A stretch of 64,000 bases of DNA. It comes from Paracyclopina nana. Lineage: Eukaryota; Arthropoda; Copepoda; Cyclopoida; Cyclopettidae. The DNA lies in NCBI GenBank assembly GCA_019096065.1, contig JAGUCH010000008.1, positions 4,841,001 to 4,905,000 on the forward strand, written 5' to 3'. Below the pieces are notes generated by a model. It saw only the letters and a program-made list of their open reading frames with translations, had not been told where the DNA came from and made no database searches. The translations under genes and the position numbers were made by a program. Shown piece after piece: positions 1-64,000 of this stretch (position 1 is the first letter of the stretch; each line of letters begins with the position of its first letter).

Positions 1-3000
1 CTGAAATGACCACTTGAGCAAATGAGTGTCTGGAGTCGCCAGTAGGAAATCCAAAATGGTAATTGTCGTAGGCCTGCACTATCAGTGTGTACTTGTCTTG
101 AATTTCGCGGTCTAGTAGCTCTGCTCCTATGGACAATTCTCCAGATTCAGGATCGATTTTGAACTTTCCGTTTGCAGATGTTCGGTCAAGAAAGTAAGTG
201 ATTTGGCCAAATTCTCCAGAGTCCTTGTCTTCAGCTTGCAATTTTGCCACTATGGTATCTGGAGGAGTGTCCTCTCTTACAGTGATGTTAATGGTGGCAA
301 GGGCAAATTTAGGAGCATTGTCATTTTCATCCAGGATCTTGATGACGACAGGCACATAACTTGACCTGATGGGCCAGCCATTATCTTGAGCCCGAATGGT
401 AAAATTTACCATGGTAATCTCTTCATAGTCTAGTTTTTCCCGAATGAAAACTTTCCCAGAACGTGCCTCAACATCAATCAGTTTCAGGGTTTCCAATGAT
501 CCCTCAAGGTTGTAAGTAATCGTCCTATTTTGGTCAATGTCTTCCGCAGTGACAGTCAATATTTCAGTGTCTTTGGGTACATTTTCCTTCAGAAAAACTT
601 CATACAAATTTTGCTTAAAAATTGGACTGTTGTCATTCACATCATCAATGGCTATTTGTAGGCTGCCACGTTGAATTTGAGGCTTGAATTGGCTGGCAAC
701 CAAGTCAGCATTGATATCTTGAACAAGCACGACAAGTTTGAAACTTTCAGCCGTTTCTCTGTCCAGTTCTGCAATTGTGAACAATTCACCTGTATCGGAA
801 TCAATTTCGAATACATCAGATACATTCAGGCCAAAAACCATTATTCCATTCTCATTTCTGGCCTCAGAGCTGTTGAAGTCAATGCTGAACCGAAGTTGAG
901 CACTTTGATCAGGATCATTGGCAATTATTCTTCTGATGAAGTAACCTGTTTGGATGTCCTCCTTGATGACAACTGGCAAAAGAGAATCTTCGTTCAAAAC
1001 GGGAGCTTTGTTATTGACATCATCAATGGATACATTGACATTTGTCACTCCAAATCTTCTGGATTCACCAAGACCTCCATCAAAAGCTGTCACTTCCAAA
1101 AAGTAAGATGAGGTCCTTGGCAACGTGAGATCTGGATCCAAACTAGCTCCTCTGCTCACCAGGATTTTGCCAGATTCAGGTTCAATCACAAACTTGTCTT
1201 TGGCACCAGAGGTGATTCTGTAGACAACTTCATTGAACACATTGCTTCCATCCAGATCTTGAGCAAAAACTTGGATCACTTCAGTGCCACTTGTGGTATC
1301 CTCTCGCACATTCACTCTGTAGAAAGCCTCTTCAAAAATGGGATCATGGTCGTTTTCATCAAGCACAAACACTTTGACAAGCACATCACTGGTCAGCTGA
1401 GGAGTACCAAGATCATAAGCTCTGACAGTCAAGTTGAACACTCGATTTCCGTCTGCATCAGGAGCTATTTTCTCGTAATCAACAATACCAACAGGAATGA
1501 CTTGTCCTGACACACTGTCAATTGTGAAATTCCCATTGGAATTTCCTTGAACAATTGTATACCTTACAGCAGAATTGTCAGTGCCATTCTCATCACTGTC
1601 AGTAGCACTGACGAAAAAAGGCTCACTAAATTGCAGGGAATTTTCTCTCAGGTGAACACTGTAGTTTTCTTGGTCAAACTTGGGTGGATTGTCATTCACA
1701 TCAGTGAGATGAATCAGGAGTTCCACAGTGTTACGATTTCCCCTTCCAAGATCATCTCTCGCCTCCACAGAGAGGAAATGAAAATTGGTCTTTTCTCTAT
1801 CAAACACACTGGTGCTCACACTCGAGTTGCCCAATGAAATGATGCCAGTTTTTCGATCCAGCTCCAGTAAATCAGCCATAGGCCCATTTAACCCAGTGTA
1901 ACGTATGCCTTGCGTTCCATAGGTTCCAGAGTCTTTGTCCTCGGCCTTTATCCAAGCTATGGTTGCTCCTGGTTGAATATTTTCAGGTATGTACACTTCG
2001 TACGAATCAGTGGCAAACTCTGGAGGATTATCATTCACGTCTCGCACGTAAACTTGGACATGAGCTCGAGATTCTTTTGGAGCATCCTTGACTATTTCCC
2101 TTGCAACTATGGTGAAATTGACCACTTGCACTGACTCAAAGTCAAGTGAGGACGGTTCTTTGACGCGTATCATGAAGCTAGCTTCATTAATTCCTTCATT
2201 GGGAGTGACCTGAAAAGGGAGAAACGAGAGCAAAAGTTACGCTTGGTTGCATTACGCTTTTCATCTCAGCGGATATACTCAGAAATTCTAACAATAACTA
2301 ATATTAACAGGGAGGGGCCTTTATCTTGCATAGTAAATCACGAAAATGAAAGTGTCTTATCCTAGTTTATTTGACAAAGTTTTTGCAAAATGACAACTCA
2401 CCTCAAAGATTCCTTGATCATCCTCAAGAAAGAGCAGAAATGTGCCATTTGTTCCGCTGTCATGATCAAAAACTTCAGGGATGTTTCGGCCACCCACGAA
2501 AAGGATAGGCGTTGCTTTGGGAGAGTTTTCACTTATTTCGCCTATATAACTGCTGGTGCGAAATGTGGGGGTCTCATCATTCACATCCTGCAGGGTGTAA
2601 AAATAAAAAAAAATGGTGAAAAACCACACTTTTATGGCTCCCATGTTGGCTATTAAAGAACACAGGAGGGTTAATAAAAAAGCAATTACGAGCTCAACTT
2701 ATACTTTTCGAAACATAGCAGGAGACCCTCTCTTGGTTCTTATCATTTCAGACATGTCACCTCAACATAAAGCAATTAACATTTTTGCTCGTAAACATGT
2801 CACAGAGAGACATGTTCTCTGCTAATTGATAAATCAAGTGAAGTGCTCATTATGGCTCGTAAATTGATACGTAGGGCGGACAAGCCACAACATTCCTCAA
2901 GAAACCAGCCACTTTAGAATATGTACCAAAAATGCTGAGTCTACTATTGATAGCAAGTAGGTCAAATAAATTTGTTCAAGTTATGATAAAATGACTGACA

Positions 3001-5094
3001 CCTTTTCATTACTAAAGCAAAGAAAGTGAAAGGCTTTCCTGAAAGTTCCTCAGTTATTGTGAATATTGTGGCCGGACATGTGTCTTAAAATATTGCCTTT
3101 CTCCTGAATACGTGTATATACTAGTGCACAGACAACTAGAGTAATTGCGTTCAGTCACGATCATTAGAGGTCATCAATCATCGAACCTTAAAAAGCCTAG
3201 ATAACTATATACTAGTTCATCCCCACTGGAAAAATCAATATACAAAAGAAGGGTCAATGCCCATAATCACAAAATCGAACACCGTTTATGACACCTCAAA
3301 CAAGAGACCTCATTAAAATCACCAAGAGCCAGTGCATAACACATTAAAGGGCTAATGTCAGCGAAATTTGCCATGCTAGTCAGCTATGAATAATGTAAAT
3401 GACGGCAATTCACCTTTGCAATATGAACGTACTAATACAAAATATGAGAATATTCCGAGCAAAGGGAGTTGACTAACATTTAGGCATTGATTACGCGGAA
3501 TTCAATTGCTTTGCTATTGAAAAATTAATTCACTTACTACAGAATATTTTAATTTATCATTTATAATTTTTCATGTTTTTCCAGTTTTCTTACCTCAATT
3601 ATAATGGTAACTTCAGTATCCACATAATCGAGAGTTCCACCTCCGACTTCTTCAGCTCGAATTCTCAAAATAAAAGCTCCATTCGAACTCAACTCACTTT
3701 CACGATCAAGCTTGGATTGAGTGTACACAATGCCAGACTCTGGTGTGATTCCAAACAAATCAATTGGCCCTTGAACGATGCTATAAGTTATCTGATTATT
3801 GATGCCACGATCTCCATCCACTGCTCGCACTTTCAGAACCTAAATTAAAAAAGACACATGAAATCATCCATGTAGACGACAACTTTCACTAAACGGTGCT
3901 AAGTAACAGATGAAATAAGTTCTACTTTCCTTAAAGCCCACTTAATCATCAAATAATAAACCTGAAAACAGCCGTATCATTCTACGTGCTTGTTCAAAAG
4001 TTTGCGCAATATTTTACTATTTTCTGACCAAGTCGAGAAATTTAATGTAATGAAGGAATTTTCTTTGTCTGGAAAATTTTCTGCCTAACAAAGAGAAATA
4101 AAGGACCCGTTTTTTTCGGTAGAAACTGCAGCTAAAAGAAGGATCCAAGCTTCTGGTAATTTCCAAGGTCCAATTGCGTGAACGAAAATTTGGCGTGAAA
4201 TCTAGATTGTTGCACTAGTTAGGAAAAATGTCTCACCTCAGTGAATGTGGGAACATCTTCGGCAATACGAGACACAGACGGAACACTGACGAATTCCGGC
4301 CGCTTATCCTCAATGTCCTGCACCTTGATCAAAATGGCAGTGACCGCAGAATTGATTTTGCCAAAATTGGCACGATCCTTGGCAATGATTCGTAGTTGGT
4401 ACAAGCTTTGCTTTTCAAAGTCCAGGTCCCCTAGCAGAGTAAGGACAGCTGCTCCATTCACAGTGGTCACACTAAACAGGTTAGGATCATCGTCGTCAGT
4501 CTCCAGGTCATAAATCACTTGGCCAAAAATGCCAGAGTCCTTGTCATCTGCTATGAGAGTGGCCACAGTCAGGGGGGTAGCAGAATGCTCGCGAATCTGA
4601 ATAGTGGGGGAATGTGGTCTGAAAATGGGGGCATTATCGTTGACGTCCTCCACAATGATGAGCAAGGACTGAGTCATATAATTGCCCTGGCCCAACCGGT
4701 TGTCAGTGAGGGTAAGCACCAATTGGTGCTCTTTTTCCACCTCTGCATCCAAGTATCTTTTCAGCACAATGGAAGCCTCGTTGTTGCTCTCGGTGATCAC
4801 TTCCACAAGGCTGTCATCCCCTTTGGAGATCACGCCAAAGGTGAGAGGATCCCCGTCAGGATCAAACCCTTTGGCATGGTAAATGACAGTGCCTGGGGGC
4901 GTGTCTGCGCCCTCCTTGAGGGGTATCACCACGCCCCCATTTTGGTTTTCGTCCAGAAGGAATTTTGGCGGACTGTTGCCACGTGACCCGCATGGCAACA
5001 ACAGCAGCAGCAGAAATGTAAACAAACAGCTGACTCTGCTTAACCGGATTTTTTCTGTTAAAGTATGGCACTGATTTGTCGAGCAGCACTTCAT
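1..5094 (-). CDS. Large cadherin, 5' portion (CDH23/Cad87A-like), partial
   Basis: This is the N-terminal part of a calcium-dependent adhesion protein. Exons (minus strand): 5094-4237, 3839-3594, 2587-2402 and 2209 to beyond position 1; all joins are GT-AG and in phase. The start is the ATG at 5094; an in-frame TTG at 5115 was rejected. A signal peptide (Leu-rich run about residues 25-37, then CGSRG) is followed by at least ten cadherin repeats. Each ends in a DVNDNxPxF-type linker (for example DVNDNAPIF, DVNDNPPEF, LDENDNAPKF), and LDRE and DxDSG calcium motifs are present. The transmembrane and cytoplasmic parts are outside the window. EC1 lacks the Trp of classical cadherins. Many EC repeats and the FDPDGDPLTFGV-like EC1 suggest the CDH23/Cad87A group, but the subfamily is inferred. 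The exon running off the left edge encodes more than 730 residues without an intron. Confidence 0.9.
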
Positions 5095-6416
5095 GTTGCC
5101 AATGCGAGTCTTCAACTGGCAACTATGATATCAATTCTTTATGAAGATCCTTGAATAGAGGAGGAAAATTCACACCACCAAACCAGAGCTTGACCATGAT
5201 GATGCAATCTTGCACACTTCCTATTCAGACTACGGAATGATGATACAAAATAATGACCGGTTTCACAGGGAGCTGTGACATGACTGGCTGCTTCATTAGA
5301 GGTAAAGCTTTAGGGAAACTTTTGAAAAAGCGGCTGTATGGTGCGCGCTGCATGCAGCTAGAGCACACACTACAGAGCAGCGCGTAGAACCACCAACTGT
5401 TCACAGTTCAAAAGCGACCACTCATGGGTGACTGTTGCCCTTAGCACTGTAAAAGACTCATCAAGCATAGGATTTTATGCGATTTCTTCCCAACTTTCCC
5501 ACACCACATTTCAAAGCTTTTTATTGCCACTCATTTGAATTTTTAAAAGTGTGCAGCTTCTTGTGGGAAAAATATTTTTTTTTTGAATTGGTGTTCTTCA
5601 TATTTTAATAGAAGAGTCTTTGCACAAAAAGAGGTTATGTGTAGTAGTAGCATGAATAGAAGTCACAGGAGAAGAAGATGAATGATGATTGTCACAATCG
5701 AGTCCTACTTTTCATGTAGGAAAGAGGATTATTTGATCCAAAAAACCTTCCCACCAGACGAATTTAGCGTTGTTCTCACTTTGCTAAGGCGGAACTGCAA
5801 CACAAACACACATCACCGCAATTTTTATTTGACGTTTTGTCACCGCTGCTGCTGGGATGATACCATCGTCAGTGCATGAATTTCTCATTTTGAAGAGGAG
5901 TCATCGACCTGACTTTCATTCAAAAGCTTCCGTTATCCATTTCCTACTCGCCTCATTATTATCTTATCATCATCTCTTTCATGCAAAAATAAAATTTGGC
6001 ATTATTAAATAATTTCAAGCTTGGTGACTCAGAGTGTTTAGCTTTGACCAAGCAAATAAGAGTTGTGTCAATTTCTCTCCTTTTTTTTCGTTAGTTGACA
6101 AACACATGCAAAGGGGAAACGAGAGTTAACATAATCAGGAAAACAGGGGTGGTTGTTGGATGACATCGATCGCCGCTGCTGTGTCAACTAGGAACACGGC
6201 AAAAACAGGAAAAGTGACAGGTGTTCCATGGATAATTTCCATGACCAGCTAGCAGTTTATAGCTACGTAGATGGTGGTGGAAACAATTTGGAAATATTCA
6301 TCATCATAGTATAATCACTTTTACCCTAGGGGTTAAACAACGTTGGTAAACATTTTTTTCTTTTCAACTCGTCAATAAATTTGAACAGAGCTTTAACTTG
6401 CTATAGTATAACCAGT
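5095..6416. other. Intergenic region upstream of the cadherin
   Basis: About 1.3 kb between the cadherin start (minus strand) and the zinc-finger gene 3' end. It should hold the cadherin promoter and 5' UTR. Seen: a CTGCATGCAG palindrome near 5348 and T- or A-rich runs near 5570-5585 and 6080. No coding sequence, tRNA or clear TATA box was recognised. Confidence 0.5.
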
Positions 6417-9400
6417 CTAAATGTCTCCAGTGATTAGCTCTCCATTTTCTTCTACTTTGTTGGCTTTTTCGTTTTTGATGCCATCATTTTTCAAGGTAGG
6501 TTTTTTATCAGAATTGGCAACCATTTTTTCTCCCATTAAAAACTCAGCTGAGACAACTTCGATAACGTTTTCCTCCAGTATTTCAGGTTTGATATCCAAT
6601 GTAGTAGAATCTTGGAAAATGCACACATTTTCGTGCTTCTTCAAAAAGGTCTCATTAGGAAACCGAAAGTTGCACTTGGTGCAAACTTCCGTCCACTTTT
6701 TCTCCACATTGAACGCATGCTCGACATTGACATGAGCAAAAAAGAACACGTTTCGAATGTCAGCAAAAAAGAAGCCCATGTCACAATATTCACACTGGCT
6801 GAAAGCCTTCAGGCTCATACGCGGAAAGCAGTTTGTTTGGTGGCTCTGCAAATCAGGCGAAACTTGGCCACAAAACACACATCTTGCCTCAATGGTGGGT
6901 GGATTGTGAGTCCCTTGGATGTGGTCGACAAAGGCTTCTTTCGACTCAAAACTGAGCTGTGGACAATGTGAGCAAAGCGTGGAATTCATCTTGTCAACCA
7001 TGCATTTTCTGCAGTGTTCAAAGAGACTTTCAGAGTTTCCAGCCACAGAGAGGCTACAGAGGCCGCATCTCATTTTTTCATCGGAAACGCAAAACTTAAC
7101 CAGTTTGGCAGGAGGCTCTTCGTTGCTAGATTGGAGCAGCCGAAAAATGCAGCTTTTTTGCACGTGGTGGGCGAGCTGCGCTGGTGGCAAATAAAGGTAA
7201 CACATTTCGCACATGGAACTGGCTCCCCATTCACTTTTCACAAAGTCGTGGTGATCTTTGTTCATGTGTGACACGTAATAAGAATTGGAGAGGACTTCCT
7301 TGAAGAAAAATGCAGCCCCACACAAATGGCATTCGGAATAGTTTTCTTCTTTGAGCAATTCTCCACAACGCGATTGGTGGAAATGAGCGATTTCCTCAAA
7401 GTTTTTCGAGGTGAATCCACACGTGACGCAAAGCATGCTATCAATTCCTGACAGACCATGTTTTTGAGTCATATGCTGGATGTAGCTCAATTTGGTAGGG
7501 AGAGTTTCAGCTGCACAGAGCGAGCATGTCAAGTTGGTGATCTTCATAATGTGGCATGCTTTTGCGTGGAAAAAGTGCTCCCTTATTTGACCTGGAAAAA
7601 AGAAGTCCAGGAAGGAAAGGGTTGGTTAGTGCTTCCATATAAACATTCTTGATGGAGTGAAAAAGTATGTCAAATAATGATGACATTCTGACACTTGCCA
7701 ATTATTGTAGCACAAAATACTACAAGCTTTTTGAGCTGAAAGCAATGCACCAATTACTCCTTAATTACAATAGGTAGCACTCATTTTGCTACTCTCGTTT
7801 TTTTGGCTCAGCTGTTATTTTTGTCGACAAATTATAGAGTAGCCTAGTGGCTTGCCAGCAAAGAAAAACATGGTTAAAAAGCAATCTCACCTATTACAGT
7901 CTTTGAACACATGGGGCACCGCTTGCTTACGAAATCGGATTTCAGGCCGATATCAAGCTTTTTCCTCATATCGGTACACGTAGGAATCTCGAGACTTTTT
8001 TGACCAGATGAAGGCTTGGTGTAAAAGCATACTTTAGCATGATGCTCAAAGCATTCCAAGGATGGAAAGCAATAGGTACATTTGGAGCAGACATTACTCC
8101 ATTGAGCCTGAAGATTGGACCTGTGCTTGCTATTCATGTGCGAGATGTAGAATGGAGATCTGGTGAGGTCCTGGAAGAAGAAAATGGTTGGGCAATAGCC
8201 ACACATGGTCCAATTTTCTTCAGACATCGAGTTGGCACATTGCACACTGTGCATCATGAGTACATCCATGTTGACAAAGTCTACGCCACAATAAATGCAA
8301 ATGAGCTTATCAACCTTTGCAAAATGCCTGGATTCACAATGGGCAGCGAAGAAGTCCATCGTTTTGAAAGCTGTGTCAGGGCAGTACAAACACGTGACCA
8401 TGGAATGCCTTTGAATTTGGCACTTTTTCGCGTGTAAAAAATGACTGTGCATGCTGCCATGGTTGAACTTTCCACAAAAGCCGCATTTGAGAGCGTGAAT
8501 TTTGCCAGCTTTGCCTTGATGCTCCTGATCAGAACTAGCCACTATAGTGATTGTCAATGATCCGTTGGACTCTTTGCTCAAGTGCTTCAGCTTGTGCTTC
8601 ATCAGAGATGCCGAATCTGGCCTGGACTCCTCGCAAACGTCACATTTGTGTGAGTAACTGTCACTAGCATAATCTGGATGGATTTTGTTCACGTGGTCAA
8701 AGCAGGATTCATCGTCCACATATTGAAGTCTGCATACGGGACAAGTCAATTTGAGACAAGCATGGTCTTTTCTCCAGGATGGCGGATAAAAAAGGCAGCA
8801 CTTGTTGCACAACCTCCACGTGTGCTGCACTTCCTTCCAATGCTCGTTTTTCACATGTTCAAGATAGAGCACCTTTTTCGAAAACACTTGAACGTGCAAG
8901 CAAAATTCACAGTCGAATTTGGAGCCGTTTGTCTGCACACTCAAGTTGCCACTACTTGAACCAGGATTGTTACTGCTCTTGGAAGCTGTATGACAACTTT
9001 CCAAATGTTCGTTGTACTCTCGTGCACTGCTGAAGATCAAAGGACAAAACTTGCATTTGATCTGGTTGATTTGCCTCTCCAGAACCAATGGAGGCTCCTC
9101 TTCCTGTTTGCTTTTATGGTGTGAATTTCTGTCATGGACATTTAGCGAGATTTTCGATGGTCTGAATTCCGCACATTTTGAGCACTTGATCCATGTCATT
9201 CGTACTAGATCTCGATGCTCAATTTGAGCATGAGAATAAAAGTCTCGGTTGCTGTGGAACTCTTGAGCGCAAGTTGAACATTGAACGGTAGATAAGACAT
9301 CGTTGTGCTCCTTAAAGCCATGTGATTGCCTGTCAAACTCAGTTGGGAAAAATTCCTTGCAAACTCCACACTCGAACCAAACAGCCTTCAATTCATCACG

Positions 9401-9520
9401 TGAATGTGACCTCACATGATTCAAGTATGTTTTCAAAGAATTGAAGCTCTGGCGACAAATGTCACATTTGTGCCTGCCTGGCTTGGTTTGCGACGAATTT
9501 CCTTTAGCTTTGGCTGACAT
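6417..9520 (-). CDS. Multi-C2H2/C2HC zinc-finger protein with a triplicated finger module
   Basis: Two exons (9520-7891 and 7591-6417) join across a 299-nt intron in phase, splitting a Gly codon, to give 934 residues. The N-terminal third (about residues 17-340) carries ordinary C2H2 fingers, for example CDICRQSFNSLKTYLNHVRSH. From about residue 344 the protein consists of three consecutive copies (about 344-534, 535-725, 726-885) of one superunit. Each copy runs: CX2C...HX4-5C finger; C2H2 finger; CX2C...HX5C finger; a finger with a conserved FFF and H-x3-4-H; and a Trp/Glu-x-CX2C...HX4-5C finger ending in C[FI][FY]. The intron falls inside the first finger of the second copy. A nuclear nucleic-acid-binding role is inferred from the fingers. 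No KRAB, ZAD, SCAN or BTB domain is visible, and I do not recognise a named orthologue. Confidence 0.85.
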
Positions 9521-9937
9521 CTTTTAAAAAGTGGCCTAAACAAAGCATTTATGAAGCCAAAAATGCATTGATGCTGTTTGACGAAAAAAGTTGTGCAACT
9601 TCACACTTTTTATTAAGCTTTTGTTGTTGCTTGAATTCAGTGCTACATGAAATTAGATCGAAAACATGTCAGTCTCTTGTTGTTGCTAAACATCTCTGGT
9701 TTTCAGGGAATATTTCAGCCTAGATATTGCATCCAAAAAATCCAATTATTTCTTACTAATTTTTAGCTTGCTTTTTAACAATCAGATCGTCTCCATCATT
9801 TCTTGAATTGGATAAGACGATGATTACAGCCCTAAAATTAGTAGCTCGACTTGCTACAAATTTGGCGGATATTTCAAATTGAAATCACTGTCACATTTTA
9901 CAATAAAAGCATGGCTATGTAATTTAAGTATGTGTTC
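9521..9937. other. Short intergenic region, zinc-finger promoter side
   Basis: About 420 nt between the zinc-finger start codon and the GalNAc-transferase 3' end, both on the minus strand. It probably holds the zinc-finger promoter and the transferase cleavage site. Nothing coding was seen. Confidence 0.5.
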
Positions 9938-9943
9938 TTTATT
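9938..9943 (-). terminator. Poly(A) signal AATAAA overlapping the GALNT stop codon
   Basis: On the minus strand the stop TAA is followed directly by TAAAG, so AATAAA starts inside the stop codon. The predicted 3' UTR is only about 15-30 nt. Confidence 0.6.
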
Positions 9944-12900
9944 AGGAATTCCAATCAGCTCCTAGGTTCATGGCCCAGAGCTGATTTTCATCAGTTGCGT
10001 TACATTTCTTGACAACAGGAGAGGCAATCTCAATATCAGTTACAACATTAGAGAGGAATTTGAGGATAGACTTGGCTTTTTTCTTCTTTTCGGCAGCTTT
10101 GTATGTTAGGCATTTTCCGCTGGTTTTATGAACCAATGACCCAAATCCATCTGAAGTATGATTGTGAAATGTCCACTTTTGATCATCTGAAAAATCACAG
10201 CCTATGCTTTGCAAAGTGTCCTTGCTATTGGGACAGAAGCAATTTGTGGAGCTACGCAGCTCAAAGTTTTTGGTGTATATGACAGTTTGGAATCCACCGA
10301 GACCATGGCATAATTTCATGGCAACTTTCCCACCTCTATTACCCACAGCGGCATCTAAGCATTCCTCAGAGGGTTTATGCTGCACCTATAAATAATTTAA
10401 TCATTGCATTGGCAATAAAAATAAAAATGTAGTAGAGTGCAGAACGTACCTGGCCAATGTAAATGTGATCTTTTGGAAATGTTGAATCAGGGTAAACATG
10501 ACTGAGAAACCATTCGAAGCTGTGACACTGCAAATCTTTTTTCAGCTTTTTCCTTGCAGATACATCCCCAATTTCTGCATATCTTGTGCCTGTAAAAGTA
10601 TTTTTTTAAATTGAATAGTTTGCTAGATTTTTAAGAACTGCTAGTTACCAGGATTGATGTAGTAGTAAAAGTTTTTGTAAGCATCTAGCCAAACACTTGC
10701 AAATCGACCATTATTTGCGTTGAGGGTATCAACTTTTGCTGTTAAGCCTCCTGGCACCGTATGTGGTGTGTCCTTTCTATAAACGTGTCCCACATGCGAG
10801 CATGGAGCTACAAGCAACGAGCCTCCACATCTCCAAACCCTAATAGACATCTCTACATTTTCCCCACCCCAAATCTTCATCTCATCATCGTAGGCTCCAG
10901 AGGCGTAGAAAAATTCCCTGTCAATGGCAAAAGCACATCCAATCATTGTAGGTGTAGGAAATGCATCTTCTGGGTTTTGTCCCTTTCTAAATGGCTCCCC
11001 TTCAATCCATGCATGCATCAATTTCCAATCAAGTCCGCCTCTATAATAATCTGATTCCACCTTCTCGAAGGCAAATGTTTCTGGCCTGATTTCATCAATG
11101 ACTGGTACAATCACTCTCGTCCTGTCAGTGGCGATTTCAGCCAAAATTGGAGGCAACCACCCTGGGGTGATTTCAACGTGTGCATCCAAAAATACTAGGA
11201 CACTTCCCTCTGCTTGCTCAGCTCCCACGATTCGAGCTTTGATTAGGCCTTCACGTTCCTGCATCCTAATTGCTCTTGTGGGCACTGGCAAAGTCTCCAA
11301 GTACTTGTTAAGAGCATGATCCAACTCAATATGATCAGAGTCATCATCTACAAGTATGATTTCTTTCAACAGAGACGGAGGTGATCTGTTAATGACTGAA
11401 TGAATAGTCCTCAATAAGGTGGATGTTGCTTCATTATGAAACACAATAATTACGCTGGCCTTTGGTAACTTTCCCGGATACTTAACTTTTTTGCACCTAA
11501 ATGAAAAAATGGAACCTGAATCAGCTTTGGCACTTTCTGAAGTGATATTATTATTTCCAAAAATTAGTTCTGGCAGCTCTGTAGCTACTGAGAGCTAACC
11601 AAAACAAACTTCAATTTTTCCGTCAATCTGTCAGGTGGGAGTTGATATTAGCTCAAAATGGGTGACATTCTTGCCAATTGGATTTCAATCGGGGATTCCA
11701 TGTTCGAAAGAGCCGAATTGTACTCAAATCAGCTCGAGCGAACTTTCGAACGCTTCACGCCAGCGCCTTTTGGTGGCCCAATTCTAGTCGTCCATGAAAA
11801 TCTGATTGGCATTCATGCAGCCTCTGGAGCGGAAATTTCCAGCTGGAAATGGAGAACTGCCGGCAAAATCGTCGCTGTAGATTGGAGCTTAGATCAAGAG
11901 CTTGTCTTTGTCATCGAAGACGGCACTGTTTTGATTTATGGCATTTTTGGTGATTTGATCAAAACAACGACGATGGGCCAAGAAGCCAAAGATGTCAAGG
12001 TGCGGGATGCTCGTGTTTTCAGGAGTAAATATTCCACTGGAGTGGCCGTGCTCACGACCTCAAATAGGTTTTTCGTGGTGAATAACCTCAAGGAGCCAAG
12101 AGTGAGACGATTTTTCGACGCTGACCTTCCCAATCCTGGAGTGGCCGGACCTCCATCCTGGCCATGGACTGTACTTGCTATGGAAAGACATGCAAGAATC
12201 ATATGCATGCCACAGCTCGAACTAGTCATGCTGTCTCTAGGCGAAGCCACGAGCCTCCAAATCGACACTATGGGAAGAGAGGCTGGCGTTGCTCGAAATT
12301 TGGCCATAACCATGGATGGAAGTCAACTTTCCATTCTGTTTGACAATGGCCTTCTGTGGTTGGGAAGATTGGACTCTGATATACCTACTCGGCTAACTCA
12401 AGCCAGGATTGAAGACATGGATGTGACTGATATCACATGGTGTGGCAATGATGCTGTCTTGGGATTTGCTCCTGAGTCGTCCCAGTGTGTGGTTCTGAGC
12501 ACTTCAGCCTGTGATGTGCACAAGGAGTTTTTGGCCGGCTTTATTGCTGCAATTGGGGACATCGACTCTGCCAGAATTTTCACATTGTACTCCCAAGAGC
12601 TCGTAAGAAAGCTTCCCAATACCCTGGTGCAGATTTTTTCGATTGGAAGCGTCAGTCCCGGGGCTCGGCTGAGAATTGCAACAGAAGAGTTTATGGCTGG
12701 TAGCCATAGGGCTGATGAGTACATCAGAGGACTCGAAGATGATCTTAGTAAGGCTGTTGACGATTGTGTCTTTGCCTCAGGAATTGTTCTGGACACCAGC
12801 TATCAAAAGACGCTCATGAAAGCAGCTCAGTTCGGCAAGGCTTTTTGCAGAAACGCATCCAATTCTTCGGCTGAGAAGTTTTCTAATATGTGCAAAAACC

Positions 12901-14722
12901 TTCGTGTCCTAAATGCTCTACGTGATTACAAGATTGGCATTCCACTCACATTGAACCAGTACGACTACTTGACGTCTCGTGTGGTCATTGATAGGCTTTT
13001 GCAACGAAGACTGTTTCCCTTGGCCTCGAAAATTTGCCAATTTTTGCAAATTCCCACAGCAAATGGCCAAAGCAGAGTTCTTGCTCATTGGGCTTGCTAC
13101 AAGGTGTCATTACAAGAAGAGGACAGTGCAATTGCTGACGCAATCAAAAAGAGGCTGAATGACAAGGCATCCATGAAATTCATCTCTCATTGCGACATTG
13201 CAGCCAAAGCTGCAGAGTGCGGAAAAACCCAATTGGCAATCCAGCTTCTGGAGTCAGAAACGAGCGTGAGTAAGCAAGTGCCACTTCTATTGAAGTTGGG
13301 ACAAGAGGCAACTGCCTTGAGTAAAGCGCTCAGTTCAGGAGACAGGGATCTGGCTTATCACGTCATTCTGCATTTGAGGAAAAACTTCGCGTCCTCTGAT
13401 TTCCATATGCTCATAAGGAAATATCCCTTGGGTCGCACACTCTACGAGTCGTATTGTGCTGCTCATGATCCAGAGTCACTGCAGGATTGGTATGTTCAGG
13501 AAGACGATTACAGTGCTCAAGCGATGCATCAAATTGAACGATCAATGTCGGCTTCGCGGGTTGAAACGCGGCAAGCTATCCTCGTGAATATTCAAGACTT
13601 GTTCAAAAAGGCCAAGTCTGAGCCTTTGGCAGCATTGGCGGAAGACCATTATAAACTGTTGAAAGCTCAAACCGGGCTGGAAGAGAAACTGGCCAAGAAC
13701 TTTGTTGGGCTCACTTTGCACCAGACACTTGCTGACTTAATACAATATGACGAGCATAAACTGTCTGACAAGATGAAGGCCGATTTCAAGCTGAGTGATC
13801 GCAGGTACACTTGGCTGAAGCTGACAACTTGGGCAAGGACTCACAAATGGAATGAAATCAAAAAGTATGCCAAGCAAAAGAAGCTGATCATTCCAATGGT
13901 GCAAGTTGTGAAACTTGCCAAGGAGCATGGAGGTCAAGAGGCTGCCAACGAGTTCTTGTCAGAGGAATACTTGAACAATGAAGATAGGTTCAGTTTGTTG
14001 TCAGAATTTGGCCTTTATGTTGAAGCAGCTTCTGCTGCATTTGCTGCTAAAAACGTAGAAGCCTTGACCTCTCTGGAGGCCCTGTGTACTGGTCGCGACG
14101 ACATACTAAAAACTGTACATGGCTACAAAGCAAAGCTCCTTGGAGTTGCTGTCACATCGTCATGGAGAAGTTGAAATGAAATATACTGTATGATTTACCT
14201 TTCATGTCTAATATCTGGCAGTCGTCTGTTCAAGCTGATGAGTTCACTGGCCACAACATTGAGTTGGTGAATGCTGTATTTTTCTTTAGCTTTGGCTTTC
14301 AGCTCTGTAGGAACTTGGACCGGTACACCCATCTCTCCAAGATAGGTTTTATTGTTCTCAACCATGGCCCTGACACTGTGAACCGGTATTTCATGCCATG
14401 ATACAAGCTCTTGCTCGGGATAAGTCTTCCAAATGGAGTTGGCAGCAGGAAAAAGGTTGGGCTGGACCTCGTCATCAAGGTGCCAAGCTTCTATTTCTTT
14501 ATGAGTGACTCTGTTGAAGGCGTCTTCAACTGCAGACTCTAAAGCAACTATTTCTTCTTGCAATAATACTGATGTGCCTTCTTTACGACGGTTATCGTGG
14601 AGGCCCCTAATGGTCCATAGCGCGATGCCACTGAGCCAAAAACAGGTTGCGATTATTATAAAATGCCTTTTTGAGGGGTGCGTATATTGAAGTTTCTTGC
14701 AGAGCCGTCTCATTTTCTTCAT
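9942..14722 (-). CDS. Polypeptide N-acetylgalactosaminyltransferase (GALNT/pgant family)
   Basis: Golgi type II membrane enzyme that transfers GalNAc from UDP-GalNAc to Ser/Thr and so starts mucin-type O-glycosylation. Exons: 14722-14199, 11496-10649, 10589-10450, 10385-9942; 651 aa, all phases consistent. The order is a short cytosolic tail; a membrane anchor (about 20-41, HFIIIATCFWLSGIALW); a stem; a conserved entry (GEMGVPV...ASELISLNRRLPDIR); and the GT-A catalytic domain with DAH at about 279-281 (metal-binding DxH), DEIRPETF, WGGEN at 384-388 and HVGHVYR at 409-415. A C-terminal ricin-type lectin domain follows (about 505-650, with CLDA, GKCLTY and QLW). The first intron (14198-11497) contains the whole VPS16 gene on the other strand. 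The stop codon overlaps the AATAAA signal. The specific isoform cannot be assigned. Confidence 0.95.
11658..14174 (+). CDS. VPS16: VPS16, HOPS/CORVET tethering-complex subunit
   Basis: Core subunit of the class C Vps complex that tethers late endosomes, lysosomes and autophagosomes for Rab7/Rab5-dependent fusion. It is a single uninterrupted ORF of 838 aa, matching the usual length of about 840. The N-terminal half (about 5-415) is the Vps16_N beta-propeller region (FERFTPAPFGGPI, WKWRTAGKIVAVDWS). The C-terminal half (about 510-825) is the alpha-solenoid Vps16_C, including FISHCDIAAKAAECG and LAIQLLE. It is intronless, unlike most neighbours, and lies wholly inside intron 1 of the antisense GALNT gene: its stop is 24 nt from the GALNT donor site and its ATG 161 nt from the GALNT acceptor. 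No AATAAA follows the stop, so its 3' UTR must overlap GALNT exon 1 antisense. The intronless nested state would fit retroposition, but this is inference. Confidence 0.95.
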   Translation: MGDILANWISIGDSMFERAELYSNQLERTFERFTPAPFGGPILVVHENLIGIHAASGAEISSWKWRTAGKIVAVDWSLDQELVFVIEDGTVLIYGIFGDLIKTTTMGQEAKDVKVRDARVFRSKYSTGVAVLTTSNRFFVVNNLKEPRVRRFFDADLPNPGVAGPPSWPWTVLAMERHARIICMPQLELVMLSLGEATSLQIDTMGREAGVARNLAITMDGSQLSILFDNGLLWLGRLDSDIPTRLTQARIEDMDVTDITWCGNDAVLGFAPESSQCVVLSTSACDVHKEFLAGFIAAIGDIDSARIFTLYSQELVRKLPNTLVQIFSIGSVSPGARLRIATEEFMAGSHRADEYIRGLEDDLSKAVDDCVFASGIVLDTSYQKTLMKAAQFGKAFCRNASNSSAEKFSNMCKNLRVLNALRDYKIGIPLTLNQYDYLTSRVVIDRLLQRRLFPLASKICQFLQIPTANGQSRVLAHWACYKVSLQEEDSAIADAIKKRLNDKASMKFISHCDIAAKAAECGKTQLAIQLLESETSVSKQVPLLLKLGQEATALSKALSSGDRDLAYHVILHLRKNFASSDFHMLIRKYPLGRTLYESYCAAHDPESLQDWYVQEDDYSAQAMHQIERSMSASRVETRQAILVNIQDLFKKAKSEPLAALAEDHYKLLKAQTGLEEKLAKNFVGLTLHQTLADLIQYDEHKLSDKMKADFKLSDRRYTWLKLTTWARTHKWNEIKKYAKQKKLIIPMVQVVKLAKEHGGQEAANEFLSEEYLNNEDRFSLLSEFGLYVEAASAAFAAKNVEALTSLEALCTGRDDILKTVHGYKAKLLGVAVTSSWRS

Positions 14723-14909
14723 CTTGCTTACTATATGACATTGTTATAACTGGCCCATACGGAACAGAGAGGTTTTGCTTGTACCTGGCCAAACACCGCA
14801 CAGGATTGGCCAACACAGTAGCAGTACCTGCAAATTGCTAGTTACGCTATCTGAACAGAAAGGTGTTACTCGAAGTGTACATTTTTTAGCGTTTTATTCT
14901 AACAATAAT

Positions 14910-16196
14910 CTACAAAGGTTGCTGTTGCTGATGCATGAGGCCGATTTGAGTTTTTGCCAAATGACCGATCTGCTCACGAATCGTATGAAGGTTAGATCTC
15001 CAATTGGTCAGCAGCGAATGCAGCTTGTGCCAGTGCTCTTTTGTGAACGTCCTATGCATAGTAGATGACACGTGAATAACCTGAAAATAAAAAAAAATAA
15101 GTTTAAACAATCAAGCATTCCCGTTTAGTTAACTAGCTAACTAAATTACCTGGTTTGACTGGTCAATTTTGGCTTTGACGAGTTTGGTCTTGAGCAGATC
15201 AATGAGGAACTCTTCAACCTCAGCCTCACTGATTTGCATGTGCTGTTGGATTTCACCAAACTTGATTTCCGATTTTGTCTCTGCCAATTGCATGAAGGAC
15301 AAGAGCTTCATCTTGGCCAGGTTGTCTTCATGCTTCAGGCCAAGGGAATGCACAAATTCACGATGGTTTTCGTAAAACTTCTGGTACGCATCAAGCTTTT
15401 CGGACACGAAAATCTTCAGCAAATCATGAATGAGTTCACCCTCGAGGAACTTGACGGGCTTCAACTGGAGCAAGTGGTCCAAAAGGAAAGTGTTGGGATC
15501 AGCCAACGAGGCAACAATACAACGATGTGTTTCCTCCCTGGCTTGGCTGGCGTTTTCAGTAGTGTACGTTCCCAACAGCTCAATCATGACTTGCGAAGCT
15601 TCTTCGGACCTTTTGCAAACTCGAAGCATTTCGTGCAGAAGTTTGAGCAGCTTTTGCATCTGCTCATTGCTCAGGGGACATCCAGTGAATTGCGACTTCA
15701 AATTATCCATATCCTTATACACAGTGTCGATTTGCTGCGTGCGTCCTGCCAAAACGACCAGGGCGTAGTACACATGGAAACGCATGGGGGAGCTGTCATC
15801 CAGAGACTGGTACAAAGACCACAAAACTTTGAGGCAAGTCAAGCCAACAATGTTGGAAGGGGCCTTAGTCAACTTCTCGCAAAATGCCACGATGAGATTT
15901 TCAGACTTTTCTCCAGTCACGAGAGCCAACATGGAGACAATTCCGTTCAGCACCTCTTCAATTTGGCCGGCATTGTTGGTGTCCTTGAAACAGGCATCAC
16001 ACACACCAATGATCTTGTGCAAGTCATCCTCAATTCCTTTCTCAGAGCGCTCGGCCGAAATTTCTGCACCCAAGCCTTTGAAAAAGGCTCGCAACTCTTC
16101 GGCCTAAAAACGTATTCAAGTAAAGCTGAATGTGGCAAAGTGTGCACATCTTACCTGCTCTTCCAGGGAAATGTCGATAAAGACGGGAACGTTCAT
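14910..16196 (-). CDS. EIF3M: Eukaryotic translation initiation factor 3 subunit M
   Basis: PCI-domain subunit of the eIF3 octamer core, which recruits the 43S preinitiation complex. Exons: 16196-16155 (14 codons, MNVPVFIDISLEEQ), 16103-15150, 15080-14910; 388 aa. It can be aligned by eye along its length with human eIF3m: LRAFFKGLGAEIS, MIELLGTYTTENASQAREE, HRCIVASL, FLLDHLLQLKPVKFLEGELIHDLL, and the C-terminal STMHRTFTKEHW block. The PCI/winged-helix region is about residues 215-370. The extreme C-terminus (a Gln run, MHQQQQPL) differs from human. An AATAAA lies about 12 nt after the stop (14893-14898 on the plus strand). It is divergent from CARS and sits 187 nt upstream of the GALNT start on the same strand. 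Confidence 0.96.
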
Positions 16197-16896
16197 GGTT
16201 CACTGAGAAAGTTGGAAACAAACTTCAAATTAGCGGAATTTTAATGTTTGTTTACGTCGGCGATCGACGGAAGTCAGCTAGCTGAAAGTCATGACAAATC
16301 TGATAAAAAGAAAAGTACCATTACTTCTTTTAGATTTAAAAAATCAAAGAAGTAATTTTACTTTATTTTAAAATTTGAATTGGAATTTTATTAAAAGTTC
16401 TTAACATCATCTTTATACTTTGAAAACTTTAAATGAATTGAATGATGCGCAGAGTTAACTTCAGCGCTATTTCCAAATCCGGACAACTTTCGCCTTTTCT
16501 GGCGTTTTCAAAGCATTTTTGAGCTTCAATCAATTCAACTGTTCTCGCAGCATCAAGAGAAATGTGTTGAGCGAAATCGAAATTTGCTTCAGAAGTCTGC
16601 CTTTTTCCTGAATCCACGTCACTTCTCTCGGAGAGTTCTTGAGGACATTATTTGAGCGGAAAAAGTACGCCAATCTTTGTTTATCAATTCTGTTTACTTG
16701 TCAAGTTTTTGGTGTGGGAGCTATAGTCATTACAATGAAGGTTTGAAATGTCCAGTTTCAAACTTGCACTTTCATTACATCATTTCAAGTATGGTCTCAA
16801 TTTGTTATGAGACCTCTGGGACTTGTGATAATCGGTTTTCTCTTCATTTTCAGATTTAGTGCCCTTACCATTCGGAATTTTTCTGTAACTACTGCA
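16197..16896. promoter_or_regulatory. Divergent promoter region between eIF3m and CARS
   Basis: About 700 nt separating two divergently transcribed translation genes. It is AT-rich around 16320-16430. It contains an open stretch on the minus strand (16429-16617, about 62 codons) that I do not recognise and that has no in-frame ATG. No TATA box is obvious. Confidence 0.45.
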
Positions 16897-19392
16897 ATGG
16901 CTGCTAAAAGGCAACAACCTTCATGGAGCCCTCCCAATAATGAAGTTCAAGGGCTGAAGTTGTACAACAGTCTTACCAGGTAAAATATTTTTACTTTTAT
17001 ATTTCTTTCTATGACTTTCTTTGTGTTTAGGCAAAAGGAAGTGTTCGTGCCTCAAAATGGCAATTATGTCACTTGGTACAACTGTGGACCCACTGTGTAT
17101 GATGCTTCACATATGGGACATGCCAGGAATTACCTCACGTTCGACATTGTCAGGCGGGTAATCAGCAACTATTTTGGGTTCAACATCTTCTATGTTATGA
17201 ATATTACTGACATTGATGACAAGATTATCAAGAGAGCTCGTCAAAATCATCTCTATGAAGAGTATGTTGCGAAAAATCATTCGCTAGAGAAGATCCTGGA
17301 AGATTGCGATGAAGTTATGCAGCATTTTGCCAAAGTTGTGCAGGAAACTGCCAATGCTGACAAAAGAGCCATGCAAGAGAAGCTGTTCAATACATTGAAG
17401 AGTTCCATTGACAAAGTGTCGGAAGCTGTAAAATCCGGTCAAGGAGTTGAAGCAGCTCAAAAGCAACTTTTAGTTGATGCCACTGATTTGCTGTCCGATT
17501 GGCTTGATAAACAGCACGGAAATTCTGTGACAGAGAACGAAATTTTTTCGAAGCTCCCAAAGTATTGGGAAGAAAAGTTTCACCAAGACATGGAAGCTCT
17601 CAACGTAAGCATTGCAATAATATGCTACTATAACTTTTTTAAATCAGCACTTGTCTTTCTTTAGGTTTTGCCTGCTGATTGCCTGACTCGAGTTAGTGAA
17701 TATGTTCCAGAAATTGTGACATTTATCCAAAAGATCATTGAAAGAGGATATGCATACGAGTCCAATGGTTCTGTTTACTTTGATGTGGCCAAGTTTGATA
17801 GCGCTAAGGAGCATCATTATGCCAAGCTGGTGCCAGAAGCATTTGGTGATCAGGCTGCACTCGCTGAGGGCGAAGGGGATCTTAGTGTGTCTGACGCAAT
17901 AAAACGCGAAAAGAGGTCAGAAAATGACTTTGCTCTTTGGAAAATGTCCAAGCCTGGTGAACCCTCATGGGATAGTCCATGGGGAAAGGGTCGTCCTGGG
18001 TGGCACATTGAATGCTCAGCCATGGCTTCTGACATCTTGGGTGAGTCCATTGACATCCATACAGGAGGTTATGACCTCAAGTTCCCACATCACGACAACG
18101 AGCTGGCTCAATCGGAGGTAAGTTATGCAACCATGTCATATATGTTGCTCGTGTTTTAAGTGACTTTAATTGAAGGCATTCTTTGACAACGACCATTGGA
18201 TCAGGTATTTCCTTCATTCTGGTCATTTGACTATTGCCGGCTGCAAAATGTCCAAGTCTCTCAAAAACTTCATCACAATCTCAGATGTTCTTGAGAAGCA
18301 CACAGCACGTCAACTGAGGTTGACATTTTTGCTGCATTCCTGGAAGGACACTCTAGATTACAGTGACAACACCATGGAGTTGGCCAAGTCTTATGAAAAA
18401 ACTGTCAATGTAAGTGACCTAAACAACTTGATGAAATGTTCAAAGAAATCTAAAATCATGCTTAAAATTTCCAGGAATTTTTATTAACAGTCAAGCATGT
18501 AATGCGTACATTGCCAAGCCATGGTGTCGCCTCCTTTCAAAAATGGGGAGAGGCTGAGGTGAAACTGAACAATGAGCTGCAAAAGTGCACTGCTAATGTT
18601 CATAGCGCTCTGTGCGACAACATTGACACCCGATCAGTGATGGAGTCCATAAGAGAGCTTGTCAGCTCTGGCAACTCTTACATCATGGAAAAGGCCAAGT
18701 CCAACCAGAGCAACAATAGAGCCCTGTTGAAAAACATTGGCGTCTACATCACAAAAATGTTTGATATCCTGGGGCTCATTTCAAAGCCAGAAGAGGTTGG
18801 TTTCTCCTCTTCCAGTGAAGGGGTGGCCAACACTGAGGAATTGGTGATGCCATACTTGACTGCCTTGTCTGAATTCCGTGATAAAGTGAGAAGAGAAGCG
18901 ATAACTGTCAAAGCAACTCCCATTTTGACCGAGTGTGACATATTGAGGAACGAAATTCTTCCAGGACTAGGTGTTCGGTTGGAAGACAAGGACAATCACA
19001 CTGTCATCAAATTGGTGGACAAAAACGAGCTCCAAAGAGAAAAAGAGGAGAAACGGTTGGCAGAAGAGAAGAAAAAGGCCGAGAAGGAGAAGATAAAGGC
19101 TGAAGCAGAAGCCAAGCAAGCTGAGCTCAATGCTAAGAGGAAAATCAATCCAGTTGATATGTTCAAGGATCAGACGGATAAATATTCCAAATTTGATGAT
19201 AAGGTACTGCAACCATCTATCAATCTGTTTTTGGTGTTTATGTATATATGCGATCTATTTTTATAGGGAATTCCCACACACGATGCATCAGGCGAAGAGT
19301 TGCCCAAGTCCCAAGTGAAGAAGCTGCAAAAGCTTCATGCAGCTCAAGAAAAGAAGTATTTAGACTACTTGAAATCACAAAACGAGCAGTGA
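16897..19392 (+). CDS. CARS1: Cysteinyl-tRNA synthetase, cytosolic type
   Basis: Class I aminoacyl-tRNA synthetase charging tRNA-Cys in the cytosol. Exons: 16897-16979, 17031-17604, 17665-18117, 18176-18409, 18475-19203, 19267-19392; 732 aa against about 748 in human. Visible motifs are [19 protein letters not shown] (the zinc Cys and a HIGH-like HMGH), [22 protein letters not shown] and [12 protein letters not shown] (further zinc ligands), and [10 protein letters not shown] (KMSKS loop). A charged Lys/Glu-rich segment near the C-terminus ([17 protein letters not shown]) and a basic tail are typical of animal cytosolic CARS. Residues between ITDIDDKI and DADCLTR carry the eukaryote-specific insertion. 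There is no mitochondrial presequence. Introns are 51-65 nt. Confidence 0.97.
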
Positions 19393-19653
19393 GCACATTT
19401 GGCAGTTTAATGCTGTATTTTTGCTTATTTATGACCCAATGAATTTCAGTGTGATTGGCACAGCATTTTATTAGTGGCCTTGTAGCATGTCTTGTTCGAT
19501 AGCTTTTTGTCAAACTTGCAAGGTTTGCATTTTCAGTGGTAGATGAACTGCGCGTGCGCGTGTTATTCTGCTGTGTTCACCTCTATATCAGGCAAAAGTT
19601 GCCTGCTGCAGCTGAATTTTGGCTGGGGAGGTGGAATAAGCTAGAGTTGTTCA

Positions 19654-21284
19654 ATGGCAGATTCAGGATCGGAAAACAACATTTCTCTAAATGTCACCTA
19701 TAAGGTATGTACTATTGAAGCATTCCTGAAGGAAGTGCAGAAATTTCATGGTCAACTTGATTTCTTTCTGCATGTAGAAATATCATAGAAGATGGTGGAT
19801 ACTAGGCTCTTTTTCCATCCTTGCATGCCTTCAATGCATGGTATGGAATACGTATGGACCTATTGTCAGCCCAGTGCAATATGCCTATGGGTGGTCCAAT
19901 GCCACAGTGGCCATGATGGCTAATTGGGGCACAATCATGTTCATCATTGTAGTCTTTCCATTTTGCTGGATAACTGAATCAAGTGGCCTCAGAGTTGCAA
20001 CTTTACTGGTGGCCTTCTTAGTGGCTGTGGCTTCATTTCTAAGGATTGTCAGCACAGATGATACTGCATTTTTGGCATGTGCTCACATTAGTGCCATTTT
20101 GAACGGCATGGCTGGAGCAATCATCATGGCTGCTCCTCCAGCCATTTCGGCTACTTGGTTCCCACCAGAGCAAAGAACTACAGCTACTGCCATCAATCAG
20201 GCCTTCAACAACCTTGGAAATGGGCTTTCATTCATTGTGGGCCCATTTCTGGTGCCAGACAGAAATTGGACTATGCTGGTCAATGATACTGCAACAAAAA
20301 GTCAGGTCAAAGAAGAGATACTCATTTATATGGATATTGAGGCAATCATTGCAATAGCATTATTGATTGCAATGTATGCTTACTATCCAAGCACTCCACC
20401 AAGTCCGCCCTCAGCATCAGCAAGTATTCCTAGAACCAATTTCAAGGATGGCCTTAAAGCAATTCTCAAAGACAAAAATGTGCTCCTGTGCACATTTGGC
20501 TATTCCATGTCAGGTGGAATAATTTCAGCATGGCAGGTAATATGATATGAATATCAGTCTTCATAGGAATTCGACCCTATTCAAGTTTTTTTCGCATGTA
20601 GGCAGTAATGACTTTGAACTTTGTCCCATTGGGCGTGGACGATGAAGAGTCGGGGAGAATTGGCCTGATTTGTTGCTTCAGCTCCATGGCCGTCAGCTTG
20701 AGCGTATCTTATGTGACTGATCACCTAAGAAAACATATGAAAGTCACACTCTGCGTGTTATTGATTTTGGAGGCTGCCTGCTTTTCTTGGCTCACACTTA
20801 TCTGTGCCAAAATCATAGCCTACAGGTAAACTTATAATGTAATTATAAAAGCAAATTATTAGGACTCTTTAAATATTTTTACAGCTCTTGGCAGCTGTAT
20901 GCATCTACTGTGATTGGCTCGAGTTGTGCATTTGCACTATCTCCACTGTATTTTGAATACACAGCAGAGTTGGCCTATCCTGTACCAGAAGGTGTAGTTG
21001 GTGGTTTCTTGACCTGTTTCAACAACTTCATTGGCATGATATTTTTGTTCATATTCTTCATTCCAAACATCGGATATGTTTGGATGAATTATGTTCTCGT
21101 AGCCTCTGCCATATGTAAGTACAATCAAGATGGGCTTTTAAAAGTGATGATAACTTTACTTGCATTCTTTTCAGTTGCAATTCCTTCAGTCATTTTCACC
21201 AAGGAATCGTACAGAAGGCTCGACATAGATGTACCTTCGTCATCAAGCAATGCATCGGCTCAACCCTACTCAATTTTAAGCTAA
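19654..21284 (+). CDS. SLC49A4: SLC49A4 (DIRC2)-like major facilitator transporter
   Basis: Predicted 12-helix MFS membrane protein of the FLVCR/DIRC2 group; human DIRC2 is lysosomal. Exons: 19654-19704, 19778-20536, 20602-20825, 20885-21114, 21175-21284; 457 aa. Diagnostic blocks shared with human DIRC2 are YHRRWWILGSFSILACLQ, WNTYGPI, ANWGTIMFI, LNGMAGAIIMAAPPAISATWF, TATAINQAFNNLGN, and near the end FEYTAELAYPVPEGV and KESYRRLDIDV. The N-terminus is short and cytosolic, with no obvious dileucine lysosomal signal. Substrate is not deducible from sequence. An AATAAA lies at 21331-21336. It follows CARS by 261 nt on the same strand. Confidence 0.88.
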
Positions 21285-21330
21285 ATAGGGCCATTCATTA
21301 TATATGATCTGATTTTGAACTTTCTGTGAT

Positions 21331-21336
21331 AATAAA
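21331..21336 (+). terminator. Poly(A) signal of the SLC49A4-like gene
   Basis: AATAAA 47 nt after the stop codon, in an otherwise AT-rich 3' flank. Confidence 0.6.
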
Positions 21337-23727
21337 GAAAAGTGATGCTACAAACAAACATAAAAATGTATGATGGTGCAATTTTTCCTCATTTTCCATG
21401 CTATCTTTTTTAAGCTACCCACAACTCTGTCATCATCCAGTTCCTTTTTGATGTCATTGCACTGCACCCAACAGCCTAACAACTCCCACATCAGCAAGTC
21501 TGCGAGTGTGTTTATTCACACTTCCTGGGTTACCATTTTCAAGCTAAAAATCATCCATGAGTGTCAACGAAGGAACAACAAAACTAAGCTTTTGTTCAGT
21601 TTTTCCCCTGAACTTTTTACTCCCTGGGAACTTTTTGCAAGTTCCCCCATGAAAAATCGAGCACTGCATGGACTAACACTTGTCCTGGCTTGAATGGCTT
21701 AGCATTGTAGTTGACTACTTTTTTCCCAATCTCTTTGGTCCATGTAGCAGAGTAGCATAGACGATGATGGTAACCTTGAAGAACCATGGCGTTGTACAGA
21801 TATGTTCTATGCAGCGCGCAAGAATTCAACGCGTTGCGCGCCCTCTAATGTGACGGTCTAGGTCGACTTCATCTTTAGTTGGTACTTGGCTTTGCCCCCA
21901 TCCAAGGGCGGCCCTAAAGACGACTTTTCAGTCTTTAGAACACTTTTAAGCCATGAATATGAGAAGAACCATGTGAGAAAGAGGCAGTTTCAGAGACTGA
22001 TAGATTTATCCTAGCGTGCTACAAAAATGACCAAAGCTTGGACAATTCCCAGTTGGGTAAGTTGCTATACAGCATTTTACAAATATGGCCTTGATTAGAG
22101 TTGCTGCTGTGCGATCACGAAAGGTTTGCTACATCCTGTGTGAGCTGAAATGAATATGAAGTTTTTGAGCTGAAAATTGCGGCCAGGTGTTGCTCAAGTT
22201 GCTGAAACGTGGACAACTGGTTTTTTTGAGTCATCCACGTTATTTAGTAGACGTGCAGTAGGGTGTATTGCATTTATGTGGGCAACACTCACGCCTACGC
22301 GAAAATCAGGCAACACAAAGAACACTCAAGCTCTGTTGCCATTAGAATCAAATCGAGTGGGGTGATATCACTTTTTCAGCTGTGTGTAAAAAATTATAAA
22401 AAGAATAGGCACAAATAGACTTTATACTGTGGATAAGTAAAGATAACTTATGAAATTGCCCAATAGGGGAATGATCACATAGGATGATTTTTCAGGTTTT
22501 TAAGTAGTGGTTTACACTCTTCAATTGTTGTGCAAGTACATGCATTGTAAAGTATTGCTCGCGCAGCACGATTTTGCCCTAAAATTGCGCAAAATTAAGG
22601 CAGATGTGTGAAATGTGCCTTTCTTTCACGCACCACCTTAGATAAAGATGATTTGTGCGAGCCCCTTTGCTCCCCTAGCTGCGCTACGTAAAATGGCCCG
22701 GCTATAAAAGTAAGGGAGGAAGAAGAAGTGGCCCATAAAAAATTAACCTCTTTCCCGTTCCAAATACTCTGGCTGATTACCATAATACTACCGCCTTTTC
22801 TATGCAAGGAGGATAAAAAACCTCCCAAATTGCATCTAGATGCACAGTACTGTTCTTTATTGCATTAAGCCATCAAAAGAAGTTGAGCAATGATTCTTAG
22901 CCTTCTTTTGAAGTTTTTCCCATAACTCTGACACATCTAGGGAAGCATATGGTGACTTGCAGAGCATAAAGAGTGACCTAAAGTGACAGGAACATGGCAC
23001 AATTGCACCATGGCATATATCCCTGCATGCACCTGAGTTAGCTGCATTTTTGAGCAGAATCTTCTCCAATGTCAGGTCACACACCAACTGTGAGGATTCT
23101 TTCAAGTGTGTCGCAATTCTGAATTTTCAAGAGCATCACAGCTTCTCTCGTCTCGAAGGAGGCGGTTTTTGGCATACTATTTACTAAGACGATAGATGGA
23201 TTCTTTTAATATATTGCTCGCGTGTCCATTTTTCACTTCCATATTCTATCCTTATGGTGATGCGGTGGTGATTTCATAATGGGATATGCTGCCATATTCG
23301 TAGCTGACTCATCCTTTGGAAGATAGCGCGCGAATTACCGTGACTCAGACGCATAAATTGATTTGTGATACTATTTGCAATCAAGCCTCTTCCAAGATCT
23401 TTTTTCTTGTGCCAGGGTGAGATCGATTCAGATAATGTTGCGGCAGCAAGGTCATTGAATTTGGTTAATTATCGTGAATAATTGCCACGCAAATCATCAG
23501 CTAGAACGAATTTCTAATATTTTCATAGAAAAACAAATGGAGATATTATTCGCCAAAAGTTATGGTAGTACTGATAAATTTGTGCACCAGGTGGCGCTTT
23601 TCCTACCAGGCTGCACGGCTGTGGGCTGACATGGCGCTGATGGCAGTAGGGCAGATTTTGCGGTGCAATTTCAAGGAGAATTATGTATTTATAGCATAAA
23701 TGGGATTAGAAATCAAATTATTGCATC
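21337..23727. other. 2.4-kb intergenic region upstream of the ZP-domain gene
   Basis: No convincing coding exon was found. Notable: an exact 8-bp inverted repeat GCGCGCAA/TTGCGCGC (21814-21821 with 21834-21841) in a CpG-rich patch, and a CTCF-like motif at 23584-23598. The promoter of the ZP gene should lie in the last few hundred bases. A TATTTATA-like run is near 23684 but would leave a very short 5' UTR. Confidence 0.4.
23584..23598 (+). promoter_or_regulatory. CTCF-like insulator motif
   Basis: GCACCAGGTGGCGCT matches the conserved CTCF core (AG[GA][TG]GGCGC) shared by insect and vertebrate CTCF. It lies about 130 nt before the proposed ZP start codon. Motif match only; occupancy is unknown. 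Confidence 0.35.
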
Positions 23728-26700
23728 ATGGGCGCAAAAGTTGGGCAGGAAACCGTGAAGAATGTAGGTGACCCAAGAAGAAAATCCCACGCACTTTTGC
23801 CAATAACAATCCAAGGTCTTTTTTCTTTGACCACTCAGCTTCTTTATTCGCTGTGGGTTGCTGAAACAAGTTTCTAAGAATCGTTTCCTATTTTCCAGGT
23901 CTGGTTATCCATCGTGGCCCTACTTGGGTCGTTGACCTCAGCCCAACAAGATGTTCTCAACGAGCTTGAGGCCGCCAATGTCACTCCGCTTAAAAGTAAG
24001 TCAAATTTGATTGAACAACTAAGTAGGAGAATTGGGTGCCGAAAGAAAAATGGGGGTGAAAGGTCGCAATTTCCGTTGAAGTACCTTCTTACAATGATTA
24101 TTAGTATACGGCATAGCATGTGACCTATTTCGAATACTCGATATCCCATAATCAATCGCTGCAAGAGAGAAAAGCCGAATTTTCAAGCAAAAAAGAAAAT
24201 TCAAAGAAAATTGCAGGCTCATGAAGTTTAATTGGGGTTTCAGAGTTACAGTACGCAACAAAAGGCATAATAATTTCAGGTTTGGGGAAATAAATGCATG
24301 AGCGTGCAGATTTTGCCAGCTTTATTTCAACAGAAAATGCATGCGATTCAACTTCTTATTTGTTGCAATTTGCTTAAATTGCAGAGTAGATAATATATAG
24401 TACTAGTCGAGGGCCTAGCTCTCTTATAATGGCTTGAATGCACGATGACCCAGTCATTTCCCGTGTCGTGACTTGGGACCACATCATGCATGTGATGACT
24501 TTTAAAGTCTACGTTTTTGTTCTCAGAAGTAGCTCATTTTCGCCTGTCTCTCTTATGGCTGTTGGCAACAGAGGGTCGTGAACTCGAATTAGCAGAATTT
24601 CTTGCTTGAAGCTACAACACCTTCTTCTAGTGGCTGAAGTATTTGCGCAAAATCAGTGCATTGAACCGATATCTTGCAAAAAGATCAGGTTCTCTCGTAA
24701 ATGGCATAACTCAACTCATGTATTATAAGAATTTTTATGTTTTCATTTCTCTGGCACTTGATCGGATGGAACATCCAAAAAGAGGGGAAATCTGAAATCA
24801 GATTCTTGTCAGATTGTTATGGTAAAGTGGTTGGTATATTTACTTTTTGGCGTTTATGGTGAGGGATTGACGAAAATATTTAGAGAAGGTTTGGTCGCAG
24901 GCACAATTTCCGCATAGCATAAGTACTTAGGCATTCCATCTAGCGGATTAATTAGGCACATGGTTTGATCAAAGTAGCACTACAATGGCAGATTTCATAC
25001 TTTCCTAAGGTTTTTTCTGCTCACAAAATAAATGGTGCCTCTGTTTATCTTGACTGATTGTGAGATGATTTTGTATTTACTCTCGGCCTTATGGTACTAT
25101 GCTACAAGATTTATGTGATTACTTCAGGCTCCTTCCGTTCTTTTGCTAGCGTTGATATCATCAATTTTCTTGGCTGGGCCTCTTATTCAGTACGAGGCTT
25201 TGTCTGGCAATAATTCCCCACCAGCATGAATTCATGGCTATAGAGCCAATTTCATAGTTCCTATGTGGGTATTTCACAGCATTTTGCTCGAGCTTTCGCA
25301 CATACTCGCAACACTTTTCCAGAGCTTCCTCGAGGCATCCCTGACTGAACAGTCGTTGGTACTGAGCAATCAGCATGTCCAGATCTTTGTTCACTTTCTT
25401 GACCAACTTGGACTCAACTTTGCTTAGCAGAGGGAAATCAGCTTGGCAGGCTTCGCAGTCACACGTGAATTTGTAGCCAGTTTTCAGCACTGATTGCCTT
25501 TTCTCCCTGTTCATGTTATTGTGATGAACACCGTAGTTGTTAGTGACTTCTTCCCCTTTTGGTATTCCCCTTTTTGCCACCAGGACCATTTGCCCACCCT
25601 GCATTCAAATCAAGGGTAACAAGTGGAGACATTTGTTATAACGAGGCAAACATCTTTCAAAAAGGCAAAACGCCCTTTTTTGCAAAAGAAAGTGAGCGCA
25701 ACATCTGTGTTTGTAAAAGATAAAAAGTGGCCATTTCCTTTCCTCGTTTAAAGATAAGAACATTTTTTTCCAAATCATTCTTTAGCCGCGCTTGCGAGGT
25801 TTAGCAAAAAGAAAACGCAAAAAAATAGAATTTTCCAGCTACTTATAGTATGAATAGCTACTGAGGCTACTTAAGTTTTTGTGGCACGGAAATGATGATT
25901 ATGGCTATATACCTGGAAAAATCGCGAGGTGTTGGCTGCACAAGAGTGATTGAGTAAAACACAGTGGTGATAAATTGCAGATCCCACCATGTCAAGTGGA
26001 ATTCCACCACTCACATCTCCCACCAATCGATAAATAAGGTGAACGTTATGAGTGAAACCAAGCTGAAGCTTGTATAGCAGAGTTCCAATGATAACCTCCA
26101 CATTACTCAACTCATCCTGGAGATACTCAATCCCGTCAAAGAACCCAGTTTGCTTCAAGCTCTCCAAAAGGATAATGGACCTTATGGCAGTTTTTTTCCT
26201 CTCCTCAGTAGAAATGGCCTCTTCGTGGTCGACCAAATTGTACAGATGAATTATTTTCGTCTCGTGCGCATCCAAATTATCCAGATTTTTATCCAGGCCA
26301 AAAGAAGGATCAGTTTTGAGGAATAATTCAGATCGTGCATTTTCGTAGTAAAATGACCAAGGCTTTTTGGCAATGGCCTTCAAGGCCAGGAATAGGCAGC
26401 CTGACCGTTCAAGTTTGTCATCGGTTTTCACTTGGTTTTTGTAGTCTCTGAGGATGAAACGTTCGTGTTTGTGGTAGGATTGCATTGCTTTGTGCAAGCA
26501 TGGGAACGAGCAAAAGTAAATGCCATCCACGACTGGACTGGGATGCCTATTGATGCCAAGCTCTTTCACGCATTCATGGCAGCCTTTCGACTCTGCCTTT
26601 TCCCCATCGAAATGAGTGAAAGATACATTGGCATCTTCGACAGCGACGATGTCACCCGCCTTGATATCCTCATTGGCAACTGTGTAACGACCCTTTGTCT

Positions 26701-29001
26701 CGCTGTACATGACCCTAATCTTGGAGGACAGTCCAGCATGGAAATCATGCTGCTTGCTCAACTTGATCAGAAAATCACTTTCATCCATGACGTGTTCTTC
26801 CTCAAGAGCGTCTTTGCCCTCTTCAATCATTTGATCAGTAGGGATTTTTCCAATGTGGCAGTTGACTTGGCCTATGAAAGCGTCTTTGAGGTCTGCGTTC
26901 ATATTGGGCACATTTTCAACTGCCTGAAAAATAAAAATTGAATGGACGTTCAAAAGGAAAAATTATTTTTACCTTAAGGGCATTTTCAAAGGCTTCTCTC
27001 GCTTTGCTCCATTGCTTCGTGAATAAAAAGCACCTTGCCCGTCGGTCATGAATCATGTAGTCTGCTTTGGGATCAGGACTGAAATGCAATGCTGCCTCAG
27101 TGTCATCCAGGCAAAAGTGGTGCTTTTGAGCCCTAAAAAAGACTGCGGACCGATTGGCATATCCTTGATACACCATTTTCTGCTGCTCTTTCTCATCCAC
27201 ATCCTTGACTTGATGCACCAGCTTTAAATAATAAGTGTAAGCATCACAAGCTTCTTGTAGCTGATTGCTCCTGAAAAATTTGGTTCCTTTGTCCTTCTCG
27301 GCATTAGCGACATCAGCAGTCACCACCACTGATTTATTGTCATCCTCCTTGTCAAAATCCCACTTGTAATCAGTGGTGTAGGAGTGGATCTTCTTGAGCA
27401 ATTTTTCGTTGTACAAATTGTCAATTGCAGAGTCGCTCACTTTATCGGCAATATCTTGGAAAATTGCGTGGAAACTCATTTTTTCTCACTGTTTCTGAAC
27501 CCTATGCACTCTTCAAAAGAAGTGTACTATGTGGAAGCTTGCCAAGAATGCACAAATATACTACTACAATATGGGACACGTGGGCTATTTTAGCTCTCTC
27601 ACTGAAATGTACATTTAGCTTGACACCCAATTAAAAATATGCTCGCTAATCTATGAATTTTGATTTGCAGAGGATGTGGTCAAGGATATTGGCGTATCCT
27701 GCAATTCGGACAACATCACAGTGACCTTCTTCACCACTGAGGAAGTGTTCAATGGCCTCGTGTACCCAAAGGGGTTGTCCAAAAACTCCTCATGCATGAG
27801 TGAATACATCAACCACGACAGCAAGGTGGTCTATGTGATTCCTCTGCTGCTTTGCAACACCATGAGCATCGATGTGGACGATGGTCTGGAGTTCTTCAAC
27901 ACCATCGTCCTCCAGCCTCATAGGAAACTAGTGACGAATCAGGGACGAGGTTATCATATTCGATGCAGGTATCGAACTGAAGAACGAACCTTGCAATCTG
28001 GATTTGATGTGGAGTAAGTATGCTACGCTACCTAGGTTGCGTGAGTTTTATACAGGAAATTCCTATCGTATTTTAGCGGTCTTGGCACAACTCCTTTGCT
28101 AGCGACTGCAGCCATGCCATCCTCCTCGATGAAGATTTACAGGGGTGAGGCTGTGGACGGCCGCATCGCAGAGAGCGTCAAAATTGGCGATCCCCTCACT
28201 ATGGTGGTGTCGATTGATGACCAAGATATCTACGGCATGCACGTATCTGGTTGCTCCGTCCGAGATGGCCTTGGATGGTCTGAGCAAGGCCTGGTCAACT
28301 CCGAAGGCTGCCCACTCGACTTGGAAATCATGGGAGAATTTGAGTACAGCAGCTCCAAGACGACAGCTTTGGTCCACTTCAAGGCGCACAAATTCCCGTA
28401 CACTTCGTCCGTGTATTACCAATGTAATGTCAGATTATGTATCCGACATGCAGGAGGCTGTGAGGACACCGTGAGTTATCCATCCAAAAAATTTTTTGGC
28501 ATTTCATATTTGTGATTTCTTTAAATTAGCCGCCAATCTGTGATGCCAATGGTGAAAACTTGCTGAAAAAGCGGAGGAAAAGGCAAACGCTGGAGTTGGA
28601 CGAAACTTCGGGCCTTTTGTATGATACAGACCGGGAAGATCTCAAGGTCAAAGTTTATCGAGGCCTCTACGTCAAAGATGCAGACGACCTCGATGACGCT
28701 TTCATTGACGAGGATGCTGCACCTACTGAAGTGGTAACCATAGCCAATAATTGATTTATCACGATAATTGCCTAATTATTTATTTGTTTAGCGTACTTAT
28801 GATCCCAGCACCATTTGTTTCCCACAAAGGGATTTCGCCATCGGCATCGCCATTGCTGGCCTCGTGCTCATCCTTATTGTCATCATAGCCATTTTGTGCC
28901 TCCTTTCGAAGAGAAGACGCCAAAAGGATCTGTCTACAACTGGCTCCTCCATTTACAGTGGGCCTTACACAAACACTGCCTTTTCTTCGCATAGCAGCTA
29001 A
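23728..29001 (+). CDS. ZP-domain cuticle protein, miniature/dusky-like
   Basis: Apical extracellular-matrix organiser of epidermis, judged by family. Exons: 23728-23763, 23899-23995, 27671-28013, 28077-28470, 28530-28733, 28792-29001; 427 aa, all phases consistent. A signal peptide (VWLSIVALLGSLTSA) precedes a ZP domain with ten cysteines (about 55-294), including the CSVRDGLGWSEQGLVNSEGC and YYQCNVRLCIRHAGGC regions typical of insect ZP proteins. A dibasic furin-type site KKRRKR is at 303-308, followed by an acidic linker. One transmembrane helix (about 373-396, FAIGIAIAGLVLILIVIIAI) and a short cytosolic tail end the protein. Exon 1 (12 codons) is the least certain part. The 3.7-kb intron 23996-27670 contains the SMYD4-like gene on the other strand. 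Confidence 0.88.
25161..27479 (-). CDS. SMYD4-like SET/MYND protein (putative lysine methyltransferase)
   Basis: Exons: 27479-26973, 26923-25913, 25598-25161; 651 aa. The N-terminus has TPR-like helices (about 60-190: GTKFFRSNQLQEACDAYTYYL, YANRSAVFF). A SET domain split by a MYND-like insert follows: SET-N at about 237-275 (SKIRVMYSETKGRYTV), insert at about 284-320 (CHEC...YFCSFPC...H), NHSC near 494, the NNYGVHH block, and a post-SET CDCEAC. The order TPR-SET-MYND-SET matches SMYD4. The MYND insert keeps a CX2C and a later CX3C plus His, but is shorter than usual. Methyltransferase activity is inferred only. The gene lies entirely inside an intron of the antisense ZP gene. Confidence 0.85.
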
Positions 29002-29388
29002 TTTGAACTATATTATACGACAAGAAGTGTGTTGTGAACATTTAGTGGAATCGAGTGAATGTGACCAGAGTGTGACGATTTTTACCTCCCGTATTACTTA
29101 CGCGCATATATACGTAGTAGTTGTTGAACAAGTAACAAATGTGTGTGCCATATGCATACAAATTGCATGCAATTTTACATTTACAATTGTATACACACGA
29201 CTTAACCCGTCCTCGGGCATTCTTTCGATTTTTCACCTACATAGTGTTGGAAATATAGAACAAATAATTCCACATAAATCCAGCTCAAGACTGCGGAAAT
29301 AATTTACGATCGGACGCATAATTGAATTTTTGCTGACTTGAGCGAAAAATCATAGTTACAATGGCCAGAGCTAATCATTGCTGCGAAA
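29002..29388. other. Intergenic region between the ZP gene and the protease
   Basis: Holds the ZP 3' UTR and the protease promoter. It contains ATGCATACA/TTGCATGC-rich and ACATA-rich stretches near 29140-29190. No coding sequence, and no AATAAA that clearly belongs to the ZP gene apart from AT-rich runs near 29262. Confidence 0.4.
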
Positions 29389-30718
29389 ATGGAGGCATTT
29401 GTAACATTAGTGATGTGCCTACTTATCGCTAAAGCGGACAGTGCATGCATACATTCATTTCATATGGAGCAAAATATGGAAACTTCCTTAACTGTGAAAA
29501 TGGGATGTGAAGTAAGGGTTGATTTTGCTCCAGGACTCATCAGTCAAGTTACATGCAATCCAGTGGCGGCAGATTTATCTTTGGACATGTGCACCGATAA
29601 AGCCCTAACGATAATCAGTGGTGACAATGGCGAGGAAGACACATTTTGCATCATTACAGATGATGTGAAAAACGCTGGAAGAAGACTGCAGAGTAGCATC
29701 ACAAGGCAATATAAAAACCAGCGCAGTCTCACGTTCAAGGTGGATTTCATGAAAAGAATGATGGATGCAGCCATGACAGCTTGTTCAATTTCCACAAAAG
29801 AAAATGACATCGCTCAAATAAGAGGATTTTCTTCGTTGAAGGAGGGCATGCTAGGTTTACCAGTTGGCTTTGATTTCTTAAATGAAGCACTTGATTGTGG
29901 CAAAGTCAAAGTTATTCCCGAGGAGAGCAGAATTTTTGGAGGGCAAGAAGCAATTGAGCATAATTACAATTTCATGGTTGTTCTTATCAAGGAAGACAGA
30001 AATGGTGAGGTGGAAAAAACTTATCGCAGCTTCTGTCATAACTGACTTTTGGCAGGTAACAGGGCGCTTTGCGGAGGAATTATTCTTTCTGACACCAAAG
30101 TCGTGACTGCAGCTCATTGCACTTATGGAGCAGCAAGAATTTGGGTCTTTTACGGTGTGCACAAATTGAGCGAAGCTAGGTCTAGGAGAAACATGAAGAG
30201 CTACATCATTCACGAGGATTATAAATTTCCCAACCATGACATCTCCATAATCACAGTGGATGAGCCGTTTCCCTTTTCTGCTAATGTGGGTAAATCCTGC
30301 TTGCCGAACATCATGAGTCAAGGTTTGAAATCAAGCGGAGATAAATTATTGGCTGTAGGGTGGGGAAGAACAGAGACAGAAAGGTAAAACAAGAAGCTCT
30401 TGAAATGCTTAAAGAATGTATAAATGTATTTCTAGAATAAGCAATGTGCTAAAAGAGAGCTTTTTCTCAACTATTGATGCTGGCAGTTGTCGAAAGGTTT
30501 TTGGCAACTTCCTTGACAGCTCAGTGATTTGTACGCAAGACGTTGAAGGAGAGTCGGTGTGTCAAGGTGATTCTGGATCAGCATTGGGGAGGGTTGAAAA
30601 TGGGAGGTTTGTTCTCTACGGAGTGATTTCATTCACTGCAAGCAGTTGCTCTCAAGGCTTTCCAGCTGGATACACTGGGATTCAAAGCCACATGGATTGG
30701 ATCATGAAACATACTTAG
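29389..30718 (+). CDS. Secreted S1-family serine protease with an unrecognised N-terminal domain
   Basis: Exons: 29389-30004, 30056-30383, 30436-30718; 408 aa, with introns of only 51-52 nt. A signal peptide (MEAFVTLVMCLLIAKADSA) is followed by a Cys-containing region of about 160 residues that I do not recognise; it could be a degenerate CUB-like fold. The trypsin-fold domain starts at Ile182 after Arg (R-IFGG activation site). The triad is complete: His226 (TAAHC), Asp267 (NHDISI), Ser361 (GDSGSA). The position equivalent to chymotrypsin 189 is Ser355, which argues against trypsin-like Arg/Lys specificity. The usual SGGP after the catalytic Ser is SGSA. The stop is 4 nt before an AATAAA. 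Active zymogen status is inferred. Confidence 0.9.
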
Positions 30719-31182
30719 CTATAATAAAGAGCTACAAAATCTTCAGTGATGTCTTTAAAGAGCTCATCTCTCACTTGAAGTCTATGCTGTAAAAGATCAG
30801 CTAACAGCTTCAATTCCAGCTTGAGATCTAGGCTTTCGGGATCACCCAGGATGCAGCTCAATGATGCGTTAATTGAGCTCACAAAATTTTCGTAGGTGAA
30901 AGCCAAAGATTCCGGCATTAGGTGAGCTGGTAATATGCTTAGAGGGTGCTTCCACTGTGAGAGGGCTTCAGAGATGTACAACTTATCTGTCTGCTGAATC
31001 TTGAAAAATACATCATTGGAGTCTATGACATCTTCAAAGTCCTGCATGCCACAATTCAGTGACAGTGACTTGACACGAGCTATGCGTCCACCAGCATAGC
31101 CTCCATTGACCAATGCGTTCCCAATGGCATTGAATATTTTCCCGTAGGTCATGGTGTTGTCATCCACGCTTGTAGCAAACTC
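30715..31182 (-). CDS. Unrecognised protein downstream of TXNL4A
   Basis: Open frame preceded by an AG acceptor-like site (AG at 31184-31183; the coding frame has a stop just before it). The first ATG is at about 31152, giving roughly 145 residues (MTYGKIFNAIGNALVNGGYAGG... to ...ITEDFVALYYS). It is mostly helical in look, with Leu-rich segments (LELKLLADLLQHRL); it has no signal peptide or transmembrane helix. I do not recognise it. Either it is a complete short gene whose 5' UTR starts at a cis- or trans-splice acceptor, or a terminal exon whose upstream exon I could not find. It follows TXNL4A by about 90-120 nt on the same strand, and its stop overlaps that of the serine protease. Confidence 0.5.
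   Translation of the reverse strand, partial: EFATSVDDNTMTYGKIFNAIGNALVNGGYAGGRIARVKSLSLNCGMQDFEDVIDSNDVFFKIQQTDKLYISEALSQWKHPLSILPAHLMPESLAFTYENFVSSINASLSCILGDPESLDLKLELKLLADLLQHRLQVRDELFKDITEDFVALYYS
30723..30728 (+). terminator. Poly(A) signal of the serine protease
   Basis: AATAAA begins 4 nt after the protease stop, inside the 3' end of the opposing minus-strand ORF, so the two transcripts must overlap tail to tail. Confidence 0.55.
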
Positions 31183-31268
31183 CTAAAGGATCGAAAACTT
31201 TTAAGCCAAAATAACGAAGCCAAAGTAGGAAGCGGAATCAAAAAGACAAAGATTTGGCCGTTTTGAGC

Positions 31269-31697
31269 TCAGTATCTGTATTTCGTGGAGTAGTCTTTAG
31301 GGGAGACGACAAGACCACGGCCTTTACGAGCTCCTCTAAATACTGTCTCAATGATGGCAACCATTTCGTCCTTGTCCTCGATGGGCCAATTGATCTTATT
31401 GTTGTTGCCAGTTCCCAGATCAATCATGATGTGCTTGTTCCGGAAGAAAAACATGCACGTGCACGGATCGTACAGCTCGTACATTTTGTTGAAATCCGGA
31501 ACTTGGGAAATGTCAACGAGGTAAATGGTGCAGAAGTTCTTGACCTTCTCCGCGATGCTGAACAGAGTCTCGTCCATTTTCATGCAAGTGGGGTCCCAAT
31601 CGTGGCCAAAACGAATGACAACAACCTTGTCCTCCTCACTTAGGATGGCCTGGTCAACTTGCCAGCCATTTTCCAAGTGCGGTAACATAAACGACAT
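31269..31697 (-). CDS. TXNL4A: TXNL4A/Dim1, U5 snRNP thioredoxin-like protein
   Basis: Spliceosomal U5 15-kDa protein (Dim1/Dib1), a component of the U4/U6.U5 tri-snRNP needed before B-complex activation. Single exon, 142 aa, exactly the family length. It is nearly identical to human: HLENGWQVDQAILSEEDK, FGHDWDPTCMKMDE, LGTGNNNKINW and the C-terminal RGARKGRGLVVSPKDYSTKYRY region. It keeps the thioredoxin fold without a CXXC redox centre. Its ATG lies 21 nt after the stop of LSM2 on the same strand, too short for an ordinary terminator plus promoter. Confidence 0.98.
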   Translation of the reverse strand: MSFMLPHLENGWQVDQAILSEEDKVVVIRFGHDWDPTCMKMDETLFSIAEKVKNFCTIYLVDISQVPDFNKMYELYDPCTCMFFFRNKHIMIDLGTGNNNKINWPIEDKDEMVAIIETVFRGARKGRGLVVSPKDYSTKYRY

Positions 31698-31718
31698 GAT
31701 GAATAGTTGGTTGAACTT

Positions 31719-32003
31719 TCACTTGGCTTGAACAAACTCCTTGCGAGTGGCGTCTTGTAAAAGCTGGGTGTCTACCTCGTCAGCTGGAAGTTGCACGTAT
31801 CGAACCACGGATCCTCGAATGAAAGTGGACTTCACCGAGGACATGTGAGGATGCTTCTCCGGATCAGTCACCGAGATGTCGGTCAATTTGATATTCAAAT
31901 ATTGATCAACGCTGTGCAAAGTTCCACAAATGGACAGATCGTTTTTCAGCTCAACCACGACGTCTTTGCCGACCAGGGATTTGAAAAAGGAGTAGAAAAG
32001 CAT
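31719..32003 (-). CDS. LSM2: LSM2, U6 snRNA-associated Sm-like protein
   Basis: Subunit of the Lsm2-8 ring on U6 snRNA and the cytoplasmic Lsm1-7 decay ring. Single exon, 94 aa (human 95). It opens with MLFYSFFKSLVGKDVVVELK and has both Sm motifs (ICGTLHSVDQYLNIKL and FIRGSVVRYV), ending QLPADEVDTQLLQDATRKE. It is the first gene of a tight minus-strand run with TXNL4A, and divergent from eIF3B, whose ATG is 676 nt away. Both LSM2 and TXNL4A are spliceosome components, so co-transcription would be functionally coherent. Confidence 0.98.
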   Translation of the reverse strand: MLFYSFFKSLVGKDVVVELKNDLSICGTLHSVDQYLNIKLTDISVTDPEKHPHMSSVKSTFIRGSVVRYVQLPADEVDTQLLQDATRKEFVQAK

Positions 32004-32679
32004 TATAGCTCTCCAGCTACCATTGAGACCGTCAAGTTTACAAAACTCAAAATCTCAAAAACGTTCGGGATTCTGAACTCGGATTTTTACACTTTTTCCT
32101 TTACTAAAGTCACTATTATAGCACCAAATCGTCACAAAATCCGCCAAATTGTGATTGGCTAGAATTAAAAATAATGCTATCTGGTATTTAAGAAGGAAAA
32201 GTTATGTATTCTACATTAAGCGACATAAAAGCTGCAAAAACGCCAAATTTGTGCGGTCAGTTTCGTCAAACAAAACTGTAACACTTTGGAGTATTTTTGT
32301 TGCTTCATTTGTTACAGCCAGAAAGTTGAGAGAAGCGCCACTTTATTGAAGATCGAAGAACACGCAATATGGTAGCCTTTTTCAGCTGCGTGTCGATTTC
32401 GGCATCGCTTCCTGCCGCATGCACGCTGATTGTTTCCGATAGCTCGCAGAGTGAAAGATCTCGCCGATTTTGAGGTAAGGTTTTTGGCCTGGTTTTCTCG
32501 CTACTTTTAAGTTATTTTGTGATGAAACTTTGAACTCAACTTGATACATTTCATGATGGTTTGATCGATAGGCCTGAGATAATTTCTGGAATTTCAGGAA
32601 TCGAGCCCAGTTTTCGCATAACTAATGACCTCTTCTTTTTTTCCAACAGATTTAATAGCCCTCAAATCACGTAACCATC
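32004..32679. promoter_or_regulatory. Divergent promoter region LSM2/eIF3B with eIF3B 5' UTR intron
   Basis: Contains the presumed start sites of LSM2 (minus) and eIF3B (plus). A GAG|GTAAGG donor at about 32474 and a pyrimidine-rich TTTTTTTCCAACAG acceptor ending at 32650 suggest a non-coding first exon for eIF3B and a roughly 175-nt 5' UTR intron. Confidence 0.45.
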
Positions 32680-34927
32680 ATGGTTGATCGAATGAAGCTT
32701 GAGGTGAGTGATGAAGTTTTCCCCTGTTGTTAGTCAATCTGAGTGATGATTTTCTTAAGTTGCGATCTCCGTGAGCAAACTTATGGCTTAATCTTTTCTG
32801 AAACAAAAAAGCTAGAGATTCGTTGCCTCTTTTTTGAGTTCTGTTTTTCACGAAAATATTTGTTTTCAGGCTGATGATGCCGAGTACGATGAAGCAGACA
32901 TGGATTTCAGCGATCCTGAGGACTTTGTCGATGACATCACCGACGAAGAGCTAATGCCGGATATTTTGCGCCAACGCCCCAAAGAATCCGATGGAGTTGA
33001 CAGCGTGATCATTATTGATGGCATTCCCGTTGTTGGTGCTGAAAGGGTTGACAAGCTGAAGGGCGTCATCCGGAAAATCTACCAGAAATATGGAAAAATC
33101 ATCACTGAGCACTATCCTCTGAACGAAAAGGGTGAAACGAAGGGCTACATTTTCCTGGAGTTTTCCAAGCATCAAGATGCTGTCGAAGCTGTCAAGCACA
33201 CGGCCAACTATAAGCTTGACAAGCATCACAATTTCAGCGTCAATTTGTTCTCCGACTTTGAAAAGTACGAGGCAATCACTGAAGAGTGGGAGCCTCCCAA
33301 AGAAGAGCCCTACACCAATCAGGCAGAAAGGAAGTCATTCTTGTTGAATGAAGCTGCTCACGACCAGTATGCTTGCGTTTTCCACGGCGGCGACAAGGTT
33401 GGAGTGTTCAGGAATGCTCTGCCTGAAGCGCAAGCTGACGAAGTCCGCGATAGATGGACCGAGTCGTACATCAGATGGTCGCCACAAGGCTCCTACTTGG
33501 CAACTTTCCACGCTAAAGGCATTGCTCTTTGGGGTGGAGCCAAGTTCCAGAAAATTGCCAGGTTCAGCCATCCCGGAGTGCAGTTCATTGACTTTTCTCC
33601 ATGCGAGAGGTACATCATCACCTACAGTCCCAATGTGGATCCAAGGTTCGCTGAAGATGCATCTGCTCTGATCATCTGGGAAGCCAGGACTGGAATGAAG
33701 AAGAGGGCCTTCCATGCTGACCACTATCATCCCAATGTGTGGCCAGTGTTCAAGTGGTCCTGCGATGACAAGTACTTTGCACGAATGACCACTGATGGTG
33801 CTTTGAGCATTTATGAGACGCCTTCCTTTGGCCTTCTGGACAAGAAGAGCATCAAGGTCAACGGCATGCGGGACTTCACTTGGTCGCCCACTGAGAACAT
33901 CCTTGCTTACTGGGTTGCTGAGGATAAAGATGTCCCTGCCAGAGTCACCCTGGTAGAAATTCCCTCGAGAAACGAGGTCAGGGTGAAGAACTTGTTCAAC
34001 GTGGCTGATTGTAAGATGCATTGGCAGAAAACAGGTGACTACCTTTGCGTCAAGGTTGACCGGTACTCCAAGCTGCGCAAAGAGAAAGAAGACATCAAGT
34101 ATGCTGGCCTCTATTCCAACTTTGAGGTTTTCCACATGAGAGAAAAGCAGATCCCTGTGGATTCGGTGGAGATCAAAGAGCCAGTGCAAGCTTTTGCCTG
34201 GGAGCCCGTGGGTACCAAGTTTGCCATCATCCACGGCGAAAGCCAGGCTGTCTCGGTCAGCTTTTACTCCGTGACAACCGGCCAAACTCCCACATTGATG
34301 AAGAAGTACGAGAGGAAAACTGCCAACCACATCTTCTGGAGTCCCAGTGGTCAATTTGTTGTCTTGGCAGGTCTGAGGAACATGAATGGAGTGTTGGAAT
34401 TCATTGACACTTCTGACTTCACTGCGATGAATTCTGGAGAGCATTTTATGGCGACAGACATTGAATGGGATCCAACTGGAAGGTATGTCATGAGCGGAGT
34501 ATCCTGGTGGGGCCATAAGGTGGACAACGCCTACTGGATTTGGTCCTTCCAAGGGAAACTGCTCAAGAAGTTTGCCATGGAAAAATTTTGCCAATTCCTG
34601 TGGAGGCCAAGGCCTCCATGCTTCCTTTCAATCAAGGAAATCAAGGAGATCAAGAAAAACTTGAAGAAGTACTCTGTTGAGTTCGATGTCATTGACAAGA
34701 TGAAGATCAGTGAAATCTCGAAGGAGCTCTTGGAGAAGAGGCAAAATGCCCGCTCGAAGTACGAAGCTTACAGAGCTAAAAAGAACACAGAGTTCCAAGC
34801 CCGAAAGGCCCAAAGGATAGCTTTGAGAAATGGAGTTGACACCGATAGCTTGAAGGACGATAACCAAGAGTTGGAAGAGGAAGTTGTGGAGATGATGGTC
34901 AACGAAGAAGTCACTGTTGTAGATTAA
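32680..34927 (+). CDS. EIF3B: Eukaryotic translation initiation factor 3 subunit B
   Basis: Scaffold subunit of eIF3 that binds the 40S subunit and eIF3i/g. Exon 1 is 32680-32703 (MVDRMKLE), followed by a 166-nt intron and one long exon 32870-34927; 693 aa. An acidic N-terminus (EYDEADMDFSDPEDFVDDI) precedes the RRM (about 46-135: SVIIIDGIPVVG, KGYIFLEF), then a WD-type beta-propeller (about 190-570, including YIRWSPQGSYLATFHAKGIALWGG and HIFWSPSGQFVVLAG), and a helical C-terminus rich in Lys/Glu that binds eIF3i/g. The N-terminal extension is short, as in invertebrates. A 419-codon antisense open frame across this exon is a shadow. Confidence 0.97.
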
Positions 34928-35121
34928 AGCCCTTTTTGACCCTTTTCACCTATGTATTGAAAAACATGTCCGAAATGGCAAAATAGACTGTTTTGATGTC
35001 GGATGTGGAAAGACGAATCAATTTTTTACTAATGTTCCAACTTTGTTAAACTTTGGATATCAACAACCTTTTTTCAGTTTCCCACGAAAGTAGTATTTTC
35101 GTTTGTGACGGACAGCAGCCG

Positions 35122-35659
35122 TTAATAAAAAATTGAATTCTGGAGATAATTTGAAAAACACTGATGAAACGCGAGTCTATCTTTCTGTATGGACGTAACG
35201 CTTTCGATTTGCTTACCTTTATGATGTTAGCAACGGATAGCCCTGTCGCGACCGATATTCTTTGGTAATTGAACAATCTGCGAGCTTTCAGCACACTTGC
35301 CTTGGCTTCGGTGATAAGCAAAGGAATATTGTCCATGACTTGACTTATGTCATTATCCAAATAATCCAAGACTTCAAAGTATGACTTGTACTTCTTTGCT
35401 CCTGTGAATTTTCAAGTGAACAATGGTGCATTTTTTACGAATTATTGAACTTGCCTGGATCAGCATTAATTGTCGCTAATGAGCAAATGGCCGAAAAGCC
35501 CATTATTTGCAAATATTTACATGCAAACATTATTTGATGTCCTTCAGCAAAAATGGTCCAAACTCGACAAAGTAGAGTCCAAATGAATACTGAAATAAAA
35601 GTGAAAGTTGTGGGGAGCAAATTGCAAACTAAACAGTGACTGCGCTCAAAAACTTCCAT
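35122..35659 (-). CDS. Unrecognised 135-aa membrane protein with a GC-AG intron
   Basis: Exons: 35659-35455, 35401-35217, 35139-35122; total 408 nt in consistent phase. Intron 1 uses a GC donor (CAG|GCAAGT) with an AG acceptor and is 53 nt. Intron 2 is canonical, and the last exon encodes only NSIFY plus stop. Two hydrophobic segments are seen at about 12-32 (LLPTTFTFISVFIWTLL) and 41-63, then a soluble helical part (VLDYLDNDISQVMDNIPLLI). An ER or organelle membrane location is possible; there is no cleavable signal. I do not recognise the family. It converges on eIF3B, with 194 nt between the stops. Confidence 0.6.
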
Positions 35660-36996
35660 AAGTATTTGTTACCCATCTCTCAAAATGTAAAAGTTTCTCT
35701 AGTCGTGTATCCAAGTTCTAGCTATTTTTACATTAGGAGTCTCTGAGACTGGGTCGGCTGCAAATTTAAAAAATAATCTCGTTTTAGACTTGGACTTTAT
35801 CTGCTAGTAATGCAATATCTATGTACCCAACTATATTGGCTTGATGCTTTGTTTTAACGCCGCAATTCACAAGTTACGTAACCTTCGTCCTTCACGCAAT
35901 TGATAAATTGACAATAATAGACCCATTAAGCTCGAAGCATTGCTACAAATGCATACTTTTTCCAGGCTATTGCAGTTTTCTGAGCACCTTTTCAACTATA
36001 AGATCTTAGCTGGCTAAAAGAAATTTTTTCCTCTTTTATTGAGTTTGTGCTATTATTGTATAGGCCAATGTGTAGGCATAAGTTGGGGAGTTCAACGAAG
36101 TTAATAGAAAACAGCTATTGCTGGTTGATATCAACAAACTTGTTGAATTTTTCTACTTTAGATCAGTATCATGCGGTAAGCAGCCACCAGTTTGAGTTTT
36201 AGCTGATAGGAATTGACTTGTTTGAAGAAGGTGACAAATTTACTTGAATTTTGAATTAGTTCAGGCAAGAAACGCTTCTTTGAACAATGAGATCTTTTTT
36301 TCTAATTACAAAGCAGCCTTATCAACAGTTCAGTTAATTTGCTAGAAGTATGCAATGTCAGGCTTTGAAGTGTTTGACCAAAAAATCGATTCCTCAGCAT
36401 CTTAAGCTATTTTTATTCTCAAAGCAACTAACTCTAAATCTTTGATTTATCAAGTCCGCGCTGAGCTCATTAATTTTTAGTTTTATTTTTTGAAATCTAT
36501 TTGAACCTGAAATAAATATTCTATTTCTAGAAGCATTTCCTCTCCATTTTGGCAAGTACATAAATTCTTGTTTTTACGATATGATGACTGATATCAGCGT
36601 GTCCAGTTTGTTAAAAATCTTGAATTTTAGCAGCATTAAGTGTTGCAATTCTATAAAGCGAACAAAAAAGAGATTCAAGAATTGCATTTGCACAATTGAT
36701 ATTGTAAAGGAAAAGTACGACGGAGTAATCGGTGAAATCAATTAAAACGGCGATTGCCGCGTTGCTAGTCGGTCCACGCGAGCTTCTCGCACCTCGCAAC
36801 TTACGAGCACGAGCCTTTTTCCTAAAAAGCGTCCGAGTGAGAGAGCTCGTGAGTGTTGTTCTCCATATCAGATTCTAGAATTTTGCTTAAATCGGGCCTG
36901 TATTCATCGAACAGTCCCATTTCAGCTTTTACTTGCTGGAAGCTCACACGTTCATCTTTATCCAATATCATAAATTAATTTACATTGCGAATCAGA
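35660..36996. other. Intergenic region upstream of carbonic anhydrase
   Basis: About 1.3 kb, AT-rich between 35900 and 36660, more GC-rich near 36750-36850 where the carbonic anhydrase promoter may lie. A 62-codon minus-strand frame at 36611-36799 has no support. Nothing else was recognised. Confidence 0.4.
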
Positions 36997-38546
36997 ATGG
37001 TAGTTAACTGGGGATATGGTGCAGAAAATGGTGAGTTCATTCATGGCATTATTGTAGAAAAAACCATATTCACATCAGACAAAACTATGAATTCATATAT
37101 GTTTTACAAGTTTACAAACTTAAGTTCCTTTTAAGTCTTAAATTCCTTCAGATTGACTTGATTTCTTTATTAAGGTTATCTAAAATAATTGTTTTATGAC
37201 ACAGTAAATTTTGATACCCAATAATTTGATTAGCCAAAGCTTTTTATTGGTGCAACTACCGTGGTAAAAAAGTGCTTGGTATTTTAATTGCGATTTGAAA
37301 TATTTTTTCTTTGCATGAATGCACCTAATTTCCTTCTCGAGAAGATGTGAAAAAGCACGAGCATGAAATGTGAAATCAATCGGTACTAATGGGTATCAAA
37401 TTTATACTTTTGAAGCAAATTGTAGCGTTCTTTAAAGCAGGATTGTCAAACTTTTTCAAACTTTTTTCAAAGGCCCTAGCTGTTGGCATGAAGGCTTTCC
37501 CGTGGCGAAAGAGGGTAAGAGGCAAAGCCCTATCGACATTGTGCCAGAGCAAGCAATTGATGCGTCCACTGTGACCTCGTCTGACCCTCTGAAATGGACC
37601 TACTTGACCAACCATTGCTTGAATCTTGAAAATACTGGCAGTACATGGAAAGTCAATGTCAACGGAAGCGGATCAAGTGAGTGAAGCCTCAAAAATGCTC
37701 TTGTTAGCAAAACTTTTCCAAAGCTACGTTAGCAAATGCAAAAAATGTTACAATGCTAGTTTTCAACGAGGATATCAAATTGTTCTGTAAAAGCTGCTCG
37801 TTGATAAATTCCTCAGGTTAAGCATGTTTGCTGAACTGATTAGAAAAAAGCTTTTAGATAATGACTTTTTTAAATCAACAGCCTTGTCTGGTGGACCTCT
37901 CGATGGGGAATTCGAACTGTGGCAATTTCATGCACATTGGGGAGATTGCAATGAAAAAGGCTCAGAGCATACTGTCAAAGGAAAAATGTACTCTGGAGAG
38001 GTAATTTATTGGCCTGAAACGTAGAGGCATGGATTTTAAAATGCGTATGCTTTTTGTAAAGTTGCATTTGGTGCATTGGAATAAGAAGTACGGTAGCCCC
38101 GCTGAAGCCGCTGGTCACCCAGACGGTCTAGCTGTGCTTGGCATGTTCATCGAGGTTGGTGATGAGCATGGAGAGTTCCAAAAGATCACCACAGCTTTGA
38201 AATGCATAAAGCACAAGGGAGAGAAAATCTGCTTGGAAGAGAACGAGATCGACTGCAGCAAATTTCTGCCCGATGGCAAAAGCTTTTGGACTTACGAAGG
38301 CTCCTTGACCACGCCTCCTTTGCTGGAAAGTGTCATTTGGATCGTTTTCCAAGAACCGATCCAAATTTCTCAGGAGCAGGTATACAGAGCGAAATTTAAT
38401 TCACCAACTAAAAAAGCAAAGCATAATTGAATTTCATCTAGCTTGAAACAATGAGAGGATTGTCGTTCAGTGGATGTCACGAGAAAATGGTGAATAATTA
38501 CCGTCCTCCTTGCCCTTTGGGAACCCGACGCATTCGAAGCATGTAA
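36997..38546 (+). CDS. Alpha-carbonic anhydrase, cytosolic type
   Basis: Reversible CO2 hydration. Exons: 36997-37030, 37473-37676, 37882-38000, 38062-38379, 38442-38546; 259 aa, as in cytosolic animal enzymes, with no signal peptide. It starts MVVNWGYGAENGPSCWHEGF; choosing the upstream acceptor at 37471-37472 restores the conserved GP..WHE block. Zinc ligands are His96 and His98 (QFHAHWG) and His121 (LHLVHW). Other motifs: QSPIDI, GGPLDG, and SLTTPP (the Thr199 gate). The proton-shuttle position equivalent to human His64 is Ser68 (NTGSTWKVN), so a slower enzyme is likely. The C-terminus ends NYRPPCPLGTRRIRSM. It converges on syntaxin-18. Confidence 0.95.
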
Positions 38547-38629
38547 TCAAATTCAAGGGCAGCCTCCTTCGCCATGTTAAATCAGCACAAAAAATACACA
38601 AGTACTAGAAAATGATCTTTTTAAAACAG

Positions 38630-39634
38630 TTACTCATTGTACCAATCAAGAAATAACAATGTAAATGACATAACCAGTAGGAAAAAGAGAATATACACTC
38701 TTATGGAGGCATTCCGTCTAATAGCTTTTCTTATCTCTTCGTTGCCGTCCTTCACATTTTCGGTGGCTGCTACAGCATTCGCAGCAATTAGATCAATGTC
38801 GTCTTTTTGCTGGAGAACTTTTTCCGTGAAAATCTCTTGGAGCTCTGCGATTTTCACCACTTTCGACTCTATTTGTTGAACATCATCTCTCAGGCTCATC
38901 AGGTCTTTGTACATTTTCTCGTTCTCTTGCTCAAAAAGCTGCATTTCTTCAGGACTTAACTGGTGGCTATCTTCCTCCCCCTCATCGTCATCTTGGGTCC
39001 AAACAATTTCCGGAGGTTTCTGGCTTATTTCAGAATTGTCTTCATCGAATGATGCTAAAGAGCCATGATCTAAAAGTAAAACGAGCAAGGTAGAATGAAA
39101 TTCAAAAATATATTTTGATGAAGTACCTTGAGTTTTGCGCGCTTTGATCTCAAGCCGAGATAACTTCTGGATTTCAAGTTCGTTTTTAACACGAATCGCT
39201 CTTTGTTCCGAGAACTTTTGGCAGGCCAATTTCAAGTCAGCATCTAGCAAGTCACTCACAGCCTCCAGATGAATGAAATGTTGCCCCTTGAGGCTGATCA
39301 TCCTGGATTTCAAATCCTTTTTGAACTCGTCCACAAGCCCGTTTATCGTTCTAATCAATGCATTAGCACCCGCATCGATTTTATCACGCTCCAAATCCGT
39401 CAAAGCACTAGAGGAATAATTGCGATTCATCACATCAATGTAGGAGCTTCTATTTTCATTCAGAAATTCTTTGAGCTTAGAAGTGTGGTCAATGATGACT
39501 TGAGCTTTGACTGCCATAGGGTCACGCTCTTTTCGCTTAAGAATTCTTTGCTTGTCAGGCTTAACTTCCATCTTGGCTTGAACATCTTTGAGCAGGTCAC
39601 GAAACAGCACTGTTTTATCAATTAGTTTTGCCAT
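38630..39634 (-). CDS. STX18: Syntaxin-18, ER Qa-SNARE
   Basis: ER t-SNARE that acts with BNIP1, USE1 and SEC22B in Golgi-to-ER retrograde traffic. Exons 39634-39127 and 39069-38630 give 315 aa (human 335). The N-terminus MAKLIDKTVLFRDLLKDV and the C-terminal SNARE segment (LQEIFTEKVLQQ, ATENVKDGNEEIRKAI) followed by the anchor ILFFLLVMSFTLLFLDWYNE match human closely. The 57-nt intron (39126-39070) is a multiple of three and has no stop, so retention would insert 19 residues; I treat it as an intron because both splice sites are good and the insert is hydrophobic. A longer upstream frame to 39763 was not used, because the conserved family start is at 39634. Confidence 0.95.
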   Translation of the reverse strand: MAKLIDKTVLFRDLLKDVQAKMEVKPDKQRILKRKERDPMAVKAQVIIDHTSKLKEFLNENRSSYIDVMNRNYSSSALTDLERDKIDAGANALIRTINGLVDEFKKDLKSRMISLKGQHFIHLEAVSDLLDADLKLACQKFSEQRAIRVKNELEIQKLSRLEIKARKTQGTSSKYIFEFHSTLLVLLLDHGSLASFDEDNSEISQKPPEIVWTQDDDEGEEDSHQLSPEEMQLFEQENEKMYKDLMSLRDDVQQIESKVVKIAELQEIFTEKVLQQKDDIDLIAANAVAATENVKDGNEEIRKAIRRNASIRVYILFFLLVMSFTLLFLDWYNE

Positions 39635-40009
39635 CTTCTTTACATCTAAGAAAGGCCACGTCAACTTCACGAATTTTCGCCAATTTTTGTTGACAAAATG
39701 TAAACAGTTAAGGATCGGATGGCAACCTCGAGACAACTTGATAACTATACAATTGCTATTCAAACTAAAAATTCAACCACAAATGAATGCTTAAAGTTAA
39801 ATAAAACAAAAATATTTTTGCAAATATGATTTTTGTATCATTCATTGATGCCGTATTTTTGAAGATTCTACATTTTTGCTGCAAGTGTTGCCTTAAAATA
39901 GTTTGCTTATTCTCTTAAAGCACCAGATTGGAAAATCAAAACAAAGATTTTATTTCTGTCTTGATTTCTGTCAAATGGTCAACGGCAAAAATTGATTTCA
40001 AGCTGCACC
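39635..40009. promoter_or_regulatory. Divergent promoter region STX18/ARMH3
   Basis: 375 nt, AT-rich, between two divergent start codons. No TATA box or other named element was recognised. Confidence 0.4.
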
Positions 40010-42415
40010 ATGGCCACCAACATGCGGAAGCGTTCCGGTTCTGGATCGGGTCCCTCGAGCACCAAAAGCAAATCTCCATTACGTGAGAAAATTCTGCAGA
40101 TGTACGAAGTATTGCTGAAGGGAGAAAATCCGACGTCGTCGAGTTTTGGCGAAACTTTCTGGTCAGAATTCTTCTTGTTGAAGCCAAAAGTCAATTATTT
40201 TGAGACTGAGCTTTGCAAGCTGAACCATGAGCAAGTATCTGCTGCAAGGGTGAATCTGAACAAACTTTTTGAGCAAAGCTTGCTCAACTTGGCAGAGGAG
40301 CACCATATTCGAGTCGTCTATGCTCTGCAGACCCTTTGTGGTCTGTTAAGAGGTGCTTTCCGTAAGCAATCGACTGCAGGTGTGGATTTGGTCAACCTGC
40401 TAATGGGCTTTGAGGTTGCTGAAGAGCGAATGATGCATCTGATTGGCCACATGAATGACTTTTTAATGGGCGATGAGCCGGCAAGCCTCAAAGACCTTTG
40501 CCTTAAATTGCTGCTTATAATAGCGTCAGGTACATTGATTTGTACAAATTGAGATTTAGTGTTGCATTTGTTAATTATGCAATATTCATAGGAATGGACA
40601 ATGTCTCCCAAAACATGTTGATGGAGTTCGTTATGGCTAATTCTTTGCTCTTTGAAAGTCTTGTCCACCTCCTCACCCAATTTGACTCGAGGAGTGCCCA
40701 TGGACAAAATGCAGTCTTATTGCTCACGCTTTTGGTCCAATACAGAAAATACGAATCCACTAATCCTTACATAGTCAAATTGTCGCTGCTGGATGAAGAG
40801 CTAGCCTTGCATGGTTACGGTCAAGTGATAACCATGAATTTAGCCACCTACAATCAGCACTATGAGAACCACCTAAGTGACCAACCTCATTCTGGGTGGC
40901 TCAGTTCGTTGACAAGTATGGTTGGGAACATGTTTGTCTCTGATGAGAATACCATTCGCCCGGATCAGCTGCGGGCATGCAATGCAGCCTTGCTCGCCTT
41001 GTACGAGGCTGTCCATTTGAATAGGAATTTCATTGCTACTCTAGGCCACTACCAAACAGAAGATCCTATCAGCAATAACCATGAAGTGTCAGCCACCACT
41101 TCATCATCAGCCTCCAATGACGGAGATCAAACGCCAACCACTCCTGGAGGCTCCCAAAGTACCACAATTGTTCCACATGAGGAAATTGTTTCTGGGACGC
41201 CTAGCAACATTCTCGTCACATTCCTTGAGTACTGTTCTATAGTGATGCAGGTAATGGTGAAAAATTTGAGGTTGGCGCCTTTTTATTTATCAACATTTTC
41301 AGGATACAAAGTCAGAATCATCGGTTAACACTGTCAAACTGAGCTTTTTGATATTGCTTTGCGTGACTGAAGACCAATATGCCAATGCGCTGATGCACGA
41401 CCCCAATTTGATATTTGTGGTGAAAATGCACCGAGCCCCAATGCGACACAGAAAAATAAGCACTGGGGATGGGTCTGTTGTTGCGGGTCAGTCTAGATCA
41501 TTGGCTTGTGCCGTCATTGATCTTATGGTTGAGTTTATCAGATCTCACTTGATGAAGAGGGTAAGCCATAAAAATAAAACTTATGAGTATGCTAAATGAA
41601 TTCTTGCATATCATAGCTGCCTCATGAGCTCTACTTGCATTCATTATGTGTCGTGCACCGACTTTTGTCGTATCAGAAGCGATCAAGAGTTCGTGTTCCA
41701 TATCCTTGGAAAGAGCTGTGGACATCTCTGATATCCCTCATAAAATTCATGACTTCAAACGAAACAGCTCTGGTGAAGAAAATGAACATTTTTGCTGTTG
41801 CCCTGCAAGTAAGACTACCGAGAATGTGTCGCAGCTGCAGCCCGTAAATGTGAATTAATTATTTGCAGGTCACAGTAATTTTTAACTTGTTTATCACGTA
41901 TGGAGACACGTTTTTGCCATCTCCTAGTAGCTATGACGAGCTCTATTACGAATTGGTGAGGTGCCATGCAACTTTCGATGCCCTCTATTCCATGGCACTG
42001 AGATATTCTACGAGTGGTGGTGAATATAAGGTAAATTGATTGTATAGACTCAAAGATCATTATGGAAAAAGTTTTTTATGAAAAGGATTCTGCTGTGAGA
42101 GTCACCAATGCACTGGTCAACATAAAGGCAATCACTGCTCATTTCAATCCGAAAATTGAAGCATGGCTGCATGCCCAGCAATTGTCAACGCCCACTGAAG
42201 ACCAGATTCTGGAGGTAGTCAAGTCCAATTATGACAGCCTTACACTCAAGCTTCAAGATGGGTTGGATTTTTGCGAGCGCTACGCAGAATCTCCAAAGCA
42301 TTCCAACTTTTTCATTGACTTGGTTCGCGGAGTTTTGTCGGATTCAAGGCAGCAGATTCTCCTTGAAGATTTGCAATTGCAAAATGTCCTACAAGACTTT
42401 TCAATGATTCAATAA
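40010..42415 (+). CDS. ARMH3: ARMH3 (C10orf76) armadillo-like helical protein
   Basis: Conserved animal helical-repeat protein; the human protein binds PI4KB at the Golgi. Exons: 40010-40529, 40592-41250, 41303-41560, 41617-41808, 41869-42030, 42086-42415; 706 aa against about 690 in human. Matching blocks include [30 protein letters not shown], the QRSAHGQ-like [38 protein letters not shown]-like, [15 protein letters not shown], and [18 protein letters not shown] Ser/Thr-rich linker (about 355-385) interrupts it. The last intron is placed at 42031-42085 (55 nt), because an alternative acceptor would give a 25-nt intron and extra residues absent from the family. The stop codon lies inside AATAAA. 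Confidence 0.93.
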
Positions 42416-42416
42416 A
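42411..42416 (+). terminator. Poly(A) signal containing the ARMH3 stop codon
   Basis: AATAAA at 42411-42416 includes the TAA stop at 42413-42415, implying a 3' UTR of only about 10-30 nt. RNPS1 starts 206 nt downstream. Confidence 0.6.
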
Positions 42417-42621
42417 ATAGGTATTTCGGTAGCTTTACATTAAAAAGCGTTATTTCTTTATCCTTTTTTGTGTTCATAGTTTTGGCGCTTTTTGAAATGT
42501 TTTGAATGTAAACTCAGAGCGTGCTTTTGTAGCTCTTTGAATAATTCGTCAAACTGCCGAGTGTAAACAAATAACGTTGCTGTTCCCAATCGGCTTGCAT
42601 TTAAGTGCATACAAAAGCATC

Positions 42622-43938
42622 ATGCCTGGTCGCCGGAGTTCAAGTTCTGATTCGTCTCCGGAGAAGAAGAAGGAGGACAAAGAGAGGTCATCGAAGCGGG
42701 GCCGATCCGAAAAGGACCGTAAGCGTCGCCGCGACAGTTCAAGCAGCTCTTCGGGCTCATCAAGGAGCAGCTCCTCCAGCTCGAGTGGTTCTTCTAGCAG
42801 GTCTAGCTCAAGCTCAAGCTCTTCACGTTCAAGATCACGGTCAAGGAAAGGTAAGTCTTTGTGTAATTATCGAAGCAGAGCCTCAGCTTTGAGCCTGAAA
42901 TACTTTTAGATGTTGACCGCAAAAGAAAGCGATCCAGGAGTGGAAGTCGCCGTGATGATTCCAAGAAGGATGATAAGAAAAAATCCTCTTCGTCTGACAA
43001 GAAGTCTGAAAGGAAGAAGAGCGAGGAGAAGAAGGTCGAGCAGCCTATAGAGACTAGTTCAACCACGGTTGTGGCAAGTGCTAAAAGTCTCATTGAACCA
43101 GACGAACCTGCCCCCCCTGGCGAAGAGCCTCCGATTGACTTGAAGGCCGCGCTTGAAAAACCCGAAGATGACAAAGAGAACAAGAGCAAAAAGGACGACG
43201 CTCCCAAAAGGAGTCGTTCCAGGTCTGGATCACACAGACGTCGTCAAAGGTCTGGAGGTGACCGGCGTTCCCGCAGTCCCTCACCGAGAAGGAGGAAGCC
43301 ATCACCGCCTCCTAAGAAGATATGTGTGCAGAAGCTCACCAGGAACGTGACAAAGGACCACGTCATGGAGATTTTTGGAAACTATGGTAACATCACCTAC
43401 GTCGATGTACCAAGTGACAAAAATAAGCCTTGGATCACAACCGGAATGGCATATGTCGAATTTGAGAAGACTGAAGAGGCTGACGATGCCATTAAAAAAA
43501 TGGATGGGGGTAAAACTTGCACTATGCCTTTATGATTTGATCCAAGTGAAGTTGAGCATGCTTCTGATTTTAGGATTTATTGATGGCCAAGAGATCAAAG
43601 TCGCCAAGGTCCTTATGCAAAGGCAAAGAAGCCCACCAAGGAATAGGCAGGGTGGAGGTGGTCGCATCCAAGGTCGTCCTTGGGGATCACCTCCCAGATT
43701 TGGTGGCGGAAATCGACGTAGGTCTCCTCCGCGTCGTAGGTCCCCACCACGACGCCGTCCATCCCCTCCAAGACGAAGGTCACCTAGACGTTCCCGATCC
43801 CCTAGGCGTTCACCTCGTCGTTCACGTAGCCCAAGGAGACGTTCACCTCAAAGAGGCTCCCCGCCTCGGAGGTCGTCGCCTGGAGGGCGTAGAAGGCGAT
43901 ACTCAAGCTCGTCCTCATCTTCATCCTCTTCTGGCTGA
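42622..43938 (+). CDS. RNPS1: RNPS1, SR-rich RNA-binding protein
   Basis: Nuclear splicing activator and ASAP/PSAP and exon-junction-complex partner. Exons: 42622-42850, 42910-43509, 43574-43938; 397 aa (human 305). Order: a Ser-rich N-terminus with a poly-Ser tract (SSSSSGSSRS), a Lys/Glu-rich linker, a single RRM (about 213-295: KICVQKLTRNVTKDHVMEIF, NITYVDVP, GMAYVEFE, FIDGQEI), and a long Arg/Ser/Pro C-terminus of RRRSPPRR-type repeats ending in poly-Ser. It is longer than the human protein mainly in the low-complexity arms. An AATAAA lies at 44033-44038. It is downstream of ARMH3 on the same strand. Confidence 0.94.
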
Positions 43939-44032
43939 AACCACTTTCGGGCTTACCCCAAGTTTTCCGTGTATTATAGTACGTATGCTTTTTTTCCCAC
44001 TCTATTAACCTAATTGTAGATGTTCCCTTCAA

Positions 44033-44038
44033 AATAAA
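44033..44038 (+). terminator. Poly(A) signal of RNPS1
   Basis: AATAAA about 95 nt after the stop codon. Confidence 0.55.
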
Positions 44039-46436
44039 CTGTTCGTTTGGAACTGTTTGGATGGTTGCAAATAGGTTATTCATTTAGCGAACGAGAATGA
44101 GATGAGGTCACCTTGATGTTTTGAAATTTCTTTCCATGCATAGCACCAATAACACTTATACAATTGCATCAATTGTTCTCTCACTTGCTGCTGCAGATTT
44201 TACTCCCAATGCAATTCAAGGCACAACTACTATTAGAGTGCTTTAAATACCTCGCTTGGGTGCTAAAACACATGATGCAAAATATTATTGCGGCAGCAAT
44301 TCTGCATTTAAGGCTGTTCCAATTTTTTATGAAGTTTTAAGCCGTGCATTAAACTCTTGATTTTTTAATTGTGCAAGGCCATCCTCAAGTAATTTTCAAC
44401 CGTTGCTAAAATATGGAAAAAGAAGTGAGTCAAAGGACACGTGTATAGTACCCACCCGAGTAAAATCGCTGCCGTAAATCAAAGCTTGACTCAATCGATA
44501 AATGGGCCTTTGTTAGTCTCTTTTTCATCCTCGTGCTCATGCACAGTGGGAAAATGTCGGAATAAAAAGGCATTGTGAGGAAAAAAGAAATTCTCTTGCC
44601 TCTGAGTCATGCTAAAAAAGGCCACTCTGCGAAATTAAAATTTCCAAGTTAAATTGCTCTGAGTGCGCGAGCCCGATACCCAAGGAAGAAAATTCTTTGG
44701 CCATATGGGTGGACACGAGCAATAAACATTGTGGAAGGCAAGGGTTGAAAAAACCTTAATAGCACCCTAGCTCGACAATTACTTTTCCAAAACAAAAAAT
44801 CGACTTACTTTAGTAATTTACTCGGTGCAAGGCTCCAACTTTTCTTGCTAGCCTTCTTGGTATATTATTGGCAATTCAATTTTGTTGCTGCATTAACCTG
44901 ACCAAAACTTTTTATGGCTAAGGAGCAATTGAAACCAATAGAAAAGTTAAAGACTAGTAAAAATCAGCCAACCATGCATCATTGTAAATCATTTTTCAAA
45001 TGTGTCAAGTTTTGCTGCTACACTAGCTAAAACTTCCTTGCATGAGTCAATCGCCTGAAGGAAAGTGCGTGTTGAGTCATAAAATCAAATTTCTAATTAA
45101 ACAATTCAAGGCGCACTGATCTGCATGTCAATGTGAGTAATCCTTCTTGCAGGATACTGTAGAGCCTTGTTATTGCTAGAATAAGGCAACCATTTGGCCT
45201 TAATTAGGACAGCAAAAATGACCATAAAGCAGGAGCAGTAGCACGTACATGTATGCAGTGATAAATTGCTCGAGATTTGACAAGCTGAGCACTTAACAAA
45301 TATCAATGAATGAGTAAGGTCAAGTGCATCGTTTTTGCAATCTTAGGCTAATGGGTCACGGGTCATGCTTGGACAATCAATTAGAGAGGACGGTGACCAA
45401 AATCCCACATCAATGAATTAGTTATGCTTCTTAAATCATAAATTCTGCTGCTAATACATTGATTAAGAAAAATGCTACAACCATATTCTGTGGCAACCTT
45501 CACGGAAAAAGCTAGGAAAAATTCCCCTGAATTTTGACTTTTGAGAGGAATTTCCGCCATGCAGCGCGCAAAAATGCAGGTACACGCCCAACTGGCTAAT
45601 AAATTCATTTTTCAGGTCACACATACCAATTAGTTAGTTTTTCGCGCGAGCGAGTGATGTGTGGAAATCCGCATAAAATCTACTCTGTGACTAAGAGGAT
45701 TATACCACTCAATGACAATTTATCTGTTAAAACCTCCATTTTCTTGGCAAAATGCTATAGACATTGCATGCCTGCGACATTGTCGAAACGAGGCTATTGT
45801 TTTCTGACGCAAACTGACAACCCAAAAATACATTTTTTCTCCCCCTTCATGAAATTGAAATTATATATGGGGCCGAGATAGTGTATCAACGGTAGCATAA
45901 AGCAATTCATAAAGGGCATACTCGTTCGTACAAGGGTCGTTTTTTATTGATAGCCAACCAATAATAATAAATTGGGTCGTGATGATGGCCATCAGTGATG
46001 TTATGTAGTTGAAAAAACCCTTTGAAGCAAATGTTTTCGAGGGTGGGTTTTCCTCGTGTGCTGGTGCAACGTGTGTGGCAGTCCGAAAAAGGGTATGACT
46101 GATAAAAAATCATTGATTTTTTGTAGCCACATACGCTATCATAATACTCGAGCCTAAGACTACTTTCATCGCGCTGACGCATTGCGAGTATGCTATAGAA
46201 CATTGCTATGTAGTAGTAGCGTTTGAAGCCGCAAGTTCCACTTTTGTCCTGGGGTGCGGCTAAATCTCCCATTCCATCGACGGACATCGTCGACATGAGT
46301 ATAAAGTGCAACCTGTGATTTTACTCTCTTGGTCAAATACGACAAAGCTCGCACACACAGTCGATAAGCAGCATTACCAATTAAGCCCAGCTGTAAATAT
46401 AGTGATTTCAACGCGCGGATCGAACCGTAAGCAAAT
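44039..46436. other. 2.4-kb intergenic region upstream of the repeat-rich cuticle gene
   Basis: No coding exon was recognised on either strand; frames here are short and lack family similarity. It presumably holds distal regulatory sequence of the cuticle gene. CpG-rich spots occur near 45560 and 45645 (GCGCGC, CGCGCGAGCG). Confidence 0.4.
46300..46306 (+). promoter_or_regulatory. TATA box of the repeat-rich cuticle gene
   Basis: TATAAAG about 30 nt upstream of a TCA-type initiator (46333-46335) and about 130 nt before the proposed exon 1 ATG. TATA promoters are common in arthropod cuticle genes. The link to this gene depends on exon 1 being correct. Confidence 0.4.
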
Positions 46437-49400
46437 ATGAAGCTAATGGTGAGTGCAATCAATTTCTAAAATTATGTTGTATTTTTTAGCAGAGCATGAA
46501 TGAAAAAAATGTGTGTTATGTAATTATGAAATTTTGCGGGAATATTAGCCTATTTTTTACTGAGGACTTTCAAGAAGATTTGCACTGCGTTTACGTTTGA
46601 CCACGTGGGAATTATTCAAGTTTTTTGCAGACAATGGAAAATTTGCAAGCTTGCAAGTTTTCTTGAATTGTTGCGCTTTGAAATCAAGACTCATTTGAGA
46701 TTTTGGTCGCGTACTTTTCACTGCTAATGCTTGAGTCGGCTATTCAAAGACTTCAATTGAGGGGTAGCAGCGAATTATTTGCGAGGAGGTTTTTAATTTC
46801 ACAAGTCCTCAAGCTGCGTGGCAAATCCGTAAATTGTGGGATTTTAAAACAGGGGACGCCGACCTGAAAAAATGTCTTCACTATACTCAATTGGCAGCAA
46901 GCATCTCGGATCTTATCAATTTAGAAAGTTTTAGCTAGTTTAACAATCCGATGGAGAATACTATTTCCGTTGCTGCTGTCATTGCATTATTCTTGAAGAA
47001 GAAGGCAAAAAGTGAAATCTGTTCTTTCAGCATCAATAAATTTTCGAGGCTTTAAAGAATGCAAAATATCTCGCCACGGCATCTGCTTGCCGCGCTTGAT
47101 TCAAAGCAATATCAAAATTAATGAAGGTTTAACATGAATTCATCAAGTAGATTAGCGCTAATTTCCCATAGGAGCCCAACCGCACTGATTTGCATAGGGT
47201 TTTGGCAGCAAGTCATCCTAAACGTGCGAAATGCAATGCACGAGACATTTTAATAGTCAATTTTGCGTTCGGTGCGAAAATGTACTACAGAACTACTACG
47301 AACAACGCAATTTTTTGATAAAATCTCGAAATTTGATTAGGCTCGCAAAAGAACAGTGCCTTGCTATTTTTGCTAGCTGGAAACCCAAGACTTGTTGCAG
47401 CAAGGTGGGGAGAAATCCTGTTGTAAATGGACTTGATTGTTGTCAACATGTCCACTGAGATAAGCATCAGTGGATGCGTGGAAGTCTAAAAATTTGGAGA
47501 AATTTATGATGACCTCGACGACGAAGACACTTTTCGCTAATCTAGATATGTACACTGCATTTAAGGGCACATCTCCAGCTCCATAATTAACGATTCCACT
47601 CCTGGAGAAACCTTGGGAAAAATCAAAGCTCAGATAACCTGCAGTGTTATGTCCCAAGTCTATTTATTTTGAGAGCTGGCAGAGAAGAGATAGGACAAAC
47701 ATCATTTTCGCAACCTATTAGCAATACACTTGGCCTATCATTCTTTCATGTGTGTGTTTCTATTGAAAAGATTACTTGTCCAGCCAATGCTGATAAGCAA
47801 ATCACACAATGGGCCCCTTGTCAATACAGGCTATACACTTAGAATGAAGGGCCAGAGTGCGTCGCCAGTATGATCTGCAGAAGCATTAATAAATGGCAAA
47901 AATACTACTTTGTTTCATTATCCACTTTGTACCAGATTTTTTTTCTCATGAGATCCTACTTCTGCTAGCTTTTAATCACGTGTCGTAATGAGACGTTTCC
48001 GCCTTAGTTCTCAGTCAATAAGCGCAGCTCGGATTGAATAACGGACTTTACTTTTTACCAGTGAAAGTAGCCATCTTGCTAATTATCATGATTGCCTGGG
48101 AAAATGGAGCTCTTGTGTAGGTATACGATTTTCTGTGGGAAATTGACCTTGGCAATGAGATTGACATGATCCAAAAATGGGTCAAATCGATGCATTCTCG
48201 TATATATCATTTATGAGAAGGCCCAGACTCACACGTGGTCCAATTTCGGGCCCCATTATGCTCGAACGTCAGTCTGGTGCCAGCTTTATTTTCCTGGCTT
48301 TTTATATGCTCAGCTACATTTAAGGTAGGAGGGTAACAATTATTTTTTTGCCACTTAGTGTGCTCAAATCGTCGGAAAATTAAAGGCTTGTCCGTGTGGT
48401 GCTGAAATTGCTGATAAAATGGTTTCTGTTCCGCTTAGCTGGCCTTACCCCGTAGGAAAATTTCGAACATTATTTGCATTATTGGCGCAAGAAAAATGGC
48501 TAAAAGAAAAATGACCAGTTGCGACTTCTGCTACATCAAAGACACGAGAACTGGCTCAGGTTTTCGCGGCGCCGCGGTGGGAACTAAAAGTCGATCAATG
48601 GCCAAGATAGCCTAAATGTCACAACTGCATGCAGCTCGTGAAATAATATGGCTTATTAATCATTATGGCAAGATTCCATTCCATGATCTACTGGACTTGA
48701 AATGTAGCATGCCAAAACCATCAGCTTTCCTTAGCGCATACTAATGATCAATTCTGACACACTTTTCTTCACATAATGTCGTGCCGGGTCGATTAGGCTA
48801 ATTTAATTGAAGTAGCGCCATCTATAATTTCGCCAGATTTTTTTTCTTGCGGCACCCAGTGAAAAGTGTAGAGGGCGCTTTTAACCACCCGAATCCTCTC
48901 TCGGGTGATCCGACCCGTACTTTGAGCATGGTATCTTATTAACAAATTCTTATATCAACTTCCTTGCCCACAATTTATGCTTCCGGAGCATAACCTATGT
49001 GTAGCAGTTGGCTGAGTAATATACAACTTTTGAAGGTTTCTGGTGAACATTCCAAGTGATAAAAATGGCGGCCAGACGCGCAAAAAAGCAGCAGCAGCGG
49101 GAAGCATAAAAATTCCGAGAATCCAGGTCTAGGTCAAGCCAAACTAAGCAAATTGTTTTCAAGCTGTCTTTTGCAAAAGTCCGCCTCGGCAAGGTTGTTA
49201 AACTGCGATTTTTGTCCAAGCAATTTGATTAAAGCCTCAATGGGTTGGAGTGGTGGGGCAAAAAAAATGTCCTTGAATGAATTAGCGGATATCATGATAC
49301 CGGATAAAACACATATGTTGCGCATAATCCATTGTAATGTGGTACACATATCTGTTCTTTATGGGCGCAAAAAGGCGCACTCCGTTTATGGCACAAAGCT

Positions 49401-52400
49401 GTAAATCATGGCTGAAACTTGATAATTTCACTCTAGCATTCCGATTTCCCCCGAACTCATGGTCAAGTTGTGTGTGTGTGTGTGTGTGTGTGTACCTAGA
49501 CCTCTCGGGGACTCAGGGGCAAAAAATGGGGGCAAAAAACCCTTTTGCAGCCTGCTTGCCACAAAGGAAATAAAATAATGAGAAGTGAGTAAAAAACCTC
49601 TTGAGCTCAAACACTTTCACACCTCATGCTGAGCTACAAGTCAACGGAATTCAAGACCCCCACCAAACAAATCAAGGCTATTTGAGATCACTTTGAGAGC
49701 TTTAAAAAAAACATCAAAAAAGCCGAAGTACAGCTGCTTCATATTTTGTAAAAAAGACGAAGTTAAGCATTGTTCTAAATTTTATAAATTTGCTCCTTTT
49801 TTTCTGATTAAAAATCTCACTTTAACGCTTCTAAAATTTCACTAAAACAAAATCCTTATTTCACGCTTCAAGATATCAATCATGTTCCATACATCAACTC
49901 TAATGCATATCAATTATGTTTCAGATGATGTGAACGCTTTGTATGGAACTTTATTGAAAGAGTACATCTTTAATTTTTTCCACGAAAAATTCTCCAAGAA
50001 AAATATCACATCTTAATGCAGCTAGACTTAATATCTGATCAAACTATAGAGGCAATAAAAGGACTATTGAATCAAACATGAATGTTTCATTGTCAATTTT
50101 ATTGATCATCTTTCATTTACTCTTTATCACAAGTCATTGTTAATTTTACAACATTTACACTAAGCACATAGCAAAGACATAGTTAGGGCAAGTATGACAT
50201 CATCAGTTATAACTGCCTTGCCTATAACATCATTAGCGTCAACCTTTGACAAGAAAGCACTTCTTCCTGCTATGCGATAAACTCCTACAGCATTGAAATT
50301 TAAAGAATCATATTGATGATCAATGTATGGCATCGTTAGAATTTCTTTTGCCATGTAAAATCCAACTTCCACTCTATCAATTTTGAAAAATTTTTCATCT
50401 TTCGTGAAGACCAAGTTGTTGACATGAAGTGAAGTTTCTTTTTCTGCATCCACTTTGATGATTTTCTTGCATGAATGGTTCAATTTTGACTTCTTCAACG
50501 CTTTAGTCATAATTTGCTTTCCAACATTTGGTGTTCCAGTGAAGAAATACTTATTCATCTTAGCGTACCACGCTTCATATGGCTCTGCAGATATTTCATG
50601 TAGAGGAATAATTTTTCGAATCGTTTGAAGGTGGAAAAATACATGTAGATTGTAGTTGCAATAAATTTTTCCTAAGTTTTTTTCATGCAACTTATAGTAG
50701 CGTTGATGTATGGCATGTGCATCAATCTCCTGATCATACTTTTTGTACAAAAAGTCTGGCATGAATGCAAAACGAACCAAGTAGGCAAAAAGGACCCATA
50801 CTTGGCGTAAAGAGTGAAAAAATCGATCCTTGTACAATGCTTCAGATATGATGTACATCCCACACCCAATCAAGCTCTTGTATTCGCTTCCCTTGAAATG
50901 GATTAAATTTTCAACCAAAGATCTTGCACCTCGTTGAAACTCTGATGGCATCTTAACTTTAGTCCACGCTTTATCTATCCTTTCAGCCAAAGTCACACCA
51001 AGGGCAGTCATAGTTTTCCGCTTCTTTCCAATACCAACAAAAGCCCTCATTAACGTTTTGCACATGCCAAGGAATAGCAGGTGAAATGGGTCTGGAAGTA
51101 CTTGCTTCACTATGTTGAAATTTTCAATTTTCAAGAGTGGACTTGTTCCCCAAATACCAAATGAATCTTCTGGCTCACTTCCTTCTTCAATGCTTTGGCA
51201 AATTTTTCTATGTTCTTCGTCAGTCCTAGCTTTAGACATCATGGTGTCTTTAAGGAAGACATGCGTACGTTCCAACATCTCACCTTTAGCATAGCAAAGT
51301 TCGCAGGCAAAATCAGCATTATGCTGCATGGCACATCTCAGTTTTGCCCTTATTGGAGCATCTCCAATTACAAATCTTATTGTGAAGTTGTCTTTGGCTG
51401 CTTCTTCAATTAAACGCTTCAGTAAAGACTCTGCATTGTCCTCTGCATTACTCTTGTATAGATGACAAAGAATTGGCGAGACTTCTTCACAATTAAGAAA
51501 CCTTACGCATACAAGCGTTAACTTGATCTTTGTCGATTTTCCATAGGGAACTCCATCGACATGTATGTCAATTGTTTTTGACAGCATGAACTCTTCACCC
51601 TTCATGCTTATATGACACGCTTCTATGAAAGAGTGCAGTTCATGCAATGATACATGACAAAATGCACTAATAAGCACATAGTTCGGATCAGTGTCATAAA
51701 CATTGCGTTTGTGAAAGTCAGACTCACTAACTTCAATCCTGTCATTCCCAGCTTCAGATTGGTATATCCGCTTAAAGCGTAGAGGTGGCATATCCTCATG
51801 AAATCTTCTCTTCGCTGTGATATAGCTCGGTAATTGAAGATCAGCCTCAACTGATACAAAGTTCCATATTGTTGTGAGTGCTGATTCTGTCAATTCCACA
51901 GTTGACATGACCTTAAAGAATCTGTCAATGAAGTTGTCTGTGTATCCTCGATCAAAGTTCACTTCATTCTTCAACTCCATCATTCGTTCGCGAGACATTA
52001 AACCACTGCGATTGTTGACTACAACCTTATGAGAAACAGCAATTTAGAAGATGTAACACTACACATTTACTCTTTGATTTTCACCATTTCCGGATGTCCA
52101 ATGTCGACTTCTTCAAATTTGAATAATTCATTGTTTCCAGAACTATTCAACTCTTTGCTATCGACTACAGCTGATGATCCAGATGATGATAAGTAGCTTG
52201 GGCGAGGACGTCTGTACTGGCTATTGCGCTAAAAAGTGACAATATAAATTCTTTTAATCTTTATTCAACGCTTTACATTCATGTTGAATATAAATCAGGC
52301 ATAGGTTAAATATCTTTTTCTTCAAATTAGTTATCTAGAAGCCTAAGTTAACTGTTCAAAAAAGTACCGAATTCTTGTCTTCATCTTTTTCTTTGCCAAG

Positions 52401-55400
52401 TTGCTTCTTCTTCTTTCCTGCAATGCAAGCAGGTTGTGCCTCGGGTTGCTCATCAGAGTCCGACCCAACTCCATCGTTCAACTCTTCAGTATTGAGATTT
52501 ACGTTTCTGATCGTGCCGATTACTTCATGGACATTTTGGTCATGATCTAAATTTGTAAAGAATATCATTGATTCACTCTTTCATTTAGTATGTAAATTGC
52601 TTACTTTGATCATCCCCTCTGCAACATGGTTCACGCTCCCCCTCAATTTCCTCGGTAGAAGTGTAACAATATTCACTGTCATTGAACTCATTTCCGTTAT
52701 TGTCCAACGCTAGATGCCAATTGTCATCTTTGTCATCGTAGTTCCAACGAGCGTATAGATCAAATGGCTCATTTTCATCATCAGTGGCTTTCTTTGAGGT
52801 TGACGGCTTGTTAAGTTCATCAGAATCACGTGTTGGAGTTGATTGATGAGGATTCATAACTTCTTCTTCTTCCATCTCACGCTTAATCAAATAGCTCACG
52901 ATGTCCTCCTCGTCACTGTCAGCAATTGCATCACAGACACGCTTTGAAGGTGGTTCCTCATTATTGTCACTATTGTGGATCGCAAGTTCACGCTTCAGAG
53001 AGCTTTTAGGTTTTTTGTTGGGCTGACTGTCAGACATTTTCAGCGTTCAAGCTTTGGAAGCGGTTTCTGAAATAGAAAGAAAATGTAGCCATAGTTCCAA
53101 AGGAACATTATAAATTGATATGCTCAATTTAATTTTGACATTCAAATATAATTATGAAATAATCCTTGTTCATCTTCTCATTTAGAACTTCAAATTTCAG
53201 AAGTTCACGCTTCTTCATTCCAAACACATTTGACATGAAGACATCCGCAGGGCAACTCTCGATCAACTCTGATTTTTGGCAACACAAGAGACAACAAGGC
53301 ATCAATGACAACATCTCTATTGTCGCTGCCATTATCATCATCTTCATCTGTCCACTCTTCATCATCATCCTTCCCCTCGTCATCATCATTTCTATCCACA
53401 TTTTCCGAATCATTTGCAGGCGGTGAAAATGAAAACTCTTCATTTTGCACATCCGCAATAAGTGGTGCACCTGATTTCAAAACTAAAATATATTTATGTT
53501 ATCAAAAAATATGAACTACACGCTATGTTCTCATACCTTTGTAGCACTTGCATTCATCTTCATGGCAGTAACTTGTGTCGACTTTTGCAAATTCGCAGTT
53601 TTTGGTAACTAGCATAGATGTACGCTCAGCTTCATCTCTCTCTGGATCGCAATAAACCTCGCTCATTTGCAGATCCTCCAACATGCACGAATTGTCTGAG
53701 TCGTTGTTGATGTCTTCATTGATGTGAAGCGTTGAGTTAGAGGAATCTTCCAAACCTAGTCCATCATCAGAAGAATCAAATTGATCCGTATCTGCCTCAT
53801 GTCCGTTGAATTGCACTTCGTCCTGACCATAGTCAATTATCTCAGGTTCACGCCTTAGTTCTTCATCCTCGTCAACAGCATGTTCCATAATTTTTGAACT
53901 AAAAACAAAAATATTAATAATTAATACATAATTTAAAAAAATACAAACAATGATTTGTAAACTTACATGAAGTTGTTATACATCTTTTTGCAATTAATGA
54001 ATGCAATAGATGAGTGTTACTCTTCGATTAGCAAGTTTGTTGTTCACAACTCAAGTTCGTGAAGTAGACTGATGTGTGATATCAAGGCTGCACATACTCA
54101 GCTCTCAGTAATTAAGCCTGCCTTACAGCTAGAGTTAACTGTTGCTGTGACGTCATCGCTAGTTGTCGCACATGCCTTCAGTCAGTAAGAGCTGAGACAC
54201 CACTTTGAAAGGACGTGCCGGTACATGTCAACTGCTGCTGTGCTGTAGTACCAACCACAGTTGCCAGCTAACCTGCACTCTTTCATTCTCAGTACTGAGC
54301 TAGCTCAGCTACTGCTGTAGCAGTCAGTCTGCCGGCGGATGCCAAGGTGGCAACATGTCACGATCCCAGCTGACTTCAGCTAGTCCTAGAGAAGAAAGAA
54401 TTTATGATTCAAGTCTGATTTTTTTTTGGACTGAACCCAAGAATCCACTTCAGCTGTTGACTAATGACTTCAGCCTCATCCCAGGTCAAACAATAGCTGA
54501 CATCTTTAATGACGTCGACATCACATCAAAGTTGTCCAAAGAGGAGCGACTGAAGAAGTATTATGTTCTTATGAACAGTAAACTTAAGCCTATCTCGATC
54601 TTTTTGCGTGTACAACAAGGTAATTTTTTAAAGTGAAGAGTTCAACTATGATAAAATTTTAAAAATTCTAGGTGCAAGCCTTGAGCAAACTGACGAGATC
54701 ATCGTGAAGTTCAATTCGGCTATGCGAACAGCCAAAGATGTTGTAACGAGGGAAAAGTTGTATGAACCCCTAGTGGACAAATATGACTGTCGCCTGATGC
54801 GTGGTTGCACGCTTGGAGAAAGAAATGAACAAGGCAAAATCCAAGTGCGAAGGTGGACGAGTGGCATGTTCCTACGCTCAAATACTCTTCAGACTATAGC
54901 CAGGACAGGATCCGAGACAGATAAGTCTGACGCCACTGGTTTACGCTCCCAAAATGTGGCTCTATTTTCTGTTAAGTCAAAGCCCTCACCAAAGACGAGT
55001 CCCAAGGAGTCACCTGCCAAGAAGGTATATTGAAATCCTACATTTACGCTTCAGTTAATGACTGCTATATTTTCAGCAAAAAATTGACGAGTTTTTATCA
55101 AGACCTGAAAGCTCCTACTTCCACAGTAGCTGCCATGATTTCTCCGTGCCATCCACTAGTGGGAAGAGTAGCAGCACGCTATTTCCAAACATCGTCACCG
55201 CAGAATACACTGCGGACCACAGGAAGTCTGCTGAAAAGTTTTTTGAAAAATCATCCGACGACTCTTCAACGCCTACATGGAGGAGTGGAGAATCGACATC
55301 AGACAATATTTTGAAGGAGCTGAAAGAAATCAAAGAGTGGATGAAGACTAACAACACTGCAACAATTCAAATGAATAAGGAGCTATCAGAGAAGGTTGCT

Positions 55401-58400
55401 CAACGTGACACGCTCATCAAACAGATTGGTGCTTCAGTTGTGAGTCTCAGCACAAACGTATTTGACTTTTCAAAACAACTGGATGAATATGAAGCGTCAA
55501 AAAAGGTAATATTTGTTATTCTTTTAAGAGTGAAGTTTTAATTTTTATCTATTTGTAGAAAAATGAGTCTTCAATTCCGGAAGATCTCAAAATCGTGGTC
55601 AAGGAGTTGCAAACAGTGACGGTTGGATTGAAGATGCTACATGCTGAGAAAGCGTCAAAGTTGGCTAAAACTATCACAATGGCTTTGGCCCCACTCAAGT
55701 TTCACTCTTTGAACCGTTTTGTTGATGTCTATTTGAGTTGTGTTGATGTTTTGGAGCTACTGCTTGAGAATCTGAAACCACGACTTCACGCTATTGATGT
55801 AAATGAGGAGATGTATTACAACATCATCAAACTCGTCCTTGAAGAACTCTTCGACAAGTGTGCTCTAGCACACTTAGTCCGTGGATCAGAGGAAGGGTAA
55901 TTATTTTATTTTTATAGCGTGTATGTATGATATTTCAATGAAATTTTTTAGTACTGGCAACACCAGCTGGTTTAAACGAAAATTGCCAAGAGGAGTAATG
56001 ACACTTCTGATGACGCATGTGATGCCATACTATAGAAGTTACAAAAAAGATGTCTCCCCTGCAAATTGGGCAATTGCAGACACGCCTCAACTAATGAGCC
56101 GCGCTTTTGTCAATTTTTTCCACAATCAGCGAAATTCATGGCTCACGCTAATAAGAAAAAATGTGGAGACAGATGAGCAAGCATATGTGTTCTGTTATGC
56201 ACAAGACAAAATGTTGTATGAACAAAACAAGGTATCAAAGCTTTACGCTTCAATATATTCGAATAGTTATAGACATTTCCATTTCAGCACATGATTCCAC
56301 AAAGTCTGCAACCAGAATCGTTTGAGGACTATGTTGCAAACAGCAACAAAGAGCTGCTGAAGTCAAAGCGTGGAGAACATCCATCAGATCCAGAATTTGG
56401 GATGATCGAGCAAGCAAAGGTCAACTTTTATGACACAAGACATGTCATCAAGTATTGTCATGAATTGGCATCACTTAGGGAGAAAGATCGCATGCCACGC
56501 TTCATTGATGTGGAAGAATTGCCCGAGGTAAGTAAAGCGTGGATGATTAATTTTTGTTCTGAAATATTTTATATTTTAATAATATGTCTGATTTTAGATT
56601 AAGGAGTTCAATGAAGCAAGATACTTGGAGCCAAACCGAAGCGTTGAAGAAATTCTTGCATCTATCCCTAGTGTGGATGAAAAGGTGACAAGTAATTGGA
56701 AGGACTATGTCATTGAAGACAGCTGCGAAGTTTCAATCAAAACTTTGCTTGGGAAGAAGAGTGGAGGTAGGAAGAGACGGACAAGCAAGAAAGAGAAACC
56801 TGAAAAAAGAACAGTTCTGCGCCAAACTAATATTCTCTCAACTGCACTCTTTGGAAAGAAAAAAAGGACGCCTAAGAAGACTTCTAAGGATGAAGAAGAT
56901 GATATTCAAGAAGTTCACTCTGATGATCCAGAGTTTGAATCTGGCAGCAGTGATGATGACTTTAAGAAGCCAGGAACATCAGGCGTGAAGAAGATCACTG
57001 AAGAAAAGAAGTTGCTTCGAAAGTCTGAATCAAGGTCGCCATCATTTGATCACTCTTCAGACGATGAAATTGAGGAAATTCCTCAAAGCTTAACCCAGAA
57101 GAGTGGGCAAGATGATCAAGAATTGCCAAGGAATATTGAGCAGACAAACATCAAACGTTCACTCTTCATTGAACGAGCAGAAAAAGAGGAAGATGCGAAG
57201 AGACATTGCTCAACTGGACTCTCCGATGAAAATCCAAATGACCAAGAGTTGGAGACTGATGGTGACCGAAATGTTCGTAGGTCAAAGAGAAACATCAACA
57301 AACCTCTTCCTCCTCTTCTACCTCATGACACAGAGGTAAGCTTAAATGTCATATTCACGCTTTACTTGCTATATTAAGTTATATTTTAGGATCTTCATGT
57401 AGGTTGCAATGATGAATCCAATGATAAGGTTGAAGCGCTTGACAGACGAGCAAGTTCAGCTTCACAATTGCTAGTTGACGATGTTTCGTTTTCTCAACTC
57501 ACCTCATTCACGCCTCCATACAGTCCAAATTGCCTAAGTCATGAAAACACAGGTAAGAAAAGTAAACTTAAGCTTTTTGAATGAATTTAATTTATAGTTT
57601 CATTTTCATAGCGTTGCCTTCAAAGGAAAATATGGCTCTTCTCAATAACTTTGAGAGTATAATGACGCCACCAAACAGCTCTTCCATTGCACCGGGCAGC
57701 GTGAACCATGAACAGCAGAGTGAAACTCCAGGCATTTCAAACTTAGTCAGGATGGACCCAATTATGGCTCAAAGGAATGACACTGAGGAAGAAGAAGAGT
57801 CTGCCCATTCTCAGGTACATGAAGTATTTTTTGAAAAAATCATAAGTTAACGCTTTATTTATTAGTTTGCATGTGATGTAGACGAGTTAATTTGCGCTTG
57901 TCAATGTCAAGACGGATTGCTAGACTTTATAAACAGTCTTTGAGACTGTTAGAAAGCAATAATGAAATTAGAAGAAATTAATATTGAATTTAGAAGAAAA
58001 TAGTCAAGATTCACTCCTAATGATTGATTGCATTGTAATTTCAGAAAATTTGAAGTAACATAAAGAAACGTTAATATGAAAAAAAGAATGACAAGAAAAG
58101 GTTGATGTGCACGCTTTGGACATGACAGGGAAGACAAGAAGAAAAGAAGAAAATACGATATGATATCAACAAACACATGAATGTTTAAAGAAAATCTCTA
58201 GTGTACTCCTTATGTATATTACCATTACTGCAATTGTAATTAGCTTGCAGATAAAGAGTAAAATATAGAATTACCTCAATTCAATCTTTATTTTACTTTA
58301 GGTTAAGTGTACGCTACTTGATTCAGTAATATTAAAAAAAGCGATTACATGTGAGAGAACTTTGTTCTTTCACATGTAATCGCTTTTTTTTTGGCTCAAC

Positions 58401-61400
58401 AAGTTTCAATAAAGCTCAAGTATAGACTAAATCAACGCTACATTATTTGAGTACAAAAACCATTGATTCACGCCTAAAATTTATAATAGAAAATACCTCA
58501 ACAACGCCAACTTCAAATTGAGCAATTATCAAATGTTTATGCTACACATTTTTTAGAGAGTGAAATTAATAAATTACTTGCAGTTAAGACGATGTCTACT
58601 CTAAAAAATCTGAATAAGATCAAGTACAGAATATTGCGAAAAATTGCAGTCACACGAAGAGTGAAATTAATATAATATATTAATATATTTCTTAAATCAA
58701 CTGTTCAAGACACTGCAACGAGTGCATGAGATCTTTTTACAAAAGATATTGTTTGGTGGGGACTTTATCACTGTTGATTTTAGCATAAATTACAAGCCTC
58801 AAAGGTGTGTGTGTGTGATTGCAGAAATAAATGGGCATCCATATCCATTGTGGAAAGGGATAGTTTTCCAGCCACGTGGGCTGATCGTGACCCCAAAAAG
58901 CACTATTTTAATTCTAATGCTCAGCAACACGGATAGTATATAACCAGCATATGGTTATTTTTGCACACAAAATGCAGAGCTGGTGTTTAAAGAGGAATAA
59001 ACTAGGGCAAAATAGTCAGAGTACCCGGCATTTTTCTTTATGTCCTTCCCTAATGTTGTCATTTTCATTCATGGCCAGCCGAGGCCATTATTTTCACGGA
59101 CAAAGAAAATGCTGCCTCAACTCACTGCAGAAGCTCTTGAGAGCAAGGAACTTACCTAAATTGCCTCTGGCCAAAAGCCCGGCGCAAAATATGAAGAGAT
59201 CTCCGAAGCAATGATACTATGCTTATAGTAGAGAAACCTTGTTTTATGGGCCAAGCAATTTTTAGGCATGTCAAAAAGGCTTATCTAGCAAAAAAGGGTC
59301 TACGGAATGCGATAGACATTCCATCACGACGGACAGAATGGATTGCTCAAAAACTAGCTAGAAATGAGAAAATTTGCAGATTATTTTCAAATAATCATTA
59401 TGAGTGGTTTTCAAAATTCACTCAGTCACATACTTGAAATTCAAGGTGACACATTTTACCTTAAAAAAGCTGATAAATCATCTTTAAAAAAAGGACTCTC
59501 ATCTTCCTAGGATGAGTAAAGTAGGTCTACAATATGCATGCAATAATTGCACTTTTACCAAAGATTCATTAAAAAAGAGTCTAGACGACGAGATAAAAAC
59601 CGAGTGCAAATACCAAAAAAAGTACGGTACTAATTTTACCACCGAATTGGTCAACTTTGTGGTTAACGAAGACACCTGTTAAATGTAATTTAAGACTGCA
59701 ATTCACGTTTGAAAAACGAGCTTCGTAATTTCTTTCATACCATATCTACAATACAAGTGTGGTACAACTATATGCTACTTTAATAAGCGTTACAAACTTT
59801 TTCCTATGGCATTCAATCTAATGAACATTAAGTTGTTCGTAGGAGACCTCAACGCGCGGATGATCAAACGATAAACTATACAAGCTTTCGTGCTTGAGTT
59901 GCTGCACTAGATTTTTTACCCGAGCATGGCCCAAAGGCAAGTATCAATCATACGGATACGACTCTAAATAGCACATGTGAGCCGAATTTTTTATTCGAAG
60001 GATAATTGTGACACATCCGCGTGTGCCAGCCAGCAGCGAGCGCATTCTTTTCTCGTGAGCAATTGCCCACTGCCGAAAAATGCTTCTGTTGCTAGTTATG
60101 AAAAAATCGATCAAGACACAGAGGAATTCACCCAATTATTTGGAGAAAACTGAAATATCTTGTCATACTAGTATCTGTATAGTTGGGCTTTTAATTGAAA
60201 GCCTAAAGGTTACATGAAGAATGTTCTTTAAGCCAATTTCGATTTAGTGAGTTTCGTTTTGGTGGTATTCATAGAATCCAAACTCATTTATACACCTCAA
60301 GGTCAAGTTGCGAGTAACAATGAAAAAGTAGAAAACTCATCTCACTCCTAAGAAAACTTTGTCACCACTAATTTTTCACGCTCCTTCCAAGAATGTGTTA
60401 CTATACAAGACTATATAGAGAGTACGCAGTAGCTATATGGTAGGTATACTAGTATAGCAATTCAATTGAAAAATCCATTCAATAGTGTATTCGTAAAAGT
60501 GGCCTGGAATCCGCCGCATGGCTTTTATTCGATTGGCAAAAAAAAAAAATGTTGCGTGCATGAGGAAACAGGAAATATTGTGCTAAGAAAAGAAGAAGTT
60601 GTGTGATCATGTGCTGAAAACTTTCACCCTTTTTTCATTCATATTCTAAGATGGCAGGAGCAGCAGCATTCAACCATTAAATTCCCAACAATAATCCTTC
60701 ATTCATTCTTTTGTGCTTGCAGGTCTTCTTCGCCACTTTGGCAATATTTGCCACCACAAAATGCTCTGCCTTTTTCTTTGGAAATACCAGGCAAGTGAGG
60801 CAAAGGCCGCATTACCACCACCAGCCAAGGCCTGTCAGCTACCACGAAAAGCCTCCGATTGTTGTGGAAGATGGGTATGGCTCACCAGCAGCCCCTGTAA
60901 TTGTAGATGATGGCTATGGCTCCCCAGCAGCCCCAGTATTAGGCGCATATGGAGCACCCGTTCAAGAAGACAGCTATGGATCACCTTCAGCACCCGTTTA
61001 TCACAGTCCTGCACCTTCTATTGCACCTGCAAGTAGCTATGGCTCCCCTGTGTCTGCTCCAGTTTATTCAGCTCAGCCAGTTTCGACAGGATACAATTCA
61101 GCTCATGCTGAGCCAGATACTTATGGTTCCCCTGTAGCTGCTCCTGTTTACCATAATGGCAACCAAGGTCATCATCATGTTGAGCAAGACAGTTATGGCT
61201 CTCCAGCTGCTCCAGTCCAATCTGTGGCCTATGGTCCTCCTACATACCAACAAGACAGCTATGGAACTCCTCAAGCTCCAATTGAGCATAATAGCAATCA
61301 TGCGCAGGGTAGCTACAAAGCTCCGCCTAAAGAAGAAGACAGCTATGGCGCACCTGCTGCCCCCGTTCTGTCCACCTCCTATGCACCTACAAAGCCAGTG

Positions 61401-62285
61401 TACACTGCACCGGCCACACCTCAATACAAGCCTGTCTATAGACCCCCACGATTGGCAACAAAGTACAACAAGCCAAAAAGGCAGGTTGCCCATTATGATA
61501 GCCTTTACAGCTGGATGATGCCCTCTTTCAAAATGCCCATCTTTAACATGCTGATGCCTTCTTTCATCAGAAGGCCACGATTCATTCCTTCACCTCCTTC
61601 AGTGAAGCATAATAAGCCTCAGCCTTCAGTGGTCAAAACCTATGGCACGAAGGGCAAAGACCAAAGGCTTGAATACAGTGGGTGGCAACCCATTGAAAAT
61701 GCCTACTCCCCTCCTGTACCAGAATATTACTCAGAAGAGCCAGAGCCCGTAATTATCACCATTGACAATGCTCATGAGCACTCAAAACAAGTCAGTTATA
61801 AGGCTGCCCCTAGTTCAGCCTATGATGCTCCACCCGAGCCCATCACTGCCAGCCCCAATGTCTATAGAGAGCCTCAAGTTGTCTATGGATCTGCACCAAT
61901 TGAGCAGCCACTATTTGACTATGCCCCAGTTCAAGATTTGACCCAACTGGCAGATGCAGCTGCTGCAGACATTGATTACATTCCACATACCCATGCTCCA
62001 GGAAAATACCAAGCCACCCACCAAGCTGAACATTTGGCACATGAGGTCCTATCAGGATCTGTGTATGTGCAGCAAACTGAGGTTGAGCAAAATCAGCGGC
62101 CAGAAGAAGAGCTGATAGATGAAGATGATGAAGATCTCTACTACATTTTCTATGATGATGGCAAAAGTGACCAACAACAAAAGTCTAGTCCTGCTAAGTC
62201 AAGTACATCCCACTTTAACCTCAGTGTCAATGGCCAGACACATGGATTCAGCCACAATTTTGATCACAGTAGGGCCAAAAAGTAG
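46437..62285 (+). CDS. Secreted Tyr/Pro-rich repeat protein, probable cuticle or matrix structural protein
   Basis: Exon 2 (60723-62285) encodes nearly the whole protein; it begins with the rest of a signal peptide (VFFATLAIFATTKCSA) after a good acceptor, but has no start codon. The proposed exon 1 is 46437-46448 (ATG AAG CTA ATG, then GTGAGT donor), giving MKLM + VFF...CSA: 524 aa in phase. Residues about 50-225 hold nine or so repeats of the type [DS]-S/G-YGSPAAPV; SYG[AS]P recalls resilin-like elastic repeats with cross-linkable Tyr. A KPKRQ dibasic site, a Met/Phe/Pro segment (MMPSFKMPIFNMLMPSF) and an acidic C-terminal part (EEELIDEDDEDLYYIFYDD) follow. No Rebers-Riddiford chitin-binding consensus is seen. 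The 14.3-kb intron carries the transposon. Exon 2 is firm (0.9); the exon 1 link is inference (about 0.6). Confidence 0.7.
48812..48880. promoter_or_regulatory. Divergent pair of CTCF-like motifs
   Basis: GTAGCGCCATCTATA (minus-strand reading AGATGGCGC) at 48812-48826 and GTAGAGGGCGCTT (plus) at 48868-48880 both match the AG[AG][TG]GGCGC core, in opposite orientation about 45 nt apart. Motif evidence only. Confidence 0.3.
49469..49493. repeat. (TG)12 microsatellite
   Basis: Uninterrupted TG dinucleotide tract of about 25 nt inside the intron, just left of the transposon. Confidence 0.9.
50160..53037 (-). CDS. Transposase of the animal Tnp2-like (DAPAR/GTSPL) family
   Basis: Exons: 53037-52605, 52546-52368, 52228-52085, 52025-50160; 873 aa, all phases consistent. 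The N-terminal 250 residues are charged and disordered with a basic start (KKPKSSLKREL) and KKKKQ/RRPRP patches. The catalytic-like core lies in the last exon: HVDG (Asp at about 409), IGDAPIRAKLRCAMQHN (Asp at about 474) followed by CELC at 493-496, GTSPLLK, a DPFHLLFLGMCKTLM block (about 564-578), NYNLHVFFHL, and EPYEAWYAKM (Glu at about 733-736). These correspond in order to the DAPARA, GTSPL, LDYMHLVCLGVMRK, YNVHxLLHL and PFENYLGKLK blocks of related animal proteins. A DDE-type active site is inferred. Introns hold few ACGCTT motifs, exons several. Confidence 0.85.
53205..53888 (-). CDS. Short acidic protein encoded in the transposon
   Basis: Exons 53888-53537 and 53482-53205 join in phase (splitting a Val codon) to give 209 aa. 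It starts MEHAVDEDEELRREPEI and is very rich in Asp/Glu, with a run near DDDEGKDDDEEWTDEDDD. The C-terminal part has clustered Cys (ELPCGCLHVKC), and an earlier CHEDECKCYK occurs at the exon junction. It lies upstream of the transposase on the same strand. The frame stops 167 nt before the transposase ATG, and an AG acceptor lies at about 53071-53070, so these exons could alternatively be part of a spliced transposase 5' leader. No family was recognised. Confidence 0.5.
53889..54354. promoter_or_regulatory. Divergent internal promoter of the transposon
   Basis: About 470 nt between the minus-strand acidic/transposase unit and the plus-strand 1028-aa gene. It is more GC-rich than the rest of the element, with many AGCT/CAGCTA repeats and a full TGACGTCA palindrome at 54148-54155. 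No clear TATA box. Confidence 0.5.
54148..54155. promoter_or_regulatory. CRE/ATF palindrome TGACGTCA
   Basis: Exact consensus CRE within the element's divergent promoter region. It could couple element transcription to CREB/ATF signalling. Sequence match only. Confidence 0.45.
54355..57943 (+). CDS. Unrecognised 1028-aa transposon-encoded protein
   Basis: Ten exons: 54355-54619, 54672-55024, 55077-55505, 55559-55896, 55952-56231, 56288-56527, 56598-57335, 57390-57552, 57612-57814, 57866-57943; every junction is GT-AG and in phase. The N-terminus (about 1-110) is globular, starting MSRSQLTSASPREERI. Then come a Ser/Lys/Pro linker, a helical segment that may be coiled-coil (LKELKEIKEWMKTNN...LSEKVAQRDTLIKQI), and a conserved-looking middle domain (about 360-560: FVDVYLSCVDVLELL, FKRKLPRGVMTLLMTHVMPYYR, NWAIADTPQLMSRAFVNFFH). 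A basic patch follows (GGRKRRTSKKEK, GKKKRTPKK), then acidic/Ser clusters, and a C-terminal Cys cluster (LICACQCQDG). No zinc finger or known DNA-binding fold was recognised. By position it could be the TnpA-like partner of the transposase; this is inference. Confidence 0.8.
58334..58390. repeat. 27-bp perfect-stem hairpin with a 3-nt loop
   Basis: Arms 58334-58360 and 58364-58390 pair over 27 positions (26 Watson-Crick plus one G-T) around a TTT loop. The core is GCGATTACATGTGA with its complement, flanked by A7 and T7 runs. It lies 391 nt beyond the stop of the 1028-aa gene, near the right end of the transposon. Confidence 0.95.
58557..58671. repeat. 14-bp direct repeat near the right end of the transposon
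   Basis: AGAGTGAAATTAAT occurs at 58557-58570 and again at 58658-58671, 101 nt apart. It may be a subterminal repeat of the transposon or mark its right border. Confidence 0.7.
58690..60720. other. Right part of the large intron
   Basis: About 2 kb without recognised coding sequence; frames at 58722-59437 have no family similarity. AT-rich, ending in the pyrimidine-containing acceptor of cuticle exon 2 at 60721-60722. Confidence 0.45.
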
Positions 62286-62532
62286 TAGCCTGACAGCTAT
62301 GAAGAACTTGCCTTCAACTCCTCAGTAAAACATATTCTTATATTTACAACACTAATTTATGAATGTCTCTTTTGCATCGATCCATTTTACTACCAAGGTG
62401 CCATCACTATAAATCAAGACTTGAGATTGAGTTAAAAATGGATCTTCTCTGTAATTTTGTTGTTGTCGTTGTTTTCAGTGTACAGGTTGGTTCTTTTCAA
62501 AAATCAGCAATAAATGACAAACGGGCATGTGT

Positions 62533-64000
62533 TCAAGCTGAGAACTCATCTCGGTTGAAAATGGGATTAGGTCTAGAGATGTTTTCTTGGTTGTCGTCTA
62601 TAGCCTTGGATTTTTGCAGCCAAAAGGAGCCAAAAATGCCCAAATCAACCAATTGTGCATTGCGATCTGGCATTTGCATTTTTTGAAAATTCCCACTCTT
62701 TTTTGCTGCCCTCTGTAGAGCTTGTACGACAACCAGTTTACTTCCGTCTTTGCCTGTTTCTTCAACGATTTCATTTGTCAGCTCAACCTTGGGCTCAACT
62801 GTTGTTGCGGTGGGTTTAAAATCTCCTAAAGACTCTACTTCCTTCCATTTAGAGGTGGCAGTAGGCATAATTGTCGTGTCGGCAATTAAATCAGCTAAGC
62901 TACCCATTTGTTTGTTGGTTCCTGAAGTAATTTTCTCAGCTGTCATGACTGTTGACTCAGCCATTTCTGGTGTCTCAGTTACCACCTTAGCTGATTGCAT
63001 GGTCTCAATAGTTTTTTCAGTGGTCTCAGTAGTTTTTTCTGCGGTCTCAGTAATTCTTTCAGTGGTCTCAGTAAATTTTTCAGACATCTCAGTAAATTCA
63101 TCAGACATCTCAGTAAACGTCTCAGACGTCTCAGTAAATTTTTCAGTTGTGGGCTCAGCAATTATCTCAGTTGCCGCTGAGAGCTCAGCTCCTTTGTTGG
63201 TGGTGCTGGTGGACTCAGTTTTCATTGTGGTTAGGGGTAGAGGGTCTACTGCAGTTTTAAATTGCTTCGAGGTGGACACTAAGATAGGGAGGGGAGTGGG
63301 TAAAAATTCAAAGCCAGAACTCTGTTCTCGATTGTTGACTATGGGCAAAGGAGGTGGTTGAGCCGGCTGATAATCCTGGCTGAAGTCCTGGTCATCATTG
63401 TAATTGTAGTCCACTTGATAGTCATTCTGATGGTCATCATCATCGGCATAATAGAATGAATCCAAAGTTGCCTCTGGCCGAGTTCTGGGTTTTTCTTCAG
63501 CTCGTTTTCGGGCTAACACTAATGGATGATTACGACCTAATAAGTGCTCTGGCGCGTCCTGAAAAGTCGAAATCCGCATTTCAAAGGAAATGCCCACAAT
63601 TTTTCCCACAAAATTCACTTACTTGCAAATCCTCTAATCCCCTGTTCGAAACTATTGGCAATCCGCGACAGGCTTGGGCTGACCAAAATCTCCCATCTCG
63701 CATGCTCCAAGTGGTATCTTCAAAGCATCCTGACTTGGGGTTGTGGGGGTCTCGCACATTTTCCAAAAAGCACCACACAGGATTGATCCCATCATTCCTA
63801 TTGGTATCCACCCTGTTCATAAAAAGATAGGCGCATTTGGGCTTGTGGATCTAAAATGCACATAAGATAGTGACATTATTCCTACCCTGAGCAATTTCCT
63901 CTAATTGAACCATCACGAGCAATTTCCACTGCATCTTCACCTTGAGCACATCTGCAAGTATTTTCATATAATCTGTGCTTCCGTCCCTCTTCACCACCGC
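62533..64000 (-). CDS. Secreted Thr-rich (mucin-like) protein, partial
   Basis: Exons seen: 63558-62533 (last), 63850-63623, and a piece from the right edge to 63941 (donor CAAG|GTGAAG); the start lies outside the window. The N-terminal part seen has a Cys-containing domain (KPKCAYLFMNRVDTNRND, PVWCFLEN, SGCFEDTTWSMRDGRFWSAQACRG). After an acidic Tyr/Asp stretch (DDDDHQNDYQVDYNYNDDQD) comes a Pro-rich linker, then a long Thr/Glu segment of [ST]-E-x-[FT]-TE repeats (ETFTEMSDEFTEMSEKFTET...), a likely O-glycosylation region. The reading frame of the edge exon is uncertain: another frame reads Cys-rich (NTCRCAQGEDAVEIARDGS) but gives no in-phase canonical splice. Convergent with the cuticle gene. 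Family not recognised. Confidence 0.7.

Follow-up and report, generated by a model that had tools for sequence, protein, structure and literature searches.

Bacterial DNA uptake sequences are short self-identifying words that occur in coding and non-coding DNA and on both strands; what they tag for uptake is an entire genome, whereas the word described here marks one transposon family within a host genome. Among DNA transposons, the precedent is VANC21 of the Arabidopsis element VANDAL21, for which PMC5735166 reports anti-silencing. VANDAL elements (VANDAL21 and VANDAL6), as portrayed in PMC5735166 and PMC10398659, carry an extra gene beside the transposase and dense short words that identify the family, with other words in related families, and the element is set apart by the density of its word and not by one site. 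The transposon analyzed here resembles them in each of these respects. In the same two accounts, VANDAL words lie in non-coding DNA as tandem repeats, mostly in one orientation, and spread via repeat formation. Unlike these, the word reported here occurs in coding as well as non-coding DNA, in either orientation and without tandem repeats, and its function is putative. At the level of Pfam profiles, none of 18 transposases matched Mutator, and the gene 2 blocks gave no VANC-like match.

The second comparison is with plant CACTA (En/Spm) elements and their TNPA protein, which, as described in PMC2613891, have in common with our element a conserved transposase, a divergent second protein and family-specific short repeats. 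The repeats of the plant elements are subterminal, whereas the word here is element-wide (PMC2613891). Among open-licence PMC papers, we found none that describes a single short DNA word being selected across transposon coding sequence, and no animal counterpart was named in the titles or abstract starts of the matches listed.

An ACGCTT array along a two-gene transposon

The transposon spans 9,104 bp (positions 49658..58761, no strand assigned) of the window, the whole 64-kb stretch of DNA that was analyzed. Its borders were set by its inverted ends and by comparison with a 99.5% identical, internally deleted copy, C4. Three further full-length copies in the same genome (C5a, C5b and C2) are 53–60% identical to the window copy (W) along the element. 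The 12-bp left inverted end, CCCCACCAAACA (49658..49669, plus strand), is exact in W, C4, C5a and C5b and imperfect in C2; the 12-bp right inverted end, TGTTTGGTGGGG (58750..58761, minus strand), is exact in W, C4, C5a and C2 and has two mismatches in C5b. Comparison of the ends revealed an AC target-site duplication on either side (49656..49657 and 58762..58763, no strand assigned), and the duplication measures 2 bp in four of five copies (W, AC; C4, CA; C5a, AC; C5b, AA). The label CACTA, from a comparison made in a first-pass annotation, is not supported: the ends read CCCCACCAAACA and lack a CACTA-type start, the duplication differs from the 3 bp of CACTA elements, reported for Tgmt (PMC2613891), and a profile-level search of the 18 transposases at E-values up to 0.1 returned no tnp2-type Pfam match, although a more remote relation is conceivable.

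Counting letters, we located 28 ACGCTT sites at 49825..58116. Twenty are on the plus strand, starting at 49825, 49863, 49934, 50498, 50570, 50966, 51414, 51617, 52268, 52879, 52939, 52990, 53207, 54809, 55046, 56245, 56497, 57357, 57850 and 58111, and eight are on the minus strand, where they read AAGCGT in the plus direction (51513, 51775, 53727, 55492, 55650, 56366, 56535 and 56639). The first-pass annotation had estimated about 20 and 8 by eye for 49824–58115; exactly these numbers start within that interval, which locates the array correctly but stops short of the transposon, whose limits are 49658–58761. The rest of the window contains eight ACGCTT and eight AAGCGT. The low number anticipated by chance for 49824–58115 also held, at 2.7 under a first-order Markov model and 2.6 from the window flanks. 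Dinucleotide shuffles (n = 500) gave a mean of 2.59 and a maximum of 9, compared with 27 observed, the 28th site straddling the cut at 58115. No 6-mer in this interval is more enriched than ACGCTT, and no 5-mer more than ACGCT (46 versus 7.8 expected). The whole window element holds 48 ACGCT, as well as 32 copies of ACTCTT versus 8.1 expected.

The array recurs in all four diverged copies: observed and expected counts are 28 and 3.0 in the window copy and 34 and 3.0, 38 and 3.9, and 17 and 2.5 in the others, and site density is 1.9–4.2 per kb inside the inverted ends versus 0.16–0.67 outside. An ACGCTT array runs over the whole transposon at about ten times expectation. A search of the element for tandem arrays built from the word found none. 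The bases around the word are constrained in the four copies: T occupies position –3, and a pyrimidine (C or T) position +6; at –1, the window copy and C5a have C or A, and C5b has C or T. Constraint of the flanks had been proposed from the window alone, together with the statement that most sites read TTCACGCTTCA, TTAACGCTTTA or close variants, which is too strong because these exact words occur only two times and once, respectively. Side forms of the word vary among copies, and ACTCTT belongs to the two closest ones.

Selection on the word in exons and introns

Both genes of the element are supported at the exon level by reading frames that are conserved between copies. The main transposase exon (50163..52043, minus strand; 627 amino acids) contains seven ACGCTT sites and is open in C5a, C5b and C2 at 71, 63 and 59% identity. 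Upstream coding segments of the same gene, with approximate borders, lie on the minus strand within 52615..53888 (52615–53013, 53208–53492 and 53535–53888) and have similar frames in the other copies. Gene 2, whose product is the candidate reader of the array, has about ten exons and very short introns (54355..57940, plus strand), with similar exon frames in C5a, C5b and C2. Domain searches with the transposase and gene 2 yielded matches below curated cut-offs or none, and no recognizable DNA-binding domain in gene 2. As proposed at first reading, the sites extend into coding exons and non-coding ends: 17 of 28 are in coding segments, and others lie outside the genes.

We compared the coding exons with a null that retains the protein and its codon usage (1,000 shuffles per copy). 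Enrichment over such a codon-matched background had been fixed beforehand as a test of the array, and it survives in three of the four copies, where the word is about fivefold enriched (0 of 1,000 shuffles in each). In the main transposase exon, seven sites are observed where 1.17 are expected, and in three of the four copies the word tops a ranking of about 1,000 six-letter words. The coding exons of C2 contain four full words versus 2.35 expected, which is not above the codon null; in this copy, the word resides mainly in non-coding DNA and shows no extra conservation at unchanged peptides. Elsewhere, at sites with an unchanged peptide, 6 of 8 and 5 of 7 occurrences of the word are retained, versus 25% and 22% for other words, with silent sites between copies nearly saturated. 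In three of the four copies, the word constrains synonymous codon choice across both genes. A second test, free drift between copies, gave a divided answer: positions turn over, but the two closest copies retain 11 of 27, about five times the level of 6-mers in general.

That the array has no function, and reflects composition, codon usage, tandem duplication or the shared descent of the copies, is hardly credible. The coding count of C2 is the one result in its favor. It is contradicted by the dinucleotide and codon shuffles and by the persistence of the word where the peptide is the same, even though silent sites are close to saturation, and many sites are not shared between copies at equal density. 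The shuffles, codon nulls and tandem search rule out artefacts of composition, codon usage and tandem duplication. A recurring peptide is also ruled out as the cause, because sites occupy all three frames and both strands.

The nine introns of gene 2 (54620..57865, plus strand) are about 50–68 nt long, and eight of them contain ACGCT or ACTCTT; in 5,000 trials with shuffled introns, a mean of 0.42 and at most four of nine had a site. Across the four copies, sites are present in 8, 8, 7 and 4 of nine introns. The first-pass annotation had placed ACGCT in introns 2, 4, 5, 6, 7 and 9, which is exactly right; introns 1 and 3 carry a variant, ACTCTT, instead, and intron 8 has neither form. Because the introns hold both orientations, a splice signal is ruled out. 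In transcription units, AAGCGT is the sense form 64 times and ACGCTT 32 times, a 2:1 antisense bias (p = 0.0014). This bias, and the sites in almost all introns of gene 2 in the window copy, would suit a signal acting in transcripts, be it for splicing, export, or as a target of small RNAs or an RNA-binding protein. Such a role is improbable, given that exons and introns of both genes carry both orientations and that sites also occur at the ends outside the genes. Rather, selection acts at the level of DNA, since sites occupy either strand, every frame and most introns of about 55 nt, and are no denser near the ends. The array most likely consists of putative protein-binding sites.

Candidate readers of the array

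The explanation that we favor, tentatively and at somewhat less than even confidence, is family self-recognition through an element-encoded protein, probably that of gene 2, with a VANC-like anti-silencing role. The element would carry a dense array of binding sites with an ACGCTT core, usually preceded by T at a distance of three bases and followed by C or T, spread evenly over exons, introns and ends; in the two closest copies, ACTCTT may be accepted as a further form of the site. Selection would maintain density, while single sites would be gained and lost by point mutation, including at silent codon positions. A sequence-specific protein would read the sites on double-stranded DNA. If this reader is encoded by the element, most likely as the divergent gene 2 protein, each family would recognize its own copies, and coating of the whole element could keep chromatin open against host silencing, in the manner of VANC proteins on VANDAL transposons. 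Of the roles suggested at first reading, the best fit is an array bound by the element's own protein, with binding and reader both putative; nothing observed favored a packaging signal.

Several observations sit less easily with self-recognition: gene 2 lacks a recognizable DNA-binding domain, C2 has little coding enrichment, VANC words differ in being non-coding, tandemly arranged and of one orientation, the sites have an antisense bias, one of 26 distant loci passes the blind test described below, and TTCACGCTTCA alone exceeds its reversed control genome-wide, though TTMACGCTTYA does not.

An accessory array of the TnpA kind, in which the gene 2 protein or the transposase binds for excision, end pairing or protection of excised DNA, as TNPA does at En/Spm subterminal repeats, is a possibility that we consider unlikely. 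The two-gene layout, in which the transposase is conserved and the second protein divergent, is that of CACTA elements as presented in PMC2613891. C4, despite its internal deletion, has moved and keeps 17 ACGCTT/AAGCGT sites, and in the distant family L043, strong k-mers come from GTCCCACC repeats that cluster to one side of the transposase frame. Against this role, the ends are not crowded (four copies pooled: 3.25 sites per kb in the outer 500 bp of each side, 3.27 internally), and sites also fill coding exons and tiny introns.

The array points to an element that tags its own DNA for recognition by a protein. If that protein is the element's own, VANC would have a counterpart outside plants, one that also offers sequence-specific chromatin regulators for different DNA words in one genome. 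Because the word and its candidate reader share a single 9-kb element, escape of DNA transposons from silencing outside plants becomes directly testable.

The host genome and distant families

Genome-wide, TTCACGCTTCA occurs 72 times versus 31 for its reversed control, with 6 of the 72 in copies of the window family; TTMACGCTTYA is not enriched (212 versus 268 for its reversed control). A general host word is therefore ruled out only in part, because the narrower TTCACGCTTCA is enriched. This enrichment would be consistent with a host reader (a transcription factor or chromatin factor) put to use by the element for germ-line expression or insulation, and such a reader would not require the element to encode a DNA-binding domain, of which none was recognized. 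We regard it as quite unlikely: TTMACGCTTYA shows no excess, distant families of the same genome use other words, and side forms differ even among close copies.

Three of these families (L033, L037 and L057) have words other than ACGCTT together with a homologous, divergent gene 2 in the same two-gene layout, so that, as in VANDAL elements, a short word at high density is specific to the family. Across the superfamily, 70 transposase matches were scored out of 236 candidates. Depth in coding sequence was scored blind, by taking the best two 6-mers from the flanks and applying codon shuffles to the transposase frame (p below 0.01). Four of 30 loci passed, namely L028, L029 and L030 of the window family and the distant L037; L031 (C2) failed, as did 25 of the 26 distant loci. 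The idea of a coding-deep array in every family of the superfamily did not hold up. It is conceivable, if rather doubtful, that self-recognition arose independently outside plants in a large superfamily of two-gene transposons, with at least some families carrying their own short password along the whole element, silent codon positions and nearly every intron included, to be read by a fast-diverging second protein that would free its own copies and little else from silencing.

Repeats contribute to the signal at two distant loci. At L045, the strong k-mers stem from a neighboring 171-bp repeat. At L033, three of six frame sites fall at 90-bp steps in or beside a protein-coding tandem repeat; with this repeat cut out, four sites remain versus 0.46 expected (0 of 2,000 shuffles).

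The element, its copies and the density of the word

The element is a DNA transposon of 9,104 bp (49658-58761) with inverted ends CCCCACCAAACA / TGTTTGGTGGGG and the target duplication AC. Its edges were fixed with C4, a 99.5% identical copy from which the window stretch 49804-52787 is missing and which lies in a target duplication of its own, CA. The search covered 92 Mb in 10 contigs, and all results come from this one genome. Three further copies of full length, C5a, C5b and C2, are 60, 53 and 54% identical to the window's own copy (W) in alignments that take in some flank, and their main transposase exon is open at 71, 63 and 59% protein identity. Two genes are divergently arranged: the transposase, with its main exon on the minus strand (50163-52043), and gene 2, with about ten exons on the plus strand (54355-57940) and introns of about 50-68 nt. 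Pfam and PDB searches with the transposase gave no match that names its superfamily.

Between 49824 and 58115, ACGCTT or its complement AAGCGT occurs 28 times against 2.6-2.7 expected; 500 dinucleotide shuffles of the stretch reached a maximum of 9 sites. Between their inverted ends, W, C5a, C5b and C2 hold 28, 34, 38 and 17 sites (3.0, 3.0, 3.9 and 2.5 expected). The density per kb is 3.1 inside W, 2.8 in C4, 3.8 in C5a, 4.2 in C5b and 1.9 in C2, against 0.34, 0.33, 0.67 and 0.16 outside the four non-window copies, 0.29 in the window flanks and 0.39 across 138,951 bp from 29 distantly related loci. In segments with some flank, the log10 p of ACGCTT is -17.5 (W), -23.5 (C5a), -23.8 (C5b) and -8.9 (C2); any 6-mer in five 9.8-kb control blocks of the window reached at most -5.9.

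Flanking bases are also constrained. T stands at position -3 of 23/28 sites in W, 25/36 in C5a (two of the 36 sites lie past its right end), 24/37 in C5b and 10/17 in C2, and C or T at +6 of 25/28, 26/34, 34/38 and 15/17, respectively. At position -1, W and C5a have C or A and C5b has C or T, with no clear preference in C2. The variant ACTCTT exceeds expectation in W (32 vs 8.1) and C5a (19 vs 6.9) but hardly in C5b (11 vs 8.1) or C2 (9 vs 8.1); for AAGCTT an excess is seen in C5b alone (13 vs 6.1), and AACGCT is the top word of the C2 transposase exon (5 vs 0.56). At matching gene 2 introns, one copy carries ACGCT where another carries ACTCTT. The core is thus common to the close copies, and the side forms differ.

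The wider word TTMACGCTTYA was rejected as a general host feature, since its genome-wide count (212) lies below that of the reversed control (268). TTCACGCTTCA occurs 72 times against 31 for its reversed control, with 6 of the 72 in copies of W's family. A group of three TTMACGCTTYA matches within 3.4 kb, at C2:10820626-10823990, could be a short non-autonomous copy; neither the transposase search nor the gene 2 search listed a match there.

Retention, turnover and level of action

In pairwise alignments, ACGCTT is found unchanged at the corresponding position for 11/27 sites between W and C5a (2.3 expected from all 6-mers), 6/27 between W and C5b (1.3), 2/27 between W and C2 (1.3), 7/27 between C5a and C2 (1.5) and 5/33 between C5b and C2 (2.1). 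Sites are retained above other DNA, and the majority turn over at steady density.

Coding DNA holds 17, 18 and 18 sites in W, C5a and C5b against 3.5, 2.5 and 3.8 in synonymous-codon shuffles (0/1,000 each), and 4 against 2.35 in C2 (207/1,000); coding borders are approximate in C5a, C5b and C2, with a stop in six segments where the alignment overran the exon. Among the words of the transposase exon, ACGCTT takes first place in W (of 1,016), C5a (of 972) and C5b (of 1,032). In C2 it comes 116th of 930, with the core ACGCT raised in that exon (8 vs 2.49, 0/1,000); the non-coding DNA of C2 retains 13 sites in 2,970 bp. Identity at four-fold sites is 41% for W-C5a (random 30%) and 34% for W-C5b (random 29%). 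At sites whose covering peptide is the same in both copies, the word is retained in 6/8 cases for W-C5a (other words 25%, p 0.005), 5/7 for W-C5b (22%, p 0.007) and 4/6 for C5a-C5b (p 0.014). The same test toward C2 gave no extra retention (W 1/4, C5a 1/3, C5b 1/7).

Across the four copies, 57 sites are coding. They use all three reading frames and both strands, and many different peptides result. ACGCT or ACTCTT, in both orientations, is present in 8/9 gene 2 introns of W (54620-57865, one array site in each of the eight), and in 8/9, 7/9 and 4/9 of C5a, C5b and C2, whose intron spans are approximate and include some exon; shuffled W introns with a site averaged 0.42, with a maximum of 4 (5,000 trials). 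Spacing of ACGCT and ACTCTT sites, pooled, is more even than at random in W (CV 0.69 vs 0.98, 0/2,000 as even) and in C5a (0.7% of random as even), and not clearly so in C5b (20%) or C2 (13%). We conclude that the word acts as DNA rather than as protein or RNA, a reading that does not account for one bias: within the transcription units, antisense occurrences outnumber sense ones by 64 to 32 (p 0.0014).

Distant relatives and their second genes

The transposase search gave 70 scored matches among 236 candidates; the 66 outside W's family show 27-33% identity, and a stop within the match is present in one of the 70, the distant locus L037. About 4.7 kb was examined for each of 26 distant loci, and about 9.8 kb for L037, L057 and L033, which were picked for visible signals. 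L037 carries GACTTTC (17 vs 2.0, in 10/13 bins) and GGCTTTC (16 vs 2.2), L057 carries ACTTAT (26 vs 4.7) and CCTTAT (16 vs 4.0), and L033 carries AACTCGTT (13 vs 0.4). Codon shuffles of the transposase frames gave an excess of ACTTTC in L037 (7 vs 1.85, p 0.001) and, for words chosen after data inspection, of ACTCGTT in L033 (6 vs 0.93, 0/2,000; 4 vs 0.46 with a coding repeat cut out) and CCTTAT in L057 (9 vs 2.9, 0/2,000), where ACTTAT reached p 0.10 only. With the word picked from the flanks alone, 1/26 distant loci passed, namely L037.

As in W, each of the three loci examined over 9.8 kb has a divergent second gene. The encoded proteins can be aligned to the W gene 2 product over two blocks with invariant residues, at best BLAST E values of 6e-7, 3e-5 and 1e-4; a search with one W gene 2 core exon found the five copies, three weak matches and nothing else. 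Repeats were noted at two other distant loci. In L043 (~4234-4734), GTCCCACC repeats crowd together to one side of the transposase frame, resembling subterminal repeats; in L045 (~70-1000), a 171-bp repeat with CCTAAC-type, telomere-like words adjoins the relative. Gene style and a CCTAA-type repeat may point to an animal, perhaps an arthropod, as host.

A candidate reader of the array

The layout calls for a protein that recognises a short word in double-stranded DNA and benefits from having many sites throughout the element. Words differ between families of this genome, and a homologous, fast-diverging second gene is present in every family examined at full length. The simplest reading is that each family's gene 2 protein recognises the word of that family. 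A TnpA-like reading, modelled on plant CACTA elements (PMC2613891), would instead have the bound protein help at the ends; however, the outer 500 bp per side hold 3.25 sites per kb against 3.27 inside. Because sites are not crowded at the ends, help in cutting them is a weaker reason for the array than coating of the element body, probably by the gene 2 protein, which is the reading we favour.

By analogy, such binding may lead to VANC-like anti-silencing. The closest worked example (PMC5735166, PMC10398659) is Arabidopsis VANC21, whose targets are dense YAGTATTAY words in VANDAL21, a family from which it lifts silencing; VANC6 recognises a different word. VANC words occupy non-coding DNA, form tandem repeats and share one orientation, so the array may resemble VANC targets in its way of working without being part of the VANC system.

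Several minor features accompany the element. In its right part, at 58334-58390, lies a 27-bp inverted repeat that is near-perfect (96% complementary) and has a 3-bp loop; the core word of this repeat is missing from C5a, C5b and C2, so a late nested insertion could be its origin. Genome-wide, 79 matches to the element's end CCCCACCAAACA stand against 5 for its reversed control, and among the 79 are close inverted pairs at C5:5931105-5931231 and C9:5854487-5854828, which look like very short derivatives. Outside the element, a long open frame at 60681-62285 contains many YGSPAAPV repeats and may encode a host cuticle-type protein.
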